Positions 1-64,000 of a stretch of 64,000 nucleotides of DNA are shown here, piece after piece (the first letter of the stretch is position 1; each line of letters starts with the position of its first letter). The notes under the pieces were generated by a model. That model was not told the origin of the DNA and did no database searches. It worked only from the letters and a program-made list of their open reading frames with translations. The stretch is from contig CALUTQ010000002.1 of the NCBI GenBank assembly GCA_944323745.1, positions 310,001 to 374,000 on the forward strand, in the 5' to 3' direction. The position numbers and the translations under genes were made by a program. This DNA comes from Candidatus Avelusimicrobium pullarium. Lineage in GTDB: Bacteria > Elusimicrobiota > Elusimicrobia > Elusimicrobiales > Elusimicrobiaceae.

Positions 1-593
1 ATTTTGGAACAGCTTTTAGGGTATTTTTGGGGCTGTTTTCGCCGTTTTAAGGCATTACACGCGTTTTTATGGTCTCATCCTAATCTCTACACCCCTAAAT
101 TGGCTTTAATGAGCCTAAAAACTGTCCAGACGCCGTTAAAAACGAGTTTTTGCACCGCACGGATGCTTTATCATTGTGCGCGCGGCCACATATTTAAAAA
201 TTTCAGACTGGCTTATTTTCGGGGCGGCTTTCCGGCTGTATTTTGCGCCCGGGTCGTTTAAGCCGCCCCCGCCTTTTGTTTAATCTTCCGGTCTTGAACG
301 CAAATTATGTTTTGTCCGCTCTTTATATCAGCCGTTTTATCGGGCGCAGATTTGGCACAGGCTTTGCCCCGCATTGGGCAGAAAAAGCCGTTTGGCTGCC
401 CTTTTCCACGTTCGTCCGCCGCGGCACTTTGCCCGCATTGGACCGAAACAGCCGTTTTGCCGTTTTTATCCGCCCCGCCGTCTTAGCCAATTCAAACGGT
501 TTTCCCGTCTACGCTAAAGCGGCAATTGTTTTGCAAAAATGTTTAACAAAGGGGACGGATAAGGTTTTTAAAAAAGAGAAAAATTGGTAATTT
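1..593. other. Gene-free stretch at left edge of phage block
   Basis: No convincing gene is seen on either strand. The two plus-strand open frames here begin with TTG, lack ribosome binding sites, overlap each other, and run against the phage operon. The stretch contains loosely repeated segments around GCCGTTTT and an imperfect direct repeat of about 35 bp near 363 and 428 (both contain CCCGCATTGG followed by an AGCCGTTT-like block). It lies downstream of the cement-protein gene and may separate the head genes from tail genes beyond the window edge. I see no promoter of the type found at 5176 and 7441. Confidence 0.5.
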
Positions 594-594
594 T

Positions 595-616
595 CCGGGG
601 CGTCCAAACGCCCCGG
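595..616 (-). terminator. Hairpin after the cement-protein gene
   Basis: Perfect 8-bp stem CCGGGGCG/CGCCCCGG with a 6-nt loop, seven bases past the stop codon of the minus-strand gene at 624-1001. On the minus strand it is followed by AAAATT and, further on, a T-rich stretch, so it is a weak intrinsic terminator or an mRNA-stabilising 3' hairpin. Confidence 0.5.
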
Positions 617-623
617 AACAGGT

Positions 624-1001
624 TTACATATCCGCCAGATCCGTTACAAATAACGAAATCTTGCCGGCAGAAGCACTGCCGCTGACGGTGTAGTATCCGC
701 GAATATAACGCAAAGCACCGGCGGGAAGCACCATTTTTAACAAAGGCTTGCCTGCTTTTAAATCGGCCGCGTCAAACGTGGCAGACAAAAGCTCCGCAGC
801 GGAAGCAAAGGTGCTCTGGCTGTCGGTTTGCAGGCTGATTTTTAAAGAAGTCAGGCCGGCAAAGTCTTCATCAACCAACGCTACTACCGTCAGGTGATTG
901 TGGGCGTCCGCGGCGGCGGTTTGGTCAATGACGTGTTCCGACGCACAGGAAGCCGTAACTGCTTGCTTATTGGAAAGAACCAAGGTGGAATCAATCAACA
1001 T
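624..1001 (-). CDS. Phage capsid cement/decoration protein, Bbp16-like
   Basis: A 125-aa protein directly downstream of the major capsid gene. It is small, beta-prone and rich in Ala, Ser and Thr, and opens with MLIDSTLVLSNKQAVTAS. This resembles, from memory, the Bbp16-type capsid cement proteins of BPP-1-like podoviruses, which sit on the outside of the capsid at inter-subunit contacts. The start has a good Shine-Dalgarno (TAGGAGA) at normal spacing. Position next to the capsid gene is the strongest support; sequence recognition alone is moderate. Alternatives are a head-fibre or other decoration protein. A set of hairpins separates it from the capsid gene, which may adjust its expression. 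Confidence 0.6.
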   Translation of the reverse strand: MLIDSTLVLSNKQAVTASCASEHVIDQTAAADAHNHLTVVALVDEDFAGLTSLKISLQTDSQSTFASAAELLSATFDAADLKAGKPLLKMVLPAGALRYIRGYYTVSGSASAGKISLFVTDLADM

Positions 1002-1020
1002 ATTTTCTCCTAAAAACTAA

Positions 1021-1086
1021 AGGGAAATTTCCCTTTGCCGGGGCCTAAACAGGCCCCGGTCGTGCCGCCCTTTTGGGCAAAAGGGC
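1021..1086 (-). other. Three consecutive inverted repeats between capsid and cement genes
   Basis: Three perfect inverted repeats lie in the 108-bp gap. They are the palindrome AGGGAAATTTCCCT (1021-1034), a 9-bp stem CCGGGGCCT/AGGCCCCGG with loop AAAC (1038-1059), and an 8-bp stem GCCCTTTT/AAAAGGGC with loop GGGC (1067-1086). None is followed by a clean T-run on the minus strand. They are more likely partial terminators or mRNA-processing structures that set capsid-to-cement ratio than a full stop. Confidence 0.6.
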
Positions 1087-1109
1087 AGGGGTATGCCACA
1101 GAAAACCGT

Positions 1110-2087
1110 TTATTTCACCACGTTTTCGGTGTCGTCAATCGCATCGCAGATATGGACGGGAATTTCGTTAAACGTCATCAGCGGGCGGGACGTAATTTGG
1201 TCCGGCGTGTACTGCACGTTTTGTTTGTTGCTGGTCAGTTTGCGCAAAGCCGCTTTAACGGTGCGGTTCATATACCAGAAGGGTTTACCCAGGCTGAGGC
1301 TTTGAATGCGTTCTTCCAGTTCGCACATATTGTCAATCAAACCCGCAGGTACGTTTTTAACGTCAATGTTGCAAATGCGCCCCGCATAGCGCCAGTCTTG
1401 CACGGCAAGGCCCAGTTTCCATTCAAAATATTCTTTGTAGGCGGGGTATTCGTTGCCGTCGGCGTCAATATGGTTGACCAAACCGTGGTCCACCCGTTGG
1501 ATGCCGGCTTTGGAGCCTTTGGGGAAGAAGGTGAACACTTTGTCCGTGTCCCACACCACCAGATAAATGGAGGAGTTCTGCCCGTCGGTTTCGCCGCCTG
1601 CGTCAATAACGTTGCGGGCGCTTTCGGCCTCGGTCAGCGTGTTATAGCGCGCGGCCAAACCGGTAAAGCGTTCGGGCGTTTCGCCGGCGTTGCCGTAAAT
1701 TAAGTTGCGCGCCATCGTGTTGGACATACCGGCAATAATGGCCTTGCTCTGCCCCGTGCGCACGGCCTGCAGGTTGCCGCCTTTTTCGGCAATCAGTTTA
1801 TCCACCACGGAATAGGCCGAAAGCGTGCCGTAGCTTTCCACCACCACTTTGGTCGTGGCTTTGGCCGGCTCAATGCCTTGATAGGCGCGGCGCCAGGTGC
1901 CTTCGGGGATACCCGTGCGCACGGCATATTCGTGGCCGCTGTCCAAGTTACTTTCGGTTACCATCGCATCGCCAATGATATCGTTAGATTTGCTAAGCAC
2001 CTCGGCAATAGCCAGTTCCTGGCCGGACTGGTCAAACTGTTTGGCATAGTCCATCAGGTTGTAATATTTGTCTGCAATAATCGCCAT
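1110..2087 (-). CDS. Phage major capsid protein
   Basis: A 325-aa protein placed after portal and scaffold genes, the usual place of the major head protein. It resembles the capsid proteins of BPP-1-like podoviruses (GP7-like family). The N-terminus reads MAIIADKYYNLMDYAKQ, followed by a segment on EVLSKSNDIIGDAM and a run of capsid-like beta/alpha segments including IYLVVWDTDKVFTFFPKGSK, typical of the HK97-fold group. Known BPP-1 relatives carry a topologically rearranged HK97 fold; whether this one does cannot be seen here. Start is ATG with SD AAGGAAC. Next to it lie the scaffold (upstream) and the cement protein (downstream). Confidence 0.8.
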   Translation of the reverse strand: MAIIADKYYNLMDYAKQFDQSGQELAIAEVLSKSNDIIGDAMVTESNLDSGHEYAVRTGIPEGTWRRAYQGIEPAKATTKVVVESYGTLSAYSVVDKLIAEKGGNLQAVRTGQSKAIIAGMSNTMARNLIYGNAGETPERFTGLAARYNTLTEAESARNVIDAGGETDGQNSSIYLVVWDTDKVFTFFPKGSKAGIQRVDHGLVNHIDADGNEYPAYKEYFEWKLGLAVQDWRYAGRICNIDVKNVPAGLIDNMCELEERIQSLSLGKPFWYMNRTVKAALRKLTSNKQNVQYTPDQITSRPLMTFNEIPVHICDAIDDTENVVK

Positions 2088-2133
2088 AAATAAAGTTCCT
2101 TTTTGTTTTGTTTCTCAGAAGGGAAAAACGCAT

Positions 2134-2724
2134 TTATTGCGCTTTTCCGTAAAGCGCCTCGGCAAAGGTTTTGTCCGTTTCGGCTTTTGCCCGGCCGGAA
2201 ACGGAGCTGTCCTCTGCCAGTTGGCGGCTGATTTGATAAAACGCTTTAACCACAGCCGGATGACTGCCCAGGCCCGTAACGTCCAACAGCGAGCGCAGCT
2301 CGTCGCCGCCAAAGCGCCGGGCCGCGTCTAGGGCATAGGCTAGTTTTTGCTCGTAACGCGCGCCCAGCATTTCTTTGGTCTGGTCCGTCCAGCGCTGTAA
2401 GATTTCCGCCCGCTGCTCCCGTGCATTTTGCGCCGAAGCGGCCGCGGCGGATGTTTCCCACTCCACCAGTTTTTTGGCCGTTTGGGCCGGCAGTTTCAGC
2501 TCGGCTGCCAGCTTTTTAAAGGCGGTCAGGTTTTCCCCGCACGCCTGCAGCTGCGGCGGCAGCTGAAGTTCTTTATATTCGTCTGCGTTTACAGCCGTTT
2601 TATCGGTTGTGTTCAGCCCATCGGTTTGCGCGGGCTCCCCGCTGGGCCGGCCGGTTACTTCGTCGGCCTGCGTTTGCGTCAAATCGGTTTGCGCCGGTTG
2701 AGAGGCGCTTTCTTGTTCAAACAT
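2134..2724 (-). CDS. Phage capsid scaffold protein
   Basis: A 196-aa acidic, Gln/Ala-rich protein immediately before the major capsid gene. The first 60 residues are polar and low-complexity. A helical middle follows, with a C-terminal segment containing RFGGDELRSLLDVTGLGSHP, a pattern common in head scaffold proteins of podoviruses. Scaffold proteins direct procapsid assembly and then leave the shell. I chose the ATG at 2724 because GAGGA precedes it at good spacing; an upstream in-frame start at 2757 would overlap the previous gene further. The chosen start overlaps the end of the upstream gene by 8 bp, suggesting translational coupling. Confidence 0.7.
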   Translation of the reverse strand: MFEQESASQPAQTDLTQTQADEVTGRPSGEPAQTDGLNTTDKTAVNADEYKELQLPPQLQACGENLTAFKKLAAELKLPAQTAKKLVEWETSAAAASAQNAREQRAEILQRWTDQTKEMLGARYEQKLAYALDAARRFGGDELRSLLDVTGLGSHPAVVKAFYQISRQLAEDSSVSGRAKAETDKTFAEALYGKAQ

Positions 2725-3025
2725 AGTGCAGTTCCTCGCTTTCTTTATTAATTTCATTTTGGTTTGATGTTACTTCGGAAAGATATTCCGCCCGCATTTG
2801 CGCCAAAATGAGCGGGGAAACATCGGCAATTTGGCTCTGCAAAAAAAGCCCTATGCTTTTTTGTCCGCAATGAAAGGCGGTGGCTTGTGCATCGCCGGGT
2901 ACAAAGCCGTGCGCGTCCACCTGTGCCGCCTGCAGAATGCGCCATAAAAGCCGTCTGCCCTGCGGCAGTTTTAATACGGCGGCCAAATCGGCCGCGTTGC
3001 GTTGCTCCAGTGTTCTTTTTTTCAT
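2717..3025 (-). CDS. Bbp19-like small phage head protein
   Basis: A 102-aa protein between portal and scaffold. It has the pattern LPQGRRLLWRIL, then a DAQAT..FHCGQKSIG.FL stretch, which resembles the small Bbp19-like domain found between portal and scaffold genes in BPP-1/epsilon15-type phages. Its molecular role is not established as far as I know. The position (portal, this, scaffold, capsid, cement) matches that phage layout. It overlaps the scaffold gene by 8 bp. The last 15 residues are polar and charged. Confidence 0.6.
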   Translation of the reverse strand: MKKRTLEQRNAADLAAVLKLPQGRRLLWRILQAAQVDAHGFVPGDAQATAFHCGQKSIGLFLQSQIADVSPLILAQMRAEYLSEVTSNQNEINKESEELHYV

Positions 3026-3050
3026 AGATCAGGTTACCGGACGGTTGCTT

Positions 3051-3081
3051 CGGGGGAAAACGTCCGGTGCGTTTTCCCCCG
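3051..3081 (-). other. 11-bp-stem hairpin between portal and Bbp19-like genes
   Basis: Perfect stem CGGGGGAAAAC/GTTTTCCCCCG with a 9-nt loop, inside the 113-bp gap after the portal gene. No T-run follows on the minus strand. It is probably an mRNA processing or attenuation structure, similar in placement to the hairpins at 595-616 and 1021-1086. Confidence 0.55.
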
Positions 3082-3138
3082 GCACTGCGCGGGGGCGCTC
3101 GTTAATTTTAGGCCGCCCCGCGGCGCAGCTTTTTAAAC

Positions 3139-4728
3139 TTATTTATCCGCCGCGGACGCATTTTTGGTTTGCGCATTGGCTTGCGCCAGCAAAACCTGCT
3201 GCCGCTGGCGGCGTATTTGAGCCGCTTCTTCATCCGAGCGCAGCACGGAAGGGGACACGCCCAGCATTTCCAGTCCTTCTTCCAGGGCGGCATCAAAATT
3301 AATTTTGTCTATTACCTGCGGGTTGCCCTGCGCCAAGGCCGTGGTAAACGAAATGCCTTGCTGCAAAGCCGCCATACCGCTTTGTTTTTGGGCTTGTGCA
3401 ATCATAGAAACGTATTGCACCTTCAAGTCCTGCCCCTGAATTTCAGGCGGCGGCAGCGGGATAACGCCGCGGCGGTACATCAGCGCAAAGGTGCGTTCAA
3501 TCAGCGGGTCCAACAGTTCGTTTTTCAGCCGCTCCAACACCGGCCCCAGCACCAGCATTTTTTCCTGATGGCGTTCGGCCACTTCGGTAGCGGTCATACG
3601 GGTAAAATTCTGCGTGCTGAGCATTAGAAATACGTCGGCAAAAAATTGGCTTTTAATGGTTTGTTTTACGCGTTCTATGCTTTGTTCCAACGCATTTAAA
3701 TCTACCGGCACCTGATAAGCGGGCTTGACGGCGGCGTCGCTGCCGCTGCCGCTGTAGCGCGTCAAGCCGCCGGGCAGCAGGTTTACCTCTCCCTGCACGT
3801 TGGCAGACACCATCATCGGCGGGTTGGTGTTTTTATCCAGCGCGACGAGTTTGGTCTTCTGCATTTTTTGCAGCATTTTAACGTCGCCCAAACATTTCCA
3901 GCCGGGCCCGCGGCCGTATACGTCGCAGGAATTGCGCACTTCCCAACGGGCGGCAATGACGGGAAATTCGCGGTATCCGCCGCGGCGCAAAATATCTCCC
4001 TGCGGCGTAAAATAAACGGATATATAGGGCATATGCAATTGGTCCAGTTTGCTTTCGTCTGCCTGTTCGTTGGGCAAAATGACGTGTTGCACTTTAAACC
4101 AACCGCTGCGGTTTTCCTGTGCGGCGCGGCGAATGTTCTGCGGCAGATTTTCCGCCCCGAACTGCTGTTTCATTTGCGGCGCGGTAAGCCAAAACTCCCG
4201 CCCGAAAGCGTTCACGCGGCCTTGCCCGTCGCAGTCCAGCACATATTCGCCGGCAGTAAAAGAACGGCAGTTGATTACGCGGTCAAAATCTTCTTCCAGC
4301 AAAAAAGCCGCCGTGCCAAAAACGGAAATTTCCTGATAAAACCCGTGCAGCGTGTTGTACACATTGCTGCGGGCAAACACTTCTTCCATACGGCGGCGCA
4401 CTTCATAAAGCCAGGCGCGCACGGCACTTTGCTTCATCATTTCTCCGTCGGCCAAAGACAGCTCAAACCACGTGCGCCCCGGGCTGGTCAACCCAGACAC
4501 CATTCCCGCGCTTAACACTTCCACCGCCATCAGCGGGTCGGAATCTATCAGCGTGCGGTGGTCTATTTTGCGCCCGTCGCCGGGGCGGTCCCCTTCAAAA
4601 AAACCGCGCGTCGGGGCGATATAGCGCGCCAGCTCTTTCCAGGCGCTTTGCCAGTCGCGCGACTGGGTTTTCATTTCTTCATAGCGCGTGCGGAAATAGT
4701 CCGCATTCTGCATATTTTGTGAAGTCAT
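3139..4728 (-). CDS. Phage portal (head-to-tail connector) protein
   Basis: A 529-aa protein with the features of the podovirus head-tail connector family (Head-tail_con). An N-terminal region covers YEEMKTQSRDWQSAWKELAR and YIAPTRGFF. GMVSGLTSPGRTWFELSL follows, and the acidic segment EISVFGTAAFLLEED lies near residues 130-145. The C-terminal half has RMTATEVAERHQEKMLVLGP. The dodecameric portal forms the DNA entry channel and docks terminase and the short tail. Length fits the family. Start is ATG with GGTGAT upstream. It is the first gene of the operon read from the promoter at 5176-5204, with a leader of about 440 nt. Confidence 0.9.
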   Translation of the reverse strand: MTSQNMQNADYFRTRYEEMKTQSRDWQSAWKELARYIAPTRGFFEGDRPGDGRKIDHRTLIDSDPLMAVEVLSAGMVSGLTSPGRTWFELSLADGEMMKQSAVRAWLYEVRRRMEEVFARSNVYNTLHGFYQEISVFGTAAFLLEEDFDRVINCRSFTAGEYVLDCDGQGRVNAFGREFWLTAPQMKQQFGAENLPQNIRRAAQENRSGWFKVQHVILPNEQADESKLDQLHMPYISVYFTPQGDILRRGGYREFPVIAARWEVRNSCDVYGRGPGWKCLGDVKMLQKMQKTKLVALDKNTNPPMMVSANVQGEVNLLPGGLTRYSGSGSDAAVKPAYQVPVDLNALEQSIERVKQTIKSQFFADVFLMLSTQNFTRMTATEVAERHQEKMLVLGPVLERLKNELLDPLIERTFALMYRRGVIPLPPPEIQGQDLKVQYVSMIAQAQKQSGMAALQQGISFTTALAQGNPQVIDKINFDAALEEGLEMLGVSPSVLRSDEEAAQIRRQRQQVLLAQANAQTKNASAADK

Positions 4729-4853
4729 AAATCACCTTTTGTTTAATTTGTACTGCCAAAAATCAGCCAAGTATTTATACGGAAAATTTATTAGGATATA
4801 AGAAGAACAAACATCTATGCGTCCGCCGTGGGCGCTAGAACAGGAGGGTTTGT

Positions 4854-5033
4854 ATGTGGAGCATTATTTTGATTTTGGTTTTTGCCGCGCTGGTGGGGTT
4901 CCCGGGGTTTTATATCATTACCCGACAGGTCTTTAAAGGCGGCAGCCGCAAAACGGCTTTTTGGCTTTCGGCTTTACTGACGGTGCTTTTGGTAGGGCTG
5001 CTGGCTGTGGTAATGGCCGGCGCGCCGCTGTAA
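4854..5033 (+). CDS. Small two-helix membrane protein opposite the portal leader
   Basis: A 59-aa open frame with a strong AGGAGG six bases before the ATG. It encodes a hydrophobic helix (residues about 3-21), a short basic hairpin (RQVFKGGSRK) and a second helix (about 35-56). Small proteins with two membrane helices in a phage block are often holins, but no endolysin is visible next to it, so this is only a possibility. It is the only credible plus-strand gene in the phage block and lies fully antisense to the long leader of the portal operon. No clear promoter is seen for it. A stand-alone toxin or accessory membrane protein is equally possible. Confidence 0.55.
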   Translation: MWSIILILVFAALVGFPGFYIITRQVFKGGSRKTAFWLSALLTVLLVGLLAVVMAGAPL

Positions 5034-5175
5034 ACCGAAAAATAAAAAGAAGGGATTGCCCGCATAGGGGCCCAAAAAAGCACGGGCCGAAAAAGCGGAT
5101 AAGCAATCTTTAAACCGAAAACAGGAATTTGCCCCGGACGGGGCCAAAAAGACAAGCAAGACTTATTATGGAAAG

Positions 5176-5204
5176 ATTATAGCATAATTTGTTAGTTTTG
5201 TCAA
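5176..5204 (-). promoter_or_regulatory. Consensus sigma70 promoter for portal-head operon
   Basis: On the minus strand TTGACA (5199-5204) and TATAAT (5176-5181) are separated by exactly 17 bp, with TGC just before the -10. It shares TTGACAAAAC and TGCTATAAT with the promoter at 7441-7469. It lies in an AT-rich gap after TerL and would start the portal, Bbp19-like, scaffold, capsid and cement transcript with a long leader. Confidence 0.85.
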
Positions 5205-5288
5205 TATTTTTATTTTTATGTTTTACTTTTTACGTCGTAGAAAAATAAAAAATATTTTTTACTAACTTTTTATTTGTAAGTATTTGTT

Positions 5289-6605
5289 TTACAGCACATT
5301 ATATTCCGTGCGGGCAAATTCCGCCCCGCAGGCGCGTTTGGCAACCGGCAAAGCAAACGTAAGCGCCAGCGCATCGGCCAAATCGGGGCTGCGGCCGGTA
5401 CGGGCTTTTAAATCTTCTTTGCTTTCCAGCTTTAAGCGGCCGGCGGCATCAAAAGAATAACGTAAGCCGCACAAGTCCGCTTTTAAGGCCGGGTCGGACG
5501 GCAAGGCACCGCCGGCCTGCAGCCAGTCCTTCATTTTCCCCCACATTTCCGCACGCTTATTGGCATACTGTCCAGCCTTCAGCGGGGCCGCGCCAAAGTT
5601 AATTTCCGTCACGCCGAAACCCAACTGGCGCAGGCGGTCTATCACCCCGCCGCCGCAGCCGGCGTCTATAAATACGGCGTCGGGACGAAAGCTTTGTATG
5701 GTTTGGGCGGCACGGGCGGCCAAGGTCATATTGTCTGTTTTGCAAAACACTTCCGGCGCAAAAGCCTGCAGGCCCTGCCGGCGGAAAATAACGCTGCGGT
5801 CGGCCCCAAAGCGGGCGGGGTCTATGCCCAGCACCTTGGGGGCGTGGGCTATTTCCGCCGTGCCGTAACGGCGGGAGGCCGCCTCCGACACCAGACTGAT
5901 GGGGATAAGCACGTCCTGCGCGTCGGCCGTAAAATCGCATAAATATTCCTGCCGGAACAAATTGGGCGGCGTACGGCGGCGTATTTCGGCCAATTCTTCC
6001 GGCGCGATGACGCCCGTTTCGTCTGCCGGAAAGACGCCGCACCACCAAAGCAACGGCTCTGTTTGGGCCGCTTTAGAAGCGTAATTATACAGTTCGTAAA
6101 ATTGGTTTTGTCCTTTGGGCGTGCCCGTAAACAAAGCCCATCCGCCGCGCGAAAGAAGCATAGGGCGCACGATTTCGTCAAAAACGGCAGGCTTAATTTG
6201 AGCATATTCGTCCAGCACTACGCCGTCGGCATAGGTACCGCGCAGAGCGTCGGGGTTATCGGCCCCCAGCAGCCATATTTTGGCGCCGCCGGGCAACTGC
6301 ACGCACAGCTCCGTTTCCGACAGTTTAACCCCCGGCAGCGGCGCGCTGAAACGTTTGATATAGTCCCAAGCAATCAGTTTGGTTTGTTTTAAAAATGGGG
6401 CTATATAAAAATAACGCGGTGCGGGGCGCGTATTGGTCAGCGCGCTTTTGAGCAAATGATTGACAGCGCACACCGTTTTGCCCATTTGGCGGTGCGTAAC
6501 CAGCACGCAAAAACGGTGGGTTTCCAGCGCTTTGTGTATCAGCGTTTGCGGATAACGCGGCTTGTACGGGATGACTATTTCTCGCGGAGAAATTTTCTTT
6601 TTCAT
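5289..6605 (-). CDS. terL: Phage terminase large subunit
   Basis: A 438-aa packaging motor. The N-terminal ATPase has a Walker A-like THRQMGKT at residues 37-44 and a Walker B-like GVVLDEYAQ near residue 130. The C-terminal nuclease has acidic residues in LGIDPARFGADRS, VFIDAGCGGGVIDRL and a final LADALALTFA. It pumps genomic DNA into procapsids through the portal and cuts it. The ATG at 6605 is preceded by GGGAGAAAG at ideal spacing, so I preferred it over an upstream TTG at 6617. It overlaps the TerS stop as ATGA, which implies translational coupling. Confidence 0.92.
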   Translation of the reverse strand: MKKKISPREIVIPYKPRYPQTLIHKALETHRFCVLVTHRQMGKTVCAVNHLLKSALTNTRPAPRYFYIAPFLKQTKLIAWDYIKRFSAPLPGVKLSETELCVQLPGGAKIWLLGADNPDALRGTYADGVVLDEYAQIKPAVFDEIVRPMLLSRGGWALFTGTPKGQNQFYELYNYASKAAQTEPLLWWCGVFPADETGVIAPEELAEIRRRTPPNLFRQEYLCDFTADAQDVLIPISLVSEAASRRYGTAEIAHAPKVLGIDPARFGADRSVIFRRQGLQAFAPEVFCKTDNMTLAARAAQTIQSFRPDAVFIDAGCGGGVIDRLRQLGFGVTEINFGAAPLKAGQYANKRAEMWGKMKDWLQAGGALPSDPALKADLCGLRYSFDAAGRLKLESKEDLKARTGRSPDLADALALTFALPVAKRACGAEFARTEYNVL

Positions 6606-7327
6606 TCTTTCTCCCAACGCACAATAACGGTGCCCAGCGGTTTTTTGCCGTCGTCTTTGCCGTCGGTCCAGCCCAACAGATTTTTGGCGGTAAATACCGC
6701 AAAAGACGCCGAATAATTGCCGCGCAAACTGTTTTGAATAAGAATGTCCCCCTGCAAATCCCGCGCTTTTTTGGCCGCTTCGGCAAAGGCGGGATGAGCA
6801 TCTTCCCAGTCTTGCAAAACCGCCTGCGTTACCCCCAAGGTGCGGGCAAAGGCCGCAAAAGTGGGCAGCTCGCTGGCGCTTTCCAGCAACGTAATGCTGC
6901 CGTCTTTTTTTTGCACCTCCGTTACTTTAAACGGAGGCACGTCAAAAAAGGCCAAAAGCTGCCGGCAAAATTCGGGGCGATAGGAAACCCTATCCGTCGC
7001 TGTTTTGACCGTTTTTAACCGCTTTACAGTGCGTTTTGTGCGCGGTTTGGCTTTTTGGTTACTGCTTGTTGAAACACAAGCCGTTTTTACCTTCGCCTTG
7101 GCGCAAGGGGATACAGCAGACGAAGCGGCCGGCAAATTATTTTCATCCGCCGTTTGCTTGCAGGCGGACGCGTCCGCCGGAGCAGACAGCAGGGTAGCGT
7201 CAACTGCAGAAGAAGCACCGGCAACGGCTTGCGGCATCGTTGGCACGCCGGAAGGCGCTACCTCGGCGCAAGGAACGGCGGACGCCGCCGCAGAAGCGGC
7301 AGACGCTATAGTGGGTTTAGAAGACAA
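6602..7327 (-). CDS. terS: Phage terminase small subunit with low-complexity N-terminus
   Basis: About 241 aa. The C-terminal half has the helix-turn-helix pattern of small terminases: YRPEFCRQLLAFF, LPTFAAFARTLGVTQAVLQDW, and EDAHPAFAEAAKKARDLQ. It is followed by the NYSASFAVFTAKNLLGW segment often seen in such proteins. It recognises phage DNA and hands it to TerL. The first ~100 residues are Ala/Ser/Pro-rich and then basic. I chose the TTG at 7327 because AGGAG lies six bases upstream; an ATG at 7348 and a TTG at 7414 lack good ribosome binding sites. It is the first gene after the promoter at 7441-7469. Confidence 0.75.
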   Translation of the reverse strand: MSSKPTIASAASAAASAVPCAEVAPSGVPTMPQAVAGASSAVDATLLSAPADASACKQTADENNLPAASSAVSPCAKAKVKTACVSTSSNQKAKPRTKRTVKRLKTVKTATDRVSYRPEFCRQLLAFFDVPPFKVTEVQKKDGSITLLESASELPTFAAFARTLGVTQAVLQDWEDAHPAFAEAAKKARDLQGDILIQNSLRGNYSASFAVFTAKNLLGWTDGKDDGKKPLGTVIVRWEKE

Positions 7328-7409
7328 AATAAACTCCTGTCCGGGCATATAAAACCCGGTTGAACAAAAGAAGATAGAAGAAAAAAAGGACTGCAAAAGG
7401 ACAAAAAAA

Positions 7410-7433
7410 TACAAACAGTTAGGAATGTTTGTA
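7410..7433. promoter_or_regulatory. Candidate operator overlapping the TerS transcription start
   Basis: Perfect inverted repeat TACAAACA/TGTTTGTA with an 8-bp centre, beginning 7 bp downstream of the -10 of the promoter at 7441-7469. Its position over the predicted start site fits a repressor operator. A 5' mRNA hairpin is the alternative. No copy is found at the sister promoter at 5176. Confidence 0.5.
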
Positions 7434-7440
7434 TATTTTT

Positions 7441-7469
7441 ATTATAGCAAATTATAGTTGTTTTGTCAA
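7441..7469 (-). promoter_or_regulatory. Consensus sigma70 promoter for terminase genes
   Basis: On the minus strand TTGACA (7464-7469) and TATAAT (7441-7446) are exactly 17 bp apart, with TTTGC directly before the -10. It stands at the right border of the phage gene block and points into terS-terL. The 175 bp from here to the next gene hold nothing else that I can support. Confidence 0.87.
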
Positions 7470-7644
7470 ATAAAATTTTACAATGTGCCCCCTACATCAG
7501 CAAAATAATATGCCGAAGCAAACAGGACGGACGCCCTCAAACGCGGCGCGTCTTTTTTAGTATACGGGAAAGGCGGCAAATGAGCCGGCGGAAAGCCTTG
7601 CGCACACGAACGGGGCGCCTTGGCAGACAAGAGCCAAAAAGAGG

Positions 7645-9309
7645 TTAACGGGCGCCGTCGGCCCAGCGCCAGAAGGCGTCTTCAAAGTTGGCCGTGGTAT
7701 TATAGCGGTAAGCACGGGCCATTGCTTTTTCGGCCGAATAGGGTTGATAGACCGGCTTGCCGTTTCTGTCGCGCGCGGGGAAGCCGGTGCGCGGATCGCG
7801 CACTTGTTCGCCCTGGGACATTAAGCGGGTAAACTGCTCAAACTGCATACGGTTGGAAGGGGATACACCCCCCGACGGATTTAACAAAAAGCGCACCATT
7901 GCATACGCCTGAAAATACCAGTCCTGCGTTTTGTTCTTCCCCTCCATAACAGAGAGGGAGCCGTCTTCCATAAACTGGTCAAAGGGCATAAAATACAACG
8001 GGGCGCCGCGGCCTTTTTGCCCCGACGTAAACGAACGGGCACTGCCAAACATATTGCTGGAAGAAAAATTAGCTACTTCCGTTTCTTTGCTGCGCCGGAA
8101 ATTGAGCGTTTTAAAATCATTCGCCCACGGTCCGCCCTTGGTGCCGTTATAGGCCTGATCTTCCATATAGACGGCAAGGCCCTCGTCCAGCCAAACGGGC
8201 GTCATCAAGCGGCCGGTATTATGTTTGTCAAAAAACTTTTGCGTAAAAATATGAACCAGCTCGTGCGTAAAAACTTCTTTGAGCTCCTGCTGTTTGCCCG
8301 GCTCGTCATACACCACAATTTCGCCGCGGGTGGGATAGGCCAACGCGCGCGTCCAGGCTTGGGCATTGGGTTCGTGTTTCAAATAGCTGTTATGATCCTG
8401 ATACACAAATACACGCACTTTATCGCTCATCATCCACGGAATATTGCGGCGCAGGGTGGTATAGGCGGACTCAAAAATCATCCCCATATTGGAAGAACTG
8501 ATGCCGTTATCACGCTTTTGCGTATAGATGGTAAAATGGGTGGTGTTGGAAGGCTTCCACTCCACGCCCGGGCGGTAATCGTTGGGGTTAAACGGACGGT
8601 TAGACGGCTGCGCCGGAACGGTTTGGGCAGTTTCGGCCGCAGAAGGCGGAATAAAACGTCCGCCGGAAATCATTTCTTTAGACTGGCGCAACATACGGGC
8701 GGCATAGTCCAGTTCTTCTTGGGCTATAGCCTGCTCAGGGGCTTGCTCGCTTTCCGCCGCGGTGCCGGCCGCAGCAGCCGAAGAACCGGTGCGCTCCCCC
8801 TCTATTAAAGCATTATTTTTTTCTATATCCTGTTCCACAGGCGTAGCCGCTTTGGCCGCCGTTTTGGGGGCGGAAACAGCCGTTTTTTTGGCGGCCGGCT
8901 TGGCCGTACGCACAGAACGGGAAGCGGCCTTAGTTACCGAAGCGGCCGGAACTTGCGTTTTGACTACCGCGCCGGAAGAAAGAGGCATTTCCAAAAAGTT
9001 TCCGCCGGAAGAAGCTGCCGTTTGAGATACAGGCGTTTTGGATGCCGCCGTTTTAGCCGCAGATGAAGCGGCCGGCTGCTGTGCCGAACTTTTAGCGGTA
9101 ACGGCCGTTTGGGTGGAAACTGCCGCCGAGGAAGAAGATGCCGAAGATGCCACGTCGGACCCCTTCAGCGAATTTTTTATCAAATCAATACTGGACGGAG
9201 GCGCCGCCACCGCATTGCCGGACTCAGACTGCTGCCCATAAGACACCGTCTGCGCAAACGATGGCACACAAAGACAAAGAGATAAAAATAAAAAGATGTA
9301 CTTTTTCAT
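7645..9309 (-). CDS. Secreted zinc metallopeptidase, MA-like gluzincin
   Basis: A 554-aa protein with a signal peptide (MKKYIFLFLSLCLCVPSFAQ). A long Ala/Ser/Lys-rich, probably disordered region covers residues 25-240. A C-terminal peptidase follows with HELVH (His349, Glu350, His353) and a downstream WLDEG (Glu376), the HExxH plus distal Glu arrangement of the peptidase MA-like family. It should hydrolyse peptides outside the inner membrane; the substrate is unknown. It is the last gene of the pilus operon, following the minor pilin at 9331 by about 20 bp, so a role in pilin, matrix or host-protein cleavage is possible but unproven. The start has GGAG upstream. Confidence 0.8.
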   Translation of the reverse strand: MKKYIFLFLSLCLCVPSFAQTVSYGQQSESGNAVAAPPSSIDLIKNSLKGSDVASSASSSSAAVSTQTAVTAKSSAQQPAASSAAKTAASKTPVSQTAASSGGNFLEMPLSSGAVVKTQVPAASVTKAASRSVRTAKPAAKKTAVSAPKTAAKAATPVEQDIEKNNALIEGERTGSSAAAAGTAAESEQAPEQAIAQEELDYAARMLRQSKEMISGGRFIPPSAAETAQTVPAQPSNRPFNPNDYRPGVEWKPSNTTHFTIYTQKRDNGISSSNMGMIFESAYTTLRRNIPWMMSDKVRVFVYQDHNSYLKHEPNAQAWTRALAYPTRGEIVVYDEPGKQQELKEVFTHELVHIFTQKFFDKHNTGRLMTPVWLDEGLAVYMEDQAYNGTKGGPWANDFKTLNFRRSKETEVANFSSSNMFGSARSFTSGQKGRGAPLYFMPFDQFMEDGSLSVMEGKNKTQDWYFQAYAMVRFLLNPSGGVSPSNRMQFEQFTRLMSQGEQVRDPRTGFPARDRNGKPVYQPYSAEKAMARAYRYNTTANFEDAFWRWADGAR

Positions 9310-9330
9310 CAGGCTCCGTCCGCTTTCTGT

Positions 9331-9783
9331 TTACAGGTTGTCGCTCCCTTGCGTAATTTCGTACGTCAGCTGCCACATTTGGCCTGAATTGGCAGAGGCG
9401 TCTTCCACAAAATACGCTTTCACTTTATAAGGATCTCCGCCCACCGGGTTGGCAATGATACATTCATACGTCGGCACAATATTGGCGGCCGGGCAAGTGT
9501 TGACGTTGGTGCCCGTCCCCGAGCAATACATATACGGCACGCCGTTGTTGCCCACGCCGTTCCAATCGCGTCGGAAGGCTTCCGGCGACTTATTGGACCA
9601 CAGCGAGTTTACTTCCGCCATACAAGTTTGTATCAGCACTTGCGCCGAAGCTACACGGCGCGTGCGGCGGGCCGACACCGTACGGGAAAGAGAAGCCCGA
9701 AGCAACATCGTGGCAATACCGGCCAAAATAATCGTAATCAACAGCACTTGCATTAAAGCGGCGCCTTTTTTGTTTAATTTCAT
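9331..9783 (-). CDS. Minor pseudopilin, GspK/PilX-like (lacks Glu5)
   Basis: A 150-aa protein with a prepilin leader ending in KKG, then AALMQVLLITIILAG as the hydrophobic N-helix. After cleavage behind Gly, residue 5 is Gln instead of the Glu conserved in most pilins. That loss is characteristic of tip subunits of the GspK/PilX type. The remaining domain has two pairs of Cys-containing segments and SNGVG-like loops. It lies last among six pilin-like genes downstream of PilC. Start chosen at ATG with AAAGGGG upstream. It probably caps the pilus together with the next three upstream-encoded minor pilins. Confidence 0.7.
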   Translation of the reverse strand: MKLNKKGAALMQVLLITIILAGIATMLLRASLSRTVSARRTRRVASAQVLIQTCMAEVNSLWSNKSPEAFRRDWNGVGNNGVPYMYCSGTGTNVNTCPAANIVPTYECIIANPVGGDPYKVKAYFVEDASANSGQMWQLTYEITQGSDNL

Positions 9784-9794
9784 AAAAACCCCTT

Positions 9795-10508
9795 TTAATA
9801 GCCCATAGGCATTGCAAACACTTCTTCCATTACTTCATTAATAATGGGTTTGCTGTTTAATTCCGTAATCAAACGGATGGTAAGCAAGCTTTTGGTCCAA
9901 TCACGGCTTAACGAATGCGCCGCAAACAACGGCACCGGATAAGAACCGTTAATGTATTTTACATTGCTAAGTACCAAATCATCTTCCGACAAGCTGTTGC
10001 AGGACGGATAATTGCCGCCGGAACCGGATACTTCTTCCACCACCCGATATATTTTCCCTCCGCGGTAGGCGCCGGAAGGCGAAATATTGGTGTTATCCGA
10101 ACCGCGTTTAAAACAATACGTAATGCGGGAGGCTTCCAGCGTTTCGCTGTCGGAGGCAGTATTATACGTATTAATGATTTGCCGGCCTTCTCCGTCCAAA
10201 TTTTTGGACAATTTAAGCAGCGGCACCGCCGTGGTGCCCACACTGCCCAATGTGCCGGCAATAAAATCTACGCGGGAGGCCGTATGCATATCATTGCGTA
10301 AAATACGGGCAAAAGTAGACAAATTATTGCGCAGCATAATGCGGCTGCGGCCGACGCCGGCTTCGCGCGAAGCCGCACGCGTTAAAGAGGCCAGCGCCAC
10401 GGCAATCAGGCCGACGATCATAACCGCCAGCAAAATTTCCGTCAGCGTAAAACCGCGGCGGCTGCGCCAGTTCATTTGACTGATAAAATAAAAATGTTTT
10501 TTTCTCAT
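9795..10508 (-). CDS. Minor pilin, PilW/GspJ-like
   Basis: 237 aa with an unusually long basic leader (MRKKHFYFISQMNWRSRRG) before the cleavage site, then FTLTEILLAVMIVGLIAVAL with Glu5 present. A second in-frame Met at residue 12 could be the true start. The long C-terminal domain and place between a PilV/GspI-like and a GspK-like gene suggest the PilW/GspJ position of a tip complex. The start overlaps the upstream gene's stop (ATGA), implying coupled translation. Confidence 0.7.
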   Translation of the reverse strand: MRKKHFYFISQMNWRSRRGFTLTEILLAVMIVGLIAVALASLTRAASREAGVGRSRIMLRNNLSTFARILRNDMHTASRVDFIAGTLGSVGTTAVPLLKLSKNLDGEGRQIINTYNTASDSETLEASRITYCFKRGSDNTNISPSGAYRGGKIYRVVEEVSGSGGNYPSCNSLSEDDLVLSNVKYINGSYPVPLFAAHSLSRDWTKSLLTIRLITELNSKPIINEVMEEVFAMPMGY

Positions 10509-11017
10509 AAAGTAAACCCGTTACACGTAATAGTAAAATTTACCTTATACAAACTATGCGTAGACACATCCGTTGCCGTGCCCGTATAACCGCCGGAGGA
10601 ATCCCGTTTGCGCATTAAATCGGCACTGCGCGGCAAGACGGGGCTTTGTGTGGTTACGGTGTAGGTAAAGCTGGAATTGTTTCGGTCGCACAGCGGCGGA
10701 AGCAGACATTCAATATTGTGACCTACACCCGTAGCCAACGGGGCATAAGCGTCATAACCTTCGCACAAAGCGGTGTCTACCGTGCTTTGCATATCGCTGG
10801 AAAGGGCATCTCTGTCCGAGTAAATATACACCTGCAGCAACTGGCTGGCTTTTTCCACCGCCAGGGCCATTTCTTCCCGCACATCCGGCTGAGAGCTGGT
10901 ACGGGAGGTGCTCAGCAGTACAGCAAACGTCCCCGTAGCCACCAACGCCAAAAGCGTTAAAGCTATAAGCCCTTCCAAAATAGTTACACCCTTGTTGTTT
11001 TTAAGAAATTTTTTCAT
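10505..11017 (-). CDS. Minor pilin, PilV/GspI-like
   Basis: 170 aa with leader MKKFLKNNKG and N-helix VTILEGLIALTLLALVATG, keeping Glu5. The VTILEGLIAL pattern resembles PilV/GspI subunits, which start tip assembly together with J and K types. The globular part has several Cys residues (DTALCEGYD, IECLLPPLCDRN, FTITCNG). Good SD (AAGGAAT) before the ATG. It lies in the row of six pilin-like genes after PilC and overlaps the next gene by 4 bp. Confidence 0.7.
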   Translation of the reverse strand: MKKFLKNNKGVTILEGLIALTLLALVATGTFAVLLSTSRTSSQPDVREEMALAVEKASQLLQVYIYSDRDALSSDMQSTVDTALCEGYDAYAPLATGVGHNIECLLPPLCDRNNSSFTYTVTTQSPVLPRSADLMRKRDSSGGYTGTATDVSTHSLYKVNFTITCNGFTL

Positions 11018-11026
11018 AGCAATTCC

Positions 11027-11569
11027 TTACTCTGCGTTATCTAATACCTGCATATCTTTACCCACAGACATAAAATAACCGGATATTTCTTCATATTTGC
11101 TGCCGGCATCGTCCGTATGTCCCACCGCCCCGGCATACACCACGTTGGAAGGGTTTCTTTCCAGCGCCACACAGGGGGCCGTCCCGATAGCGTAACTGTC
11201 GCCGCAAAGGACAAACGTATAAGGAAGATTGGCAAAGTCTTTCCAATCTAAAAAACCGCAGGCAAAAAGCTGGCCGACATCTGAATCGGTACGCGAACCC
11301 GGAATGCCGCTGGCCGCCACATTATTGCAACTTGTACCGGAATAGATGCTGTTTTCATAAGCAGCCGAAAAACTGCCGGTAACATCCGACCCTTTTGTAT
11401 ACTGATAATAGCTGCGGCGGGCTTCTGCCAATTTGCGCAAAGCGGCTTTTGCCCGGCTATTATACACATCGTAACGCACCGAACGGATGGCCGGCGTAGC
11501 AAAACTGACGACCAATGCTATTACCAGTAATACAAATAAAATTTCCATTAATGTAAAGCCTTTTTTCAT
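11027..11569 (-). CDS. Type IV pilin-like protein
   Basis: 180 aa starting MKKGFTLMEILFVLLVIALV, a classic class-III-type prepilin signal with short leader and Glu5. The C-terminal domain contains Cys pairs (TSCNN, FACGF, VLCGD, APCVA) that may form disulphides in the periplasm. The open frame continues upstream to 11731, but the ATG at 11569 has AAGGATG before it and gives the proper leader. Function is as a major or minor subunit of the local pilus; the order of genes gives no closer assignment. Confidence 0.75.
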   Translation of the reverse strand: MKKGFTLMEILFVLLVIALVVSFATPAIRSVRYDVYNSRAKAALRKLAEARRSYYQYTKGSDVTGSFSAAYENSIYSGTSCNNVAASGIPGSRTDSDVGQLFACGFLDWKDFANLPYTFVLCGDSYAIGTAPCVALERNPSNVVYAGAVGHTDDAGSKYEEISGYFMSVGKDMQVLDNAE

Positions 11570-11579
11570 AGAGTCATCC

Positions 11580-12083
11580 TTAATGTGTTTCCACCCCACC
11601 GGTGCGCGGATTAACGGTGTAAACATAGCCTTTATATTTTTCCGGCACTTTAGCCGATGAAGAAACCGCCACGTACGCCAGCGCTTCAGACCCCTGCCCC
11701 GGCGTGCAATAGGTACTGCGCCTGCATACATAATAGAAAAAATAAGGGTTGTTCATTGTCCAAGAAGAACCTTCCAAATAGCCGCAGCTAATCAGCATAG
11801 CAGGAGAAAACGGGCCATTGGTTCCTCCACCAAAAGCACACGTATCGCCCGCCGACTCCGTTAACATACGGGAATTGGTAAAACGCAAATTAGGGTAGTC
11901 CATCAACGCACGCTGCACGGCCATAGCCAATTGGTCGGCATTGGCTTTGGCTTGCTCCCAGCGGGTTTCAAAAACAGAATTACGGTAGGAATTAGTTGCA
12001 AAAACAGCCAAAATGCCGATAATTGTGGCCGCAACCAATAACTCCACCAGCGTAAACCCTTTTCTTAAACTGTTTTTCTTCAT
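11580..12083 (-). CDS. Type IV pilin-like protein
   Basis: 167 aa with leader MKKNSLRKG and N-helix FTLVELLVAATIIGILAVFA, Glu5 present. Downstream is a helical extension (RWEQAKANADQLAMAVQRAL) and a compact domain with scattered Cys (DTCAFGG, ISCGYLEG, YYVCRRSTYC). It ends with a VNPRTGGVETH tail. Lies between two other pilin genes with gaps of about 10-20 bp. It is one of the best matches to a canonical prepilin in this operon. Confidence 0.78.
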   Translation of the reverse strand: MKKNSLRKGFTLVELLVAATIIGILAVFATNSYRNSVFETRWEQAKANADQLAMAVQRALMDYPNLRFTNSRMLTESAGDTCAFGGGTNGPFSPAMLISCGYLEGSSWTMNNPYFFYYVCRRSTYCTPGQGSEALAYVAVSSSAKVPEKYKGYVYTVNPRTGGVETH

Positions 12084-12106
12084 ACGAACACCCCTTACTG
12101 TGCCCT

Positions 12107-12610
12107 TTATTTATTATTGTGCAAGATTCCGCTTCTGTCAACCCAAGCGCACGTATATTCGCTGATAAGATTGCTGCCTTTCATACAAGCAACCGCACCC
12201 GAAAAATTGCAAGAACTCCCGCAGGAGGCATTGCCCTTGGAATTGAGCACAAAGGTGTAGCCTTTAAATGCACCGTTGTCAAAAGGGATATCTCCCAAAT
12301 ATTTATGACATTGTAAATAAGTTAATACGTTAGAAGAAGACGGTGTTTCGGGGCACGTGCTCCAGCTGGCATTGCCGGTAACGGAAGCCGAGTAAGTAGT
12401 ATCGGGAAATTCTTCATTCAAAATCTGCGCCGCGGAAGCCAACTCCATCAGCACGCCTACGGCCGCCAGATAACGGTTGCGGTCCTGCGCTTTACGGTAA
12501 CCGGGCACGGCAAACATTGTTACCATTACCGCAATCAGCACCACAATGAGCACTTCCAACAGCGTAAACCCTTTACAGAAAGAGCGCTTTTTTTCTTTGT
12601 CGGCAAACAT
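12107..12610 (-). CDS. Type IV pilin-like protein
   Basis: 167 aa with leader MFADKEKKRSFCKG and N-helix FTLLEVLIVVLIAVMVTMFA, Glu5 present. The domain that follows begins YRKAQDRNRYLAAVGVL and carries Cys pairs (STCPE, LQCHK, ASCGSSCN, AVACMKG, YTCAW). The ATG at 12610 is preceded by GGGAGGGG; the frame runs on upstream into pilC, so the longer version was rejected. First of the six pilin-like genes after pilC. Confidence 0.77.
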   Translation of the reverse strand: MFADKEKKRSFCKGFTLLEVLIVVLIAVMVTMFAVPGYRKAQDRNRYLAAVGVLMELASAAQILNEEFPDTTYSASVTGNASWSTCPETPSSSNVLTYLQCHKYLGDIPFDNGAFKGYTFVLNSKGNASCGSSCNFSGAVACMKGSNLISEYTCAWVDRSGILHNNK

Positions 12611-12629
12611 AGTACCCCTCCCGTTTTGC

Positions 12630-13853
12630 TTATTGCCCGCCGATTTGGGAAAGCTTGAAAATCGGCAAGAAAATGGACGCCACAATAATACCGATTAACA
12701 CACCGACGCCCACCACCAAAATCGGGTCAATAACGGCGGAGAAACGGGCAATAAACTGGTCCACGTTGTCGCTGTAAAACTTGGACAGGGTGGAAATAAT
12801 GCTGGGCAATTTACCAGATTCTTCACCCATCAGCATCATTTCCGTCATCAAACCTGGGAATACGCCGGCTGCGCGGAACGAATCGGAAATAGACCGTCCG
12901 GCCGCCACGTCTGCTTTGGCCACACGCAACGCATTTTGAATAATTACGTTTGTGTTAAACGATTCTTCCAATACGGCAATAGCGTTTAAAATCGTCACAC
13001 CGCTTCTAAGCAGCGTGGCCAGCGTGGTAAGCATACGCGAATAGTAAATATTGCGCAAAAAATTACCGAACAACGGCATAGACAGCAAGAACGAATGCCA
13101 GCGTTTTTTACCTTCCGGCGTTTTGATGTAAAACCGGAAACCCAAAAACAGCACAATGGCCCCGACGATAAGCAACACACCGTGGTTTACAAAAAAGCCA
13201 GAAACGGCCAACACCATAACGGTAATCATCGGCAGTTCAATGTTAAAGTCTTTAAAGATTTGGGCAAATGTAGGCACAATACCCAAAATAAAGTAAATCA
13301 ACACGCCTACGGACGCCACCATCAAAATGGCCGGATAGGTAATAGCCGTGATGATTTTGCTTTTCATTGCTTCCTGCGTTTTAATATAAAGCGCAATCTG
13401 CCCCAGCGTTTCGGCCAACTGGCCGCCCACTTCACCGGCCTGCACCAAAGACAACCAAATGTTATTAAACGTTTTGGGGTGTCTGGCCAAGGCGGAATGC
13501 AGCGAGTTACCGCCGGCAATATCTTTAGCCACCTGATTCAAAATAACCCCTAAACGCGGGTTGGAAGAATATTCACTCAGCAAAGCAATGGCACGCACCA
13601 ACGGCACACCGCCGGCGATAAGCGTGGAAAGCTGCTCTGCAAAGAAGGCCAGCACGTGCCCGGGCACTTTGCCGCCCGTTTTCTTGCGGCCGGACGTTTT
13701 GCCAAACAGCGTGTTGCTGCCTTCGCGCACTTCCAAAATAATAAACCCTTTATTTTGAAGTGCAAAAATTACACGTTCACGGCTTTCTGCCGTGATGCTG
13801 CCCTTGAGCGTTTTGCCAGAGCCGTCTTTTACCACGTAACTGTATTTTTGCAT
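12630..13853 (-). CDS. pilC: Type IV pilus/T2SS inner-membrane platform protein PilC
   Basis: 407 aa. Two GspF-type domains are visible: the first with HVLAFFAEQLSTLIAGGVPL and FSEVGGQLAE-like helices (VQAGEVGGQLAETL), the second with RMLTTLATLLRSGVTILNAI and MLMGEESGKLPSII. Three membrane helices are predicted, around residues 170-190, 210-235 and 375-400. It sits in the inner membrane and transmits motion of the PilB ATPase to pilin extraction. Length is typical. Directly downstream of pilB with 9 bp between them; ribosome site AAGGGG. Confidence 0.93.
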   Translation of the reverse strand: MQKYSYVVKDGSGKTLKGSITAESRERVIFALQNKGFIILEVREGSNTLFGKTSGRKKTGGKVPGHVLAFFAEQLSTLIAGGVPLVRAIALLSEYSSNPRLGVILNQVAKDIAGGNSLHSALARHPKTFNNIWLSLVQAGEVGGQLAETLGQIALYIKTQEAMKSKIITAITYPAILMVASVGVLIYFILGIVPTFAQIFKDFNIELPMITVMVLAVSGFFVNHGVLLIVGAIVLFLGFRFYIKTPEGKKRWHSFLLSMPLFGNFLRNIYYSRMLTTLATLLRSGVTILNAIAVLEESFNTNVIIQNALRVAKADVAAGRSISDSFRAAGVFPGLMTEMMLMGEESGKLPSIISTLSKFYSDNVDQFIARFSAVIDPILVVGVGVLIGIIVASIFLPIFKLSQIGGQ

Positions 13854-13862
13854 AAAACCCCT

Positions 13863-15593
13863 TTATTCGTCGGTAGTGATATTCAAAATTTCTTCTACGG
13901 TTGTTAAGCCTTTTACTACTTTTCTCCAGCCGTTGCCGCGCAGGTTTAAAGCACCGGTGCGGTCCATTGCTTTTCTCATTTCAATCAAATCTTGCGTTTT
14001 GTAAATAATGTTGCGCACTTCTTCGTTGATTCTGTACACTTCGTAAATAGCGCGCCGGCCTAAAAAACCCGTGCCCACACATTTGGGGCAGCCCACGGCT
14101 TTATAAAAAGTCCACGTATTTACTTCTCTGGGGTTAAAGCGGCCTTCTTTTAAAATTTTGGTAATCGTGGCCGGGTCGGGCTGATAAGGCACTTTGCAAT
14201 ACGGACACAATACACGCACCAAGCGCTGCGCGGCCACCAATGCCAAAGAGCTGGAAAGCAGGAAAGGCTCCATCCCCATATCAATCAAACGGGGAATGGC
14301 GCCCAACGCGTCGTTGGTGTGCAGCGTAGAAAGCACCAAGTGACCGGTTAAAGCGGCTTTCAGGCAGGCTTCGGCAGTTTCGTTATCGCGCACCTCCCCC
14401 ACCAGAATAACGTCCGGGTCCTGACGCAGGAAGGAACGCAGCCCCGCGGCGAAGGTTAACCCGATTTGCGGTTTGACCTGCACCTGGCTGATACCGGCCA
14501 GTTTATATTCCACCGGGTCTTCCAACGTCATAAAGTTTAACTCCGGCGTACGAATAGTGGTCAGCACCGCGTTAAGCGTGGTAGATTTACCCGAACCGGT
14601 AGGCCCCGTCAAGAAAATCAGCCCGTGAGGCAGGTGGGAGGCTTCCAAGAATGCTTTCTTTTGTTCAGGTTCAAAACCCAGTTTATCCACGTTCATTTCG
14701 CCGGTGCCGCGGTCCAAAATACGAAGCACCAGCTTTTCGCCGTATACGGCGGGGCACACAGACACACGGACTTCAATGGTACGGTTCTGATATTTGATAC
14801 TGAAGCTTCCGTCCTGCGGCAAACGTTTTTCGGCAATATCCAATTTAGACAAAATTTTAATACGGGAAATAATGGCCGCCACGGAATCTTTATTTGGCGG
14901 AGTACGTTCATACAGAGAACCGTCAATACGGAAACGCAAGCTGACGCGTTCGTCAAACATTTCCAAGTGAATATCAGACGTACGTTCGGAAATAGCCTGT
15001 TTTAAAATGGCGTTTACCAGCTTAATGTACTGCGAACTGTTGGCCGAAGATTTATCCAAGTCCAAGCTGCCGGCTTCAATTTGCACGTCTTCGTCGTTGG
15101 CGGTAACGGCATCTTTGGAAGCACCCGTTTCATTGACCACTTCATCCAACAAGTTTTTATGGCCGTAAAAGCTGTCCACCACGGCCAAAATTTGGCTCTT
15201 GCTGGCAATAAAAGGCTGCACCTCTTTGCCGGCCATCATACGGATATTATCAATCAAAAACAGGTTGGAAGGGTCATAAAGCGCCACTGCCAGTTCGTTA
15301 TCTTCAATAAACAAAGGAACTACTAAATTTTCACGGGCAAATTTTTCGGGAATAATCTTTTGCAAATTTTGTTCCCGTTCCGGAATTAAAATACCGTTTT
15401 CTTTGGAAGCGTAAGGGAGAGAAAAATGTTTTGCCAAGGCGGCCGTTACCTGTTCTTCCGTAGCAAAGCCAAACAACACCACGGCTTCCGCCAAGGTGGT
15501 ATTATTTTGACGTGCATACAATTCCGCCCTTTTTAGTTGTTCTTGGGTCAGCGTTCCTTGCTCTACTAAAATTTCGCTTAATTCTTTTGCCAT
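13863..15593 (-). CDS. pilB: Pilus extension ATPase PilB/GspE
   Basis: 576 aa. Residues 1-145 form an MshEN/GspE-type N-terminal domain (SEILVEQGTLTQEQL pattern). Residues 190-290 form the N2 domain with SDIHLE. The Walker A is GPTGSGKST at about 330-338, followed by an Asp box, Walker B (DPDVILVGEVRD) and His box. A zinc-binding four-Cys site (CPYC near 455, CPKC near 500) is intact. It powers pilin polymerisation from the cytoplasm. Start ATG at 15593 has AAGGAAAG upstream; the longer frame was rejected. No pilT-like retraction ATPase is in the window. Confidence 0.94.
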   Translation of the reverse strand: MAKELSEILVEQGTLTQEQLKRAELYARQNNTTLAEAVVLFGFATEEQVTAALAKHFSLPYASKENGILIPEREQNLQKIIPEKFARENLVVPLFIEDNELAVALYDPSNLFLIDNIRMMAGKEVQPFIASKSQILAVVDSFYGHKNLLDEVVNETGASKDAVTANDEDVQIEAGSLDLDKSSANSSQYIKLVNAILKQAISERTSDIHLEMFDERVSLRFRIDGSLYERTPPNKDSVAAIISRIKILSKLDIAEKRLPQDGSFSIKYQNRTIEVRVSVCPAVYGEKLVLRILDRGTGEMNVDKLGFEPEQKKAFLEASHLPHGLIFLTGPTGSGKSTTLNAVLTTIRTPELNFMTLEDPVEYKLAGISQVQVKPQIGLTFAAGLRSFLRQDPDVILVGEVRDNETAEACLKAALTGHLVLSTLHTNDALGAIPRLIDMGMEPFLLSSSLALVAAQRLVRVLCPYCKVPYQPDPATITKILKEGRFNPREVNTWTFYKAVGCPKCVGTGFLGRRAIYEVYRINEEVRNIIYKTQDLIEMRKAMDRTGALNLRGNGWRKVVKGLTTVEEILNITTDE

Positions 15594-15632
15594 TTTGCTT
15601 TCCTTTACACTCTCATCCAATGCCCTTTTGCC

Positions 15633-15663
15633 GCTTGCCCCCTTTGAAAGAAAGGGGGCAAGC
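15633..15663 (-). other. 13-bp perfect hairpin between secretin and pilB
   Basis: Stem GCTTGCCCCCTTT/AAAGGGGGCAAGC with a 5-nt loop in the 97-bp gap. There is no T-run after it on the minus strand, so it is more likely an mRNA-stability or partial-attenuation element inside the pilus operon than a terminator. Confidence 0.6.
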
Positions 15664-15690
15664 TAAAAACATTACGGCACGCCCGCTTCT

Positions 15691-17283
15691 TTATTCCGCC
15701 AAAATCGTCGGCGTGATAAAGATGACTAAGTCTGTCGTATTTTTAGAAGTGCTGCGGCTGGTAAACAACCATCCCAATATGGGGATATCACCCAAAAGGG
15801 GCACTTTGCGGGTTTGATCCGTCTCACGGGAAGTGAGCAAACCGCCGATGACCACCGTCTGCCCGTTTTTCACGCGCACCAGCGTAGAAGCGGCGCGGGT
15901 GGTGGTATCTTTGGTGTTATCAAAGCCGGAGCTGACCAAGTCAGAATAAGACGGCTGGACGTACAGCGTTACATACCCTTCGCGGTTTACCTGCGGGGTA
16001 ACCTGCAAGGTCAACCCTACACGTTTTCTTTCCGCGCCGGCCACCGTTAAGGTGTTGTCGCCGCCGCCGGACTGGGACTGCGTAAAACCGACGGTCGCGT
16101 CCGTAGAGGTGGTAATCGTAGCCGTTTTATTGTTCAAGGTAACCACTTTGGGTTTACCTAAGTATTTGGCTTCACCGCGGGTCAGCAAGCTCTTGAGAAT
16201 AATTTGGAATGCGGAAAAGTCCAGCACGCCGCCTTCACTTTCGTTTTCGCTGGAAGAAGAAGACGAGCTGCTGCTGCCGGAAGAGCCCGTGCCGGTATCG
16301 TTCAAATCGTCATTGCTGGGGAAGATCCAGTCCCAGCCGTGCAATTTATTGCCGGTGGTGCCATAGCCGCGCATAAAGTCAGAGGTTACTTCACGTTTCG
16401 GCCCCGTGAAGGACACCAACGTACCGTCCGTGCCGCCATATTCAAAACCAATGGTTAAACCGCTGGTTTTGCTGACTTCCACAATTTGCGCTTCAATCAG
16501 AATCTGGGGCGGTTTAATATCCAGCTCGGCCAGAATATTTTCAATCTGCGGGAAAACTTCCGGCACATCGGTTACGATTAATTTATTGGTTCTGGGGTCC
16601 ACCGCAATGCGGCCCACAGGAGAAAGCATACTTTTCACGATGCCGATAATTTCAGCCGTACCGGAATAAGCATCTCCGCCGGAGTTCAAAGAGCTTCCGG
16701 TCCCCCCCAGCCCCGTATCGGAGTAAGAAGAAGACGAGTAGCTGTTGCCTAAGCTAGAACCCGTGGTAGACACATCCTGCGGCATAATGCTGTTAAGCTC
16801 GCTGGACGGAGAGCCGATAGCCTGCAGGGAAATATAGCTAAGGGTATAAATTTTGGTAATCGTATCCGGCGCGTCGTTAGAACGTTTGGTCACGACATAG
16901 CTGTCGCTTTTGCCGATGCGCTGATAGGTCAAACCGTGCACCCGCAGCAACGTATCCAACGCTTCGCGGACCGTCACTTTCGTAAGCGAAGCCGTCACCT
17001 TTTTATTGGCAAATTCTTCGCTCATAATAAAGTTAATACCGGCCTGAGTCGTAATACTGTTTAAAAAGGCCGCTATAGGCACGTTAGACACGCGAATGGA
17101 CACCTTGCGGTCCAACGGCGAAGATACTTCAGCCTCTTTATACAGTTCAGGTTCACCGGACAACTTTATGGTTTCCTCAGCCATAATGGTGGTAGCTTCC
17201 GCCACGGCATTTTGTGCCGCAACGGGCACGGCCGGCGTGGCTGCCATCAACAAAGCCAGAAAAACTCCTAACCGATGTTTCAT
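15691..17283 (-). CDS. pilQ: Outer-membrane secretin PilQ/GspD-like
   Basis: 530 aa with a signal peptide ending near VAAQ. An STN/N0-type domain covers residues 60-135 (VSIRVSNVPIAAFLNSITTQ, VTVREALDTLLRVHGL). An N1-like domain (TNKLIVTDVPEVFPQIENIL) follows, and then the beta-rich secretin domain, ending VPLLGDIPILGWLF and DLVIFITPTIL. No AMIN domains, so it is shorter than PilQ of proteobacteria. Two Ser/Gly-rich insertions are odd: one around residues 170-200 and a run of nine consecutive Ser residues in the middle. It forms the outer-membrane channel for the fibre. SD AGGAGG precedes the ATG. Confidence 0.92.
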   Translation of the reverse strand: MKHRLGVFLALLMAATPAVPVAAQNAVAEATTIMAEETIKLSGEPELYKEAEVSSPLDRKVSIRVSNVPIAAFLNSITTQAGINFIMSEEFANKKVTASLTKVTVREALDTLLRVHGLTYQRIGKSDSYVVTKRSNDAPDTITKIYTLSYISLQAIGSPSSELNSIMPQDVSTTGSSLGNSYSSSSYSDTGLGGTGSSLNSGGDAYSGTAEIIGIVKSMLSPVGRIAVDPRTNKLIVTDVPEVFPQIENILAELDIKPPQILIEAQIVEVSKTSGLTIGFEYGGTDGTLVSFTGPKREVTSDFMRGYGTTGNKLHGWDWIFPSNDDLNDTGTGSSGSSSSSSSSSENESEGGVLDFSAFQIILKSLLTRGEAKYLGKPKVVTLNNKTATITTSTDATVGFTQSQSGGGDNTLTVAGAERKRVGLTLQVTPQVNREGYVTLYVQPSYSDLVSSGFDNTKDTTTRAASTLVRVKNGQTVVIGGLLTSRETDQTRKVPLLGDIPILGWLFTSRSTSKNTTDLVIFITPTILAE

Positions 17284-17314
17284 CTATCCTCCTGTGTGTA
17301 AACAACAAATGATT

Positions 17315-18229
17315 TTACTGCAAGTCTACTTTCTTTGTAAACTGTTGACCTTTATACGTAAATACAACTGATTCCGGCAAAACTTTTACGATGCGCGCCC
17401 CATACACGCTTTTGCCCACCGTATAAATGCGATTGCCGATAAAAACTTCCTGCCCGATAATACCGCTTACGCGAATTTTGCCGCGCACTTCGCGGGACGG
17501 GTCACGCAAGCGTTCCAGCTCCAGCTGGCGCTGACGTTCCAACTCAGCCAGACGGCGTCTTTCTTCCGCCAATTTGCGCTGACGTTCCGCCTCTAAAGCA
17601 CGAAGGCGTTCTTCTTCGCGGTGTTTTAACAGCAATGTATCATCCGGCGAAAGCGTCGGGTCACGATCCGTTGGCGGATTATATTGCACCAACTTTTGCG
17701 GAGCAGGTACTTTACTCACAATGCCGGCGGCCGTTTGGGAGGCCAAGGTTTGTGCTTGCGGAAGCGCAGGCGCAGCGGCATTGGCAGTCGGCGCACCCTG
17801 CGTCGGCGCAGACGTTGCCGGTGCAGCCGGAGCGGCAGCCACACTGGCTACTTCAGCCGGCGGTACCGCCGCGGCAACAGGCTGTATCTGCTGCTGCGGA
17901 ATTAAATTTTCCACGGCAATTTCTTCCGTATTTACTTTGGTAACCGTATTAGTTACCGGCGGAACATTTTTTTTGGAAGCTGCCGCCGTCTTTTTGGCGG
18001 CCGTCTTGGCCGCAGTCGTTTTTTTGACCGTATTTTTTTTGACGGACGTCGTCTTCTTTTGCGTTGTCGCAGCCACGGCCGGTTTAGCCGGTGCGGCAGC
18101 GGGTGCCGGTTGTTCGCTTTCGGCGGGCAAATTCAAATCAGGCAATGCCGGCGCCAAGTCCGAAGCAGCCCACACGGTGGAACAAACACACAAGGTTGCC
18201 AAAACCCCTAATAAATAGCGTTTGTTCAT
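17315..18229 (-). CDS. pilP: PilP-like alignment-complex protein
   Basis: 304 aa with a signal peptide (MNKRYLLGVLATLCVCSTVWA). A Lys/Ala/Thr-rich disordered region covers residues 30-200, then a charged coiled segment (LKHREEERLRALEAERQRK) and a C-terminal beta domain (VRGKIRVSGIIGQEVFIGNR to KVDLQ). The last part resembles the HR/PilP fold that docks to the secretin. It lies between pilO and the secretin, overlapping pilO by 4 bp. The N-terminal half is longer than in known PilP and has no visible lipobox. The assignment rests mainly on position and the C-terminal fold pattern. Confidence 0.72.
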   Translation of the reverse strand: MNKRYLLGVLATLCVCSTVWAASDLAPALPDLNLPAESEQPAPAAAPAKPAVAATTQKKTTSVKKNTVKKTTAAKTAAKKTAAASKKNVPPVTNTVTKVNTEEIAVENLIPQQQIQPVAAAVPPAEVASVAAAPAAPATSAPTQGAPTANAAAPALPQAQTLASQTAAGIVSKVPAPQKLVQYNPPTDRDPTLSPDDTLLLKHREEERLRALEAERQRKLAEERRRLAELERQRQLELERLRDPSREVRGKIRVSGIIGQEVFIGNRIYTVGKSVYGARIVKVLPESVVFTYKGQQFTKKVDLQ

Positions 18230-18852
18230 TTCTTTCCCCCTGCAGCATCTTTGAACATTGTGGCGGCTATTTTTTCTTTGGGGAAAATCGTATTAATACG
18301 CATAGTAATTTCGTTTTGTCCCAAATTTTCCGACTTTTTCGTCAAAGAAAAGTCCGAGATGCGCAAATATTCTTGTTTATTTTCAATACTGGCCAGCAAA
18401 CGCCCGAAATCGCCAAACGAAGTTTGGAAAGTAACGGGAATGGCCGCCAGCGTAAAGCCTGCGTTACTGCTGTCTTCCGCCTGGGAAGCCCCTAACGTCG
18501 GCGAAATATTGGCGTCGCGGAACACGGCTACCAATTGCCGCAGCAGCCAATCGTTTTTGGAAGACAAATCAGGAAAGCGCGGTTCCAGATCCAGTAATTT
18601 TTGTTTATTGGCCTGGTAGTCCTTTTCATTATCATACTGTGCTTGTACGGCGTCAATTTGTCCGCGCAAATTGTTCGCCTTAGCTTGGAAAGTGCCGTTT
18701 ACGTAACGGTATAACAGAATGATAACAATTACCGCTACAATTTGTTTTAAAAACAATTTGTAATTGCCTTCCTCCATCACCAGCTTCATATCGTTAAACC
18801 CTTTTTTGGCAGATTCAACGTACTTGTTAGGCGTTTTAAACGAGGTCTTCAT
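18226..18852 (-). CDS. pilO: PilO-like inner-membrane alignment protein
   Basis: 208 aa. A cytoplasmic N-terminus is followed by one membrane helix at about residues 35-52 (LKQIVAVIVIILLYRYV). A coiled coil (FQAKANNLRGQIDAVQAQYDN) follows, and a periplasmic ferredoxin-like domain including VTFQTSFGDFGRLLASIEN. The FGDFGRLLASIE pattern is typical of PilO. It pairs with the PilN part of the upstream fusion. Start and stop overlap both neighbours by 4 bp (ATGA), so translation is coupled. Confidence 0.88.
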   Translation of the reverse strand: MKTSFKTPNKYVESAKKGFNDMKLVMEEGNYKLFLKQIVAVIVIILLYRYVNGTFQAKANNLRGQIDAVQAQYDNEKDYQANKQKLLDLEPRFPDLSSKNDWLLRQLVAVFRDANISPTLGASQAEDSSNAGFTLAAIPVTFQTSFGDFGRLLASIENKQEYLRISDFSLTKKSENLGQNEITMRINTIFPKEKIAATMFKDAAGGKK

Positions 18853-20459
18853 CTCACCGTACCTCCTTTAGAGCAGGTAAACGTGAACGAGGTTTGCATA
18901 CCGGTGTTGGAATCCACCCGCGGGTCTTTTGTCTTTCCGTCTCCGGCAAGTTCTTTATATTTAATTTCCGCTTTAGAGCCGCACAGCTGTTTAATGGCCG
19001 GCTGCTGCACAAGCTGGTCGTAAAACTGTTTACCTAATACCAGGTCCTGCTCGGAATTACCCGTTTTAATAAACCCTTCAAACGAGAAGGAACGGACATC
19101 GCCGCTCTTGGCAGGGAATTCCTCTCTATACGATAAAGAGGATATCCACATTTGCTCGGGGATAACCGTTACCAAATCTACTAAAAGCGGGGTAATTTCA
19201 TTCTTGGCCATAAACTTGCTCAAATTGGCATTTTGCGTTTTAATCTTATTCAAATTGCTCTCAATTTGAGAAGCCGTCAGGCCGTCAAAATCTGCTATGG
19301 TAATAGCATTTTGGCTTTTGGCTTTTTTCAAAGCACGGCTTTCGGACTGAACGCCCCACCATCCTTTGATCATTAACAACAAGACAATTACCAAAGCCAC
19401 GCCGGCCAGTTTCCAAGCCATCAGACCGGCATTAAACTCGTAATCACTTAAGCGGTTGCGCTTAATAAAATCCAAGTCCGGACTTTTTTCATCATAAAAC
19501 TTAATACTGGCACCAATGGCGGCGATTTCTCCGGCGGATTTGGTTTCTATGCCATACACCTCGCTCAAATTCCATCTGCGCACCGGCTTTTTGGAATCGG
19601 CTTCCAGCAAAGGCTGCCAGTTGTCTATATCGCACCCCATAATGACGGCTTCGTCAAAGGGATCTTTTTCCAATTGTTTGGCAATAAATTCCGTGCAATT
19701 GGTTATTTCAAAACGACGGCGCTCCACCGGCGAAGAACCGAACACTTCCACCTCGCGCAAAAGCACGGGGGCATTATGATTGGTAAACACAAAGCTGGCC
19801 AGATCTTTGCCGAAGAAAGAATAAATGCGGCCGGTGTCGTCCACGGCTTCCTTATCGCTGTCGCTAAAAGCACGGCTTAAAGAAAGCGGCGAAGGCTCTA
19901 TGGCTACCGGGTCAAGCCCTACGCTTCTAAGCCCTTTTTCCAGACGTTCCACCACCGTTTTCGGCGTCATTGTAAAAATAACGCCCAAACGTTTTTGCTT
20001 GGTGGCCGCCGTTTCAAATTCATATACATAATAAGAATACATTGTTTTTTCAAACGGGAAATGGATGTATTTTCTCGCTTGCAGAGGGATGGCCTCTTTC
20101 CAATGTTTTCTTTCAATCATCGTAGGGATGACAAAATGACGCAACAACGAAAAGGCGGGGGCTAAAGACACGACCACTTTATTGCCGTCCCATTTCTTTT
20201 TGGCAGCGACTTTAGTCAATGCCTCCAGCCAATTATTTTCGGTAAAAAAGCCTTCATTAAGCTCCAATGGTTTGAGCTTGCTGGGATCCACGTCAGAGAT
20301 AGGCACGCGCAGCAGGGACTCCAACACAATACCGCCGTCCTTGCGGGAGCTTTGCGCAATGTACATTTCATTCAGCCCGATATAAAGCCCCAAAGCATCG
20401 GGGTGGGCTTTCATATTTTTGCCTATCAGCGTGTCGGCCAGATTGATAGATTTATTCAT
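18849..20459 (-). CDS. PilM-PilN fusion protein
   Basis: 536 aa. Residues about 20-330 are an actin-like PilM domain (ALGLYIGLNEMYIAQ, VVVSLAPAFSLLRHFVIPTM, KYIHFPFEK). Its usual free cytoplasmic form is here joined to a membrane helix at about 347-372 (GLMAWKLAGVALVIVLLLMI), a coiled coil and a PilN-like periplasmic domain (DLVTVIPEQMWISSLSYREE, FSFEGFIKTGNSEQD). In most bacteria PilM and PilN are separate and PilM binds a short N-terminal peptide of PilN. A GspL-like layout (actin fold, helix, periplasmic domain) is the closest known analogue. SD AAGGA precedes the ATG. Confidence 0.85.
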   Translation of the reverse strand: MNKSINLADTLIGKNMKAHPDALGLYIGLNEMYIAQSSRKDGGIVLESLLRVPISDVDPSKLKPLELNEGFFTENNWLEALTKVAAKKKWDGNKVVVSLAPAFSLLRHFVIPTMIERKHWKEAIPLQARKYIHFPFEKTMYSYYVYEFETAATKQKRLGVIFTMTPKTVVERLEKGLRSVGLDPVAIEPSPLSLSRAFSDSDKEAVDDTGRIYSFFGKDLASFVFTNHNAPVLLREVEVFGSSPVERRRFEITNCTEFIAKQLEKDPFDEAVIMGCDIDNWQPLLEADSKKPVRRWNLSEVYGIETKSAGEIAAIGASIKFYDEKSPDLDFIKRNRLSDYEFNAGLMAWKLAGVALVIVLLLMIKGWWGVQSESRALKKAKSQNAITIADFDGLTASQIESNLNKIKTQNANLSKFMAKNEITPLLVDLVTVIPEQMWISSLSYREEFPAKSGDVRSFSFEGFIKTGNSEQDLVLGKQFYDQLVQQPAIKQLCGSKAEIKYKELAGDGKTKDPRVDSNTGMQTSFTFTCSKGGTVR

Positions 20460-20481
20460 ACTAATAAATCCTTCTTAAAAT

Positions 20482-22401
20482 TTAATTGCCATATTCTTCG
20501 TAAGGCATATCGTAAGGGTTGGTCACTCCTTGGGCGGGAGCGGCCGCCTGACCCTGCGGCTGCGTATACGTTTGTACGCCCGTGCCCTGCTGGGTAGCAT
20601 ACGGGTTGCTTACGCCCGTACCCTGCTGGGTAGCATACGGGTTGCTTACGCCCGTACCCTGCTGGGTGGCATAGGGGTTGCTTACGCCCGTACCCGGCTG
20701 GGTGGCATACGGGTTGCTCACACCGGTGCCCTGCGCGGCATACGGATCTGTCATTTGCGCGCCATAAGCGGCATAGGGATCCGTCACGCCGGAGTTCTGC
20801 ACGGCATAGGCATTAGCCGCATCCGTAGCGGGAACGGTGGCGGCAAAAGGATCCGTCACTTCCGGCGCGGCTGCTGCGGCCGGCGCGGCTTTCATAATGC
20901 GGGCCGGTTTATTCCACAGGCGGGCCGTTTTGTAATTTAACGAGGAATCTTCTTTGGCGGCCGTTGTTTTTTCAGCCGGTTTTTGGCTGGTGCAGGCCAC
21001 TTCAATTTGGCGGCGGATGGTGCGTTTACCGCCCATTACGTCTCTGGCCGTTAAAGCCAGCGTGTAGGTTCCGCAAGCCAATTCAGGCCCGATGATGCCT
21101 TTGCGTCCGTTCCAGACAATCTGGTGATAGACAGGGGCAAAGCCTTCCAGCTGGCGCACGACATAATAGCCGCCGTTGGCTGCGTGCTGCACCACTTGGA
21201 ACAGCCAGTTATCCAAGGTTTCGGCTGTTTCAATAACGGAAAAATCAATGGCAAACGCTTCGCCGGCGGCCGGGTCAATTTCGTTGCTCACGGGTACAAC
21301 GGCCATACTCAGCATCGGCAGTTTAGAAACAGAAGCCGCTTGCGGCATAGAAGCGGGCAAGTCCGCATCAAAATCAAACACAATAGAGACACCGTCTAAA
21401 TTGGCAAATTTGGCAGGCGGTTCCTGGTCAAACAACCCCATATTGTAGCTGATTTTGCCGGAGGACAAGCCTTTGTGCACCAAGAAAGAGTTCAACGCCA
21501 TAGCCTGACGGATGCCGGCCAAGGTGATGTTGTCGGTATAAGAACCCGGCGGCAAAATGATGTAGCTGGCACCTTGCGTTAAGGCCAGCAGGGTATAAAT
21601 TTCGTCCAGCACCGGCAAGGCTTCGGGGCGGAATTTGTAGCCGTTAAAAAGGACGTCGCTGTCAATGTCAATAGCATCGGGCAAGCCGTCGCGGAAATAC
21701 ATACGGACGCCTTGTTCTTTTTTAAGTTGGGCAATAACGGCTTGTTTCATACTGTCCAGTTTTTGGCTCGTATAAATTTGGCGGGCTTTTAAGGCCGACG
21801 GGGTAGATAAGTCCGTAAACGTAGAAGACGATGCTTCCTGCGTTTTAGCGGCTTCTGCGTCAACAGAAGGCTGCTGGGCAGCCAAAGCACTTTCTTGCGC
21901 CTGCTGCTGCAGCAACGCCTGCTGTTCTTGCACGGCCTGCTGGGCGGCGGCATTTTCGGCCGCTTCCTGCTGCGTCATAGCCGCTATGTCCTGTTCGGCC
22001 GTTTCGGTCAAACCGACGCCGGCCAACTCTTGTCCAATAGGGGCATTTTCAGCGGCCATTTGCGCTTCCAATACGGCAGGGTCCTGCCCCGGCTGCAAGC
22101 GTTTGGCTTCGCCCTCTTTAAAATTAATATCCACTTCCACCGGGTCTTGAATGCCGCCCATACGGTTGTGAATTAAATTAATATACTTATTGGCCTCGTC
22201 CACTTCAGTACGGGAACCGTTGACCAGCACATCAATGAAATAATCCATTGCTTCGCTGTCACGGTTTTCTTCGTACAGCTCGATGCCTTTTTCCAGTTGC
22301 TTGGCCGAGGACGGCGCAGCAAACAAGGCGCTGCCGCCCGTCAAAGACAGGACCAGCAACGCAACCAAAATTTTCACTTTCATCGCGTTTAACATTCTCA
22401 T
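20482..22401 (-). CDS. TPR/OmpA-like envelope protein with NPYAT repeats
   Basis: 639 aa, first gene of the pilus operon. A signal peptide (MRMLNAMKVKILVALLVLSL) leads into a helical repeat (LEKGIELYEENRDSEAMDYF), then Gln/Ala-rich linkers. A central domain (residues ~210-330) resembles an OmpA-type peptidoglycan-binding module (FKPEALPVLDEIY-like: FRPEALPVLDEIYTLLAL). Then comes a possible carbohydrate- or protein-binding beta domain with VVRQLEGFAPVYHQIVW. The C-terminus holds four 12-residue repeats of GTGVSNPYATQ type. Function is not known. By position it could anchor or pilot the secretin to peptidoglycan. The ATG at 22401 gives the best signal peptide; the nearest purine-rich site (AAGGGG) is rather far. 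Confidence 0.7.
   Translation of the reverse strand: MRMLNAMKVKILVALLVLSLTGGSALFAAPSSAKQLEKGIELYEENRDSEAMDYFIDVLVNGSRTEVDEANKYINLIHNRMGGIQDPVEVDINFKEGEAKRLQPGQDPAVLEAQMAAENAPIGQELAGVGLTETAEQDIAAMTQQEAAENAAAQQAVQEQQALLQQQAQESALAAQQPSVDAEAAKTQEASSSTFTDLSTPSALKARQIYTSQKLDSMKQAVIAQLKKEQGVRMYFRDGLPDAIDIDSDVLFNGYKFRPEALPVLDEIYTLLALTQGASYIILPPGSYTDNITLAGIRQAMALNSFLVHKGLSSGKISYNMGLFDQEPPAKFANLDGVSIVFDFDADLPASMPQAASVSKLPMLSMAVVPVSNEIDPAAGEAFAIDFSVIETAETLDNWLFQVVQHAANGGYYVVRQLEGFAPVYHQIVWNGRKGIIGPELACGTYTLALTARDVMGGKRTIRRQIEVACTSQKPAEKTTAAKEDSSLNYKTARLWNKPARIMKAAPAAAAAPEVTDPFAATVPATDAANAYAVQNSGVTDPYAAYGAQMTDPYAAQGTGVSNPYATQPGTGVSNPYATQQGTGVSNPYATQQGTGVSNPYATQQGTGVQTYTQPQGQAAAPAQGVTNPYDMPYEEYGN
20585..20728. 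repeat. Four 36-bp in-frame tandem repeats
   Basis: About four copies of a 36-bp unit coding for 12 residues (pattern GTGVSNPYATQQ on the minus strand). Copies differ at a few bases, mostly silent. The surrounding code contains weaker relatives (DPYAA segments). Such coding arrays can change copy number by slippage. Confidence 0.9.
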
Positions 22402-22447
22402 AGACTTGTTATTGCCCCTTGTGTTTAATTGGCACAACCCACAGATA

Positions 22448-22475
22448 ATTATAGCAATTTCCGTCTTTTTGTAAA
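22448..22475 (-). promoter_or_regulatory. Promoter of the pilus operon
   Basis: On the minus strand TTTACA (22470-22475) and TATAAT (22448-22453) are 16 bp apart, with ATTGC directly before the -10. It points into the 20482-22401 gene about 46 bp away and could drive the whole series down to 7645. No strong terminator was seen inside the operon. Confidence 0.75.
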
Positions 22476-22624
22476 GACGCTACGCGCGTAAGTAACGGGT
22501 ACGCGCGCCCCGTAAAACTTATTCAAGCATAAAAACCCAATGTCTGGCAAGTAAATTTTTGTCTTTTTTTGCCGTCGCATTGTCTGTTATGCGGCACAGG
22601 CCGCAACGTTTTTGTGCTCCCTGC

Positions 22625-25228
22625 TTATTTTTCCAGCTTTTTGAGACGGTTTGCCGCCGTCCGGTTGGCCGGATAATAAAACAATGCATTGTGCAAATAA
22701 TAGGCAGCAGCCTGCACATCTTCCGCCTGCTGTAACAACGAGGCTAAGGCCAAATTGGCCGACAAATTATCCGGCTTTTTGGCAAGCACCGCCTCCAAAA
22801 GTTCCTTGGACTTAATGTCGTTTCCCGTCAAAGCAAAGTAGCGCGCCAGCAAAATAAGGCCGTTGGAATCGGACGGATATTTTTTAACATATTCCTCCAA
22901 CCGGCTGCGCAACTGTTTGAGCTTGTGCTTGGACATTCCCTGCATATTTTGCACCTGGTCATAATAGCCCTGCAGCGTTTGCGCCTGCGTTAAAATTTCC
23001 GGTTTTTCTTCGTCAGAAGCATACAATTTTACCAAACTGCGGCGGATGGACTTGTCCAGCGTGTCAATCGTAAGTGCATTTTTATACACCGTTTTGGCGT
23101 ATTCTTTTTCGCCGTGTTTTAAATAAATGCCTCCCACGGCGTGCCACAAACCGGCGTCATACGGAAACAGCTGCAAGCCTTTTTCCAACAAAGACATTGT
23201 ATCGGCATCGGCATAAATTACGTCTTCCTGCACCAAGGAGGCCAACGTTTCATAAGCGGCTAAATTAAAAGGATCCAAACGCAGGGTTTCGCGCAAATAA
23301 CGCACGGCTTTGGCGTGGTCGTTTTCCCCCAGTGCCGCCAACGCCGCGTGATAATAAACCTGATCATAATAGGCCGCGGCGGACATCGCTTTTTCGTACA
23401 CGGGCAGTGCCTGATCGTATTTTTGTTCGGACAGTAATAAATTGCCCAGGGTAAAGCCGGCCTCCGTATTAGCCGGATAGAGCGAAAACGCCTTGGCAAA
23501 ATCGGCCTGTGCCGCAGCACTGTTTTTACGCGCCAGCTGCTTTTGCCCGCGGAAGAAAAGATACTGGCTGGAAAGCACCGCCCCCTGCCATAAAACAACA
23601 AATACACAACCGCCCAGCAAGGCTAAAGCTACCGTTTTGGTTACAGGGTTGGCCGTAATTTCCACACTGCGTTCTTCGCGCCCGACGCCGCTTACTTCGG
23701 CCCCGACCAGCCACCAAAACACAAAAGCCGGCACCACCGTATGCAGCGAAATATTGAGCATATTGTCGGTCAGCATCGCCAAGATGCCGCAGAACAAGGC
23801 CTGCAGTAATTGTTTTTTATCCCCCTCTTTTTTGCGGGCGGCAAAATCGTGCACTTCCAAAAACAGCACCATAAACATAAACAGAAAAAGCCCCAACCCC
23901 ACAATGCCGCCTTGCGCCAACTGAAAGAAAAACTCGTTATGCGGCGACTGGGTAAGCGTTTTTAATTCGCGTAAATTGGGATGTTCCAGCAGGGTTTTTG
24001 GCTGCGTGCGGGCAAACGAAGTTTGAAAATTGCCCAGCCCGGCCCCCATCACGGGGCGGTTTAAAAAGATGTCTTTGGATACATTCCACATCAAAAGACG
24101 CTGGTGCAGCGACGGAAAAATTTGTTTCCGCGGCACCTGCAGCGTAAAAGAGGAAGGCGTCACTTTGCTTATTTCACCCACCCGCTGTTCCAAAGCGGGG
24201 CGCGTGCTTTGCACAAACACCGGCAAATACGACACCGCCACCCCCAACACCACCAGCCAAAACACGCGGGCCTTGCGCTGCAAAATAAGCGCGCGCAACG
24301 TGCCGAACATCCACATCATCAGCAGGCCCACCAGGGCCGCTATCCAGCACGAACGGCACAGCCCCGACGACAAATAAAACAAATACACCAACACCAAAAA
24401 GCCGTATACACCAATGTCTTTACGGCTGGAAGCGCGCATATAATACACCAAAAGCGCCGGCAAAAGCATTACCACAAACGAAGACAAAAAGTTGGGGTTG
24501 CCAAACGTGGAAAAGGCCTTGCTGGCAAATTGCTGCATATCAAACGGCCACAAAATATCCAACCCGAAACTTTGAAACACCCCGTACATACACGCCAGTG
24601 CGCACGCCACAAAACTGAGCACCAGCACGTTTTCCTGCGTCAGTTTACGCAGCACGCGCATTCCCAGCCACAGCCCGACGCCCCACAAAATAATGCCGTA
24701 TATGTCAAACACGCAGGCAAAAAAGCTGTCCCCCGGCAGCGAAGTTTTAAGCAAAGGCAGCAGCAGCCACAAGGCTCCCCAGGCGATAAAAAGCAAAATA
24801 TAATTGGTTTTGCTTTCTATCACGCCGCTGAACACCACATTTTTGCTGATGACATAAGCCCCCAGCGCCACCACCAAAAGCAGGGTGCCGAAGTCCAACA
24901 TATTAAAAAACAACGTCTGACGCATATACTGCGGGGCGGCCGACACGGCCGAAAGCCAGCTGACCACACAGGCAAAGATGTAAATCAAAAAAGCCAAGTC
25001 AAAAAACGTGCGCGTAAAGTTAATGTGTCCCGCACGCAAAAAGCGAATGGCCGAAGCGCCGTACATCGCCGCCAGCAGCACATAAAGCAACACGCTTTGC
25101 ACGGTAAAAGGGTTGCGGGTCAAACCGGTAAAAAACAACAGAGGTACCGCCAGAAAACAGGCAGAAAGTAACAAACGCATTACTTTGACGTATTTGCCTT
25201 CGGCGGAAGATTTGGTAACAGGAAACAT
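22625..25228 (-). CDS. O-antigen-ligase-like membrane protein with C-terminal TPRs
   Basis: 867 aa. About twelve membrane helices cover residues 20-550 and carry Wzy_C/WaaL-type marks: FGNPNFLSSFVVMLLPAL, HQRLLMWNVSKDIF followed by MGAGLGNFQ, and SPHNEFFFQLAQGGIVG. These proteins transfer lipid-linked sugars onto lipid A core or, in PglL/PilO-type members, onto pilins. Residues ~570-860 form about seven TPR-like repeats (AGFTLGNLLLSEQKYDQALP, YYHAALAALGENDHAKAVRY). Position next to the pilus operon makes a pilin O-glycosyltransferase possible; an LPS ligase or polymerase is equally possible. The ATG at 25228 has GGAG six bases upstream; an upstream TTG was rejected. Confidence 0.75.
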   Translation of the reverse strand: MFPVTKSSAEGKYVKVMRLLLSACFLAVPLLFFTGLTRNPFTVQSVLLYVLLAAMYGASAIRFLRAGHINFTRTFFDLAFLIYIFACVVSWLSAVSAAPQYMRQTLFFNMLDFGTLLLVVALGAYVISKNVVFSGVIESKTNYILLFIAWGALWLLLPLLKTSLPGDSFFACVFDIYGIILWGVGLWLGMRVLRKLTQENVLVLSFVACALACMYGVFQSFGLDILWPFDMQQFASKAFSTFGNPNFLSSFVVMLLPALLVYYMRASSRKDIGVYGFLVLVYLFYLSSGLCRSCWIAALVGLLMMWMFGTLRALILQRKARVFWLVVLGVAVSYLPVFVQSTRPALEQRVGEISKVTPSSFTLQVPRKQIFPSLHQRLLMWNVSKDIFLNRPVMGAGLGNFQTSFARTQPKTLLEHPNLRELKTLTQSPHNEFFFQLAQGGIVGLGLFLFMFMVLFLEVHDFAARKKEGDKKQLLQALFCGILAMLTDNMLNISLHTVVPAFVFWWLVGAEVSGVGREERSVEITANPVTKTVALALLGGCVFVVLWQGAVLSSQYLFFRGQKQLARKNSAAAQADFAKAFSLYPANTEAGFTLGNLLLSEQKYDQALPVYEKAMSAAAYYDQVYYHAALAALGENDHAKAVRYLRETLRLDPFNLAAYETLASLVQEDVIYADADTMSLLEKGLQLFPYDAGLWHAVGGIYLKHGEKEYAKTVYKNALTIDTLDKSIRRSLVKLYASDEEKPEILTQAQTLQGYYDQVQNMQGMSKHKLKQLRSRLEEYVKKYPSDSNGLILLARYFALTGNDIKSKELLEAVLAKKPDNLSANLALASLLQQAEDVQAAAYYLHNALFYYPANRTAANRLKKLEK

Positions 25229-25312
25229 TTCAGGCTCCAATAAAATATAATCGTTTATATTTTAGTTTTTTTCACGTTTCCGTCAAAGTTTTTTTTAAAT
25301 TATTTGAGCCAT

Positions 25313-25338
25313 AAAAAACCCCGCTGCATACAGCGGGG
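25313..25338 (-). terminator. Intrinsic terminator after DUF885 gene
   Basis: On the minus strand an 8-bp stem CCCCGCTG/CAGCGGGG with a 4-nt loop, followed at once by TTTTTT. It lies just past the stop of the 25366-27333 gene. Confidence 0.9.
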
Positions 25339-25365
25339 TCGGGCAAAGCTAAGAAAGAAGAAACC

Positions 25366-27333
25366 TCAGTTTAAATAAAACGGCGTATTTAACGCCTGCG
25401 TCAGGTTGTTCTTTTCCATTGTGTAGGCGTTTTCCATTTCCGCTTCCAGCCGGTAGGGCGGAATATCCCCCAAGGCCATTACTTTGGCGTGGAAGTCAGA
25501 CAAAGAAAACTTTTTGCCTTGTTTCTTTTGATATTTGGCGCGCAAATCTTTCAGCGCCTTATATCCGTAAATATAACTGACGGCTTCGCCGGGTTGGCGG
25601 GCAATGTCTTTAAGCATCGTTTGGGCCTGCTGTTCTGCAAAGCCGTTTTCTTGCGTTAAAAAGGCATAGGCATCATTATAGGTAAACTCTTGCGTATGCA
25701 ATTTAAAGTCCACCAAAGCCTGTGCCGCACGCACGTAATCGGCCCACGCCAAATAAAGCAGTTCTTCGTCGGTAATAATATAGCCGCGTTCGCTGGCTAA
25801 ATGCTGGGCGTACACTTCCCACCCGTTGCGCAGCGTCGGCACGGGGTACATCTTGCGGAACGAAGACAATGTTTTGCCGTTATAAGCGGAACGATAGTAC
25901 AACCCCGGCACCAACTGGCCGGCCAGCAGCAATTTAAGCGTAGGACCGTTAAAATCGCGGTTGAGCATTTCCTGACGGGTCAGTTCATTGCCGGAAGGCA
26001 GGCGCAGAAAAAGGTCGTTGGTGGGGTTGGTCTGCGTGCCGAAAGGCGGCAGGAACATATATGCGCGGGTATAGGCGTAATAGTCCGGCATTTTATAGAT
26101 AACAAAGTCCACGTCCGACGTAGGCAGCGTATCGTCCTGCGCAAAGAATTTGGCCAAATTGGCCGCTTCTTCCGACAAAGTTTTAATAAAATCCTGCTGG
26201 CGGATGTTGTTGGTCAGCAAGCGCTGCGTTACACTGTAAAACTCATCGGCGCGCACCAGCGGGGCATTTTTATCTTTCTTTTTCTTTTCCGGTTTAGTCG
26301 GCTGCTGCGCTTCATTTTCGGCCGCGGGCTGACCTTCTTCTGCCACCGGTTCAATGGAACTGACGGTTACGCCTTCGGTAGCTTCTTCGCCGGGGACTTG
26401 GATGTTTTGCAGTACGGTTTCGGCTTCCTGCGCCGCCACCGGCAAGGCAAACATCTCCAGCGCTTGGGCCAAATTCTTTTGGGCGGTGCGGAAATTTTCC
26501 GTCAGTATTTTTTCAATTTTTCTGGGTTTTTCGTCAATAAAATAACGGTTATTTAACACAAACTGGTAATCTTCTTCTCCCAAACGGAAATCCTGCTGGG
26601 TGTTTTCCTGTGCCAACGATTTAAACAATTCAAACATTTTTCTTACCGCTTCTTTGGAAGCGCGCGCATCGGCACGCACCTGCGTGCGGCTTACATCGTC
26701 CTGCGCACGGGCCGCCAAATATTGGGGCACGGTATCAAAGGCCAAATAAGCATAATAGGCGTCTTCCATCGCCAGCTGCGTTAAAAAAGCAGGCGGCGTG
26801 GTCAGGTTTTCTTCGGCTTGCTCGGCCACCCCTTTCAAGGCACGCATACGGGCCGCCAAATCGCGGTCCTGCAAATCCTGATAGTTCAGGGTTTTCATCG
26901 TTAAATCATACACCGAAGAAAACGCCTGCGCGTAAAGCAGCGGGTCCAACGCCGTACGGTTGCGTTCCAAATTCCATTTATCCATTGCCAAACGCCCCTG
27001 CAGCACATCGTAATCGGTTTGTTTGGGTTCGGAAAGATTTTTTTGCCGCACTTCCGCCAAACTTTCCTGCACAATGCCCAGTGCGCGCAGGGCCTGGGCG
27101 TCGCGCTCGGCGTCACGCCGGTCCAATTTATTGTCTGCCGATTCAAACCCTATCCGCGTGGCAAACTCAGGGAAGAAAGACAGCTGCATCGCCGAATAAC
27201 GGTTGCTTACTTCCGTCAGGGCATTATCTTCCATAATCGCGTCTATATTGTCAAAGCCGGAAAAGTCCGCCGCTTGGGCCGCCGGAGACAAAAAGAGTGA
27301 AGCACTTAAAAGTACACAAAGCAGTTTTTTCAT
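25366..27333 (-). CDS. DUF885 family secreted protein, probable pseudoenzyme
   Basis: 655 aa with a signal peptide (MKKLLCVLLSASLFLSPAAQA). The mostly helical body resembles DUF885 proteins, including NGWEVYAQHLASERGY (family form EGW..Y...L..E.G) and a C-terminal YIYGYKALKDLR segment. DUF885 members normally carry a metal-binding HExxPGHH motif. Here the aligned segment (coded at 25894-25923) reads AGQLVPGLYY, so both His positions and the Glu are gone. An insert around residues 345-400 is acidic then Lys-rich (PTKPEKKKKDKN). It is probably periplasmic and non-catalytic. The ATG at 27333 was chosen for the signal peptide and GAGG site; it ends at a strong terminator. Confidence 0.72.
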   Translation of the reverse strand: MKKLLCVLLSASLFLSPAAQAADFSGFDNIDAIMEDNALTEVSNRYSAMQLSFFPEFATRIGFESADNKLDRRDAERDAQALRALGIVQESLAEVRQKNLSEPKQTDYDVLQGRLAMDKWNLERNRTALDPLLYAQAFSSVYDLTMKTLNYQDLQDRDLAARMRALKGVAEQAEENLTTPPAFLTQLAMEDAYYAYLAFDTVPQYLAARAQDDVSRTQVRADARASKEAVRKMFELFKSLAQENTQQDFRLGEEDYQFVLNNRYFIDEKPRKIEKILTENFRTAQKNLAQALEMFALPVAAQEAETVLQNIQVPGEEATEGVTVSSIEPVAEEGQPAAENEAQQPTKPEKKKKDKNAPLVRADEFYSVTQRLLTNNIRQQDFIKTLSEEAANLAKFFAQDDTLPTSDVDFVIYKMPDYYAYTRAYMFLPPFGTQTNPTNDLFLRLPSGNELTRQEMLNRDFNGPTLKLLLAGQLVPGLYYRSAYNGKTLSSFRKMYPVPTLRNGWEVYAQHLASERGYIITDEELLYLAWADYVRAAQALVDFKLHTQEFTYNDAYAFLTQENGFAEQQAQTMLKDIARQPGEAVSYIYGYKALKDLRAKYQKKQGKKFSLSDFHAKVMALGDIPPYRLEAEMENAYTMEKNNLTQALNTPFYLN

Positions 27334-27504
27334 TCCGTACCTCTTACTTAAAATATTTTGACACCTTATTATATCTAATTTTGCGTCTAACGCAATGTTT
27401 TTCAAAAAAACGATTCTTTTGCCGCAAAGACGGAAATATGATAAAATAAATTTATCAGGCAGCGCCCGGGCCCTTCAACAGCCCAACTGCCGCTCTTTTT
27501 TTGC

Positions 27505-27510
27505 TATAAT
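27505..27510 (+). promoter_or_regulatory. -10 element upstream of the tRNA pair
   Basis: TATAAT preceded by TTTGC, 17 bp before the first base of tRNA-Lys. No good -35 hexamer is seen at 16-18 bp, so it appears to be an extended -10 promoter. It may serve both tRNAs and the downstream tig gene. Confidence 0.65.
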
Positions 27511-27527
27511 CTTCTTATCCCGATTTA

Positions 27528-27600
27528 GGGCCATTAGCTCAGCTGGTAGAGCAGACGCCTCTTAAGCGTAAGGTCGTGAGTTCGAGCCTCACATGGCCCA
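27528..27600 (+). tRNA. tRNA-Lys(CUU)
   Basis: A 73-nt cloverleaf. Acceptor GGGCCAT pairs with ATGGCCC and the D-arm is GCTC...GAGC. The anticodon loop CTCTTAA carries CUU, and the T-arm GTGAG/CTCAC encloses TTCGAGC. The discriminator is A and CCA is not encoded. Confidence 0.95.
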
Positions 27601-27617
27601 TTTTTTACGACAAAATA

Positions 27618-27699
27618 GGACGGATGGCGGAATCGGCAGACGCGCACGCCTTAGGAGCGTGTGGGGTAACCCTTGAGGGTTCAAGTCCCTCTCCGTCCA
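27618..27699 (+). tRNA. tRNA-Leu(UAG)
   Basis: An 82-nt class II tRNA. Acceptor GGACGGA pairs with TCCGTCC. The anticodon stem CACGC/GCGTG has loop CTTAGGA (anticodon UAG). The long variable arm is built on GGGTAACCC and the T-arm on GAGGG/CCCTC. Discriminator A, no encoded CCA. It starts 17 bp after tRNA-Lys. Confidence 0.93.
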
Positions 27700-27720
27700 G
27701 TTATTTTAAGGAGCAGAAAA

Positions 27721-29010
27721 ATGTCCATTTTCAAAACCGCAACGGCGGAAGAAGTAAAAACCAAACAACTAAATAAAGAAGGCTGCCGCGTCAACCTCAG
27801 CGTAGAAGCATCGGCCGGCTTGATTACCAAAGCCTTTCAAAACGCCGCCGTGCAAGTGCAGTCCCGCGCGCAGATGCAAGGCTTCCGCGCCGGAAAAGTT
27901 CCCCTTGATTTAGTCAAACAAAATTTTGCCGGCCACATTAAAGAACGCGCCCTGGACTTGGCCCTCAAAAGCGCCATTGCCGCCGCATTGGAACAAGCCA
28001 AACTCAACGCCGTTACCGTGCCGTCTTTAACTAAAGCCGATTTTGCCGCCTTTAACGACGGGCAGGCTTTTTCTTTTGAACTGGCCGTGGACGTGGCCCC
28101 CGAATTTGACGTAAAAGACTACAAAGGCATTCCCGTAACCAAAAAGGCCGAAACCGCCACGGAAGAAGAAGTAAAAGACCAGCTGGAGCGCATTTTGCAG
28201 GCCAATGCCCGCTTGGAAAGCGCACCGGAAGGCACCGTGATTGACGACAAAGTATACGCCGTGGTGCAATACAAAGGCAAACGCAACGGAACGGAAGACT
28301 ATAAACTCAGCGCCGACAGCGAACTGATTGATATGGCCGCCCCGCAAACGATGCCGGAACTGGCCAAAGCCGTGCTGGGGATGAAAAAAGGCGAAAGCAA
28401 AGATTTTGAAGTTAAAGAAGGAAACGATACGCTTTCTTTCCACGTAACGGTAGACGACATCAAAAACAAAATCGTGCCGAATTTGGACGATTCCTTTGCC
28501 AAAGATATGGGCTTTGACACGCTGGACCAGCTGAAACAGCGCGTGCAGGAAGGCCTCAACGCCGAAGCCAAAGAAAACTCCGCCCGCGATTTTGTAAACC
28601 AGATTGAAAACCATCTGGTCAAAATGAACAATTTTGCCCTGCCCGAAACCTTGGTGCAGGAATATACGGATCAGTCTTTAAACAACTTTGTGCGCAACGT
28701 CACCCAACTCAAGCCCGAGCAACTTTCCGACGAACAGCGCAAAAGTTTTGAAGAACGCATCCGCCCCACGGTAGAAAAAGACTTGCGCATCGGCTACATC
28801 ATTCACGCCATTGCCAAGAAAGAAAACTTGGAAGCCACGCAGGCCGACTGGCAGGCCGAGCTGGACAAAAGCCTGACCGCCAACGCCAAAACCAAGGAAG
28901 ACGAAAAAAAGATCCGCGCTTTCTTTGAAGAACGCAAGGACCACATCCTGGCCACTTTAAACGAACGCAAGGTGTTTGACTTCCTAAAAAAAGAAGCGGT
29001 TGTAAAATAA
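27721..29010 (+). CDS. tig: Trigger factor, ribosome-associated chaperone
   Basis: 429 aa. The N-terminal ribosome-binding domain has FRAGKVPLDLVKQNF in place of the usual GFRKGKVP signature. The FKBP-like middle domain (residues ~160-240) has VDDKVYAVVQYKGK and TLSFHVTVDDIKNKIVPNLDDSFAKD. A long helical C-terminal domain ends the protein. It binds nascent chains at the ribosome exit and has prolyl isomerase activity. ATG at 27721 has AAGGAG upstream. It follows the tRNA-Leu by 21 bp and may share its transcript. Ends at a hairpin series with a terminator at 29149. Confidence 0.94.
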   Translation: MSIFKTATAEEVKTKQLNKEGCRVNLSVEASAGLITKAFQNAAVQVQSRAQMQGFRAGKVPLDLVKQNFAGHIKERALDLALKSAIAAALEQAKLNAVTVPSLTKADFAAFNDGQAFSFELAVDVAPEFDVKDYKGIPVTKKAETATEEEVKDQLERILQANARLESAPEGTVIDDKVYAVVQYKGKRNGTEDYKLSADSELIDMAAPQTMPELAKAVLGMKKGESKDFEVKEGNDTLSFHVTVDDIKNKIVPNLDDSFAKDMGFDTLDQLKQRVQEGLNAEAKENSARDFVNQIENHLVKMNNFALPETLVQEYTDQSLNNFVRNVTQLKPEQLSDEQRKSFEERIRPTVEKDLRIGYIIHAIAKKENLEATQADWQAELDKSLTANAKTKEDEKKIRAFFEERKDHILATLNERKVFDFLKKEAVVK

Positions 29011-29032
29011 ACCTTAAAATGATATGCTTTCT

Positions 29033-29054
29033 GTCCCGCGTCAAGACGCGGGAC
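29033..29054 (+). other. 10-bp hairpin after tig
   Basis: Perfect stem GTCCCGCGTC/GACGCGGGAC with a 2-base centre, 22 bp past the tig stop. No T-run follows. A second, smaller hairpin (GCCCC/GGGGC) is at 29063-29079. Probably 3' mRNA protection. Confidence 0.6.
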
Positions 29055-29148
29055 GGAGATTTGCCCCCTCAAACGGGGCTAAAACAATTTGCCGCAAGGC
29101 AATTAAACTTCTTGTTTTAGTGTTCTAAGACAATTAGTTTAACCTCAA

Positions 29149-29187
29149 GGGCGGGCCATTCACGGGGCCCGCCCTCTTTATTGTTTT
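29149..29187 (+). terminator. Terminator of the tRNA-tig unit
   Basis: A 9-bp stem GGGCGGGCC/GGCCCGCCC followed by TCTTTATTGTTTT. It lies between tig and the convergent pilin gene at 29201. Confidence 0.8.
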
Positions 29188-29200
29188 GAGAAAGCCGGCT

Positions 29201-29770
29201 TTATTTTAACAGGAAATAATTATTTTCTTCCGTCGCGCCGGCGGAAGCGCAGAGGCTTTTTACGTAAGCGTCGTTATGGTAAGCACAGCGAATGCCCCGA
29301 TACGGGGCGTCCAGCCGGATGTCCAAATTCATATCTTTTCCGGACGGATACCAATATACATATATATTCTGCGGGGAGGGCATAAATATTTTAACCGGCT
29401 TTAGCGTGCCTTTTTTCCAGGAAGAAGAAGCTTCGTCATACACAAAACCGGACGGAGCCGAAATATCCAGCTGGTCATACAAGGCCATCTCTCCTGTGCC
29501 GTTGGAAAGCTGATAACGCATATTGGCCTGATATAAGTCCCGCGCGATGAGCAGTATTTCTGCAAAGCGGGCTCTGTCTACCGCTTTGCGGTATTGCGGC
29601 AAAGCCACCGCGGCCAAAATACCCACAATTAACACCACCACCAGCAATTCCACCAAGGTAAACCCTTTGCGTATGGGCAAACCCTTTTCGGAAAAGGGTT
29701 TTAATGCAGCTGCAGTGTCTTTAGACGAGTTTTTTATTTGAAGGAAGGTTTTTTGATAAATTTTGTTCAT
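29201..29770 (-). CDS. Type IV pilin with long leader
   Basis: 189 aa if read from the ATG at 29770. The pilin signal is RKG then FTLVELLVVVLIVGILAAVA, with Glu5 and the LPQYRKAVDRARFAE extension common in this window's pilins. The C-terminal part carries a Cys pair (RCAYHND...SLCASAG) likely to form a disulphide. The leader is about 38 residues, far longer than the usual 5-10, and the ATG has no ribosome site. That ATG sits in the loop of a 19-bp inverted repeat. A later TTG just before PIRKGF may be used instead. Start position is therefore uncertain; pilin identity is firm. Confidence 0.75.
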   Translation of the reverse strand: MNKIYQKTFLQIKNSSKDTAAALKPFSEKGLPIRKGFTLVELLVVVLIVGILAAVALPQYRKAVDRARFAEILLIARDLYQANMRYQLSNGTGEMALYDQLDISAPSGFVYDEASSSWKKGTLKPVKIFMPSPQNIYVYWYPSGKDMNLDIRLDAPYRGIRCAYHNDAYVKSLCASAGATEENNYFLLK

Positions 29771-29790
29771 AAACAAAATTTATCAAAAAA
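29749..29790. repeat. 19-bp perfect inverted repeat across pilin start
   Basis: Arms TTTTTTGATAAATTTTGTT and its exact complement enclose a 4-base centre CATA. The centre contains the candidate ATG of the minus-strand pilin. A second hairpin (AAACCCTTTT/AAAAGGGTTT, 29680-29702) follows within the leader. It could block translation when folded or act as a bidirectional terminator, because one side is T-rich on each strand. Confidence 0.85.
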
Positions 29791-29822
29791 AAAAAACAAA
29801 GCAAGCAGACCGTTTTAACGGC

Positions 29823-30566
29823 TTAAAACCAGCCAAAACGCTTCTTTTTGACCGGTTGTGCCTCGGCCAGCATTTGCGGCGTTAAAACGCCCAATACGGC
29901 GCCGTTTTCGTCCGTTACTGGCACCAGCGGCTGGCCTTCGTCAAAAAGTTTTTGAACCGATGCCAGCGGGGCCTGTGCGCTGACGGCTTTTACGTCGCTC
30001 ATTACGGAGCCGGCCGTGCTTTGCGGTGCATAAAAAGCCAACTCCGCCGCGCGGATGCAGCCTTTCAGTTTGCCGTCCCGTCCGGCCACCAAACAGGCGG
30101 CGGGCAACTTTTTGCGCGGCAAAATTTTTAATTTTTCCACGATATCGCTTAATTTCATTTCCGTGCGGAAAAGCACAAAATCGGTGCTCATTTTTCCGCC
30201 GGCACTGGCGGCCGGCCAGGCGGTGCTTTTTTCCAACGCCTGCAGAACCGACGCCGGCAGAAGCGTTTTCATTTTTTCGCGCTGCGCAACGGAAAAGGCC
30301 GCAAACACTTTTCCCCCTTGGCGTAAATCAAGGCGGGAAAGCACGTGCGCCGCCTGACGGGAAGGAAGCCGCCTCAAAATGGCGGCAGCCGCGGCGGGCT
30401 CCATCGGGTTTAGGGCAGACACAATACTTTCGGCTTTCAGCGGCTTTAAAAGAAGCACGGCCTCGTGCGTAGCCAGCCCCCCCAAAGCACGGGCGGCTTG
30501 CTGCGGGGCAGCAGCAATAAATTTTTCCGTTATCCACGGGGTTAAATTAACATTAGGGCCGTTCAT
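29823..30566 (-). CDS. Cytosolic MgtE_N plus CBS-pair protein
   Basis: 247 aa. The N-terminal ~125 residues form the helical MgtE_N superhelix (MEPAAAAAILRRLPSRQAAHVLSRL, on the pattern of MgtE and FliG-like repeats). Residues ~130-235 form a CBS pair with AACLVAGRDGKLKG and PLVPVTDENGAVLGVL. The membrane channel domain of MgtE magnesium transporters is absent, so it cannot transport. It may sense Mg2+ or nucleotide and bind a partner. SD AAGGAA precedes the ATG. It is divergent from the AlbA-domain gene at 30663, sharing a 96-bp AT-rich gap. Confidence 0.75.
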   Translation of the reverse strand: MNGPNVNLTPWITEKFIAAAPQQAARALGGLATHEAVLLLKPLKAESIVSALNPMEPAAAAAILRRLPSRQAAHVLSRLDLRQGGKVFAAFSVAQREKMKTLLPASVLQALEKSTAWPAASAGGKMSTDFVLFRTEMKLSDIVEKLKILPRKKLPAACLVAGRDGKLKGCIRAAELAFYAPQSTAGSVMSDVKAVSAQAPLASVQKLFDEGQPLVPVTDENGAVLGVLTPQMLAEAQPVKKKRFGWF

Positions 30567-30662
30567 CTTTTATTTCCTTATGTATGTAAAAGCAGGCTTT
30601 TAAAACCGGCTGTTTTTATTATAATAAATATTATATGCGCCCTGCGCGGCCAAGGGGGAATT

Positions 30663-31835
30663 ATGTTTTTTGACAAACCCGTAAACAATTTAACCTTTGA
30701 GGACGTCGTCCAATTCTGCCGGCAGCAGCTGCCGGAAGGCAAACAACTGGACTATAAATATTTTTTACCCAAAAATAAAGAAAAATTTGCCAAGACCATT
30801 GCCTCTTTTGCCAATGCGCTGGGCGGCACCGTCATCATCGGCGTAAATGACGACAAAAACGACAAGCCGCGCCCCCCCTTCACCGGCATTCCCTATCACG
30901 AAAAAATGCGCAATACCATAGAAGACATTATTCAAACCTACATTGACCCCATTGTGTTTGTGGACGTCAACACCTGCGTCAGCAAAGACGGGCAGCGTAT
31001 GTTTGTAGTCGTCAATATTCCGCAAAGCAACCTGACCCCGCATTTGGTGGGCAAACTCAAACGCGCCTACATCCGCACCGGCCAAAGCAGCCGGCCGGAA
31101 ATTCTGGTCCACCCCGACCGCCTGCCCTGGCTGCTGGATCACCGCAAAAAATCGGAACGCCTGCGCCATATTTTATATGACAAGGCCGAAAGTCATTTTG
31201 AAAATTACCTTAAAAACAAAAACATCCATCCGGCCGATTTGACCGTGGCAACCCTGTCCATTATGCCTTTGTATCCCGAAGAACCGCTTACCGACTACCG
31301 CAAACTGCCGCAGCTTATTTCCTGCGTTACGCAAGGCCTGAGCGCGCCGGCAAACGCAAAACTGCAGCCCGTGCAGGACGGCATTGCCGTCATTGAAGGC
31401 TCCCGCGGGATACATCAGCTGCAAGAGTTCAATGCATACGGTCTGTTAATGGCTAAATGGGACGCGGCAAAAACCGTATCGTTCAACGGGCACGACACGC
31501 GCGCCGTGGACTTTGTTGATTTGGCCTGCCATACGGTGCACTTTTTTCAATGTGCGCTTAAATTTATAGATAAACTTGCCTTTGGCGGGCCGCTTTATTT
31601 CCGTCTGAAAATGAATAACACCCGCGGCCTGCGCGCCCAGTTTGAAAACCAAACCGCTACCGTGCTGGAAGATTATTTGCGTTTAGACAATAACTTTAAC
31701 CTGGCCGAAGCTTCTGCCCGTCTGCGCGACATTTTGCATACCACGCTGCAAACCTCCGCCTGGGCTTTAGGGCTGCAGCTATCCGACCTGCAAATACAAG
31801 GCCTGTTAAACCGCTTATTAGAGGATAAAAAATGA
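30663..31835 (+). CDS. AlbA_2 (Schlafen-type) domain protein
   Basis: 390 aa. The N-terminal AlbA_2 domain (residues ~8-135) shows KQLDYKYFLPKNKEKFAKTIASFANALGGTVIIGVNDD and a VVNIPQSNLTPHLV strand, the pattern of Schlafen AlbA_2 proteins often annotated as putative ATP- or DNA-binding regulators. The C-terminal 240 residues are mixed helix and strand with no family recognised. Strong ribosome site AAGGGGGA. It overlaps a pilin gene by 4 bp (ATGA), so the two are translated together. Its role, regulator or other, is unknown. Confidence 0.7.
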   Translation: MFFDKPVNNLTFEDVVQFCRQQLPEGKQLDYKYFLPKNKEKFAKTIASFANALGGTVIIGVNDDKNDKPRPPFTGIPYHEKMRNTIEDIIQTYIDPIVFVDVNTCVSKDGQRMFVVVNIPQSNLTPHLVGKLKRAYIRTGQSSRPEILVHPDRLPWLLDHRKKSERLRHILYDKAESHFENYLKNKNIHPADLTVATLSIMPLYPEEPLTDYRKLPQLISCVTQGLSAPANAKLQPVQDGIAVIEGSRGIHQLQEFNAYGLLMAKWDAAKTVSFNGHDTRAVDFVDLACHTVHFFQCALKFIDKLAFGGPLYFRLKMNNTRGLRAQFENQTATVLEDYLRLDNNFNLAEASARLRDILHTTLQTSAWALGLQLSDLQIQGLLNRLLEDKK

Positions 31836-32305
31836 ACAAAGCTTTTACGTTAATTGAACTGCTGGTCGTCATTCTTATCGTCGGCATTTTAACTGCCGTT
31901 GCTTTGCCCGCTTACCAAAACGCGGTGCAAAGCGCCCGCAATGCAGAAGCCACTATCTGGTGGGGCCAGCTGCGCCGTGCCGGACTGGCCCGTTATATGA
32001 CGCAGGAACGGGCCGAACGATACGAACAGGACGTAAACCAAAACGGCAAATTAAAATATTTTACGGTGCAATTTTTCTGCCGTACGAAAGAAGACCCTGC
32101 CAAAAATTGCTGGGAGTTTGAGCTTCGTTTAAAAGACGCAAACCAACGCATTCAATATTTTTTGGCCACGCAAAACAATATGCAGGAGCTGGTCTGCGTA
32201 CCGCTTAACGGCGCAGGGGAAAGCTTCTGCCGCGGGCAGGCCGCCAACGAAGACGAACCCGATGCCCAAATAGAAGGGCAAGACGGCTTTGTCATACGCA
32301 ATTAA
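31832..32305 (+). CDS. Type IV pilin coupled to AlbA_2 gene
   Basis: 157 aa with a very short leader MNKA (no Gly before the cleavage point; Ala instead) and FTLIELLVVILIVGILTAVA, Glu5 present. The Ala at -1 is tolerated by some prepilin peptidases but is rarer than Gly. The C-terminus has Cys pairs (FFCRTKEDPAKNCWEFE, LVCVPLNGAGESFCRG) and an acidic tail. Translation is coupled to the AlbA_2 gene through the ATGA overlap. Confidence 0.77.
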   Translation: MNKAFTLIELLVVILIVGILTAVALPAYQNAVQSARNAEATIWWGQLRRAGLARYMTQERAERYEQDVNQNGKLKYFTVQFFCRTKEDPAKNCWEFELRLKDANQRIQYFLATQNNMQELVCVPLNGAGESFCRGQAANEDEPDAQIEGQDGFVIRN

Positions 32306-32341
32306 AGGGGCTTTTTCCCTCTAAGCACAGAGGAAATTTGC

Positions 32342-32347
32342 TATTAT
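32342..32347 (+). promoter_or_regulatory. -10 element six bases before kdsA start
   Basis: TATTAT preceded by TTTGC lies only 6 bp before the kdsA ATG, which lacks a ribosome site. That spacing would start the RNA at or next to the ATG, implying a leaderless message. Confidence 0.5.
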
Positions 32348-32353
32348 GTAAGT

Positions 32354-33181
32354 ATGCAAAAAACAGTAAAAGTCGGCAATATCAAAATATCCAACACTCT
32401 CCCGCTTGTTTTTATGGCGGGCACGTGCGTGATTGAAAGCGAAGAGCATTATATAAATACCGCCAAAACGCTTAAAAAAATCATCGCCAAAACGGGCCAC
32501 CCGTATATTTTAAAAGCTTCTTTTGACAAAGCCAACCGCACCTCTTTAAACGCCTACCGCGGCCCCGGCTTGGCCAAAGGGCTGGAAATTTTGGAAAAAG
32601 CCAAGCGCATTACCGGCCTTCCGCTGGTGGTGGACGTACACGAACCCTGGCAGGCCGAAGAAGTGGCCCGCGTGGCGGATATGCTGCAAATACCGGCTTT
32701 TCTGTGCCGGCAAACCGACTTGGTGCTGGCCTGCGCCGCCACCGGCAAAGCGGTCAACGTAAAAAAAGGCCAGTTTTTAGCTCCTTCCGCTATGGAGCAA
32801 ATCATCAAAAAAATAGAATCGCAAGGCAACCATAAAATTTTGCTCACCGAACGCGGCGCCAGCTTTGGCTATGGCGATTTGGTGGTAGATATGCGCTCGC
32901 TGGAAATTATGAAGCAATTCGGCTACCCTGTGATTTTTGATGCCACCCACTCCGTGCAAAAACCGGGTGCCTTGGGCACCGCCACCGGCGGCAACAGTGC
33001 TTTGGCCCCCGTGCTGGCCAAGGCTGCCACGGCATTGGGCATTGCCGGCGTGTTTTTTGAAGCACACCCCAACCCCAAAGAAGCGCTTTCCGACGGGCCC
33101 AATTCCCTGGATATGAAACAGGTGGAAAAGATGACCCGTCAGTTAAGCCAAATTGATGCGCTGGTTAAAAAATTTAAATAG
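32354..33181 (+). CDS. kdsA: 2-dehydro-3-deoxyphosphooctonate aldolase (Kdo-8-P synthase)
   Basis: 275 aa. It condenses phosphoenolpyruvate with arabinose-5-phosphate to Kdo-8-phosphate, the first Kdo step. Diagnostic segments are MAGTCVIESEEH, LKASFDKANRTS, RGPGLAKGLEIL, PAFLCRQTDLVLACA, VKKGQFLAPS, LTERGASFGYGDLVVDMRS, and FDATHSVQKPGALG. The final region has FFEAHPNPKEALSDGPNSL. Full length for the family. First gene of an LPS operon that continues with kdsD and lptCAB. Confidence 0.96.
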   Translation: MQKTVKVGNIKISNTLPLVFMAGTCVIESEEHYINTAKTLKKIIAKTGHPYILKASFDKANRTSLNAYRGPGLAKGLEILEKAKRITGLPLVVDVHEPWQAEEVARVADMLQIPAFLCRQTDLVLACAATGKAVNVKKGQFLAPSAMEQIIKKIESQGNHKILLTERGASFGYGDLVVDMRSLEIMKQFGYPVIFDATHSVQKPGALGTATGGNSALAPVLAKAATALGIAGVFFEAHPNPKEALSDGPNSLDMKQVEKMTRQLSQIDALVKKFK

Positions 33182-33188
33182 GTGTTTT

Positions 33189-33356
33189 ATGGCCGAACCT
33201 TTTATCCCCACCCTTAAATGGCACATAAAAGTATTGGCCGTGTTATTGGCGTTATGCACGGCAGCGTTTTTTGTGGTGTCTTATGCCACCGCCCGCCTGC
33301 CCGTGCAATATCAAAAGAAAACCCCGGCCCCCGAAACGACCCCGTGGCTGGACTAG
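33189..33356 (+). CDS. 55-aa single-helix membrane protein
   Basis: A short open frame between kdsA and kdsD, 7 bp after the former and 8 bp before the latter, with AGGTG upstream. It has a basic N-terminus (IPTLKWHIK), one membrane helix (VLAVLLALCTAAFFVVSYA), and a Pro/Lys-rich tail ending TTPWLD, probably periplasmic. No family recognised. Its tight spacing in an operon argues that it is expressed. A scaffold for the Kdo or Lpt proteins is a guess only. Confidence 0.55.
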   Translation: MAEPFIPTLKWHIKVLAVLLALCTAAFFVVSYATARLPVQYQKKTPAPETTPWLD

Positions 33357-33364
33357 AGGCATAT

Positions 33365-34360
33365 ATGAAATACGACGATAAAGATATTTTAAAGACGGCC
33401 CGCCACGTGTTAAGCGTGGAACACAAAGCGTTGGAACTTTCGCGCAAAAGTTTGGATGACGGTTTTTTAAAAGCCGTTAAAGCCTGTGCCGAAACGAAGG
33501 GACGCATCGTCGTATTGGGTATTGGTAAAAGCGGGTTAATCGGACGGAAAATTTCCGCCACGCTGGCCTCTACGGGTACGCCGTCTTTTTTTGTGCATCC
33601 GGTGGAAGCCCTGCACGGCGACTTGGGAATGATTATGAGCGGGGACGTTATTTTGGCCATTTCCTTTTCCGGCCAGACGGAAGAAATCAATAAAATTCTC
33701 CCCTCCTTGGCGCGGCGAAAACTGACCATTATTTCTATGACGGGGCACGAAAATTCCAAACTGGCCCTGATGTCGGACATTCACGTTAAAATTTACATTG
33801 AACGGGAAGCCTGCCCCTATAATTTGGCGCCCACCGCCTCCACCACGGCTACGCTGGCCGTGGGCGACGCGATGGCCGTGTGCCTGATGAAAATAAAACA
33901 TTTTGAAAAAACCGATTTTGCCCTTTTTCACCCGGGCGGTTCCTTGGGCAAATTGCTCACCCAGCAAGTAAAAGATTTAATGCGCAAGGGCAAAAATAAC
34001 CCGACGGTGCCCGAAAGCGCCACCGTAAAAGACGCCTTGCTGGTAATGACCAAAAGCAATGCGGCCGGCGCCACCAGCATCGTGGACAAAAAAGGCAAGC
34101 TGGTAGGTTACTTTACTGACGGTGACTTGCGCCGCGAACTGCAAAAAAACGAAAATGTGCTCAGCAAAAAAATAACCGACGTAATGACGCGCAACCCCTA
34201 CCATATTTTAGACACGGCCCCCGCCATTGACGCGGCTAAGATGATTCATTCCACCCACGTAGACAATATACCGGTGCTGAACAAAGCCGGCACCGTGGTG
34301 GGCATTATAGACGAAAAAGACCTCATTGAATTTATTGCAATGCTGGATAAAAAACAATGA
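33365..34360 (+). CDS. kdsD: Arabinose-5-phosphate isomerase
   Basis: 331 aa. An N-terminal SIS domain (GRIVVLGIGKSGLIGRKISATLASTGTPSFFVHPVEALHGDLGMI, with ISFSGQTEE) is followed by two CBS repeats (residues ~210-330). It converts ribulose-5-phosphate to arabinose-5-phosphate for KdsA. The conserved FHPGGSLGK is present. The ATG at 33365 has GAGG upstream; an upstream frame start was rejected. Stop overlaps the lptC start by 4 bp. Confidence 0.94.
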   Translation: MKYDDKDILKTARHVLSVEHKALELSRKSLDDGFLKAVKACAETKGRIVVLGIGKSGLIGRKISATLASTGTPSFFVHPVEALHGDLGMIMSGDVILAISFSGQTEEINKILPSLARRKLTIISMTGHENSKLALMSDIHVKIYIEREACPYNLAPTASTTATLAVGDAMAVCLMKIKHFEKTDFALFHPGGSLGKLLTQQVKDLMRKGKNNPTVPESATVKDALLVMTKSNAAGATSIVDKKGKLVGYFTDGDLRRELQKNENVLSKKITDVMTRNPYHILDTAPAIDAAKMIHSTHVDNIPVLNKAGTVVGIIDEKDLIEFIAMLDKKQ

Positions 34361-34893
34361 AAAAATTAACCGCTTTTTTGCTGTTTGTTTTTTTGCTTGG
34401 CGCCTGCGGGAACGAAAAAAATTTTTCTCCTGACGACGGCGATATGCAGCGCGCCGAACAGGTAACTATTTTTGAATCTAAAGACAGCCAAAAAAAATGG
34501 ATCTTGCGCGCCGACGAGGTGGACTTTGCCGACCTCAACAATGCCGTGCTGTTTAACCCCCGCCTGCTGCTGCGCGAAAACGGACAGGACAGTGCCGAAG
34601 TAACCGGCGACAAAGGCACCTTTGATTACGTAAAAAAATTAGTCAGCATAGAAGGCAACGCCCGCGTACACTCCTTTAAGGAACAGACCGATTTGACAAC
34701 GGACCGCTTTTTTTATGACGTAAACAAAGACCGCGTTTGGTCCGACAAAAAAACCGTTGTCGTGCGCGGCAACACTAAAGTAACGGCCCAAGGCGGCATA
34801 GAAACCGATTCCAAACTCAATGTAATTGAACTCAAAAAGCAAACCACCCAATTGCCGCAAAACGTCAAGCAATTGCAGTCGGAGGTCAAATGA
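34357..34893 (+). CDS. lptC: LptC-like LPS export protein, predicted lipoprotein
   Basis: 178 aa. A signal with lipobox LLGAC (Cys ~20) replaces the usual uncleaved membrane anchor of LptC. The remainder is a beta-jellyroll-type sequence with WILRADEVDFADLNNAVLFNPRLLL and VTGDKGTFDYVKKLVSIEGNARVHS, typical of OstA/LptC folds. It should take LPS from LptBFG in the inner membrane and pass it to LptA. LptF/G are not in this window. Overlaps both neighbours by 4 bp. Confidence 0.82.
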   Translation: MKKLTAFLLFVFLLGACGNEKNFSPDDGDMQRAEQVTIFESKDSQKKWILRADEVDFADLNNAVLFNPRLLLRENGQDSAEVTGDKGTFDYVKKLVSIEGNARVHSFKEQTDLTTDRFFYDVNKDRVWSDKKTVVVRGNTKVTAQGGIETDSKLNVIELKKQTTQLPQNVKQLQSEVK

Positions 34894-35840
34894 GCCCGTC
34901 CGTATGGCAACGCCTGTGGCGCGGGGGCTGTATTTTAACGGCAGCCGTTTGTCTGAGCGGCTGTTTTTCGCTGCAGGACAAACAGCCCGTTGCGCAGCAA
35001 GCGCCCCAGCCGGCCGCGGCTAAAGCGTTGGCGGAACAAAAGAAACAAGAGCTGCAAAAAAAGTCCACTCCCGACAAATTGCCCGAAACGCTGGGCGGCG
35101 CCATAACCAGCGACCGCTGGGTAATTTATAAAGAAAAACAAGAAGAAGAATTTAAAGGAAACGTACATTACGATAACGGCATCTATGCCTTCCGCGCAGA
35201 CTATGCGCTTTCCCAACGCAAACAAAACCTTTTTACGGCTAAAGGCAATGTGTTTGCCCGTTACAATGCACCGGACGGCGCCTGGTATGAACTGTATGCG
35301 GAAAAAGCCGCCTATAATTACCAAACCGGCAAAGGATATGCACAGTCCGCAGCCCCGCGCCAAATCAAACTGGTCTACCAAACGGCCAAAGGTGATTTGA
35401 TTACGGCCTACGCCCAAAAAGCCGATTTTAACACTAAAGAAGAAACCTATGTTTTAAGCACAAACGTGCGGGTAATCTATCAGGGCAAAGACGGGCAGCG
35501 TGCTACGCTTAAAGCCCAACGGATGACGGCCAAACAAAAAGAAAACTACGCCTTGCTGCAGGGCGGGGCGGAAGCGGCAAACGCCGATTACAATTTAAAA
35601 GCACAAACCATTGAATATAAAGGGTTGCAAGGCTATACTTATGCTTACGGCGGGCGCCCGCTGCTGGAAGGCAAAACCGAAGACGGCACATTTGCTATAA
35701 TAGCAGACAAGGTAACGGCCGAAAATACCTCCCGCAATATTACCCTTTCGGGCAAGGTGGAAGGCTGGACGGTGTCTAAACAAATCAATGCTTCCAAGGC
35801 GAATGAATCTTTAGGACTTAATTATGGAACTGCGCAGTGA
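34890..35840 (+). CDS. lptA: LptA/OstA-like LPS bridge protein, predicted lipoprotein
   Basis: 316 aa, longer than E. coli LptA (about 185). A lipobox LSGCF near residue 27 predicts a lipid anchor, unusual for LptA. Repeated jellyroll strands follow (FKGNVHYDNGIYAFRADYAL, TAKGNVFARYNAPDGAWYELYAEKA, LQGGAEAANADYNLKAQTIEYK, ITLSGKVEG). It is thought to form the periplasmic bridge for LPS. The extra length could allow one molecule to span more. It overlaps lptB by 17 bp. Confidence 0.8.
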   Translation: MSPSVWQRLWRGGCILTAAVCLSGCFSLQDKQPVAQQAPQPAAAKALAEQKKQELQKKSTPDKLPETLGGAITSDRWVIYKEKQEEEFKGNVHYDNGIYAFRADYALSQRKQNLFTAKGNVFARYNAPDGAWYELYAEKAAYNYQTGKGYAQSAAPRQIKLVYQTAKGDLITAYAQKADFNTKEETYVLSTNVRVIYQGKDGQRATLKAQRMTAKQKENYALLQGGAEAANADYNLKAQTIEYKGLQGYTYAYGGRPLLEGKTEDGTFAIIADKVTAENTSRNITLSGKVEGWTVSKQINASKANESLGLNYGTAQ

Positions 35841-36543
35841 CAAAGTAGTAAAAGTATACAAAGACCGTATGGTGGTAAAAGGAGTGGATATCCACGTAAA
35901 ATCGGGCGAGATTGTCGGCCTTTTGGGCCCCAACGGCGCCGGCAAAACCACCACGTTTTATATGATGGTGGGGTTTATCCGGCCTACCAAAGGACGGGTG
36001 TTTATTGATAATGAAGAAGTAACCCCCCTGCCTATGTACGAACGGGCCCGCCACGGGTTGGGCTATCTGGCACAGGAACCGACCATTTTTAAAGGGCTTA
36101 CCGTGGAAGAAAATCTGCTGGCCGTGCTGGAACGTATTTTGGACGACAAACAAGAACAAAAACGCCGCGTGGACGCCCTGCTTAACGAATTTGGCCTTAC
36201 CAAACTGGCACGCCAAAAAGCTTGGACGCTTTCCGGCGGCGAAAAACGCCGTATGGAAATCGCCCGCTGTATGATCAGCAACCCCAAAATTATTTTGCTT
36301 GACGAACCGTTTGTGGGTATTGACCCCATTACCGTATCGGATCTGCGCCATATGATTTTTAAACTCAAAGACAAAGGCATCGGCGTGCTGATTACCGACC
36401 ATAACGTGCGCGAAACCCTGCCGCTGACCGAAAGAGCCTACCTGATTTACGACGGTAAAATTTTGGTGGAAGGAGACCAAAATACGCTGTTGAACGATCC
36501 GGATGCCAGACGTCTTTATCTGGGCGAAGACTTTAAAATGTAA
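35824..36543 (+). CDS. lptB: LPS export ABC ATPase LptB
   Basis: 239 aa. Walker A GPNGAGKTTTF, Q-loop region YLAQEPTIFKGLTVEENLLAV, signature LSGGEKRRMEIARC, Walker B KIILLDEPFVGIDP, and the LptB-typical C-terminus ITDHNVRETLPLTERAYLIYDGKILVEG. It powers LPS extraction with LptFG. The start overlaps lptA, so translation is coupled. Confidence 0.96.
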   Translation: MELRSDKVVKVYKDRMVVKGVDIHVKSGEIVGLLGPNGAGKTTTFYMMVGFIRPTKGRVFIDNEEVTPLPMYERARHGLGYLAQEPTIFKGLTVEENLLAVLERILDDKQEQKRRVDALLNEFGLTKLARQKAWTLSGGEKRRMEIARCMISNPKIILLDEPFVGIDPITVSDLRHMIFKLKDKGIGVLITDHNVRETLPLTERAYLIYDGKILVEGDQNTLLNDPDARRLYLGEDFKM

Positions 36544-36548
36544 CGTAT

Positions 36549-37376
36549 ATGCAGCCAGACTTTTCTGCCGTTTCCAAAGCGCTTCAAAACACATTTGACC
36601 GGACATTCCACGAAAAGGCCCAATTTATTCCTTCGGCAGCGGACGTGGCGCGCCTGGTGGAAGGCCTGCGCGCCCTGCTTTGCCAATACAGTTTACACAG
36701 CGACACGCACGAACAAACCCTGCTGCTGCAGCAATATGCCACCCTTCTGGAAAAGCAAATTCTTAACGCACGCTGTTTGCTTTGCCGCCAAAAAAGCGAC
36801 TGCGCCCTCTGCCGCAGCCAAGCCAAGCAAATCACCCTGCGTTTTATAGCCGAATTGCCCCGCATTCAACAGCTGATGATGACCGACATCCGCGCCGCTT
36901 ACGAAGGCGACCCCGCCGCCGTAGATGAAATAGAAACAATGCTTTGCTACCCCGGCGTGCGGGCTATTACGTATCAGCGTATGGCGCATTTTTTGTATCA
37001 ATGCGGGGTGCGTATCGTACCGCGTATTATTACGGAATACGGGCACAGTTTAACCGGCATTGACATACATCCCGGGGCGCAAATAGGCCCGTCGTTTTTT
37101 ATTGACCACGGTACGGGGGTAGTTATTGGGGAAACCTGCGTAATTGGTGCACGCGTAAAACTCTACCAAGGCGTCACGCTGGGAGCAAAAAGCTTTCCGC
37201 TGGATGAGCACGGCAACCCCGTCAAAGGCATCAAACGCCACCCGAATATCGGCGATGACGTCATTATTTATGCAGAAACGACCGTGCTGGGTGACATTAC
37301 CGTCGGGGCGGGCTCGGTTATCGGGGCCAATAAATGGATCACGCAAGATGTCCCCCCGCACAGCAAAATCAATTAA
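36549..37376 (+). CDS. cysE: Serine O-acetyltransferase
   Basis: 275 aa. The C-terminal left-handed beta-helix shows IDIHPGAQIGPSFFIDHGTGVVIGETCVIG and VKLYQGVTLGAKSF, with the catalytic His/Asp pattern of CysE/EpsC, and TTVLGDITVGAGSVIGANKW. It acetylates L-serine for cysteine synthesis. The N-terminal ~150 residues are EpsC-like but carry an unusual Cys cluster (CLLCRQKSDCALC) near residues 77-89. No cysK neighbour is visible. No ribosome site precedes the ATG, which lies 5 bp after lptB, so it probably depends on upstream translation. Confidence 0.88.
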   Translation: MQPDFSAVSKALQNTFDRTFHEKAQFIPSAADVARLVEGLRALLCQYSLHSDTHEQTLLLQQYATLLEKQILNARCLLCRQKSDCALCRSQAKQITLRFIAELPRIQQLMMTDIRAAYEGDPAAVDEIETMLCYPGVRAITYQRMAHFLYQCGVRIVPRIITEYGHSLTGIDIHPGAQIGPSFFIDHGTGVVIGETCVIGARVKLYQGVTLGAKSFPLDEHGNPVKGIKRHPNIGDDVIIYAETTVLGDITVGAGSVIGANKWITQDVPPHSKIN

Positions 37377-37380
37377 CCAT

Positions 37381-37410
37381 AAAAAACCCCGCTTTAAAGC
37401 GGGGTTTTTT
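37381..37410. terminator. Bidirectional terminator between cysE and pilin trio
   Basis: Symmetric AAAAAACCCCGCTTT/AAAGCGGGGTTTTTT. A T-run follows the stem on either strand, so it ends both the LPS operon (plus) and the pilin genes (minus). Confidence 0.92.
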
Positions 37411-37423
37411 AAATTAGCGGGAA

Positions 37424-37903
37424 TTAGCGGCAACTGCCAAGCGAATAACTGTCCAAGCCGTATATATCACACGTGCCGGAGCAAAACAGTTTGCGTCCGC
37501 TACTGCGATATTCCGCACACAGGCTGGAGCTGGAAGAAGCGCAATAGTCCGGCGCCGTCTCCCCCAAATACAGGAAAATCGTGCCGGCTGCGTCCCCGCG
37601 CAAGCGCTTGGCGCAGACCGCATTGGGGTAAGACCCCGGATACAAACCGTACGAAAAATCGTCGCTGTCGGGCACTTTAATGTCCAGCAAATTCATTCCG
37701 AACGCGCCGGAGGTATAGCGGCTCATATTCATACTGTCCATCGTGCGCAGTTTGGCTTCGCTTAAACGTTTCAACACCGTGCTTACTTCAGCCAGGCGCG
37801 ATTTTTCCACCGTCCGTTCATAGATGGGAACAGACATCGTTATCAGGATGGTCATAATCAAAACGGCCACCAAAATTTCCACCAGCGTGAACCCTTTTTT
37901 CAT
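37424..37903 (-). CDS. Type IV pilin (third of trio)
   Basis: 159 aa. MKKG then FTLVEILVAVLIMTILITMS, Glu5 present. A helical extension YERTVEKSRLAEVSTVLKRL is followed by a Cys-rich C-terminus (ALSSSS-type Ser run; LCAEYRSSGRKLFCSGTCDIYG) and ends ..GSC. Last gene of a three-pilin minus-strand set ending at the bidirectional terminator. The KLFCSGTCDIY segment aligns with the C-terminal motif of the neighbour at 37907. Confidence 0.82.
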   Translation of the reverse strand: MKKGFTLVEILVAVLIMTILITMSVPIYERTVEKSRLAEVSTVLKRLSEAKLRTMDSMNMSRYTSGAFGMNLLDIKVPDSDDFSYGLYPGSYPNAVCAKRLRGDAAGTIFLYLGETAPDYCASSSSSLCAEYRSSGRKLFCSGTCDIYGLDSYSLGSCR

Positions 37904-37906
37904 TGT

Positions 37907-38371
37907 TTACTCCACGTTATAAATATCGCAGGCGCCGCTGCCGGCGTCTTGGCAATTATAAAAATTTTGCCCGTCATAACTCATTGTCGTACCCGGATAA
38001 TTCCCTGCAGTTTGGGTAATATTTACGCTGCAGTCATTCTGCAGTGCATACTGAAAACCGGCCCCGGCAATGACCCCGTCGGACACCAAGGTAAAACCGG
38101 TAGGCAGCAATTCCTCGCTGCCGATATCCAAGCGGTTCATACGCCATCTGTTGCCGCTGGAGGCCAGCGGTACGCTGGAATAGTTATCTACCCCCCATTC
38201 CGAAATAAGCCGCTGGCAGGAATCATACATAGATTTAGCCATTACCTGCGCTTTGGTAAAGCGGCTTCTGTCCACCACTTTGCGGTATTGGGGCAAAGCC
38301 ACGGACGTTAAAATGCCGATAATCATTACCACGGCCATCAATTCCATTAACGTAAACCCTCTTTTATTCAT
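37907..38371 (-). CDS. Type IV pilin (second of trio)
   Basis: 154 aa. MNKRG leader and FTLMELMAVVMIIGILTSVA, Glu5 present, then LPQYRKVVDRSRFTKAQVMA. The C-terminus has MSYDGQNFYNCQDAGSGACDIYN, a motif shared in part with the two neighbouring pilins. Three bases separate it from the next gene. It is a close paralogue of 38378 by layout (DGQNF then Cys). Confidence 0.84.
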   Translation of the reverse strand: MNKRGFTLMELMAVVMIIGILTSVALPQYRKVVDRSRFTKAQVMAKSMYDSCQRLISEWGVDNYSSVPLASSGNRWRMNRLDIGSEELLPTGFTLVSDGVIAGAGFQYALQNDCSVNITQTAGNYPGTTMSYDGQNFYNCQDAGSGACDIYNVE

Positions 38372-38377
38372 AAGCCC

Positions 38378-38854
38378 TCACTCATTCCAAGTAGAAGCGC
38401 CCCACACCGTGCACGCTTTGGCCCCTTCTCCGCTCAAACCGGAGGTGGAACATCTAAAATTCTGTCCGTCAAAATAAATTTTTGCGCCTTGGTAATCGCC
38501 TTTAATGGCAGTTGCCGTAATAGAAGGCCCTAAGGTATAAGCAAAATTTTCCGTATTTAAAGTCAGGGCGTTATTGGCAAACGTTCCTTTGGCCATAATG
38601 TCCAATTTACGGAAATTGGCCACGCCGTTTTCTACAGCCACGCCGCAGTTGGCTTTTCCGTTTTCCCAAGCCAGGCGCTCGCAGGAGTCATATACCGCAC
38701 GCATCAGCGTCAGCGCTTCGGCCACGCGCGCACGTTCTACGGAGCGGCGGTACTGCGGCAGCGCGATAGCAGACAAAATGCCTAAAATCATTACAATAAC
38801 CAGCAGTTCTATCAGCGTAAACCCGTCTTTGTGTTTAGCAGAAAAGATGCCCAT
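38378..38854 (-). CDS. Type IV pilin (first of trio)
   Basis: 158 aa. Leader MGIFSAKHKDG and FTLIELLVIVMILGILSAIA with Glu5, then LPQYRRSVERARVAEALTLM. The C-terminus carries IYFDGQNFRCSTSG and ACTVWG. The ATG at 38854 has GGGAG at proper spacing and was preferred over the in-frame ATG at 38875. Together with the following two genes it forms a paralogous array. Confidence 0.83.
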   Translation of the reverse strand: MGIFSAKHKDGFTLIELLVIVMILGILSAIALPQYRRSVERARVAEALTLMRAVYDSCERLAWENGKANCGVAVENGVANFRKLDIMAKGTFANNALTLNTENFAYTLGPSITATAIKGDYQGAKIYFDGQNFRCSTSGLSGEGAKACTVWGASTWNE

Positions 38855-38954
38855 AATTTCTCCCTCTATAAGCATATGCTTTTTTTACATTATTACAATA
38901 TCCATTATAACAAATCCATTTCTCTTGCAAACTGCCCGCCGCAGCCAAATTTGC

Positions 38955-38960
38955 TATCAT
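38955..38960 (+). promoter_or_regulatory. -10 element of guaC
   Basis: TATCAT with TTTGC directly upstream, 50 bp before the guaC ATG. No clear -35 hexamer. It shares the extended -10 form seen elsewhere in this window. Confidence 0.45.
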
Positions 38961-39010
38961 ATTTAACGGCCCGGAGGCCGCAAGACCAATTTGCCCGGGT
39001 GGAGCCATTT

Positions 39011-40117
39011 ATGAGAATTCAAGACGATATTCAATTGGATTACTGCGACGTACTGCTGCGCCCCAAACGTTCGGCGCTGGCCTCGCGTTCTCAGGTGGAC
39101 ATTGTCCGCCGTTATACGTTTAGATGGTGCCCGCGCAGCATTGACGCTACGGGCGTTGTGGCTGCCAATATGTTTACCACCGGCACAATGGAAATAGCTC
39201 GCGAAATGCAAAAACAAAAGCTCTTTACGGCTCTGCATAAGCATTACGCGGCGGAAGATTTACTGGCCTTTTTAAAAGACAATGCCAAACTGTTTGGCAA
39301 CAACGATTTAATTTTTGTCAGCTCCGGCGTGTCCGATGCCGATTTTGAGAAACTCAGCACCGTTATGAACAGCAAGCTCGTCAATAATATTTGTATTGAC
39401 GTGGCCAACGGCTATTCCCCTTATTTGGTCAACTATGTTAAAAAAGTGCGCCAAGCCTGGCCCGAAAGCCTGATTATGGCCGGCAACGTGGTAACCGGCG
39501 ATATGACCGAAGACTTAATTTTAAGCGGGGCGGATATCGTCAAAGTGGGCATCGGCCCCGGCTCCGTTTGCACCACGCGCAAACTGACCGGCGTCGGACG
39601 CCCGCAGTTTTCCACCGTTATTGAATGTGCCGATGCCGCCCACGGCGTAGGCGGTATGATTTGCGCCGACGGCGGCTGCACCGTGCCGGGCGACGTGTGC
39701 AAAAGCTTCTGCGCCGGAGCCGATTTTGTTATGCTGGGCGGAATGCTGGCCGGCCACGAAGAAAGCGCCGGCGAAATGTGCACCAAATTCTTCCAAACCG
39801 GAGAAGCCGAAATGATTGACGACAAAACCTGTGCCCTGCGTCTGGAAGAAAAACGCTTTAAAAAGTTCTACGGTATGAGCTCCGAATATGCCCAGCAGGC
39901 TCACTACGGCGGTATGAAAAAATACCGCGCCAGCGAAGGAAAAGTGGTGGAAATTCCCTTCCGCGGCCCCATAGAACACACGCTTTTGGCCATTTTGGGC
40001 GGTCTGCGCAGCTGTATGACCTATATTGGAGCCAAACGCCTTAAAGATATGCCCAAATGCGCTACGTTCTATCGGGTAAACAGGCAACTAAACAATATCT
40101 TTGGCGAAGAAAAATAA
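39011..40117 (+). CDS. guaC: GMP reductase
   Basis: 368 aa. IMPDH/GMPR barrel with start MRIQDDIQLDYCDVLLRPKRS, catalytic-loop GIGPGSVCTTRKLTGVGRPQ, phosphate-binding DGGCTVPGDVCKSF and FVMLGGMLAGHEES, and the flap YGMSSEYAQQAHYGG. Catalyses NADPH-dependent GMP to IMP conversion. No CBS insert, which separates it from IMP dehydrogenase. The ATG has GGAG six bases upstream; the long upstream extension in frame was rejected. Ends with a strong terminator. Confidence 0.93.
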   Translation: MRIQDDIQLDYCDVLLRPKRSALASRSQVDIVRRYTFRWCPRSIDATGVVAANMFTTGTMEIAREMQKQKLFTALHKHYAAEDLLAFLKDNAKLFGNNDLIFVSSGVSDADFEKLSTVMNSKLVNNICIDVANGYSPYLVNYVKKVRQAWPESLIMAGNVVTGDMTEDLILSGADIVKVGIGPGSVCTTRKLTGVGRPQFSTVIECADAAHGVGGMICADGGCTVPGDVCKSFCAGADFVMLGGMLAGHEESAGEMCTKFFQTGEAEMIDDKTCALRLEEKRFKKFYGMSSEYAQQAHYGGMKKYRASEGKVVEIPFRGPIEHTLLAILGGLRSCMTYIGAKRLKDMPKCATFYRVNRQLNNIFGEEK

Positions 40118-40133
40118 AATAGCTTGCCTGCAT

Positions 40134-40161
40134 AAAACGCCGCCGCCAAAGGCGGCGTTTT
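40134..40161 (+). terminator. guaC terminator
   Basis: Stem AAAACGCCGCC/GGCGGCGTTTT, 6-nt loop, 17 bp after the guaC stop. Confidence 0.88.
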
Positions 40162-40263
40162 CATACCTCAAATAGCCCTTTTTGCGCCTTGCCAAATTTT
40201 AGGGCAAGAGCAACAATACTTTTATCTGGGCACATCTTTCCCCCAAGCCCGACATGTTGCGGC

Positions 40264-40290
40264 GCCCCCGCTGCCCGGCGGGGGCTTTTT
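40264..40290 (+). terminator. Second intrinsic terminator downstream of guaC
   Basis: Stem GCCCCCGC/GCGGGGGC with TTTTT following. The ~100 bp between the two terminators contain a small hairpin (CTTGCC/GGCAAG) and no open frame. It may end read-through or a short untranslated RNA. Confidence 0.75.
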
Positions 40291-40400
40291 ACGGGTTTGT
40301 AACGGGCCAGAGCGGGCTTAAGCAAGTTTTATCACAAACGGCGGCGGAAATGTTACAATAAAACAAGTCCCGGGGTTACCTGCGGCCAAAGGAGAAAGAA

Positions 40401-40817
40401 ATGATAAAAAAAGGTTCCAAAGTAAAATTTGACTATACGCTTACCGTTGACGGCAAAGTGCAAGATACTTCCGCCAACCGCGGCCCGCTGGAATATACCC
40501 ACGGCGCCGGCCAAATTATTCAAGGTTTGGAAGAAGTACTTGAACAGATGAACGTAGGCGACAAAAAAACGGTGGAAATTAAGGCGGAAAAAGCCTACGG
40601 CCCCGTTTTGCAGGAAGCCATTAAACGCGTTCCCAAAGAAGCCATTATGAATGCAGACCAGCTTAAAGTAGGCGATATGGTGGGCGCCAGCAACGGCGGA
40701 CACACCTTCCGCGCGGTGGTAAAAGAAATTTCCGACAAAGAAATTACCCTTGATTTTAACCACCCGCTGGCCGGCAAAGACCTGACCTTTGACGTAGAAA
40801 TTAAAGAAATCAATTAA
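40401..40817 (+). CDS. FKBP-type peptidyl-prolyl isomerase, SlyD-like
   Basis: 138 aa. IKKGSKVKFDYTLTVDGKVQDTS and EYTHGAGQIIQGLEEVLEQMNVGDKKTVEI start the FKBP fold. KAYGPVLQEAIKRVPKEA and VGDMVGASNGGHTFRAVV form the insert-in-flap chaperone domain of SlyD type. The fold is completed by TLDFNHPLAGKDLTFDVEI. The His-rich nickel-binding tail of E. coli SlyD is absent. Cytoplasmic folding helper. SD AAAGGAGAAAG. Extended -10 TGTTACAAT at 40351-40359 is a plausible promoter. Confidence 0.93.
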   Translation: MIKKGSKVKFDYTLTVDGKVQDTSANRGPLEYTHGAGQIIQGLEEVLEQMNVGDKKTVEIKAEKAYGPVLQEAIKRVPKEAIMNADQLKVGDMVGASNGGHTFRAVVKEISDKEITLDFNHPLAGKDLTFDVEIKEIN

Positions 40818-40826
40818 GAAACCGTT

Positions 40827-40863
40827 AAAAAACCCGCTCTCCGAAAAGGAAAGCGGGTTTTAT
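40827..40863. terminator. Bidirectional terminator between slyD-like gene and multi-PAS gene
   Basis: Stem AAACCCGCT/AGCGGGTTT with an inner TCC/GGA pairing. T-rich sequence lies outside the stem on both strands, ending the FKBP gene (plus) and the 40892-46273 gene (minus). Confidence 0.85.
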
Positions 40864-40891
40864 TTTGTCTGCCAAACTGCTCCTGCTTGCT

Positions 40892-43800
40892 TTATTTTTT
40901 GCGTATGCCGATTAAGCCGTAACCTTCCACATCGCCTTTAATGTCTTTAATCAAAAACACGTCCCAGCCGGCAGGGAAATATTTGCCGTGTTCGTCCACC
41001 AAGTCCAAATTAACTTGGAAGGCATTGCCGGACGCGCTCTTTTCCGAGGCGATAAACATATCGCGGCTGTTTTCGGCGCTGCGGATAAACTCGTCAAAGA
41101 ACTCGCGGTTTTCCACCGTTTGGCGGCGGCGGCCTGTGGCGGCCAAGAACACATTGTTGGCGTATTTGACGCGGAATTGCAAGTCCAGCACAACGGCGGG
41201 CAGATCCACATATTCCAAGGTGCGTATAAAGCTTTGCGAGGTTTCGCCCAAGGTTTTGCTGGCTTCGCGCAGTTCAATGCGCAAACTCAAAATGCGCGAC
41301 ATAATGCCTATAAGCTCCTCGGCGCCTTCTTCAAAGCGGGCTTTGGGGGCGCTGGCGGCAAAGCACAGCACACCGGCCACTTTGCCCCCCACATACAACG
41401 GGGCGGCAATCAAAGAGCCGAAATGCTTTTCTTTATGTATGCAGCGCTTGCAATTGGTGTTGGCCAAATCGGAGAAGACGACCACATTGTCGTCGCGCAC
41501 GTCAAACAGACATTCCTCCACCGGAAACACCATATACCGTTCTATATTAAACGGACTGGGCGTTGCATAGACTACGGTCATCTCGTCGGGGTTAGATTCG
41601 CGGAAGCGCATCACGATGCCGACGTCGGACTTAAACACCTTTTTGCCGAAATCTAAAATTTTATCCACCTGTTCGGTAATGGTGCATTTGTTTTCGTTGC
41701 TGATGGCGTACAATTCACGAATGTGCTTTTCGTGCGTATGCCGCTGCGTTACGTCACGCACCCAAATGATGATTTCGTCCTGTTTATCCACCGGCGTGCA
41801 AAGTGCTTCAAAGAAGCGAAGACGGCCGGCATACTCCCAGTCAAACTCAAAAGTAGTATTGATGTGCACGCTGGAAGCTTCTTTAATGGCAAAAACTTCT
41901 TTGGCGGCGGCGTCTTCCGGCCAATACTCCAGCGGCAGCTTGCCCAAGAAGGTCGTGCGGGCCTGCTCCGTAGGCAGATAAGGCAGGTTGGAGGTTACCT
42001 CTAGCACGCGGCCTTCCAAGTCCGTCTTTAAATACAAACCGGGCAGGGACTGGCGCATACTGCGCAGTTCCAACGCTTCGCGCGAGTTATGCGCCAAGCG
42101 TTCCAGCAGGTCCGACAAATCCGTCACCAAAGCCAGCACCACATTGCGCCCCGGAATATCCAGCGACGTAACCGTTACGGAAGTTTCTATCCGGCGGCCG
42201 TCTTTGGCAAACAGGGGCACGCCAAAAGAAGCGCGGCCTTTGTCTTCCAAGGTTTTGGCGGCTTGGGCAAACACTTTTTCTATATCTTCCCGATTTTTAC
42301 CGTCGGGGCTGACAAAAAGGTGTTCAAAAGGCATATTCGTCAGCTCGTCGTGGCTGTAGCCTATCAGCTGCGAAAGGAATTTATTGGCCTGCTGCACCCG
42401 CCCGAAATGGCCGTCCTCATATTCCACCGAGAAAACGGCCCCGTCGGTAGCTTCCAGCAAGGCGTTCAGCTGGGCGGAACGTTCCTGCAAAATGGACATT
42501 ATTTGTTTTTGGAAAGCCATATTGCGGAAGATGAACACATAACTGCCGTTTTGGGCGCGCTGTGCGCTGACCCGCACCGGTGTGTTTTCCAACCCGCTGG
42601 CCAGGCAAATGCTGTATTCGCGGTTTTCCACCGAGCCTTTGGAAGCCAAAATTTTGAGGTCTTCCTTCAGCAGAGGCAGGCTGGCCGAAGCAAAGATTTT
42701 GCTTATTTCCTGCCCTTTCAATTCTTCTCTGTTCAACTGACACAGCGTGCAGAAAAGGTCATTGCAGGAAGAAATTTTAAATTTAGACGAGCAGACCACA
42801 TACGGCTCTGTATCCGGCAGCAGCAAGGCAGCCGGCGGCTGGGGCGCGGCGGGCTGATGTTTTTTATGAATAATTACAGGCACCGGCGGGGGCGGGACGC
42901 TGCCCTTGGGGGTGCGGTCGCGGCGGTCCAGCGTGACCAAATAGTCCGCCTCTACACTGCCGTCTTTGGCATCGCGCCGGTTGAAAGGCTCCAGCGCCAC
43001 GTGCAGTGAGATGGTGCCTTCCCCGTGGATACGGCCCGGGAATTTGGCTTGCGCTTTGGCAAAGTCAAATTCATAATCCATACGGGCGCTTTCGCCGCGG
43101 CGCAGTTTGCGCCGCACTTCCAGCGTCAGGGCCGGACGAATGTACACGTTGCGATAGAAATTGCGGTCCGCATCGGTTAAATGGAACATATCCCGCGCGG
43201 CCTTATTCATTGTGTTAATATAGCCTTTGTGATTTAAAATAAAGGCAGGCAAGAGGCCTTTTTCAAACACATTTTTGAATTTTTCCCGTTCGCCGCGCAC
43301 TTCCCGCAGGGTTTTGTTGATGACGGTTACATCCCGCAGGAATACGATAATAATGCGCCGCCCTAAATACTTGGACGCCATTGCCGCAAATTCCACCTCG
43401 GCGCGCGCCCCCGTTTTTTTGGTCAGCGGCATTTGCACGGGGTTTTGCGAGCCTTCCAGCTCGTTAGCCACGGACTCATATTTTTCTTTGGCAAAAATTT
43501 GATAATCGGCCGGCACAAATTCAAACAAGGACTTGCGCACTATTTCTTCGGCCGTTTCATAACCCAGCACTTTGCAAGCCGCGTGGTTGGCATAGATGAT
43601 TTTTTCGTCTTCCAAAATCAAAATGCCTTCCTTGGAATTTTCCACCAGCAGCGAGTTCTTTTCCCCCGCTTCGCGAATTTGTTTTTCCATCTTCGTTTTG
43701 GCGGTAATATCTTCCGACACGTTAAGCAGGTAGTCCGGCGTGCCGTCGGCTTTATACAACGGCGTTTTGACCGTGTGCATAATTTTTACGCCTTCGGTGG

Positions 43801-46273
43801 GAGTGGAAATTAATTCCTGCGGAATATTCAGCTCTTTGCGGCTTTCAAACACTTTATTGTCCGATTCGCGCAAGAACTCTGCCTGTTCCTTGGTAATATC
43901 GGTGCGGTAATTATTCTTGCCGATTACGTCTTTGGCGGCCACGCCGAAAAGATTTTCGCTCTTTTTATTCCAAACGATATATTCCCCGTCATAGCGTTTG
44001 ACCGACAGGGCGATAGGCAGGTTATCCACCACGTTTTGCAGGAAGTTTTTCGCTTCCCGAATTTCTATTTCCTGCTGTTTCTTTTGGGTGATGTCTTCGG
44101 CGATGGTCAGCACCATAAAAGGTTTGCCTTCCGAATCAAACACCGGCGCTTTGGTTAAATGGAACAAACGCTTTTGGCCGTCCTCGCGGACATATTCTTC
44201 CTCCGGTATGTCCACAATCTTTTTATTTTTAAAGATTTCTTCTTCGCGGGCGTTGTAGGTGGCGTCCGAAGCGCTTTGCAGCTCGGCCTTCGGAAACAGG
44301 CGGTCCGCTTCTTTATTGCAGAAACACAAGCGGTGGTCGGCCCCGTACGCATAAATGGCCATAGGCGCATTGTCCAACACGGCCTGCTGAATATTTTGCG
44401 CTTCGGTCAGCTTGCGGGCCTGCTCGCGCTTGGCGGTAATGTCTTCAGCAATAGAAAGCATCATAAACGGTTTGCCTTCTTTATCGTAGACGGGCACTTT
44501 AATCAAATGCAGTATAATCTTTTTGCCGGTTTTGGTGATATATTCTTCTTCCGGTATATCCACAATTTTGCCGTTGTGGAACATTTCCTGTTCGCGTCTG
44601 CCGTAGAAGTCGTTTTCTTCCTTGTAAATGCTTTCTTTGGGGAACACTTCCAAGGCTTTTTTGTTTACAAAGGACATTACCTGATTGACGCCGCGCGCAT
44701 AAATGGCCAGCGGGGCATTGTCCAAAATGGCCTGCTGGAAGTTTTTGGACTCAATCAGTTTGCGTTCCTGTTCTTTCTTTTCGGTAACGTCTTCCACCAT
44801 CGTAATCACGAACTCGGGGTTGCCTTCCGCGTCCGACACGGGCACTTTTACCATATGCAGCAGGCGGGTATTGCCCTGTTCGGTTTTATACGGTTCCTCT
44901 GCAATATGCAAAGGCTGGCCAGATTCCAGCACCTGGGCCTCGCGGTTGAGGTAAGAGGCCACCTGCTCTTTGGTTTCGTGCGGCAGGCTGCCTTGTTCGT
45001 CAAATTTATGTTCCTCGCTGCCGAAAATAGATTCGCACATTTTATTGCGCAGCAGCATTTTGCCGGACTTTGTTCTGGCGTACAGGCCGATAGGGGCATT
45101 GTCCACAATGGCGGAAAGGAAACTGTTTGCCGTCACGATTTCTTTTTCCTGCTCGCGCCGTTTGGTTACATCTTCCACAATCGTCAGCACCAGCGGTTCC
45201 GGCCCGGCGTGTTTAAGGGGCACTTTAATCATATGAATGATTTTTTCGCTGCCATCGTGCGTGGTGTATATTTCGTCGGGGTAGTCCCGCACGGTGCCTT
45301 CTTCCAAAATTTCCCGTTCGCGCTCATTGTAGCGGCGGATAATATTTGCATCCTGATTGGGGTGCGGCGTATTGGCGTATTTGGGTTCGGCCTCGGCAAA
45401 AACGGTTTGGCTTTGTTTGTTAAAGAATGTCATTACGCCGTCCACCGTGCGGGTATAAATGCCCAGGGGCACGTGGTCCAAAATGGCTTGCAGCAAATTA
45501 CGCGTTTGCAGCAAGTCTTCTTCTTGGCGGCGGCGGGAGGTGATGTCTTCAAACACCGTAAGCACGGTATTTATTTCCCCTTGTGCGTCAAACGTGGGCA
45601 CTTTGGTAACGGACAAAGTAATTTCATTGCCGCGGGCGTTTTTAAAACTCATTTGTTTGCCCATACGGTTTTGCTTTTTCTGTTTGACCTCTTTGTCCAG
45701 CATTCCCAACGCGGCGGAAAGCTGCTGGGGCACCAAGTCCTGCATTTTACGCCCGATGGCCTGCAAAGCCGGCACACCAAACATTTTTTCGGCTTTTTCG
45801 TTCCAAATCAAACAGGCGTCTTTTTTATCCTGCACCGTTACGGCAAACGGATAATGGTCCACCACGGACTGGAAAAATGTTTTTTCCTGCATCAGCTGCC
45901 GGTATTGCGGCGCGGCATCAAAACTAAGCAGCACATAGTGCGTATCGGGCACGCGCGAAGCGCTGACGCTCATATAGACGGCTTCTATGTCTTTGGTGAC
46001 CATTTCTTTAATAAGGTTGGCAGGGCCGTGGCTTTCCAGCAGGCGCGCGATGTCCGCCAGCGGTAAGCCGTATTTGGAAATATTGCTTCCTTTCATTGCC
46101 GCCGGTTCAAAGCCCGACACCGCACCGGTGCGGCTGTTGGCAAAGACGATGTCTCCTTTCTCGTCAATCAAACAAAGGGCGGTGGGTATCAGTTCCAGCA
46201 GGGCGGTAAGTTGTTCCAAAGAATCAGGCGTTTGGCCGTTTTTAGAAAAGAAAGAAAAGATTTTGTTGGTCAT
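40892..46273 (-). CDS. Giant multi-PAS/GAF protein without a recognisable output domain
   Basis: 1,793 aa, soluble (no membrane helix, no signal). I count about 13 PAS-like units: PAS1 ~20-125, PAS2 130-250, PAS3 260-385, PAS4 385-510, PAS5 510-625, PAS6 625-740, PAS7 745-870, PAS8-9 870-1125. A Pro-rich linker follows, then PAS10-12 1165-1530, a GAF domain ~1530-1680 containing CKRCIH, and a final PAS to the C-terminus. Many units end in VEDVT/AEDIT-like motifs (PAC type). PAS3-7 are close repeats; KIVDIPEEEY occurs in both PAS5 and PAS6. No histidine kinase, GGDEF, EAL or response-regulator domain is present, though such arrays normally feed one. It may act as a scaffold or hand signal to a separate partner. 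Confidence 0.85.
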   Translation of the reverse strand: MTNKIFSFFSKNGQTPDSLEQLTALLELIPTALCLIDEKGDIVFANSRTGAVSGFEPAAMKGSNISKYGLPLADIARLLESHGPANLIKEMVTKDIEAVYMSVSASRVPDTHYVLLSFDAAPQYRQLMQEKTFFQSVVDHYPFAVTVQDKKDACLIWNEKAEKMFGVPALQAIGRKMQDLVPQQLSAALGMLDKEVKQKKQNRMGKQMSFKNARGNEITLSVTKVPTFDAQGEINTVLTVFEDITSRRRQEEDLLQTRNLLQAILDHVPLGIYTRTVDGVMTFFNKQSQTVFAEAEPKYANTPHPNQDANIIRRYNEREREILEEGTVRDYPDEIYTTHDGSEKIIHMIKVPLKHAGPEPLVLTIVEDVTKRREQEKEIVTANSFLSAIVDNAPIGLYARTKSGKMLLRNKMCESIFGSEEHKFDEQGSLPHETKEQVASYLNREAQVLESGQPLHIAEEPYKTEQGNTRLLHMVKVPVSDAEGNPEFVITMVEDVTEKKEQERKLIESKNFQQAILDNAPLAIYARGVNQVMSFVNKKALEVFPKESIYKEENDFYGRREQEMFHNGKIVDIPEEEYITKTGKKIILHLIKVPVYDKEGKPFMMLSIAEDITAKREQARKLTEAQNIQQAVLDNAPMAIYAYGADHRLCFCNKEADRLFPKAELQSASDATYNAREEEIFKNKKIVDIPEEEYVREDGQKRLFHLTKAPVFDSEGKPFMVLTIAEDITQKKQQEIEIREAKNFLQNVVDNLPIALSVKRYDGEYIVWNKKSENLFGVAAKDVIGKNNYRTDITKEQAEFLRESDNKVFESRKELNIPQELISTPTEGVKIMHTVKTPLYKADGTPDYLLNVSEDITAKTKMEKQIREAGEKNSLLVENSKEGILILEDEKIIYANHAACKVLGYETAEEIVRKSLFEFVPADYQIFAKEKYESVANELEGSQNPVQMPLTKKTGARAEVEFAAMASKYLGRRIIIVFLRDVTVINKTLREVRGEREKFKNVFEKGLLPAFILNHKGYINTMNKAARDMFHLTDADRNFYRNVYIRPALTLEVRRKLRRGESARMDYEFDFAKAQAKFPGRIHGEGTISLHVALEPFNRRDAKDGSVEADYLVTLDRRDRTPKGSVPPPPVPVIIHKKHQPAAPQPPAALLLPDTEPYVVCSSKFKISSCNDLFCTLCQLNREELKGQEISKIFASASLPLLKEDLKILASKGSVENREYSICLASGLENTPVRVSAQRAQNGSYVFIFRNMAFQKQIMSILQERSAQLNALLEATDGAVFSVEYEDGHFGRVQQANKFLSQLIGYSHDELTNMPFEHLFVSPDGKNREDIEKVFAQAAKTLEDKGRASFGVPLFAKDGRRIETSVTVTSLDIPGRNVVLALVTDLSDLLERLAHNSREALELRSMRQSLPGLYLKTDLEGRVLEVTSNLPYLPTEQARTTFLGKLPLEYWPEDAAAKEVFAIKEASSVHINTTFEFDWEYAGRLRFFEALCTPVDKQDEIIIWVRDVTQRHTHEKHIRELYAISNENKCTITEQVDKILDFGKKVFKSDVGIVMRFRESNPDEMTVVYATPSPFNIERYMVFPVEECLFDVRDDNVVVFSDLANTNCKRCIHKEKHFGSLIAAPLYVGGKVAGVLCFAASAPKARFEEGAEELIGIMSRILSLRIELREASKTLGETSQSFIRTLEYVDLPAVVLDLQFRVKYANNVFLAATGRRRQTVENREFFDEFIRSAENSRDMFIASEKSASGNAFQVNLDLVDEHGKYFPAGWDVFLIKDIKGDVEGYGLIGIRKK

Positions 46274-46392
46274 ATATATATTTATCCTCGCGCGCGCGTA
46301 GTCGCGGCCCGTAGAGGCCGTGTTTTCTATATGCTAATAAATTACCGCTTTTCTTGCAAGACGTAAATAGCGTTTTTGCAAACGGGGTGCAA

Positions 46393-46968
46393 TCAGCGTT
46401 CTTGGCGGCTGCAGGTAAGTTCGGAACCGACAAAGAAAAGCTGGTTGCGTTTATACACGCAGGATACCAGGGTGGACTCTTTTATTCCGTTTTCCGGCTC
46501 CGGCGGCAAATAACAGTCTATGCGTTTACAGTCGTATGTTTCTTTACATTGAGGGAAGGATGACGTCGGAAAATTGACCAAATACCAGGAAAATTCCAAA
46601 TTATAATTCAGCGCCTGCAAAAAGGCTTCGCAAGTGGCTTCCATCGCGGGGCATTGCGGCTGAGGCGTAACCGCTTGCCGTTCTACCCGTTCCTGCAATA
46701 AGGTGTAGCGTTGGCTGTTGACCGGACTGCCCTGCGCCAAATACACGTCAAAGCAGGAGAAATCTTCATCTATTTTACGCGGGCAGGAATATTGCTTTAA
46801 AATGTCATTTCCGGGGCAAGTGTCTTCCACGGCGTCTGCGTCGGTAGTCAGGTAATAGGGTGTTTCCCTGTCCGTCACCACGCGGTAGCGCGGCAGCGCA
46901 GGGGCCAGCCCCGCCCCGGCGCAAGCGCCCAAAAACAAACATAAAATACAAACAGAAAACAGTTTCAT
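46393..46968 (-). CDS. Cys-rich lipoprotein, unknown function
   Basis: 191 aa from the ATG at 46968. Signal MKLFSVCILCLFLGACAG has lipobox LGAC. The body carries about a dozen Cys, including DTCPGNDILKQYSCPRK, FSCFDVY, PQCPAMEATC and KETYDCKRIDC. Several could pair in the periplasm. No family recognised. It lies between the multi-PAS gene and nadB, on the same strand as both. Ribosome site GGGGG. The open frame extends upstream but without a good site. Confidence 0.65.
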   Translation of the reverse strand: MKLFSVCILCLFLGACAGAGLAPALPRYRVVTDRETPYYLTTDADAVEDTCPGNDILKQYSCPRKIDEDFSCFDVYLAQGSPVNSQRYTLLQERVERQAVTPQPQCPAMEATCEAFLQALNYNLEFSWYLVNFPTSSFPQCKETYDCKRIDCYLPPEPENGIKESTLVSCVYKRNQLFFVGSELTCSRQER

Positions 46969-46996
46969 TATGCCCCCGTTTTTGTCAGCATAGCAG

Positions 46997-47031
46997 AAGA
47001 AAAGCCCCTTCGTCAAGAAAACAAAGGGGCT
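46997..47031 (-). terminator. Terminator after nadB
   Basis: On the minus strand AGCCCCTT/AAGGGGCT stem, 13-nt loop, followed by TTTTCTTCT. It lies between nadB and the lipoprotein gene. Confidence 0.75.
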
Positions 47032-47055
47032 AGCGATTTTGTTTAATCGTTCCGC

Positions 47056-48597
47056 CTACTTAATGAAATGACAGCCGATGCTGTGCTTGTTTTTTAACGC
47101 CGCATAGGTAATCAGCAAAGCCGTCTGCGTCCCGTTGCGCAAGTCCAACAGGTCTTGGTTGAGGGCATAGTCTTTGTAGAAAACGTCTATTTCATTATGC
47201 AAGTGGCGCAAGATTTTTTCCGCGCGGCTCAAATGCGTGGCGCTGCGCACCAAACCGACGTAGTTCCACATTGTGCTTTTGAGCGTAGCCAAATCCTGCT
47301 TAATTAAATTCAGGTCCGGCTGTTTTTCCGGCACGACCCAGTCTTTCGGCTGCGGCAAACGGAAGGTTTGTTCTTTGATGTCTTTGGCGTCCGACGCCGC
47401 ACACAAATACCCCGTGGCTACGGCTTCCAGCAAAGAGGTGCTGGCCAAACGGTTCGCCCCGTGATAGCCGGTGCAGGCCGTTTCGCCTATGGCATTGAGG
47501 TTTAAAATATTCGTGCGGCCGTCTTCGGTAGCGTACACGCCGCCGCAAAAATAATGCGCCGCCGGCACCACCGGAATGGGCTGTTTGGTAATGTCCACCC
47601 CTTCTTTCAGGCACGTTTCATAAATGGCGGGGAAGCGCGCCTTCGTATGTTCGGCCGGTTCGTGCGTAATGTCCAAATATACGCAGTCGTGCGACGTTTT
47701 CAGGCGTTCTTCTTCTATGGCGCGGGCCACGATGTCGCGCGGGGCCAAATCTTTCAACGGGTGGTATTTGGCCATAAACGCTTCGCCTTTGCAGTTGCGC
47801 AAAACGGCGCCTTCGCCGCGCAGCGCTTCGGAAATCAAAAAGCTTTTGCCTTTGGCAAATACCGTAGGATGAAATTGCATAAACTCCATATTCATCACGC
47901 GCGCACCCACGCGGTAAGCCATTGCAATACCGTGCCCGTAGGCGTGCTCGGCATTGGTGGTGTGGCGATACACTTGCCCCACGCCGCCGCAGGCCAGCAC
48001 GGTCTTTTTGGCTTTAATGGCATACACTTCCCCTGTTTTATTGTCCAGCACATACGCGCCGAAACAGGTCAGCGGGGCATAGCGGTCCATAATGTCGGTG
48101 GAGCTGTGCGAAAGAGTCAGCAAATCTACGGCCGAAGTATCTTGCAAAACCGTTACGTTCTTTTCTTTTGCCAATGCCTTATGAATGGAAGAAAGCAAAG
48201 AATGGCCGGTGGTGTCTTTCCAGTAAATAATGCGGTTTTTGGTGTGGGCCCCTTCACGCGTAAAGAGCAAATTGCCTTTTTCGTCGCGGGAAAAATCGGT
48301 GTGCAGGTCTGTCAAAAAAATCTTTTTAACCGCTTCGCAGCCGGCTTTGGAAAGGGCGCGCACGGCTTTTTCGTTACATAAACCGGCCGTAGCCAAACGA
48401 ACGTCTTTCAGCAACCCTTCCACATCCAAGTGGGGTTCATACACAATGCCGCCTTGGGCCAAATCGCTGTTGGCGGTGTCCCAGCTGCCGCAGCTAAGCA
48501 GCGTTACGTGCAAACCTTGGTGGGCAGCTTCATAAGCATAGACGGAGCCGGCAATGCCCGCTCCGACGACTAAACAATCTGTTTCTACTATTCTCAT
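47056..48597 (-). CDS. nadB: L-aspartate oxidase
   Basis: 513 aa. FAD-binding start DCLVVGAGIAGSVYAYEAAHQG, then NSDLAQGGIVY. Substrate and FAD contacts appear as FMQFHPTVF, LISEALRGEGAVLRN, RDIVARAI, PVVPAAHYFCGGV and GLHGANRLASTSLLE-like (YHGANRLASTSLLEAV). Oxidises aspartate to iminoaspartate in NAD synthesis. nadA and nadC are not in the window. The ATG has no ribosome site and a TATAAT only 6 bp upstream (48604-48609), so it may be leaderless. Confidence 0.95.
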   Translation of the reverse strand: MRIVETDCLVVGAGIAGSVYAYEAAHQGLHVTLLSCGSWDTANSDLAQGGIVYEPHLDVEGLLKDVRLATAGLCNEKAVRALSKAGCEAVKKIFLTDLHTDFSRDEKGNLLFTREGAHTKNRIIYWKDTTGHSLLSSIHKALAKEKNVTVLQDTSAVDLLTLSHSSTDIMDRYAPLTCFGAYVLDNKTGEVYAIKAKKTVLACGGVGQVYRHTTNAEHAYGHGIAMAYRVGARVMNMEFMQFHPTVFAKGKSFLISEALRGEGAVLRNCKGEAFMAKYHPLKDLAPRDIVARAIEEERLKTSHDCVYLDITHEPAEHTKARFPAIYETCLKEGVDITKQPIPVVPAAHYFCGGVYATEDGRTNILNLNAIGETACTGYHGANRLASTSLLEAVATGYLCAASDAKDIKEQTFRLPQPKDWVVPEKQPDLNLIKQDLATLKSTMWNYVGLVRSATHLSRAEKILRHLHNEIDVFYKDYALNQDLLDLRNGTQTALLITYAALKNKHSIGCHFIK

Positions 48598-48603
48598 ATA
48601 TAT

Positions 48604-48609
48604 ATTATA
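48604..48609 (-). promoter_or_regulatory. -10 element directly before nadB start
   Basis: TATAAT on the minus strand, followed by ATATAT and then the nadB ATG. Transcription would begin at or beside the ATG. The surrounding ATATATAT run makes the exact -10 uncertain. Confidence 0.4.
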
Positions 48610-48694
48610 TAAAACCGGCTTTAACCGAAGGGCGAAAAATCACACTTTTTTCTTGCTTTTTAACAAAACAAAATGTTATACTAAATGTCCTTTT

Positions 48695-48722
48695 TTTCAA
48701 ACGCATTAAAATTTTGTATAAT
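48695..48722 (+). promoter_or_regulatory. Promoter of the 33-aa peptide gene
   Basis: TTTCAA (48695-48700), 16 bp, TATAAT (48717-48722) with TTTTG before the -10. The start lies about 54 bp before the small gene's ATG. A second, weaker possibility (TTGCTT / TATACT) lies upstream. Confidence 0.55.
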
Positions 48723-48782
48723 ATTTATGTCAAAAGTTTCTCCGTTTGCTGTAACCGATTTTTAATTAAAGGAGAAATAAAA

Positions 48783-48884
48783 ATGACAAAAGCAAGCAGT
48801 ATACTTGAAAAAATTGCCGAAGCGTTGGCTAAAGTTGGAGACAATGTCCTCGGCGCTCATTACACGACCTATCGCAGCAAATAA
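48783..48884 (+). CDS. 33-residue peptide, likely expressed, function unknown
   Basis: Begins MTKASSILEKIAEALAKVGD and ends TTYRSK. The first 23 residues form an amphipathic helix (Ile7, Leu8, Ile11, Ala12, Leu15, Ala16, Val18 on one side). The ribosome site AAAGGAGAAAT is among the strongest in the window. A promoter (48695-48722) and a terminator (48984-49023) bracket it with no other gene inside, and its 3' region holds a 14-bp hairpin. No membrane helix or secretion signal. It might be a leader peptide, a small regulatory or amphipathic peptide, or a dual-function RNA. I recognise no family. Confidence 0.65.
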   Translation: MTKASSILEKIAEALAKVGDNVLGAHYTTYRSK

Positions 48885-48924
48885 GGTTGTGTCAGCCTGC
48901 CCAAGCGGACAAACACCGCCTTGG

Positions 48925-48956
48925 CAGACGGGAAGAATCACATTCTTTCCCGTCTG
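48925..48956 (+). ncRNA. 3'-UTR hairpin of the peptide transcript
   Basis: CAGACGGGAAGAAT pairs with ATTCTTTCCCGTCTG around a CAC loop, with one bulged T. It lies 41 bp past the peptide stop and 27 bp before the terminator stem. Possible regulatory or stabilising RNA element. Confidence 0.5.
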
Positions 48957-48983
48957 AAAAAAGGCCGCTTTCTTTTATGTTTA

Positions 48984-49023
48984 CCCCAAAGTGCTTGACA
49001 CACAGGCATTTTGGGGTTTTTCT
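48984..49023 (+). terminator. Terminator of the peptide gene unit
   Basis: CCCCAAAGTGC pairs with GCATTTTGGGG (one G-U pair), then a T-rich run TTTTTCTTTT. It closes the 48695-49023 transcription unit. Confidence 0.85.
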
Positions 49024-49033
49024 TTTAAGCCCA

Positions 49034-49056
49034 CAAAAAAGGCGGCCTGCGCCGCC
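49034..49056 (-). terminator. Terminator after the 49081 pilin
   Basis: On the minus strand GGCGGC/GCCGCC with a 4-nt loop, then TTTTTTG. It faces the plus-strand terminator at 48984, so the two convergent units are insulated. Confidence 0.8.
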
Positions 49057-49080
49057 CTTAAAAACGCATCCAAAGGAAAT

Positions 49081-49566
49081 TTAGCAACTTGAGGAAGAAG
49101 ACGAATAGCCCATTAGTTGGCACATTTCCTGTCCTTCCGTATCAAACGCCAAGCAACGGTCCGCAGGCGCGGCGCCTGTTCGCGTAGCTTCCTGATACAC
49201 GCAAATGCCGACGTGGCCGTCCCTGTCCAAGGCTCTTACATAAGAAGCATTTGTTACATATAAGGTAAACGTGCCCACATCGCACGAAGAACCGGTGCAA
49301 GTAACACCCGAAGAATTTTTAATTTCCAAGGGCAGCACCCCCAGCGTAACAGGCACACTGACGCTGTCTATACCCACGTGGTCATAATAATACGCATCGC
49401 GCGCCGCCGCCACCTGATGGGCTGTATTTTTAGCATCGGTAAAACGGGTTCTGTCCAGCGAACGGTTATAAGAACCGATGGCAATGCCTGCCAAAATGCC
49501 TATAATAATGACCACTGCCATCAGCTCGGCCAGCGTAAAACCGCGGCGATTACAAAAATAAGACAT
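49081..49566 (-). CDS. Type IV pilin
   Basis: 161 aa. Leader MSYFCNRRG and FTLAELMAVVIIIGILAGIA with Glu5. The mature domain has TCTGSSCDVG and DRCLAFDTEGQEMCQLMG, ending in a Ser6-Cys tail. The Cys..Cys C-terminal loop is like others in this window. ATG at 49566 has AAAGGAGAAAT upstream. It stands alone, divergent from the nag operon. Confidence 0.82.
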   Translation of the reverse strand: MSYFCNRRGFTLAELMAVVIIIGILAGIAIGSYNRSLDRTRFTDAKNTAHQVAAARDAYYYDHVGIDSVSVPVTLGVLPLEIKNSSGVTCTGSSCDVGTFTLYVTNASYVRALDRDGHVGICVYQEATRTGAAPADRCLAFDTEGQEMCQLMGYSSSSSSC

Positions 49567-49657
49567 AAATTTCTCCTTTTGCAAAATATTTCTTTTAGTA
49601 TATAGGTTTTTGCGGGCAATTTCAAATCTTTCCGCGGGGCTTTATTTTGCCGTACAA

Positions 49658-49669
49658 TATAATTATAAT
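49658..49669 (+). promoter_or_regulatory. Candidate promoter of the nag operon
   Basis: Two adjacent TATAAT sequences (49658-49663 and 49664-49669), 32-43 bp before the first gene. No -35 consensus is seen. No operator sequence recognised. Confidence 0.4.
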
Positions 49670-49700
49670 GAAAGTAAATCACCCCTTTTAAGGAGTTTAT

Positions 49701-52226
49701 ATGTCCGCTTTTCAAGTTTATTCCCCTGCCGAGGGCAAACTGCTTCCGCTTGAGCAAGTGCCCGACCCGGCATTTGCCGAGCATATGCTCGGCGACGGCA
49801 TAGCCGTTGAACCCTCCCAAGGTTTTACCGCCGCCCCGTTTGACGGCACCGTTACCAGCATTCATAAAGCACTGCACGCGGTGGTTGTTTCCCGTCCGGG
49901 GCTAGAAGTGCTTATTCACGTGGGCGTAGAAACCGTTAATTTGCAGGGCAAGGGTTTTAAAACATTAGTCAAAGCCGGTGACAAAGTAAAAAAGGGTCAG
50001 CATTTAACAGAATTTGACCCTGTTTTTTTGGCAAAAAACGCTCCTTGCAACTGGGTCATTTTAATTGTTACGTCTCCCGACGGGGCCCGGTTGGACAAAG
50101 CCCCTCTCGGCGCCGTAACGGCCGGCGTAAGCCCCGTGTTTACGCTGCCCGATTTGCAGGATGAGCCGCAGCAAGCCCCCGCCCAAACGCAGCAGGACTG
50201 GCTTTACTCGCGCCAAATTATTATTCCCAACGTCAACGGTCTGCACGCCCGTCCGGCCGGCAAGTTGGCACAAGCCGCCCAAAAATACACTTTTCCCATA
50301 GAAATAGAAAACGAAGGCCGCAGCGCCAATGCCAAAAGTTTGGTGGCGGTTATGGGGATGTCCCTCTCGTATGGGAGCAAAGTTTGCCTGCGTGCCCCGC
50401 AGCAAGACGCCCAAGCCGTAACCGCGCTGGAGGAACTGGCTTCCCTGCTGGAAAGCGGCTTGGGGGAATCAATCAGCGAAGCGGCCGTATGCTCTGCCCA
50501 AGAGCCTTGCCTGTGCAACGATGAGCAAAGCATTAATATGCACGAACCGACCGTCTTAAAAGCGCTTACGGCCTGTGCCGGCATTGCCCGCGGCCGAGCC
50601 TATTTGTTTACGGCAGCAGACGTAGAGTTTGAAGAAAATGCCGCCAATGCCGACGAACAACGCCAACGCCTGCAAAAAGCCGTCAAAGAAACGGAAGCCG
50701 ACTTTACCGCCGAAATTTTATCCGCCCCCGGCAAAGCCGCCAAAGAAATTCTGCAAGCGCATATGGAGCTGTTGAAAGACCCCTTTTTAAATACCCGTTC
50801 CGAGGAGCAAATCAATCAGGGCAAAAGCGCCCCCTTTGCTTTTAACGAAGCGGTTCGCGCCAGCATTGACGTGCTGAAAAAAACCAAAAACCGCTTTCTT
50901 TTGGAACGCATTGCCGACTTTAAAGACCTGCGCCGCCGCGTGCTGATAAAGCTGACCGGCAAAGAAGCCAAACGCCCCAATCTGCCCGACGGCTGCATTA
51001 TTATAGCAGACGAGCTTTTGCCTTCCGATTTAGCCCTTTTTGACAGCCGCGTGCACGGCGTATTGCTGGCGCACGGCTCCCCCACTTCCCACGCGTCCAT
51101 TTTACTGCGCAATATGGGGCTGCCTTCGCTGGTGGGGGCGGGCGAATGCGTGCTGTCTGTAGACAACGGCACCGAGCTGGGCCTTAACGCGGCCGACGGG
51201 CTGATTTATGTACGTCCCACCGACCAGCAAAAGGCCGAGTTAGACCAACTGCTTGCCCAGGAAAAAGCGTCCCGCGAGCAAAACCAAAAGGCCGCCCAAG
51301 AACCGGCCCTTACCCGGGACGGCGTACGCATTTATGTATGCGGCAACGCCTCCAACGAGCGCGAAGCCCTCTCCGCCGCCCAGAACGGCGCGGACGGGCT
51401 GGGGTTGGTACGCACCGAATTTTTGTTCTTCCAGGGCAATGAACCTCCTACGGAAGAACGGCAGTTTATGCTCTACCAAAATATCGCCGCGGCCCTGCAA
51501 GGCAAGCCCGTTACGCTGCGCACGCTGGACGTCGGGGGCGATAAACCTGTCCCGTATATGCCCCTTCCGGCCGAAGAAAACCCCATCGTGGGGCTGCGCG
51601 GCGTGCGCAACTATCAGGCATACCGCGATATTTTCCTTTCCCAAGTACGGGCGATGCTGCGCGTACACCCCGCCGGCACGGTGCGCATTATGCTGCCGAT
51701 GGTGGCTTTTACGGATGAATTGAAAGAATATAAAAAACTTATTCTGCAGGAAAAAGAAAAACTGGGCATTTCCGCCCCGATAGAACTGGGCATTATGATA
51801 GAGGTTCCCTCCGCCGCTTTAATGGCGCGGCAGTTTGCACAGGAAGCAGATTTCTTTTCTTTGGGCACCAACGACTTAACCCAGTACACCTTAGCCATAG
51901 ACCGCGGGCACAAAACCCTGTGTTCCCGCGCGGACCATTTAAACCCCGCCGTGCTGGCTTTAATAGACTGCACCTGCCGCGGCGCGCAAACCCGTCAGCG
52001 GCCGGTGGCCGTATGCGGCGCTATGGCAGGGGACCTGCAGGCCGTGCCGCTGCTTGTGGGGCTGGGCGTAACGGAACTGGCCGTCGGTGCGGCAGCCATC
52101 GCCCAAATAAAAGCCTTGGTACGCACGTTGGATAAAAAACGCTGTGCCGAAGTGGCGCAAAAAGCCTGCACGCTTAACAACGCGCAAGAAGTGCGTGAAT
52201 TGGTTAAAAAAGAATTTGGCGTATAA
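49701..52226 (+). CDS. nagF: Fused PTS phosphotransferase EIIA-HPr-EI
   Basis: 841 aa. Residues ~1-150 form a glucose-type EIIA domain (active His in VLIHVGVETV). Residues ~170-255 form HPr (His in NGLHARPAGKLA). Residues ~275-841 form enzyme I, with the phospho-His in HGSPTSHASILLR and PEP site in LGTNDLTQYTLAIDRG. In enzyme I the usual VCGEMAGD is VCGAMAGD (Glu to Ala). It passes phosphate from PEP to the GlcNAc EIIBC next door. Fusions of this order are known as NagF-type. SD AAGGAG. First gene of nag operon. Confidence 0.93.
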   Translation: MSAFQVYSPAEGKLLPLEQVPDPAFAEHMLGDGIAVEPSQGFTAAPFDGTVTSIHKALHAVVVSRPGLEVLIHVGVETVNLQGKGFKTLVKAGDKVKKGQHLTEFDPVFLAKNAPCNWVILIVTSPDGARLDKAPLGAVTAGVSPVFTLPDLQDEPQQAPAQTQQDWLYSRQIIIPNVNGLHARPAGKLAQAAQKYTFPIEIENEGRSANAKSLVAVMGMSLSYGSKVCLRAPQQDAQAVTALEELASLLESGLGESISEAAVCSAQEPCLCNDEQSINMHEPTVLKALTACAGIARGRAYLFTAADVEFEENAANADEQRQRLQKAVKETEADFTAEILSAPGKAAKEILQAHMELLKDPFLNTRSEEQINQGKSAPFAFNEAVRASIDVLKKTKNRFLLERIADFKDLRRRVLIKLTGKEAKRPNLPDGCIIIADELLPSDLALFDSRVHGVLLAHGSPTSHASILLRNMGLPSLVGAGECVLSVDNGTELGLNAADGLIYVRPTDQQKAELDQLLAQEKASREQNQKAAQEPALTRDGVRIYVCGNASNEREALSAAQNGADGLGLVRTEFLFFQGNEPPTEERQFMLYQNIAAALQGKPVTLRTLDVGGDKPVPYMPLPAEENPIVGLRGVRNYQAYRDIFLSQVRAMLRVHPAGTVRIMLPMVAFTDELKEYKKLILQEKEKLGISAPIELGIMIEVPSAALMARQFAQEADFFSLGTNDLTQYTLAIDRGHKTLCSRADHLNPAVLALIDCTCRGAQTRQRPVAVCGAMAGDLQAVPLLVGLGVTELAVGAAAIAQIKALVRTLDKKRCAEVAQKACTLNNAQEVRELVKKEFGV

Positions 52227-52243
52227 ATTCTACGGAGAGAACA

Positions 52244-53734
52244 ATGCAAAACCTTAAAAATCTGTTAGCCCCCTTCGGACGGGGACTTGTTAAACTGGGC
52301 AAAGCCCTTATGCTGCCCATTGCCGTACTGCCTATCGCTGGTCTGCTGCTTCGCTTGGGCCAGCCCGACCTGCTGAATATTGCTTTTATGGCCGCGGCGG
52401 GCCAGGCCGTGTTTACCAACCTGCCCATTATTTTTGCCTTGGGCGTAGCCATCGGCTTTGCCGAAGAAAACCACGGCGCCGCCGCACTGGCCGCGTATGT
52501 GGGCTATGTTATTTTAACCGCTTCTTTGGCCGTGCTTGACGACAGCATTGATATGGGTGTGCTGGGCGGTATTATTGTGGGCGTAACGGCAGGGCTGCTG
52601 TACAATAAATACAAAAGCATTAAACTCCCCTCCTATTTGGCTTTCTTCGGCGGACGGCGCTTTGTGCCCATTGTAACGGGGGCCGTCTGTCTGCTTATTG
52701 CCGGTGCGGCCTATTTTGTTTGGCCGCCGATTGCACGCGTCATCGGCGCGTTTGGCGACTGGACGATTACTTCGGGCAACATCGGGCTGTTCTTTTACGG
52801 CGTGGCCAACCGCCTGCTCATCCCGTTAGGGCTGCACCACATTTTAAACAATTTGGTTTGGTTCCAATTCGGCGATTTTGAAGTTATTAAAGAAGGCGTA
52901 GCCACTGTCGTCCACGGCGATTTGACCCGCTTCTTTGCGGGCGACCCGATGGCCGGCCCCTTTATGGCGGGCTTCTTTCCGGTAATGATGTTCGGTCTGC
53001 CGGCGGCTTGTTTGGCGATGATAGCCACAGCCAAAACGTCCCGCAAAAAAGCGATTGGCGGTTTGCTGCTGTCTATGGCGCTTACTTCCTTTTTGACGGG
53101 TATTACCGAACCGATTGAATTTTCGTTTATGTTTTTGGCCTTCCCGCTGTATGTACTGCACTCTTTGCTTACGGGCCTGTCTTTGGTAATTATGAACACC
53201 TTGGACGTAAAACTGGGCTTTACCTTTTCGGCCGGTTTGTTTGACTATCTGCTCAGCTACGGTCTGGGCAAAAACGGACTGTATTTAATTCCCGTAGGTA
53301 TTATATATGGGGTGGTGTATTATTTCCTGTTCAAATGGGCTATTGTCAAATTCAACCTCTCCACCCCCGGCCGAGAACCCGAAGAAACGGAGCAGGAAGC
53401 AGCGCCCGCGCCTGCCCAAACGACAGCTCAGACGGCCCCGTCAGCTGACGCGGCGGCCGCAACGCAAACGCCAAATGATTTTCCGCCGGCCGACGACCAA
53501 AGCCGCGGCGCCAATTATTTGCGTAAGCTGGGCGGCAAAGCCAACATCAAAACCATTGATGCGTGTGCCACGCGCCTGCGTTTGGAAGTTGTCAATGCAG
53601 ACCTGATTGACCCCGCCGCCCTTAAAACGCTGGGGGCGCGCGGCGTGGTAAAAGCCGCCGGCGGTGCCGTGCAGGTTATTATCGGGCCGGAAGCAGATTT
53701 AATTTCCGACGAAATCAAAAAATATTTGAAATAA
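52244..53734 (+). CDS. nagE: PTS N-acetylglucosamine EIIBC
   Basis: 496 aa. EIIC membrane domain (residues ~1-375, about ten helices) includes LGLHHILNNLVWFQFG and FLTGITEPIEFSFMFLAFPLY. An Ala/Thr/Pro linker follows, then EIIB with the phospho-Cys in TIDACATRLRLEV and GVVKAAGGAVQVIIGPEAD. It imports and phosphorylates GlcNAc. EIIA is supplied by the upstream fusion. It lies 17 bp after it and 1 bp before nagB. Confidence 0.93.
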   Translation: MQNLKNLLAPFGRGLVKLGKALMLPIAVLPIAGLLLRLGQPDLLNIAFMAAAGQAVFTNLPIIFALGVAIGFAEENHGAAALAAYVGYVILTASLAVLDDSIDMGVLGGIIVGVTAGLLYNKYKSIKLPSYLAFFGGRRFVPIVTGAVCLLIAGAAYFVWPPIARVIGAFGDWTITSGNIGLFFYGVANRLLIPLGLHHILNNLVWFQFGDFEVIKEGVATVVHGDLTRFFAGDPMAGPFMAGFFPVMMFGLPAACLAMIATAKTSRKKAIGGLLLSMALTSFLTGITEPIEFSFMFLAFPLYVLHSLLTGLSLVIMNTLDVKLGFTFSAGLFDYLLSYGLGKNGLYLIPVGIIYGVVYYFLFKWAIVKFNLSTPGREPEETEQEAAPAPAQTTAQTAPSADAAAATQTPNDFPPADDQSRGANYLRKLGGKANIKTIDACATRLRLEVVNADLIDPAALKTLGARGVVKAAGGAVQVIIGPEADLISDEIKKYLK

Positions 53735-53735
53735 T

Positions 53736-54536
53736 ATGAAACTAATTATCAGCAAACACAATTTGGGCCTCTGGGCCGCCGCTTACATTCGTGCCCGCTG
53801 GAACGGCCGCACGAAAGAACCGTTTGTGCTGGGTCTGCCGACGGGCGGAACGGTGGTGGATATGTATGCGGCTTTGTCGGGCTTGGTAAAAAACGGCAAA
53901 ATGAGTTTTAAAGACATCGTCACGTTTAATATGGACGAATATGTAGGCCTGCCGCCGCAACACGACCAAAGCTACCACTATTATATGAAGCACAACCTTT
54001 TTGACCACGTGGACGCGCAGCCGCAAAACATACACATTTTAAACGGTATGGCCGAGGACTTAGACGCCGAATGCCAAGCCTATGAGGCGGCCATCAAGCA
54101 GGCCGGCGGCATAGATTTGTTTTTGGGCGGCGTGGGACGCAACGGCCACTTGGCGTTTAACGAGCCGGGTTCGGCTTTTACTTCCCGCACGCGCGTGATG
54201 GAGCTGACCCCCAGCACCCGCAAAGCCAACTCCCGCTTTTTCGGCGGGGACGAAAACAAAGTGCCCGCCAAAGCCTTGACCGTGGGGATCGGAACCGTGC
54301 TGGACGCAAAGGAACTGCTCTTTTTAGCCTCCGGCCCCAGCAAGGCGGACGCCGTGGCCTATTTGGCCCACGGGGAAATAAGCGAAAATTGGCCCATTAC
54401 CGCCCTGCGCACCCATCCGCGGGCCATTTTGCTGGTAGATCCGCAGGCGGCCTCTGCGCTGGCAGGCGCGGCTAAAGAAAAATATCAGCAGGCATTGGCC
54501 AGCCAGCCGCAACAAGACGTTATTTTAACTTTATAA
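53736..54536 (+). CDS. nagB: Glucosamine-6-phosphate deaminase
   Basis: 266 aa. LPTGGTVVDMYAAL, TFNMDEYVGLPPQHDQSYHYYM, FLGGVGRNGHLAFNEPGSAF, and VGIGTVLDAKELLFLASG mark the family. It converts glucosamine-6-phosphate to fructose-6-phosphate and ammonia. Starts one base after nagE, so translation is probably coupled. Confidence 0.96.
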   Translation: MKLIISKHNLGLWAAAYIRARWNGRTKEPFVLGLPTGGTVVDMYAALSGLVKNGKMSFKDIVTFNMDEYVGLPPQHDQSYHYYMKHNLFDHVDAQPQNIHILNGMAEDLDAECQAYEAAIKQAGGIDLFLGGVGRNGHLAFNEPGSAFTSRTRVMELTPSTRKANSRFFGGDENKVPAKALTVGIGTVLDAKELLFLASGPSKADAVAYLAHGEISENWPITALRTHPRAILLVDPQAASALAGAAKEKYQQALASQPQQDVILTL

Positions 54537-54545
54537 GGAAGCTCT

Positions 54546-55697
54546 ATGAAACACGCGCTTATCGTGCACGCCAACGTCATCACGCAGGAAAAAGTTTTGC
54601 TCAACCACTGTATAGAAATAAAGGACGGCAAAATCAGCGTCGTTTTCCCGTGTGAGCGTTTACAAAGCTTGGCAAAAGACGTGGAAATTTGGGACGCCCG
54701 CGGCGCTTACGCCGCCCCCGGGCTTATAGACCTGCATATTCACGGCTTTGCCGGCTTCGGGCCGGAACTGGGCACGGAAGAGGCCCTGCTGAATATGTCG
54801 TTGGAACTGGCCAAACACGGGGTAAGCGCTTTTTGCCCCACCCTGTATTGCGGCAAACCTGCCGATATGCTGCGCATTATCCAAAATACCGTCGGCGCTT
54901 TTGGCAGGGAACAGGGCGCGCGTCTGCTGGGCTACCATCTGGAAGGGCCTTTTATTTCCCCCAAAAAACCGGGGGTAATGAAACCGCAGGATATTGCTCC
55001 CATTGATATACCCGCACTTGAAAAACTTTGGCAAGCCGCCAAAGGGCATATTGCCGTTATGACGGCAGCGCCCGAATTGGAAGGAATAGAAAAATTGGCC
55101 GCCTTTTGCCGCGAAAAACACATTTTGCTGCAGGCCGGGCACACCAACGCCACATACGAAGAATTCTTGCACGGAGCCGAACTGGGCATTACGCATACCA
55201 CCCATTTGTTTAATGCGATGAGTCCCTTCACCCACCGTGCCCCCGGGGCGGCGGGCGCGGTAATGATGCATCCGGAAATATCGGCCGAAATTATTGCAGA
55301 CGGCGTGCACGTACACCCCGATGTGGTCAACTTTTTGGGCCGCATTAAACCGATGCAAAACATCGTGCTGGTTACCGACGCGCTGCTGCCGACCCGTCAG
55401 GCCGACGGCCCGTTTTTGGCCAACGGAGAAGAAGTGGTGTTTGAAGGCGGCGTATGGAAACGCGCCTGCGACCGCGTAATTGCCGGCTCCGGGCTGACAA
55501 TGCTGAAAGGGCTGCAAAATCTGGTAACGTTCGGGTTTGCGCTTTCGCGGGCAACGGCGTGTGCCAGCACAAACCCGGCCCGTCTGCTGGGGTTAAAAAC
55601 CAAAGGAGCCATAGCCCCCGGGATGGATGCCGACATCACCGTTTTCACCCCGCAGTTTGTCCCGTTGCGCACATTTTTGGCCGGACGGAGCATTTGA
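54546..55697 (+). CDS. nagA: N-acetylglucosamine-6-phosphate deacetylase
   Basis: 383 aa. Metal-site motifs LIDLHIHGFAGFG, GYHLEGPFISPKKPG, LQAGHTNA, THTTHLFNAMSPFTHRAPG, and catalytic Asp in LVTDALLPT. The C-terminus LKTKGAIAPGMDADITVF is family-typical. It removes the acetyl group from the PTS product. SD TAAGGAAG. Last gene of the nag operon. Confidence 0.95.
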   Translation: MKHALIVHANVITQEKVLLNHCIEIKDGKISVVFPCERLQSLAKDVEIWDARGAYAAPGLIDLHIHGFAGFGPELGTEEALLNMSLELAKHGVSAFCPTLYCGKPADMLRIIQNTVGAFGREQGARLLGYHLEGPFISPKKPGVMKPQDIAPIDIPALEKLWQAAKGHIAVMTAAPELEGIEKLAAFCREKHILLQAGHTNATYEEFLHGAELGITHTTHLFNAMSPFTHRAPGAAGAVMMHPEISAEIIADGVHVHPDVVNFLGRIKPMQNIVLVTDALLPTRQADGPFLANGEEVVFEGGVWKRACDRVIAGSGLTMLKGLQNLVTFGFALSRATACASTNPARLLGLKTKGAIAPGMDADITVFTPQFVPLRTFLAGRSI

Positions 55698-55750
55698 GAA
55701 TGAGCCTGCTATTTTGATAAAATAGAAATAAATAGACTGTACGCAGCACA

Positions 55751-55779
55751 AGCCGCCGCAGTATGGGCGGCTTTATTTT
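55751..55779 (+). terminator. Terminator of nag operon, close to the next start
   Basis: Stem AGCCGCC/GGCGGCT followed by TTTATTTT. It ends only 9 bp before the MATE gene's ATG, so that gene may need read-through or a promoter within the hairpin region. Confidence 0.75.
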
Positions 55780-55788
55780 GCTACTCTT

Positions 55789-57186
55789 ATGAAAAAACTG
55801 ACAGCCGCCAAAACAGGCAACCCGTTTAAAGCACGCACCATTTCCAGCCTGCTGATTAAATTTTCAGCACCGGCTGTGGCGGGTATGTTTGTCAGCGCGC
55901 TGTATAACATTATTTCCCGCATTTACGTCGGGCACGAATTTGGCGCCCCGGGCATTGCCAGCATTACGCTGCTGTTTCCGATGGGGTTTTTCTTTATGGC
56001 GTTCAGCGTGCTTATAGGCGTAGGCGCAAACGCTTTATTTTCTATCCGCCTAGGCGAGAAAAACGATGAAGAAGCCCAATATATTCTGGGCAACGCGTTT
56101 GTATCCTTATTTTTACTAAGCGGCACGCTGACCCTGCTGGGTTACATTTTTATGGACCAGGTATTGGCTTTTTTGGGGGCCGATGAAGTAACCTTCCCCT
56201 ACGCAAAAGCCTATATGCAAGTGGTACTGCCCGGTTATTGTCTGTTTAACGTAGGGGCGGGTATGAATAACTTCATTCGTTCCTCTGGTTTTCCCAAAAC
56301 AGCAATGGCCACACAGTTTATCGGGGCGTTTTTAAACCTGACGGTGGCGCCGCTGACGATTTTTGTGCTGGACTGGGGAATGCGCGGGGCCGCTTCGGCC
56401 ACTGTGTGCGGGCAGGTGGTGTCTTTCTCTTGGATCTTGCTTTTTTTCTTAGGCCCTCGCAGCAAATATAAATTGCATTTTAAATATATGCGTCTGCGCT
56501 GGAGCATTCTTTCCGCCAGTGCCCTGATCGGGGTTTCCCAGTCGGTCTTTCAGCTGGCTTCAAGCGCTCTTAACCTGCTTTTAAACCACGCGCTGCTTAA
56601 ATACGGCGGCAATTTGGCCGTGTCGGCTATGGGTATTGCCATCAGCTCAAACGCCATCTTTTTAATGCCGCTTTTGGGCCTCAGCCAAGGGGCACAGCCG
56701 CTGATTGGCTATAACTACGGGGCGCGGAAATATTCTACCTCGTTTCAAACACTTAAAATGGCCATACGTTGGGGCATTACGGTGGGGTTTACGGGCTCTA
56801 TGATTGCGCTTATTTTTGCTCCCTACATCGTGCGTATTTTTAACGGCACGGACCAGGAGCTGATTGCAATGGCTTCCAAAGCGGTGCGCATTTTAAACAT
56901 TTTTACCGCTTTTGACGCTCTGCAGATTTTGGGCAGCAGCTTCTTTCAGGCCATTAACAAACCCTTTCGGGCGGCGGTGCTCAGTTTGTCGCGCCAGGTG
57001 CTGCTGATTATACCGCTGGTGCTTATTTTGCCGATGTTCTTTGGGCTTTACGGCGTGTTTTTTGCACCGCCGATTGCAGATTTTCTGTCGTGTATTTTGA
57101 CGTACTTTATGCTGCGCGGATATTTTGCCAAATACAAGCAAAATTTCTTCTTCAGCCGAAAGTTTTCCCCCAAGAAAACCAACTGA
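55789..57186 (+). CDS. MATE family efflux transporter
   Basis: 465 aa with about twelve membrane helices. Typical marks are FSAPAVAGMFVSALYNIISRIYVG, GVGANALFSIRLGEKN, RSSGFPKTAMATQFIG, and GLSQGAQPLIGYNYGARKY. It exports toxic compounds with Na+ or H+ antiport. The ATG lacks a ribosome site. Sequence suggests a DinF/NorM-like member; substrate not inferable. It may be read through from the nag operon or from a promoter near 55700. Confidence 0.88.
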   Translation: MKKLTAAKTGNPFKARTISSLLIKFSAPAVAGMFVSALYNIISRIYVGHEFGAPGIASITLLFPMGFFFMAFSVLIGVGANALFSIRLGEKNDEEAQYILGNAFVSLFLLSGTLTLLGYIFMDQVLAFLGADEVTFPYAKAYMQVVLPGYCLFNVGAGMNNFIRSSGFPKTAMATQFIGAFLNLTVAPLTIFVLDWGMRGAASATVCGQVVSFSWILLFFLGPRSKYKLHFKYMRLRWSILSASALIGVSQSVFQLASSALNLLLNHALLKYGGNLAVSAMGIAISSNAIFLMPLLGLSQGAQPLIGYNYGARKYSTSFQTLKMAIRWGITVGFTGSMIALIFAPYIVRIFNGTDQELIAMASKAVRILNIFTAFDALQILGSSFFQAINKPFRAAVLSLSRQVLLIIPLVLILPMFFGLYGVFFAPPIADFLSCILTYFMLRGYFAKYKQNFFFSRKFSPKKTN

Positions 57187-57291
57187 CTTTTTAAGCCTGC
57201 GTTTTGATACGGGATACGGATAGAGGCCGGCGCCGCCGGCCGCCGTAACACGGCAGCTGCCGTTTTGACTTTTTAAAACAGAAAGGAAACT

Positions 57292-57930
57292 ATGCTATAC
57301 AAAAAAATCATTATCTTCTTTGCCGGCCTTTTCTTTTGCGGCTTCGGCACCGCCATTTCCACCCAAGCGGGGCTGGGCACTTCGCCCATATCCAGCCTGC
57401 CTTACGTGCTAACGTTTATTACGCACCTGTCTTTCGGTACGACTACGTTTATTGTCAATATGTTTTTTATTCTGACACAGGTTTTGCTGTTGAAAAAAGA
57501 TTTTAAAAAAACCCAATACCTGCAAATTTTAGTAACGCTTTGCTTCGGCTTTTTTATTGATTTGGGTATGTATTTGGCCGCCCCGTTTAAAATGGACATT
57601 TACGGCGGGCAGCTGTTAATGCTTATCATCGGCTCGGCTATTTTGGCCTTTGGCATTACGCTGGAAGTAATTGCCAACGTAATGTATGTGCCCGGGGAAG
57701 GCGTCGTCAAAGCCATTGCCCAAAAGACACAGCATAAATTCGGCAACGTCAAAGTGCTTTTTGACGCTTCCCATTGTGTGCTGGCCTTGTCTATCAGTTT
57801 GCTTATTCTGCACGCCGTGCACGGCCTGCGCGAAGGGACGATGCTCTCTATGCTGCTGGTGGGAAACCTGGTCATTGTATACGGCAAAATATGGAACAAA
57901 CTGGCCGGGCGCTTTCACCTTAAAGTTTAG
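57292..57930 (+). CDS. YczE/DUF6198-like membrane protein
   Basis: 212 aa with about five membrane helices. It opens FAGLFFCGFGTAISTQAGLGTSPISSLPYV, a pattern of the YczE/YitT-like family, and has FGITLEVIANVMYVPGEGVVKAIAQ. The function of this family is not established. SD AAAGGAAA. Its stop overlaps the convergent radA stop by 4 bp. A palindrome (GGCCGGC/GCCGGCC) and ACGGCAGCTGCCGT lie in the gap after the MATE gene. Confidence 0.78.
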   Translation: MLYKKIIIFFAGLFFCGFGTAISTQAGLGTSPISSLPYVLTFITHLSFGTTTFIVNMFFILTQVLLLKKDFKKTQYLQILVTLCFGFFIDLGMYLAAPFKMDIYGGQLLMLIIGSAILAFGITLEVIANVMYVPGEGVVKAIAQKTQHKFGNVKVLFDASHCVLALSISLLILHAVHGLREGTMLSMLLVGNLVIVYGKIWNKLAGRFHLKV

Positions 57931-59291
57931 CGCAGTTTGAGGGCCAGTTCGTTTATTTCGGTAATTTCCTGCAAGGAAAGTGAGGTCAGTTTTTTCTTTT
58001 CTTCTTTGGACAGCGGGGCACAAAACGCCTTGGTAAAGCCCAAACGCTGGGCTTCTTCCAGCCGTCGGTCCATCATCGGCACTTTGGCAATTTGGCCCAA
58101 AATGCCCACTTCGGCCAAGAACATCCAATCGTGCGGTACCGGCACGTCTTTTACCGAGCTGATTACCGCCGCGCAGACGGCTAAGTCCAAAGCGGGGTCT
58201 TTCAGCTTTACGCCGCCGGCAATACTGACGTAAATGTCTTTATTGTCCAGCGAGAGCCCCACGTGCTTTTCCAGCGCGGCAAAAAGCATTAAACAACGGT
58301 TTAAATCTACCCCCGTGGCAATACGCCGCGGATAGGGATAATGCGTCGGGCTGGCCAGAGCCTGCACTTCGGTTAAAATAGGGCGGGAGCCTTCCAGCGC
58401 CAGTGTATAGGCGCGGCCTTTTAAAGCACTGCGGGCGGAGGTTTGGGCAAAATATTCGCCGGCGTTTTCCACCCCTTCCAAACCGTGGCCCGTCATTTTA
58501 AACAGGCCGATTTCCTGCGTAGAACCGAAACGGTTTTTATGCGGGCGCAAAAGGCGCAGCACATTATCTTTTTCCGTGTCAAAATACAGCACGCAGTCCA
58601 CCATATGCTCCAAAATTTTCGGCCCGGCCAATTCGCCGTCTTTGGTTACGTGCCCCAGCACAAAGGTAATAATGCCTTTGGGCTTGCACAAGCGCACCAG
58701 CTCGGCGGCGCATTCGCGCACTTGGCCAATGGTGCCGGCGGAGGAGGTAAACTCGGGGTGATAGACGGTTTGAATAGAGTCCAGCACTAGCACATCGGGG
58801 TTTACGTTTTCCACCGATTCTATAATGTTTTGGATATTAGTTTCGCAATGCAAAAAGATGTTGGGGTTATTTACGCCCAAGCGCCGGGCACGGCCGGAAA
58901 TTTGGCTGATGCTCTCTTCGCCGGAGATATAAAGCACTTTTAAGTGTTTGGCCAAAGCGTCTGCCACTTGCAGCATAAGCGTGCTTTTGCCGATGCCGGG
59001 TGCGCCGGCCAAAAGCGTAATTTGCCCTTTGACCAGCCCGCCGCCAAGCAGGCGGTCAAACTCGCCGATGTGGGTGGGGATGCGGTCTTCTTTTACGGCG
59101 CGGCTGTCGGAAAGCTTTACGATTTCAGATGAAAAATCGGTAAACGAGCGGGTACGTTTTTCTTTTTTGCTTTCCTGCTGTTTTACTTCCTCGGCCAAGG
59201 TATTCCACTCCCCGCATTCGGGGCATTGCCCCGACCATTTGGGCGACTCATAACCGCATTTCTGGCACACAAACACCGTTTTAAATTTCAT
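57927..59291 (-). CDS. radA: DNA repair protein RadA
   Basis: 454 aa. Zinc finger CQKCGYESPKWSGQCPECGEW, Walker A GAPGIGKST, the RadA motif LRPHKNRFGSTQEIG, and a Lon-protease-like C-terminal domain (DIYVSIAGGVKLKDPALDLAV). It is a RecA-like branch-migration ATPase. The ATG at 59291 has AGGGGT upstream; the upstream in-frame GTG was not used. Last gene of the mla-alr-dnaB run. Confidence 0.96.
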   Translation of the reverse strand: MKFKTVFVCQKCGYESPKWSGQCPECGEWNTLAEEVKQQESKKEKRTRSFTDFSSEIVKLSDSRAVKEDRIPTHIGEFDRLLGGGLVKGQITLLAGAPGIGKSTLMLQVADALAKHLKVLYISGEESISQISGRARRLGVNNPNIFLHCETNIQNIIESVENVNPDVLVLDSIQTVYHPEFTSSAGTIGQVRECAAELVRLCKPKGIITFVLGHVTKDGELAGPKILEHMVDCVLYFDTEKDNVLRLLRPHKNRFGSTQEIGLFKMTGHGLEGVENAGEYFAQTSARSALKGRAYTLALEGSRPILTEVQALASPTHYPYPRRIATGVDLNRCLMLFAALEKHVGLSLDNKDIYVSIAGGVKLKDPALDLAVCAAVISSVKDVPVPHDWMFLAEVGILGQIAKVPMMDRRLEEAQRLGFTKAFCAPLSKEEKKKLTSLSLQEITEINELALKLR

Positions 59292-59299
59292 AGCCACCC

Positions 59300-60568
59300 C
59301 TAACGGGCCATTGTAGCCAGGCCGAAGAACGAAGAAATATCCTGGTCGTTAAACGAGATATTGGCCTTGACGTTGAAATAGTTGGTTTCCATCACGTCGC
59401 GCATCCAGGCGCCGACGGAGAAATACTTGCTCACGCGGTAATCCACCCCGTAAGACAAATTGGGTTTATTAAACAAGCGTCCGTTGATGGTGCGGTCGCG
59501 GCCCCAGTCGGTAAATTCCACACCGGCCGTAAAGCGCTGCAAGAACTCGTGGTTATAGAAGGGCTTCACTTCCATTGCCACGCCGCCGGCGCCGCGTATC
59601 ATACCGGCAGAGAGGTTGGCCCATTTATTATACAGGCCAAAGCGCAAATCCAGTTTGTTGCGTTCCACATAGTCGCCGTCGCCCAAGGTGTCGTCTTCAT
59701 TGCCGATGTTGGCTATGCCGGCGCGGTAATAGGTGTAGCCGCTGGACGGAAAGATTTCCAGCGCCAAGTCGCTGGTGGCCACGCCCGGGCCGGTGGCATA
59801 GAAAAAGTCATAGTCCCAATACACGCGGAAGCGGCTCATCTTGCCCACAAAAGATTTTACTTCCGTCATCGTTTGCTTCAGTTCGCCCACGCTTTGTTTT
59901 ACTTGGTCTTTCATTTCCGTATCTTTAATCAGCGTGCCCAGCACCCCGTCCTGATTGGTTATGCTGTCCATAATGCCGTTTAATTTATTGGTAATGTCTT
60001 CCAAATTTTTCATAGACGTAGTCACGTACGGGCGCATAGTGGCCACCAGCTGATTGACGTTGGCGGAAAGCTGGCGGATATCGCGCATAGCGTCGTTGAG
60101 CTGGGCGCCAAACTGCCCTTGGTTATGAATGCTGTCCACCAACTCTTTTACACTGGCCATTGTTTCGGCAATTTGCTCGTCCATCGGTTTTTCGTCCACG
60201 CCGCGCACATAAGAGCCTGCTTGCAAAACGCCCAAGGCTTCTTCCCCTTGGGTTACTTTAATGTACTTGGTGCCGATAATACCCGTCATCACGACGGCAA
60301 ATTTGGCGCCTTTATATATGGGCACATCTTCGTGGATAGCCGCCACCACAATGACTTTTTGGTTTTCAATCTTAATGTCCTTTACCTTGCCCACTTCCAC
60401 GCCGGACAATTTGACGGCCGCTTTAACCGGCAGGCCGGAAACGTCTGCAAATTCCACATTCAAATCATAACTGCGCGTGATGGAAAAGCCGCCCAAAAAA
60501 TATAAAGACAGCCCCAGGACTATCAGCCCCAAAACGGTAAATATGCCAAGTTTAGTTTCCGGTTTCAT
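59300..60568 (-). CDS. mlaD: MlaD-like MCE protein with C-terminal beta-barrel-like region
   Basis: 422 aa. One N-terminal helix (GIFTVLGLIVLGLSLYFLGG) is followed by an MCE domain at ~35-125 (VKLSGVEVGKVKDIKI, VVAAIHEDVPIYKGAKFAVV, GIIGTKYIKVTQG). Helical coiled parts cover 130-240. The last ~180 residues resemble a small outer-membrane barrel: alternating strands with aromatics (YWDYDFFYATGP, LDLRFGLYNKWANLSAG, MEVKPFYNHEFLQRFTAGVEF, YFNVKANISF). Standard MlaD ends soon after MCE. It should carry lipids between membranes with MlaE/F. Confidence 0.85.
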   Translation of the reverse strand: MKPETKLGIFTVLGLIVLGLSLYFLGGFSITRSYDLNVEFADVSGLPVKAAVKLSGVEVGKVKDIKIENQKVIVVAAIHEDVPIYKGAKFAVVMTGIIGTKYIKVTQGEEALGVLQAGSYVRGVDEKPMDEQIAETMASVKELVDSIHNQGQFGAQLNDAMRDIRQLSANVNQLVATMRPYVTTSMKNLEDITNKLNGIMDSITNQDGVLGTLIKDTEMKDQVKQSVGELKQTMTEVKSFVGKMSRFRVYWDYDFFYATGPGVATSDLALEIFPSSGYTYYRAGIANIGNEDDTLGDGDYVERNKLDLRFGLYNKWANLSAGMIRGAGGVAMEVKPFYNHEFLQRFTAGVEFTDWGRDRTINGRLFNKPNLSYGVDYRVSKYFSVGAWMRDVMETNYFNVKANISFNDQDISSFFGLATMAR

Positions 60569-60654
60569 AATTTTATTCTACCTTAAATAGATTTTAAAAA
60601 CTTTATTCCTTTTTTTGCGGGCTTTGCACCGCGTACAAACCGCCGCGGCGGGTT

Positions 60655-61419
60655 TTATTCCCGCATCAGTTTCATTTGTATCGGCCCGTGGCTGGAGCCG
60701 TCCACAAACTGGCGCACGTAGGGGTTATCCGTTTTGCGCAATTCCTCCGGCGTGCCGTACATCAAAATTTCTCCTTCATACAAAAAAGCAATGTAGTCCG
60801 ATATTTTAAAAGCCGAATGCATATCGTGCGTAATGACCACGGAAGTAACGCCTATTTTCTTTTTCATTTCCAAAATCAAATCGCTGATAATATCGGACAT
60901 AATGGGGTCTAAACCGGTTGTGGGCTCATCATACAAAATACACTTGGGGCTGATGGCCAGCACGCGTGCCAAGCTGACGCGTTTACGCATACCGCCGGAA
61001 AGTTCCGACGGGTTAAGTTTGGCCACTTCCGGCTTTAGGCCCACCATAGCCAGTTTTTCTTTCACCACCGCGGCATATTGGCTTGGGGGCACGTCGGTCA
61101 AATACGAAAGGCCAAAAGCCACGTTTTCCCCCACGGTCATAGAGTCAAACAACGCCCCTTCCTGAAACAAATACCCGAAATGGCGCCGCACGGCCGCCAG
61201 CCGGAACGGGTCTTTAATGCGGGTAATGTCTTTGCCTTTTACGATGATTTCCCCGCCGTCGGGGTCCAGCAGGCGCATCATACACTTAATCAGCGTGCTT
61301 TTGCCCGAGCCCGAGCCGCCCAAAATAGAGGTTACTTTGCCGTCCTCTATATTCAGGTTGACGTCTTTAAGCACGTGATGTGCGCCAAAACTTTTTTTGA
61401 GATGTTTTATTTCTATCAT
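60655..61419 (-). CDS. mlaF: ABC ATPase of MCE lipid transporter
   Basis: 254 aa. Walker A GGSGSGKSTLI, Q-loop, signature LSGGMRKRVSLARV and Walker B KCILYDEPTTGLDP. MlaF-typical LMYGTPEELRKTDNPYVRQFVDG near the end. It powers lipid movement with MlaE. The start is directly after the mlaE stop. An 86-bp gap follows before mlaD. Confidence 0.95.
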   Translation of the reverse strand: MIEIKHLKKSFGAHHVLKDVNLNIEDGKVTSILGGSGSGKSTLIKCMMRLLDPDGGEIIVKGKDITRIKDPFRLAAVRRHFGYLFQEGALFDSMTVGENVAFGLSYLTDVPPSQYAAVVKEKLAMVGLKPEVAKLNPSELSGGMRKRVSLARVLAISPKCILYDEPTTGLDPIMSDIISDLILEMKKKIGVTSVVITHDMHSAFKISDYIAFLYEGEILMYGTPEELRKTDNPYVRQFVDGSSHGPIQMKLMRE

Positions 61420-62196
61420 TTAAATTCCAAAAGCCGTCAAAATGGCGGTCAGGAAATAATCCAGCACCAAAATCATCACTATGCACGTGACCACCGCTCC
61501 GGTGGTAGACTTACCCACCCCTTCTGCCCCTCCGCGTGTGCTTATGCCCTTATAGCAGCACACGGTGGCCACCAAAAAGGCAAAAATGAAGGACTTAATA
61601 AAACCGTGCATAAAGTCGGACACGCCCATAAAGGCCGTAATATCGGTGGAGTACACTTCCCCCGGTACGCCCAAAGCATATACCGCCACCAAATAACCGC
61701 CGATAACACCAAATAAATTGGAAAAAATAGTTAAAATAGGCATCGTCAGCAGAAAGGCAAACAAACGGGGAATGACCAAATACTGCGTCGGATTCGTGCC
61801 CAGCGTGTGCAGCGCGTCCAGCTGCTCGGTAACGGCCATTGTGCCGATATGCGCCGTTACGGCCGCGCCGGCCCGTCCGGCCACCACCACGCCCGTCAGC
61901 ACGGGGCCCAACTCACGAATGAGGGAAAAAGAAACAATGGTGCCCACGTAAATCGGGTCGCCAAAAATACTGTTAATGGTATTGCCCGCCTGCAAGGCAA
62001 GCACCATACCGGTAAACAAACTGGTCAGCGCCGTAACGCCAAAGGACTCCACCCCGATCGTCACGCTTTGCTGTACAAACTGTTTAAATTCAAAGCGCGA
62101 ACGCACCAGCCAAAACCCCACCGAGCGCACCATATTGGCCGCCCCGCCGGTCTGGGTCATCCAGTTCATCATATATTTACCGATTAGCGTAAACAT
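61420..62196 (-). CDS. mlaE: MCE transporter permease MlaE
   Basis: 258 aa with five or six membrane helices. Marks are FGVTALTSLFTGMVLALQAG, SLIRELGPVLTGVVVAGRAGAAVTAHIGTM, EQLDALHTLGTNPTQYLVIPR, and CYKGISTRGGAEGVGKSTTGAVV, the MlaE family signature. It forms the inner-membrane channel with MlaF and MCE proteins. It follows alr without a gap. No MlaA, B or C homologue is seen. Confidence 0.94.
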   Translation of the reverse strand: MFTLIGKYMMNWMTQTGGAANMVRSVGFWLVRSRFEFKQFVQQSVTIGVESFGVTALTSLFTGMVLALQAGNTINSIFGDPIYVGTIVSFSLIRELGPVLTGVVVAGRAGAAVTAHIGTMAVTEQLDALHTLGTNPTQYLVIPRLFAFLLTMPILTIFSNLFGVIGGYLVAVYALGVPGEVYSTDITAFMGVSDFMHGFIKSFIFAFLVATVCCYKGISTRGGAEGVGKSTTGAVVTCIVMILVLDYFLTAILTAFGI

Positions 62197-63303
62197 TTAT
62201 TCTTTGTAAAACCTCGGCACACGCGGCATAAGCAGTGTGGTCAGTTCATAATCTATGGTGCCGGCTTTGTCTGCCAGTTCTTTGGCGCGTATTTCCTGCC
62301 CGCCCTGCCGGCCGATAAGCACCACTTCATCGCCTACGCGCGCATCGGGCACGGCGGAAATATCCACCATACTCATATCCATTGTAATATTGCCTAAAAT
62401 GCGGCAGCGTATGCCCTTTATCAACACTTCGGCTTTGTTGGAAAGACTGCGCAGATAGCCGTCGCCGTATCCTACGGGGATAGTGGCCACCTTCATCGCG
62501 CAAGGTGCAATAAAACTGCGGTTGTAGCTAATGCTGGCGCCGGCGGCTACGTCTTTGGCAAACACAATGCGGCTTTTAAAAGAGAGCACGGGTTCGTAGC
62601 CTTCCGAAAGGCCGAATGCAGAATGCCCCGCGCGCACCATATCGCAATAGCTGTCGGGCCGCAGTTCAATAGCCGGCGATGCGGCCATATGGCAAATTTG
62701 CACCGGTATTTTGTGCAGGCGCACATTGGTCATCGTATCGCGGAAATAGCCGATTTGTTCTTCGGTATAAGCCGGGTCGCTGTCCACGCTGGAAAGGTGC
62801 GTAAACAAGCCTTCCAAAATTACGTTTTCGTCGCCGTTTAATTCGTGGATAATGTGCATTACGCCGCCGCGGCGCGTGCCGATGCGGCCCATTCCGCTGT
62901 CCTGCTTAACGTGGCAGCGGGCTTTTTTGCCCAGTTTGCGCGCAATTTGTTTAATGGCTTTGGCCGCTTCCAAACTGGCCACGGCTACCGACAAATCATA
63001 GTTAATGGCATATTCAAACGCTTCAAACGGATAAATACTGCCCAGCACCAAAATAGGCAACTTTACCCCCGCCTGACGCAGCAAAATGCCTTCTTCCACC
63101 GACGCGGCGCCAAAGAATTGACACAAGCCGTGCTTTTGGGCATACAGGCCCAGCTGTTCGGCCCCGTGCCCATAGGCATTGGCTTTCAGCACGCCTAAAA
63201 TCTTTACCTCAGGCCCTACTTTGGCGCGTATTTTTTGCAAATTGCGCCCGTAGGCCCCCAAATCAACGTCTGCCCACGTGGGGCGTAAAAAAGGAATGTT
63301 CAC
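62197..63303 (-). CDS. alr: Alanine racemase
   Basis: 368 aa. PLP lysine in LGVLKANAYGHG, CHVKQDSGMGRIGTR, and the catalytic Tyr region (ASISYNRSFIA). VATIPVGYGDGYLRSLSN and GNITMDMSMVDIS complete the family marks. It makes D-alanine for peptidoglycan. The start is GTG at 63303 with GGAG five bases upstream. It starts 2 bp after dnaB. Confidence 0.94.
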   Translation of the reverse strand: MNIPFLRPTWADVDLGAYGRNLQKIRAKVGPEVKILGVLKANAYGHGAEQLGLYAQKHGLCQFFGAASVEEGILLRQAGVKLPILVLGSIYPFEAFEYAINYDLSVAVASLEAAKAIKQIARKLGKKARCHVKQDSGMGRIGTRRGGVMHIIHELNGDENVILEGLFTHLSSVDSDPAYTEEQIGYFRDTMTNVRLHKIPVQICHMAASPAIELRPDSYCDMVRAGHSAFGLSEGYEPVLSFKSRIVFAKDVAAGASISYNRSFIAPCAMKVATIPVGYGDGYLRSLSNKAEVLIKGIRCRILGNITMDMSMVDISAVPDARVGDEVVLIGRQGGQEIRAKELADKAGTIDYELTTLLMPRVPRFYKE

Positions 63304-63305
63304 AA

Positions 63306-64000
63306 TTACTCCGGCAAAATCATTACGCCTTCTTCCGCAGGCCCCATTCCCCCTTGCTGCTCCTCGGGAACAGGGTTGGTGAAAAGCGTATATTCGCTAA
63401 AGAAATTCAGGTTAATATCCCCCACCGGCCCGTTGCGCTGTTTGGCAATAATCAGCGTCGCTTTGCGTTTCAGGCTTTCGTCGTCGCGTTTGTAATACCC
63501 GTCGCGATGGATGAGGGCCACCAAATCGGCGTCCTGTTCAATGGAGCCCGATTCGCGCAAGTCCGAAAGCTGGGGTTTGTTGTCGGCGCGGCTTTTGTCT
63601 TCATTTTTACGGCTTAACTGGGAAAGCGCCAGCACCGGCACGTTTAAGTTGCGGGCCAGTTCTTTAAGCATACGGGAAATTTCAGACACTTCCTGCTGGC
63701 GGCTTTCGGCCCGGCCCGAAGAACGAATTAACTGCAAATAGTCTATAATAATCAACCCCAGCGTTTTGCCCTGTTTGGCCAGTTCGTTGGCCAAGCGGCG
63801 CGAGCGCATACGAATTTCGGTAATGGTAATGCCGGGGGTGTCGTCAATAAACAGCGGTGCGTCGGCCAGTTTGGCCAGCTCGCTGGTAAGCACGGGCCAT
63901 TTTTCCCGCGGGAAAAAGCCGTTTCTTACCATATGCACCTCGGCCATAGCGGCCGAGCAGAGCATACGTTCAAAAATGGAGTGTTTGCCCATTTCCAAAG
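63306..64000 (-). CDS. dnaB: Replicative DNA helicase DnaB, C-terminal part
   Basis: The C-terminal ~231 residues are inside the window; the rest continues past the right edge. Seen motifs are Walker B GLIIIDYLQLI, RQQEVSEISRMLKELARNLNVPVLALSQLSR, LSDLRESGSIEQDADLVALIHR, and LIIAKQRNGPVGDINL. It unwinds the replication fork. It is the upstream end of the dnaB-alr-mla-radA run. The N-terminal domain and Walker A cannot be checked. Confidence 0.93.
   Translation of the reverse strand, partial: LEMGKHSIFERMLCSAAMAEVHMVRNGFFPREKWPVLTSELAKLADAPLFIDDTPGITITEIRMRSRRLANELAKQGKTLGLIIIDYLQLIRSSGRAESRQQEVSEISRMLKELARNLNVPVLALSQLSRKNEDKSRADNKPQLSDLRESGSIEQDADLVALIHRDGYYKRDDESLKRKATLIIAKQRNGPVGDINLNFFSEYTLFTNPVPEEQQGGMGPAEEGVMILPE

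What the first reader, a model, noticed from the sequence alone, without database searches (positions are those of the whole stretch)
25366..27333. DUF885 protein with lost metal-site motif
The family's HExxPGHH segment aligns with AGQLVPGLYY (25894-25923), with the Pro-Gly pair kept while the His and Glu residues are replaced. The surrounding EGW..Y...L..E.G-like segment is retained. This looks like a secreted pseudoenzyme that may have taken on a binding or structural role.
Basis: partly seen in the sequence, partly recalled or inferred. Interest (0 to 1): 0.55.

Follow-up and report, generated by a model that had tools for sequence, protein, structure and literature searches.

The report
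Order-wide dead peptidase, exported, conserved
A gut bacterium carries an exported protein built like a zinc peptidase but stripped of every zinc-holding residue, and nearly all sampled members of its order carry the same dead copy under strong selection, so it has probably become a binding protein rather than a decaying gene.

Summary
The gene is on the minus strand (25366-27333, 655 aa, apparent signal peptide) and is a full-length DUF885 protein (PF05960, E=4.9e-47). The family's HExxPGH is G472-Q-L-V-P-G-L478 here, and EGW reads NGW, so the presumed third ligand is gone too. The loss is not local: 118 of 125 sampled genomes of the order carry a DUF885 gene; the motif is readable in 116 and degenerate in all 116. 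All 32 copies in 24 genomes outside the order, plus one second copy inside it, keep HExxPGH and EG[W/Y]. A tree puts the degenerate copies on one side of one branch. An intact relative sits downstream of lon, like the degenerate gene in the sister family. dN/dS is 0.035-0.205. AlphaFold (pLDDT 91) gives the DUF885 fold, next nearest M32/M3/M2 clamshell peptidases. In one family an acid-base pair repeatedly occupies the old ligand positions. Pseudoenzyme: supported. The binding role is inference: most likely an exported peptide- or protein-holding clamshell. The Lys/Glu insert is a disordered, genus-level expansion.

The parts
25366..27333 (-). gene of the degenerate DUF885 protein, 655 aa
27268..27333 (-). 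signal-peptide-like N-terminus (22 residues)
   Evidence: read; a crude scan finds an export signal of some kind in 114 of 115 order copies
25894..25923 (-). AGQLVPGLYY, the place of HExxPGHH: H->G472, E->Q473, H->L478; P476 G477 kept
25819..25827 (-). N503-G-W, the place of EGW; presumed third ligand E->N
25603..25605 (-). I577, a column that is Tyr in 88% of 24 intact copies and in 0 of 114 degenerate ones
26251..26403 (-). Glu/Lys-rich insert (residues 311-361), low confidence, variable in length, genus-level expansion
27673..29010 (+). trigger factor gene, divergent neighbour kept in most of the family
22625..25240 (-). O-antigen-ligase-like membrane protein with TPRs, next gene downstream; neighbour only in close relatives

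Best explanation
It is an exported pseudo-metallopeptidase. Shown by sequence: both motif His, the motif Glu and the EGW Glu are replaced throughout the order (two sampled families), the degenerate copies lie on one side of one branch of the tree, and the gene is under strong purifying selection. Inferred: the starting gene was an active zinc enzyme in the tig-clpP-lon neighbourhood, and the clamshell scaffold (PG kink, GW..Y helix, R493, D542, P581, G590) was kept because the protein still closes around a ligand. The likeliest job, in my view, is to hold peptides or non-native proteins in the periplasm without cutting them, buffering them or passing them to active exported peptidases; this genome has two signal-bearing M3 peptidases with intact HEFGH. 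In the window's family an acid-base pair has often taken the ligand positions, as if a salt bridge replaced the metal. How likely: not an HExxPGH zinc peptidase 0.9; single ancestral loss 0.85; peptide/protein holding as its function 0.3.
For: Family and motif loss. Spread: 118 of 125 order genomes, 24 of 169 others. All 116 order genomes readable at the motif are degenerate; 33 of 33 other copies are intact. Tree of 55 of 155 distinct rows with the motif columns removed: one change, SH-aLRT 99. Same neighbourhood: lon upstream of the degenerate gene in 22 of 23 sister-family loci, and lon - class V aminotransferase - intact DUF885 in L175. Selection: dN/dS 0.035-0.205 in 38 of the 40 closest pairs scored, two saturated in dS. 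Fold: pLDDT 91.4, pTM 0.89; the three DUF885 crystal structures at Z 30-33, then M32, M3 and M2 peptidases at Z 15-10. Acid-base pairing: 32 of 72 family rows have both and 29 neither; independent pairs 6.5 same, 0 opposite, of 12; first of 52 testable windows of the same spacing, next best 2.2. Exported M3 peptidases.
Against: No ligand, partner or phenotype is known. Residues conserved only in this clade (E56, R73, P131, Y134, D212, P446, N503) could also be a new active site; I could not place them in the model because no coordinates were available. The branch joining the intact copy L124 to the clade is weak (SH-aLRT 53), L175 is a short contig of an 82%-complete genome, and the root of the tree is not inferred; the direction of change rests on the family-wide motif. 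The acid-base test was chosen after seeing the alignment (one search is its control), and the window's own copy has the neutral form (G, Q, L). The gene changes faster than its neighbour tig (median identity 47% against 75% in 27 loci, 68% against 88% in 12). The M32/M3/M2 Z-scores are only just above what helical proteins can score by chance, by the tool's own note.
Confidence: 0.6

Rival explanations
1. A neo-enzyme: the clamshell gained a new, metal-free or differently placed active site after losing zinc, using residues conserved only in this clade.
For: Nine positions are at least 89% one residue in 114 degenerate copies and carry that residue in at most 29% of 24 intact ones: E56, R73, P131, Y134, D212, P446, N503, A539, A570.
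Against: Alignment positions alone do not show that they meet in a cleft. Only E, R, Y, D and N among them could do chemistry. No other known family was matched over its cut-off.
Confidence: 0.15
2. A regulator or subunit of an active exported peptidase (for example the M3 pair), as inactive homologues are in some metallopeptidase families.
For: Two exported M3 peptidases with HEFGH lie in this genome and two M3 genes in G034. Inactive homologues that regulate active cousins are described in a review (PMC11266112, abstract and four found passages seen).
Against: M3 was not found in G106, which has the degenerate gene. An intact DUF885 cousin was found in only 1 of 125 order genomes, so it cannot generally act on its own cousin. 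I saw no linkage between M3 and DUF885 genes.
Confidence: 0.2
3. An accessory of the ABC-2 exporter encoded next to it in the sister family, binding exported substrate.
For: ABC ATPase and permease lie downstream on the same strand in 22 of 23 sister-family loci, often overlapping or nearly touching the DUF885 gene.
Against: The arrangement is not seen in the window's genus (0 of 55 loci, not all with full flanks), and the permease was not found in G000 or G003 at E<=0.01, while the DUF885 gene stays.
Confidence: 0.1
4. A decaying gene of a reducing genome with no function.
For: Small genomes (1.1-1.8 Mb in the genus); faster change than tig.
Against: dN/dS 0.035-0.205; kept in 118 of 125 genomes; confident fold.
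Confidence: 0.02
5. The DUF885 motif is not a metal site at all, so nothing catalytic was lost.
For: None of the papers listed shows an assay in what I saw; the spacing HExxPGH differs from HExxH.
Against: Invariant in 33 of 33 intact copies; Peptidase_MA clan and a predicted His-His-Glu zinc site for one member; fold neighbours are zinc peptidases.
Confidence: 0.08

Closest known systems
DUF885 family, PF05960 (PDB 3u24, 3iuk, 3o0y)
   Same: Full-length profile match, same fold (Z 30-33), PG and GW..Y kept
   Different: No HExxPGH, no EGW Glu, Tyr of column 577 lost, own conserved residues, longer disordered insert
M32, M3 and M2 peptidases (TcMCP-1, oligoendopeptidase F, neurolysin, ACE)
   Same: Predicted clamshell helical fold, Z about 15-10
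   Different: No Pfam sequence match; no HExxH; 6-12% identity in the structural alignments listed
Described pseudo-metallopeptidases (review PMC11266112: inactive M12 ADAMs, M14 carboxypeptidases, Ebp1)
   Same: Metallopeptidase scaffold kept after loss of catalytic residues
   Different: Other folds and, in what I saw, eukaryotic; here a bacterial exported protein fixed across an order; DUF885 is not mentioned in that review

Membership tests
DUF885 / PF05960 (as a sequence family) | score over the curated cut-off over the whole domain | tested here: met
   162.2 bits against 32.4, positions 1-532 of 532
DUF885 / PF05960 (as a sequence family) | fold of the solved members | tested here: met
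   Z 33.3, 30.7, 29.7 to 3iuk, 3u24, 3o0y; Foldseek E 4.5e-19
active DUF885 peptidase | HExxPGH | tested here: not met
   GQLVPGL; 0 of 116 readable order genomes have it in this gene
active DUF885 peptidase | Glu before GW (third ligand, presumed) | tested here: not met
   N503; 0 of 119 readable distinct rows have Glu
active DUF885 peptidase | metal binding and peptide cleavage | not testable with these tools
   needs protein
Peptidase_MA clan fold (M2/M3/M32) | clamshell helical fold | tested here: inconclusive
   rows 4-50 are M32, M3 and M2 structures by title (one title, 7a03, does not say; family names partly recalled), Z 14.6-9.8; near the tool's background for helical proteins
Peptidase_M3 / M32 (as sequence families) | Pfam match | tested here: not met
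   only DUF885 matched at E<=10

The most novel reading that the evidence does not exclude
An order-wide, single-copy bacterial pseudo-metallopeptidase whose zinc site was emptied once, in place, and then repeatedly refilled by an acid-base pair, turning a clamshell peptidase into a dedicated periplasmic peptide- or protein-holding factor that even genome-reduced gut symbionts keep.
Probability: 0.3. Interest if true: 0.65.

Novelty: new variant of a known kind. Interest (0 to 1): 0.47.

Why it matters
The pseudo-metallopeptidases I found described are eukaryotic. Here one is fixed across a bacterial order, with intact relatives in the same phylum, an intact copy in a matching neighbourhood, a carrier that looks like a cultivated species (G034, a single contig of 1,643,562 bases, the size I recall for Elusimicrobium minutum) and three crystal structures of relatives. 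That makes the question of what a peptidase scaffold does after losing its metal directly testable, and would give a role to an exported protein kept by nearly all sampled Elusimicrobiales.

Tried and rejected
Recent or local loss: rejected, shared by two families. Misalignment of the motif: rejected, G477, G504 and W505 are invariant and P476 nearly so across 87 degenerate and intact rows. Regulation of an intact DUF885 cousin: such a cousin was found in 1 of 125 order genomes (G106, L142). Conserved Lys/Glu insert: rejected. Functional link to the ABC exporter in the window's genus: not supported. Function of the TPR-like gene beside the exporter: weak TPR match only, not followed. NCBIfam gave only sub-threshold matches. 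M32 peptidase in G000, G034, G106: none found. Literature (open-licence library only): DUF885 (13 papers), PF05960 (1), Elusimicrobium minutum + outer membrane (13), pseudopeptidase (29), Elusimicrobiota + peptidase (19), pseudoenzyme + bacteria + metallopeptidase + periplasm (0), Avelusimicrobium (2), Elusimicrobi + pseudoenzyme (1), DUF885 + peptidase + zinc (3): in the listings seen, none describes this protein. Papers opened: PMC12572635 (one passage, one section), PMC8478523 (passages; PF05960 there is a passing domain mention), PMC11266112 (outline, abstract, passages).

Rows dropped: identical sequences (174 loci to 155 distinct rows); L029, L047, L171 and L174 do not cover the motif. 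In the conservation count 24 of 33 intact rows were used (nine with a short match or a giant frame left out) and 114 degenerate rows (fragments and the named near-duplicates left out). The tree used 55 rows, the fold alignment 87. dN/dS was computed for 40 of 252 pairs. The 72 family rows include one named near-duplicate (L042).

Full report
The open frame is on the minus strand of 25366-27333: 655 residues from ATG, with an N-terminus that reads as a signal peptide. Pfam gives one family, DUF885 (PF05960), over the full profile at E=4.9e-47. In the alignment to the solved Shewanella protein 3u24, HEAIPGHYTQ falls on AGQLVPGLYY at 25894-25923. Both His and the Glu are gone, P-G is kept, and the EGW of the family reads NGW. 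A further column, Tyr in 88% of 24 intact copies, is Tyr in 0 of 114 degenerate copies (I577).

Spread. PF05960 was sought in 294 genomes of the phylum. Counted from its rows, 118 of 125 genomes of the window's order have a match (genus 56 of 58, rest of the family 17 of 21, sister family 45 of 46); outside the order 24 of 169. Record titles of close relatives name Elusimicrobiaceae and Candidatus Avelusimicrobium. I read loci from all 142 genomes. The motif is readable in 116 of the 118 order genomes, and in this gene none has HExxPGH or EGW; the third-ligand column in 119 readable distinct rows is N 107, H 5, Y 3, D 2, L 1, Q 1. The 33 other copies, 32 in 24 genomes outside the order and one second copy in G106 inside it, all have HExxPGH with EGW (30) or EGY (3). 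In the window's own genome one DUF885 gene was found.

History. A tree of 55 rows, motif columns removed, needs one change between the two states (SH-aLRT 99), and inside the degenerate side the two families separate. The nearest intact row is L124, but its place is weakly supported (53). Its contig (L175) reads lon - class V aminotransferase - intact DUF885, and in the sister family lon lies upstream of the degenerate gene in 22 of 23 loci, clpP in 19 and tig in 18. In the window's genus the gene lies divergent to tig in 45 of 55 loci. I read this as loss of the metal site in place, in a gene already sitting in the tig-clpP-lon neighbourhood. The direction, intact to degenerate, is inferred from the family-wide motif; the tree has no outgroup root.

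Selection and fold. Nei-Gojobori dN/dS was computed for the 40 closest of 252 pairs; 38 gave values, 0.035 to 0.205. The gene changes faster than tig but is clearly constrained. AlphaFold on an alignment of 87 window and locus sequences gave pLDDT 91.4 and pTM 0.89; below 50 are residues 19-21, 321-328 and 330-343. Foldseek and VIA-align find the three DUF885 crystal structures first. In VIA-align the next 47 rows are M32, M3 and M2 peptidases by title, except 7a03 whose title does not say. Their Z-scores of 15-10 are near the tool's helical background, so the shared fold rests as much on the consistency of the list as on the scores.

The emptied site. In the window's family the two columns of the former His-Glu and the column of the second His vary together: acid at 472/473 with Arg/Lys at 478 in 32 of 72 rows, neither in 29, acid alone in 6 (two of them with His at 478), base alone in 5. 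On the tree, 12 independent pairs differ in the base; the acid goes the same way in 6.5 on average and the opposite way in 0 (median sign-test p 0.016). Asked the other way round, 10 pairs differ in the acid and the base goes the same way in 6.5, the opposite in 0.3 (median p 0.031); with Glu at 473 alone the test is not significant (median p 0.125). Because I picked this pair after reading the alignment, I ran the same test along the protein: of 52 testable windows with that spacing it ranks first, 6.5 against 2.2 for the next. This is what a salt bridge in place of a metal would look like, but the window's own copy has the neutral version (G, Q, L), and in the sister family the acid-base form does not occur (0 of 43).

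Function. Shown: exported by sequence (an export signal of some kind in 114 of 115 rows by a crude scan), constrained, stripped of the motif, confident fold. Inferred: it still closes on a ligand. The same genome has two M3 peptidases with signal-like N-termini and HEFGH; G034 has two M3 genes and G106 none. I therefore favour peptide or protein holding in the periplasm over strict partnership with M3. In the sister family an ABC-2 exporter follows (22 of 23 loci), but this link is not seen in the window's genus. The Glu/Lys-rich insert is disordered, of variable length, and an expansion of the genus.

Novelty. Within the searches named under Tried and rejected, no listed paper describes this protein. 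Pseudo-metallopeptidases as a kind are known (PMC11266112, abstract and passages seen), so this is a new variant: a bacterial, exported, order-wide one in the DUF885 family.

Noticed in passing
L151 (G059:C5:28500-39100), domain at G059:C5:33034-34554: An intact DUF885 domain (HESYPGH, EGW) lies inside an open frame of 17,755 residues, a giant protein of unknown role in a class relative.
   Followed up: no
window 5176-5204 and 7441-7469, minus strand: Two exact sigma-70 consensus promoters (TTGACA-17-TATAAT) with similar spacers; 0.02 expected by chance.
   Followed up: no
window 13863-20459, minus strand: Genes that read like a type IV pilus assembly set (an ATPase, a secretin-like protein, two inner-membrane proteins; recalled, not searched) downstream of the DUF885 gene, and pilin-like genes elsewhere in the window.
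   Followed up: no
window 20482-22437, minus strand: A 651-aa predicted exported protein with a repeated GTGVSNPYATQQ-like C-terminal tract and no Pfam match at E<=0.01.
   Followed up: no
window 27528-27600 and 27618-27699, plus strand: tRNA-Lys(ctt) and tRNA-Leu(tag) lie between the DUF885 gene and tig; the second overlaps the start of the long tig frame.
   Followed up: no
L142 (G106:C4:31800-42400): The one order genome found with both a degenerate and an intact DUF885 copy; the intact one lies in a 795-residue frame and branches with other intact copies.
   Followed up: partly

What the first reader, a model, noticed from the sequence alone, without database searches (positions are those of the whole stretch)
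40892..46273. 1,793-aa soluble PAS/GAF array with no output domain
About 13 PAS-like units and one GAF are strung together with no kinase, GGDEF, EAL, HPt or receiver domain and no membrane helix. PAS3-7 are near-repeats with shared motifs (KIVDIPEEEY in two), which suggests internal duplication. The GAF has CKRCIH, a possible metal or redox site. Arrays of this size normally end in an effector. This one might signal through a separate partner, act as a scaffold, or sense several ligands in series.
Basis: partly seen in the sequence, partly recalled or inferred. Interest (0 to 1): 0.65.

Follow-up and report, generated by a model that had tools for sequence, protein, structure and literature searches.

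The report
Giant sensor protein missing its output
Gut bacteria of one family all carry a very large protein made only of sensing domains, and in the same lineage one signalling kinase has lost its own sensing part, which suggests (but does not prove) that the big protein now does the sensing for that kinase.

Summary
Window 40892-46273, minus strand, is an intact 1,793-aa gene encoding 13 PAS domains and one GAF, with no output domain; the C-terminal half, modelled by AlphaFold2, ends within its last PAS beta-strand. It is not a truncation: clear orthologues lie in 86 of 90 genomes of the family (Elusimicrobiaceae, including one whose size matches Elusimicrobium minutum). None of the 44 read has a kinase, cyclase or receiver. 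The number of N-terminal near-repeat PAS units varies (total about 13 here to 8), while the C-terminal half is fixed. The GAF has an almost invariant C-x19-C-x2-C-x-H set, best read as a metal or Fe-S site. All sensory-box hits in this genome lie in this one gene.

New: a candidate partner. Array-bearing genera encode a sensorless histidine-kinase core of about 250 aa. Its syntenic orthologues in the sister family and in the two array-lacking genera of the same family are 520-539-aa GAF-PAS-kinases. Best explanation: the array senses in trans for a separate transmitter, most likely this kinase. The partner is inferred from one evolutionary transition; genome G105 has an array but no such kinase, and no fused form was found. 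New variant of a known kind (compare Campylobacter CetA/CetB).

The parts
40892..46273 (-). whole gene, 1,793-aa PAS/GAF array without output domain
46241..46273 (-). residues 1-11, MTNKIFSFFSK, short N-terminal motif conserved in genera g1 and g11; replaced by other amphipathic-looking sequence in g14 and g15
   Evidence: hydrophobic moment only weakly above shuffles in g1 (p 0.03-0.3), clearer in g14 (p about 0.00-0.02 in most)
45896..46210 (-). PAS1 (residues ~22-126)
45515..45895 (-). PAS2 (~127-253), first unit of the near-repeat block
45137..45514 (-). PAS3 (~254-379), near-repeat
44762..45136 (-). PAS4 (~380-504), near-repeat
44408..44761 (-). PAS5 (~505-622), near-repeat with KIVDIPEEEY; 55% identical to PAS6
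44057..44407 (-). PAS6 (~623-739), near-repeat with KIVDIPEEEY; the unit absent from about 80% of the 44 aligned orthologues
43676..44056 (-). PAS7 (~740-866), most conserved unit of the family, present even in the shortest orthologue
43310..43666 (-). PAS8 (~870-988)
42920..43306 (-). PAS9 (~990-1118)
   Evidence: weak HMM match; PAS-type strands and helices in AlphaFold2 model
42818..42919 (-). proline-rich linker (~1119-1152), predicted disordered (pLDDT < 50)
42479..42817 (-). PAS10 (~1153-1265)
42110..42448 (-). PAS11 (~1276-1388)
41729..42070 (-). PAS12 (~1402-1515)
   Evidence: AlphaFold2 model; weak HMM matches in some orthologues
41270..41686 (-). GAF domain (~1530-1668)
   Evidence: Pfam GAF 32 bits, over the cut-off of 22.4; model
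41435..41512 (-). stretch holding the four putative metal / Fe-S ligands C1588, C1608, C1611, H1613
   Evidence: conserved in 43, 43, 40 and 40 of 44 orthologues; His replaced by Cys in genus g11; all four absent in G105
40895..41260 (-). PAS13 (~1672-1793); the protein ends at its last strand, with no linker helix after it
46393..47016 (-). exported Cys-rich protein, neighbour conserved within the genus; link to the array unproven
   Evidence: found at the array locus in 30 of 34 same-genus loci, in two arrangements; not in g11, g14 or g15 loci

Best explanation
The gene encodes a cytoplasmic sensor array that signals in trans. The PAS domains and a metal- or Fe-S-binding GAF respond to internal signals (redox state or small ligands, identity unknown) and change the array's shape or dimer contacts; this is read by a separate transmitter. 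The most likely transmitter is a histidine-kinase core of about 250 aa in the same genome (G000:C2:669613-670374, L074:3614-4378 +), which in this lineage has lost the GAF-PAS sensor that its orthologues still carry. Shown: intact gene, absence of output domain, conservation, repeat variation, conserved ligand set, loss of the kinase's sensor only in the lineage that has the array. Inferred: binding between the two, metal content, ligands, direction of control.
For: Array conserved as an output-less protein in 86/90 family genomes. All TIGR00229 PAS hits of the genome are in this one gene, while its six histidine kinases have no PAS above Pfam cut-off. The kinase core is HisKA+HATPase only, H-box His at residue 25-26 of 254, with intact catalytic motifs. 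Its orthologues in f2 genomes and in G085/G086 (same family, no array) are 520-539 aa with GAF and a PAS-like region; synteny with an upstream ~290-aa exported protein gene is kept; no full-length form was listed in any array-bearing genome. Reciprocal control: two other kinases (RR-HK and dCache-HK) kept their full architecture between the same genomes. Trees place all array-bearing genera tested in one clade (100% bootstrap) and all kinase cores in one clade (100%). The array ends in GAF-PAS, the same order as the lost part of the kinase.
Against: The co-occurrence rests on a single transition on the tree, in a lineage that also lost most other kinases, so it may be coincidence. G105 (genus g15, 92% complete) has an array but no such kinase core was found. 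The two genes are about 313 kb apart. Collinearity of GAF-PAS with the lost kinase part is weak and generic (19% identity, hhalign E 8e-6). No fused (Rosetta) form turned up in 59 sister-family genomes. Other PAS-less transmitters are present.
Confidence: 0.45

Rival explanations
1. The array does signal in trans, but to another partner: the RR-HisKA-HATPase kinase, the short membrane kinase, a single-domain receiver, or several of them at once as a hub.
For: The genome has at least three other transmitters without a cytoplasmic PAS sensor and several lone receivers. G105 keeps the array without the sensorless core, but keeps the RR-HK, dCache-HK and 312-aa kinases.
Against: RR-HK and dCache-HK have the same architecture in genomes without the array, so nothing in them points to a new input. 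No clear orthologue of the membrane kinase was identified among the array-lacking-genus kinases sampled, so it could not be tested.
Confidence: 0.3
2. The array is mainly a scaffold or ligand store: PAS domains hold proteins or cofactors together (possibly at the membrane through the N-terminal motif) without acting on a phosphorelay.
For: No output domain; great length; unit number drifts between species; proline-rich disordered hinge; conserved N-terminal motif.
Against: The conserved ligand set of the GAF and the very strong conservation of PAS7 suggest sensing or binding of something specific. Does not account for the loss of the kinase's sensor.
Confidence: 0.17
3. The array works with the exported Cys-rich protein encoded next to it, for example by controlling its production or envelope state.
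For: Within the genus the pair stays together in 30 of 34 loci despite a change of orientation and of outer neighbours.
Against: The neighbour is absent from the array locus in genera g11, g14 and g15 and in 4 loci of the genus; it is predicted exported while the array is predicted cytoplasmic; the array has no DNA-binding domain.
Confidence: 0.06
4. The gene is a decaying remnant of a large sensor kinase that lost its kinase by truncation.
For: It ends directly after a PAS core without a linker helix.
Against: Intact and co-terminal or nearly so in 44 aligned orthologues from four genera, with invariant residues up to the C-terminus; unit number has grown rather than decayed in the window clade.
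Confidence: 0.02

Closest known systems
CetA/CetB/CetC energy-taxis receptor of Campylobacter jejuni
   Same: Proteins consisting only of PAS (CetB, CetC: single PAS domains, PMC4519771) act in trans on a separate transducer (CetA; the bipartite CetA/CetB arrangement is from general knowledge).
   Different: CetB is one PAS and CetA is a membrane methyl-accepting protein; here there are 13 PAS + GAF in one chain, and the proposed transmitter is a soluble histidine-kinase core encoded elsewhere.
Multi-PAS sensor histidine kinases (sensory-box kinases, for example FixL-like)
   Same: Same PAS S-box units and linkers; architecture of the sensory half.
   Different: HisKA and HATPase_c absent (tested).
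Split histidine kinases CheA3/CheA4 (Rhodobacter sphaeroides)
   Same: One histidine-kinase function divided between two proteins (PMC3591291).
   Different: There ATP binding and phosphotransfer are split; here sensor and complete transmitter would be split.
PpsR and NifL
   Same: Multi-PAS proteins that act through PAS-mediated protein contacts; PpsR and a NifL-NifA complex are among the structural neighbours of the C-terminal half (PMC3949515 for PpsR).
   Different: PpsR ends in a DNA-binding motif and NifL in a kinase-like part; this protein ends in PAS.

Membership tests
PAS S-box sensor proteins (TIGR00229 / Pfam PAS clan) | S-box/PAS units above the curated cut-off | tested here: met
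   TIGR00229 347.6 bits against cut-off 22.9, 10 stretches; several Pfam PAS models over cut-off
Sensor histidine kinase | HisKA (or HisKA_3) and HATPase_c | tested here: not met
   no match in the window protein; orthologues end at the same place; none in shortest orthologue G105
Diguanylate cyclase / phosphodiesterase sensor | GGDEF or EAL domain | tested here: not met
   no GGDEF or EAL match; the Diguanyl_cycl_sensor hit is a PAS-type match below cut-off
Bipartite receptor of CetA/CetB type | PAS-only protein and sensorless transducer encoded in the same genome | tested here: met
   array and 254-aa HisKA-HATPase protein
Bipartite receptor of CetA/CetB type | physical and functional interaction of the two proteins | not testable with these tools
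   needs biochemistry; no genetic linkage (about 313 kb apart) and no fusion found
Split histidine kinase (CheA3/CheA4 type) | ATP-binding and phosphotransfer domains on different proteins | tested here: not met
   the kinase core holds both HisKA and HATPase_c
Metal / Fe-S-binding GAF | conserved set of Cys/His ligands | tested here: met
   C1588, C1608, C1611, H1613 in 43/43/40/40 of 44; Cys replaces His in g11; all lost together in G105
Metal / Fe-S-binding GAF | bound metal or cluster | not testable with these tools
   needs purified protein

The most novel reading that the evidence does not exclude
At the origin of the host-associated Elusimicrobiaceae, cytoplasmic sensing was moved out of the histidine kinases and concentrated in one giant output-less PAS/GAF hub, which controls a kinase stripped of its sensor (and possibly other transmitters) in trans; the hub then grew by adding PAS units.
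Probability: 0.3. Interest if true: 0.75.

Novelty: new variant of a known kind. Interest (0 to 1): 0.52.

Why it matters
If right, it shows cytoplasmic sensing in a small gut bacterium centralised in a single detachable module, with a kinase reduced to its transmitter, and it offers a natural series (about 8 to 13 PAS units on a fixed C-terminal half) for asking what extra PAS domains add. It also names a testable partner and a conserved Cys/His site, in a family with at least one cultured species, Elusimicrobium minutum.

Tried and rejected
Frameshift or hidden 3' output domain: rejected (intact frame; orthologues end alike; AlphaFold2 shows nothing after PAS13). Kinase with a 549-aa frame in some genomes as a retained sensor: rejected, it is the upstream exported-protein gene (in frame) read together with a 250-aa kinase, sometimes across a stop. 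Direct descent of the array's GAF-PAS tail from the lost kinase sensor: not supported beyond generic GAF-PAS similarity, and the Cys/His set is not in the kinase GAF. Fused array-kinase in sister-family genomes: none found. Four-helix-bundle protein encoded after the kinase core: AlphaFold2 confident (pTM 0.83) but no significant structural match and no Pfam family above cut-off. Literature searches for this protein or for sensory genes of these bacteria gave nothing specific in the held library. PDB sequence search with the GAF-PAS profile gave only distant PAS and phytochrome matches. A mirror-tree test of array against kinase was not run: too few control genes in the same genomes.

Full report
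WHAT IS THERE. The gene runs from 46273 to 40892 on the minus strand, 1,793 codons, no interruption. Pfam sees PAS families and one GAF only; NCBIfam's S-box model scores 347.6 bits with 10 separate stretches, while every kinase 'equivalog' that it hits scores far below its cut-off. With a PAS model built from the protein's own units and the AlphaFold2 model of residues 990-1793 (mean pLDDT 85, 38 orthologues), the order is PAS1-PAS9, a disordered proline-rich linker at about 1120-1151, PAS10-PAS12, GAF, PAS13. The last beta-strand ends three residues before the stop. pTM is only 0.40, so the relative placement of domains is not predicted. Structural neighbours are other PAS/GAF proteins: DosP, PpsR, bacteriophytochromes, FixL, NifL. 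The most hydrophobic stretch is a GAF hairpin, not a membrane helix.

IT IS A CONSERVED GENE, NOT A FRAGMENT. The genome (1.6 Mb) belongs to a genus whose named relative in the hits is Candidatus Avelusimicrobium excrementipullorum. A search of 90 genomes of the family gives clear orthologues in 86; two lack it but are only 64-66% complete (G059, G097), and two (G085, G086, genera g12 and g13, 2.2-2.3 Mb) have only generic PAS hits. G083 has one contig of 1,643,562 bases, which fits Elusimicrobium minutum Pei191 (recalled, not tested). In 16 sister-family genomes there are only generic PAS hits. None of the 44 orthologues read has an output domain.

THE NUMBER OF UNITS VARIES, AT THE N-TERMINAL SIDE. 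The strong near-repeat block (PAS2-PAS7 here) has six units in the window clade, five in most of the genus, four in other members and in g11, three or four in g14 and one in G105, where the protein is 1,196 aa. In the alignment, residues of about 601-715 are missing from about 80% of orthologues, while everything from PAS7 to the end is nearly gap-free apart from the linker. PAS5 and PAS6 are 55% identical, the other pairs of PAS3-PAS6 34-39%. So the array grew by tandem duplication and the C-terminal half is the fixed part.

A CONSERVED LIGAND SET IN THE GAF. C1588, C1608, C1611 and H1613 are kept in 43, 43, 40 and 40 of 44 sequences. In the three g11 sequences the His is a Cys; in G105 all four are gone at once. 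Joint loss and His/Cys exchange are what one expects of metal or iron-sulphur ligands; binding itself is untested. PAS7 is the most conserved unit (majority-residue frequency about 0.7-0.8 against 0.4-0.6 elsewhere).

ALL THE S-BOX HITS ARE IN ONE GENE. Every TIGR00229 match in the genome (11 at E up to 0.1) is in this reading frame. The genome has eight HATPase matches: six histidine kinases plus proteins with the frame size and context of GyrB and MutL. The kinases are RR-HisKA-HATPase, two dCache-HK, a short membrane kinase, a HisKA_3 kinase with a sub-threshold PAS_4 match, and a bare HisKA-HATPase of 254 aa. Sister-family genomes have 21-64 HATPase matches and 6-47 PAS_9 matches each.

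A KINASE THAT LOST ITS SENSOR. The bare kinase (L074:3614-4378; G000:C2:669613-670374) lies after a ~290-aa exported protein gene. In sister-family genomes, and in G085 and G086, the gene at the same place after the same kind of neighbour is a 520-539-aa GAF - PAS-like - HisKA - HATPase protein (the GAF is a Pfam match; the PAS-like part is my reading of the sequence). One search covered all 90 family genomes with the full-length form: only G085 and G086 match over the whole length (E 1e-155 and 5e-143); the best matches of nearly all others cover only the kinase, from about residue 280 on, in frames of about 250-285 aa. Frames of about 549 aa in some genomes are the neighbouring gene in the same frame. 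Own kinase and the G085/G086 forms are each other's best matches among the kinases sampled. As a control, RR-HK and dCache-HK kept their architecture between the same genomes. In array-bearing genomes the kinase gene is followed by a gene for a predicted four-helix bundle (pTM 0.83, no significant structural match) and an AI-2E-type transporter gene; neither follows it in G085 or G086.

EVOLUTION. A tree of three concatenated signalling proteins groups g1, g11 and g15 apart from g12, g13 and f2 with 100% bootstrap; kinase cores of g1, g11 and g14 form one clade with 100%. So gain of the array and loss of the kinase's sensor fall on the same part of the tree, but as one event each. G105 has the shortest array, lacks the Cys/His set and shows no kinase core among its seven HATPase matches; the genome is 92% complete, so the absence may or may not be real. 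It is either joint loss (which would fit partnership) or an array that works without this kinase (which would not).

MECHANISM. A PAS sensor in a kinase normally drives the kinase through the helix that joins them (established knowledge). Here nothing follows PAS13, so the output must pass through contacts between proteins. The simplest partner is a transmitter lacking a sensor, and the genome has one that became sensorless in just this lineage. Precedent: PAS-only CetB and CetC of Campylobacter (PMC4519771), which act on a separate transducer (CetA, general knowledge). I put about 0.9 on 'works in trans or as a scaffold, not through its own output', and 0.45 on this kinase as main partner.

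NEIGHBOURS. FKBP-type (downstream, convergent) and the nadB-like gene are housekeeping by appearance. The exported Cys-rich protein upstream (46393-47016) stays with the array in 30 of 34 loci of the genus, in tandem in the window clade and divergent with other outer neighbours elsewhere, but not in the other genera. It may be linked in function within the genus; it cannot be the general partner.

LIMITS. Genomes are mostly MAGs. The first look of the genome search may miss remote homologues. No complex prediction or experiment was possible.

Noticed in passing
46393-47016 (-): Exported Cys-rich protein without Pfam family, kept next to the array in 30 of 34 same-genus loci despite a change of orientation and of outer neighbours; absent from the locus in other genera.
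   Followed up: partly
L074:4375-4884 (+), own genome C2: Predicted four-helix-bundle protein (165-170 aa) whose start overlaps the stop of the sensorless kinase; follows the kinase in array-bearing genera g1, g11 and g14, not in G085 or G086; no significant structural match.
   Followed up: partly
44159-46066 (+): 635-aa open frame antisense to the array; no sign that it is a gene.
   Followed up: no
37424-37903, 37907-38371, 38378-38875, 49081-49584 (all -): Several prepilin-like proteins with GFTL(I/V/M/A)E N-termini around the array; more such genes lie beside other signalling genes of the genome (L073, L078, L079, L081).
   Followed up: no
L078:3251-4177 (+), own genome C2: Receiver-GGDEF protein, the only diguanylate-cyclase-like protein met here, with HVGGDDF in place of GGDEF (non-consensus).
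   Followed up: no
L097 (G022): Array orthologue interrupted by one TAA within the GAF region; may be a sequencing error or a real pseudogene in that genome.
   Followed up: no

What the first reader, a model, noticed from the sequence alone, without database searches (positions are those of the whole stretch)
59300..60568. MCE protein ending in a beta-barrel-like region
After a usual MCE domain the protein continues for about 180 residues of alternating strands with amphipathic, aromatic-rich pattern and a terminal ATMAR, which looks like an outer-membrane barrel. Such a fusion could span from inner to outer membrane without a separate MlaA/MlaC.
Basis: inference. Interest (0 to 1): 0.5.

Follow-up and report, generated by a model that had tools for sequence, protein, structure and literature searches.

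The report
Membrane-bridging lipid transport protein, MlaD type
This gut bacterium makes a lipid-transport protein whose front end sits in the inner membrane and whose tail is predicted to be a small barrel in the outer membrane, a bridge design already described in another bacterium and here found across most of its phylum.

Summary
AlphaFold2 with a 42-sequence alignment gives ten main strands plus a C-terminal helix (pLDDT 84.6, pTM 0.76). The best structural matches are outer-membrane barrels (OpcA Z 15.1, Pla 13.4, designed TMB10 12.9). Its gene stands in a dnaB-alr-mlaE-mlaF-mlaD-radA run. In its genome I found no MlaA, no MlaC and no second MCE gene. Of 198 genomes of the phylum (Elusimicrobiota by record titles), 168 have the barrel, 4 MlaC, 2 MlaA.

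The kind is known: Grasekamp et al. 2023 (PMC10665443) described this architecture in Veillonella parvula. Additions here: phylum-wide carriage; barrel-less MlaD in three families; mlaEFD missing between alr and radA in two small genomes; and one genome (G086) whose dnaB-alr-...-radA slot holds MlaA-MlaC-RND transporter instead of MlaEFD. Outer-membrane insertion and lipid transport are inferred; two sequence tests of the barrel's membrane face were inconclusive or negative.

The parts
59300..60568 (-). long MlaD, 422 aa
60494..60562 (-). N-terminal transmembrane helix, residues 3-25
   Evidence: AF2 helix H3-25; hydrophobic in sequence
60197..60472 (-). MCE domain, residues 33-124
   Evidence: Pfam MlaD 33-108; AF2 strands 33-124
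59837..60184 (-). helical spacer, residues 129-244
   Evidence: AF2 helices, low confidence, ten-residue means about 44-61
59348..59827 (-). ten-stranded beta-barrel, residues 248-407
   Evidence: AF2; structure matches; alternation
59306..59344 (-). C-terminal helix after the last strand, residues 409-421
   Evidence: AF2; conserved D408/D410
60655..61419 (-). MlaF, ABC ATPase, 254 aa
   Evidence: Pfam ABC_tran; NCBIfam MlaF best hit, below its cut-off
61420..62196 (-). MlaE permease, 258 aa
   Evidence: Pfam MlaE E 7.5e-75; TIGR00056 over cut-off
62197..63303 (-). alanine racemase (alr), conserved upstream neighbour
   Evidence: sequence; synteny; name from knowledge of the family, no family search run
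57927..59297 (-). radA, conserved downstream neighbour
   Evidence: sequence; synteny; name from knowledge of the family, no family search run

Best explanation
The protein is a trans-envelope MlaD. Its N-terminal helix anchors it in the inner membrane on the MlaE-MlaF ABC transporter, its MCE domain forms (as characterised MCE proteins do) a hexameric ring, its helices form a tunnel or strut across the periplasm, and its C-terminal ten-stranded barrel is inserted in the outer membrane. MlaF ATP hydrolysis drives lipid movement between the membranes along this fixed bridge, which makes the OM lipoprotein MlaA and the shuttle MlaC unnecessary. Shown here: the domain order, the predicted fold, the gene run, the lack of MlaA and MlaC matches, the phylum-wide conservation. 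Inferred: the hexamer, insertion in the outer membrane, lipid as cargo, and direction (retrograde by analogy with V. parvula and E. coli). The V. parvula barrel was judged too narrow for lipid (PMC10665443, Discussion), so the barrel is more likely an anchor or part of a larger opening than the conduit itself.
For: AF2: ten main strands, pLDDT 84.6, pTM 0.76, same strands in the full-length model. VIA-align: OpcA 1k24 Z 15.1 over 150 residues at 3.3 A, Pla 2x56 Z 13.4 over 137 at 2.9 A, designed TMB10_163 Z 12.9 over 128 at 2.8 A; 36 of 50 rows are membrane barrels by title. Foldseek's first five rows are OM barrels, weakly (best E 9.3e-4). Hydrophobic face 1.0% charged residues against 35.8% on the other face. 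MlaF gene beside MlaD in 68 of 69 relative loci. No MlaA or MlaC match, one MCE gene. Barrel in 168 of 198 genomes. BamA-family gene in 26 of 26 genomes searched, own included. In G086 the same slot carries MlaA-MlaC-RND, and no MlaE or MCE domain is found. Precedent in V. parvula: barrel construct in OM fractions, mutants with lipid-asymmetry phenotypes.
Against: Soluble barrels also match: 13 of 50 rows by title (BFA1 Z 11.1, DUF3598 Z 10.8). Alternation alone does not tell an inward from an outward hydrophobic face; the faces do not differ in conservation (1539 of 5000). A two-ended aromatic girdle, reported for V. parvula, was not found: aromatics are not enriched at strand ends (0.15 against 0.23; 4250 of 5000), though those at ends gather at the presumed periplasmic end (0.29 against 0.01). 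The helical spacer is modelled poorly. Families f11-f13 have a barrel-less MlaD though they hold a BamA-family gene, so the barrel is dispensable somewhere. Of 4 genomes with MlaC, 3 (G044, G084, G108) also have the barrel MlaD, and so does 1 of 2 with MlaA (G187).
Confidence: 0.8

Rival explanations
1. The C-terminal domain is a soluble, lipocalin-like beta-barrel in the periplasm that binds one lipid inside, a built-in MlaC: it takes lipid from the outer membrane and feeds the MCE tunnel.
For: Soluble barrels match the model with Z 11.1 and 10.8; face conservation and the girdle test do not settle the orientation; a helix after the last strand is unusual for an OM barrel (recalled).
Against: Membrane barrels score highest (15.1, 13.4, 12.9) and make up 36 of the 50 rows by title; the polar face holds 35.8% charged residues and 15.7% glycine, as the lumen of a small OM barrel does (recalled); in V. 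parvula the barrel construct ran with the outer-membrane fractions.
Confidence: 0.12
2. The barrel is only an outer-membrane tether that holds the bridge at the right distance; lipid enters at the periplasmic face of the outer membrane, and families f11-f13 could drop the barrel because the helical tube alone reaches the membrane. (A special case of the best explanation, not an alternative to the bridge.)
For: No barrel in 10 of 10 genomes of f11-f13; nine of their MlaD genes read whole end after the helices; the f11 and f12 rows stand among barrel-bearing lineages in the MlaE+MlaF tree; the published barrel was judged too narrow for lipid.
Against: No direct evidence on what the barrel does.
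Confidence: 0.4
3. The system is an importer of some other lipid or hydrophobic nutrient, as mycobacterial Mce transporters are.
For: Mycobacterial MCE proteins are implicated in fatty acid and cholesterol transport (PMC9882608, start of abstract in the listing); cargo untested here; NCBIfam Mtu_fam_mce is the best-scoring model, below its cut-off.
Against: The slot swap with MlaA-MlaC in G086 and the linkage to MlaE and MlaF point to envelope lipid upkeep.
Confidence: 0.1

Closest known systems
Trans-envelope MlaEFD of Veillonella parvula (Grasekamp et al. 2023, PMC10665443)
   Same: Nearly the same length (419 aa there, 422 here), same order TM - MCE - long helix - ten-stranded C-terminal barrel, same three-gene system, no MlaA or MlaC (abstract, passages, structure section, Discussion part 1 of 2 seen).
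   Different: Phylum; gene neighbours (radA downstream here, tolC and tamB there); helical spacer about 115 residues here against about 150; aromatic girdles top and bottom there, not found here. Homology of the two barrels by sequence was not tested, as no V. parvula sequence was at hand.
Six-component Mla system of E. coli
   Same: MlaE, MlaF and the MCE domain of MlaD.
   Different: E. coli MlaD is 183 aa and works with MlaA, MlaB, MlaC; here no MlaA or MlaC is found and MlaD has about 240 more residues.
MlaA-MlaC-RND modules, akin to hopanoid HpnM-HpnN
   Same: In G086 such a module sits where MlaEFD sits in relatives. Its MlaC has HpnM as best NCBIfam hit; its RND protein has the HAE3 family first and HpnN third; all are below cut-off.
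   Different: It is not in the window; no MCE protein, no ABC transporter.

Membership tests
Trans-envelope (barrel-type) MlaD | N-terminal TM helix and a single MCE domain | tested here: met
Trans-envelope (barrel-type) MlaD | long helical extension after the MCE domain | tested here: met
   helices 129-244, low confidence
Trans-envelope (barrel-type) MlaD | C-terminal ten-stranded beta-barrel | tested here: met
   ten main strands, best matches OM barrels (that OpcA and Pla have ten strands is recalled); closure judged from the matches, coordinates not seen
Trans-envelope (barrel-type) MlaD | hydrophobic outer surface flanked by aromatic girdles | tested here: inconclusive
   alternation strong, but face orientation not decided and aromatics not enriched at strand ends
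Trans-envelope (barrel-type) MlaD | encoded with MlaE and MlaF; no MlaA or MlaC in the genome | tested here: met
Trans-envelope (barrel-type) MlaD | barrel homologous in sequence to the V. parvula barrel | not tested
Trans-envelope (barrel-type) MlaD | barrel located in the outer membrane; mutant loses lipid asymmetry | not testable with these tools
   needs experiments
Six-component (E. coli type) Mla | MlaA and MlaC present | tested here: not met
PqiB / LetB type MCE proteins | more than one MCE domain | tested here: not met
   one MlaD-domain stretch

The most novel reading that the evidence does not exclude
The barrel-ended MlaEFD bridge and an MlaA-MlaC-RND shuttle are interchangeable machines for the same job: in one Elusimicrobiota lineage (G086) the second has taken the exact chromosomal slot of the first, and in others the barrel was shed while the bridge was kept. 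The phylum would then be a natural series of replacement and loss in which what the barrel does can be read from genomes.
Probability: 0.4. Interest if true: 0.6.

Novelty: new member of a known kind. Interest (0 to 1): 0.38.

Why it matters
How lipids cross between the two membranes of bacteria is an open question, and most knowledge comes from E. coli. A phylum that mostly uses the minimal three-gene bridge, with single lineages that lack the barrel, lack the locus, or hold MlaA-MlaC-RND in its place, gives comparisons with which the part played by the barrel can be tested.

Tried and rejected
Chance or artefact: rejected, since 180 of 198 genomes have a match to the protein (some partial) and 168 of 198 one to the barrel.

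Separate barrel gene in the barrel-less families: the barrel profile finds nothing in the 10 genomes of f11-f13, so no split version was seen.

LptD as a marker of LPS: Pfam LptD gives 14 weak matches in 198 genomes, 9 over the cut-off, none in the window's own; the family model looks insensitive here, and nothing is concluded about LPS.

Barrel outside the phylum: tblastn of one barrel against plasmids found nothing, which says little; the search for related loci kept only the best 80 of 212 relatives, and every title among the 80 that names a group names Elusimicrobi- or Candidatus Avelusimicrobium (the rest say only 'bacterium'). No cross-phylum search was possible, so the barrel's spread outside the phylum is untested.

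Solved structures: no PDB chain matches the barrel profile by sequence up to E 1; the whole-protein profile hits MCE structures over its N-terminal part and some helical proteins over the spacer, none beyond profile position 274.

Papers: Elusimicrobiota with MlaD barrels were not found (no paper; one paper, on activated sludge, not opened); the main text of PMC10665443 has no 'elusimicrob', but its genome set covered all phyla and its supplement was not read, so the phylum may be in it. For MlaA-MlaC-RND clusters, one search listed one review (not opened) and none.

G022 (listed as same genus) has no match to the protein nor to RadA and has an unlike MCE operon; it may be misplaced or mixed and was not interpreted.

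Full report
What is there. The gene lies on the minus strand at 59300-60568 and codes for 422 residues. Upstream, same strand, are mlaF (60655-61419), mlaE (61420-62196), alr and dnaB; downstream is radA. Pfam finds one MlaD (MCE) domain at residues 33-108 (E 2.3e-16), an ABC ATPase and an MlaE permease (E 7.5e-75). The NCBIfam E. coli-type MlaD model hits only residues 4-121 and below its cut-off. The names alr, dnaB and radA come from knowledge of the families; no family search was run on them.

Fold. For AlphaFold2 I used only the window protein and 41 relatives from the search for related loci. The C-terminal part (residues 236-422) gives mean pLDDT 84.6 and pTM 0.76, with ten main strands, one small hairpin in a loop and a C-terminal helix. 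The full-length model (pLDDT 70.0, pTM 0.54) has a helix at 3-25, MCE strands at 33-124, helices at 129-244 (poorly modelled), the same ten strands at 248-407 and a helix at 409-421. Against solved structures the best rows are OpcA (Z 15.1, 150 residues, 3.3 A), Pla (13.4, 137, 2.9 A) and a designed ten-stranded membrane barrel (12.9, 128, 2.8 A); soluble barrels follow at 11.1 and 10.8. By title 36 of the 50 rows are membrane barrels, 13 soluble, 1 unclear. Foldseek's first five rows are OM barrels, with weak E-values (best 9.3e-4) and mostly low TM-scores, and soluble proteins are mixed in further down. That OpcA and Pla have ten strands is recalled.

Tests on sequence. Over 40 rows (the window protein and 39 relatives, L032-L070; the barrel-less L071 dropped), hydrophobicity alternates along the ten strands with a statistic of 36.4 against 13.5 (sd 3.2) in within-strand shuffles, 0 of 5000 as high; for the window protein alone also 0 of 5000. 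The hydrophobic face has 1.0% charged residues, the other face 35.8%. Two tests did not help: the faces do not differ in conservation (1539 of 5000), and aromatics are not enriched at strand ends (0.15 against 0.23; 4250 of 5000), although the ones at ends are on the presumed periplasmic side (0.29 against 0.01). So a barrel is well supported, its membrane insertion less so: it rests on the structure matches and on the published counterpart.

Genome. The window's genome (1.616 Mb, 96.7% complete) has one MCE match, and no match to MlaC or MlaA; the control genomes ring as expected. It has a BamA-family gene. By record titles the nearest relatives are an Elusimicrobiales MAG (96% identity, L089) and others, among them Candidatus Avelusimicrobium excrementipullorum (84%, L097).

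Phylum. Of 198 genomes drawn from the phylum (own included), 180 have a match to the protein, some partial, 179 an MCE domain, 168 the barrel profile, 4 MlaC and 2 MlaA. Of the barrel rows listed (the weakest are not listed), four lie in frames under 400 aa (G095, G128, G129, G195, probably contig ends or breaks); the rest lie in frames of 411-550 aa, as a fusion requires. In 69 loci read (L003-L071), MlaF lies beside MlaD in 68, MlaE is found in 63 and radA in 64 (some loci end at contig ends).

Exceptions. (a) Families f11, f12 and f13 (10 genomes) give no match to the barrel profile. Nine of their MlaD genes were read whole (L071, L076-L083; 271-302 aa, ending after the helices); in the tenth, G021, the gene is in a 145-aa frame, perhaps cut by the contig end. 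Seven of the nine stand between mlaF and radA; L071 and L082 are cut by contig ends. A BamA-family gene is there in all nine that were searched. Seven of the ten have two MCE matches; the four second operons that I read are unlike the first and have no barrel. In the MlaE+MlaF tree the f11 and f12 rows stand among barrel-bearing lineages and need two changes, though one origin is not ruled out; the DnaB+Alr+RadA tree also draws them inside the phylum, but its count was made only against rows without mla. Both are quick trees with open forks and a long outgroup, and f13 is in neither; they favour loss of the barrel without proving it. (b) Of the 18 genomes without a match, 12 belong to one genus (g30) of small genomes. 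In the two whose locus was read (G091, G113) alr and radA are neighbours with no gene of 100 aa between and no MCE domain is found in the genome; MlaE and MlaF elsewhere were not searched there. In G017 mlaD is broken, mlaE in pieces. (c) G086, in the window's own class and sister to the four f7 rows in the tree (SH-aLRT 99), has dnaB-alr-MlaA-MlaC-RND-radA (L084; Pfam MlaA E 1e-59, MlaC 1.3e-39, MMPL 9.7e-28), and no match to MlaE, the MCE domain or the barrel. G187, of f7, has an MlaA-RND pair elsewhere beside its barrel MlaD. G044, G084 and G108 have MlaC and barrel MlaD together, so the exclusion is a tendency, not a rule. (d) G039 has no MCE domain and no MlaE; its radA has other neighbours.

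Known or new. Grasekamp et al. 2023 (PMC10665443; abstract, passages, structure section, Discussion part 1 of 2 and phylogenetic methods seen) describe V. parvula MlaD: 419 residues, TM, MCE, about 150 residues of helix, ten-stranded C-terminal barrel, no MlaA or MlaC; a barrel construct found almost only in the outer-membrane fractions; mutants with lipid-asymmetry phenotypes; a model tunnel of about 23.5 nm against a periplasm of 24.2 nm; barrels in 103 sequences, about 10%, widespread in diderm Terrabacteria and, in Gracilicutes, mainly in some Proteobacteria and near phyla. The finding is therefore a member of a described kind. The phylum-wide count, the barrel-less families and the slot swap were not found in print in the searches made, but the supplement of that paper was not readable here.

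Mechanism. I hold it most likely (0.8) that the protein bridges the envelope: inner-membrane anchor and MCE ring on MlaEF, helical tube, barrel in the outer membrane. Shown: order of domains, predicted fold, gene run, genome context. Inferred: hexamer, membrane insertion, cargo, direction. About 116 helical residues at 1.5 A each (recalled) could span some 17 nm, which with the MCE ring may suffice for a periplasm. Whether the barrel carries lipid or only anchors is open; the narrow barrel and the barrel-less families favour an anchor or docking part.

Noticed in passing
L084 (G086:C96) 3061-11121: MlaA-MlaC-RND set in the chromosomal slot that holds mlaE-mlaF-mlaD in relatives.
   Followed up: yes
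L071, L076-L083: Barrel-less MlaD of 271-302 aa in families f11, f12, f13, most ending in a charged tail.
   Followed up: partly
L185 7697-8461, L186 7757-8524, L187 4464-5381, L188 4638-5519: A second, diverged MCE operon (MlaE, MlaF, MCE of 254-305 aa) in genomes with barrel-less MlaD.
   Followed up: partly
L193, L194, L086: Small genomes of genus g30: no mlaEFD between alr and radA (L193, L194), or mlaD broken (L086).
   Followed up: partly
L085 2566-5602: MlaA directly before an MMPL/RND transporter in G187, which also has barrel MlaD.
   Followed up: partly
L046, L050, L052, L069: mlaE not found beside mlaFD in some f10 genomes (within the stretch read), though mlaF and mlaD are together.
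   Followed up: no
L189 7012-9651 (G022): A genome listed as same genus has no match to the protein or to RadA and has an unlike MCE operon; possibly misplaced or mixed.
   Followed up: no
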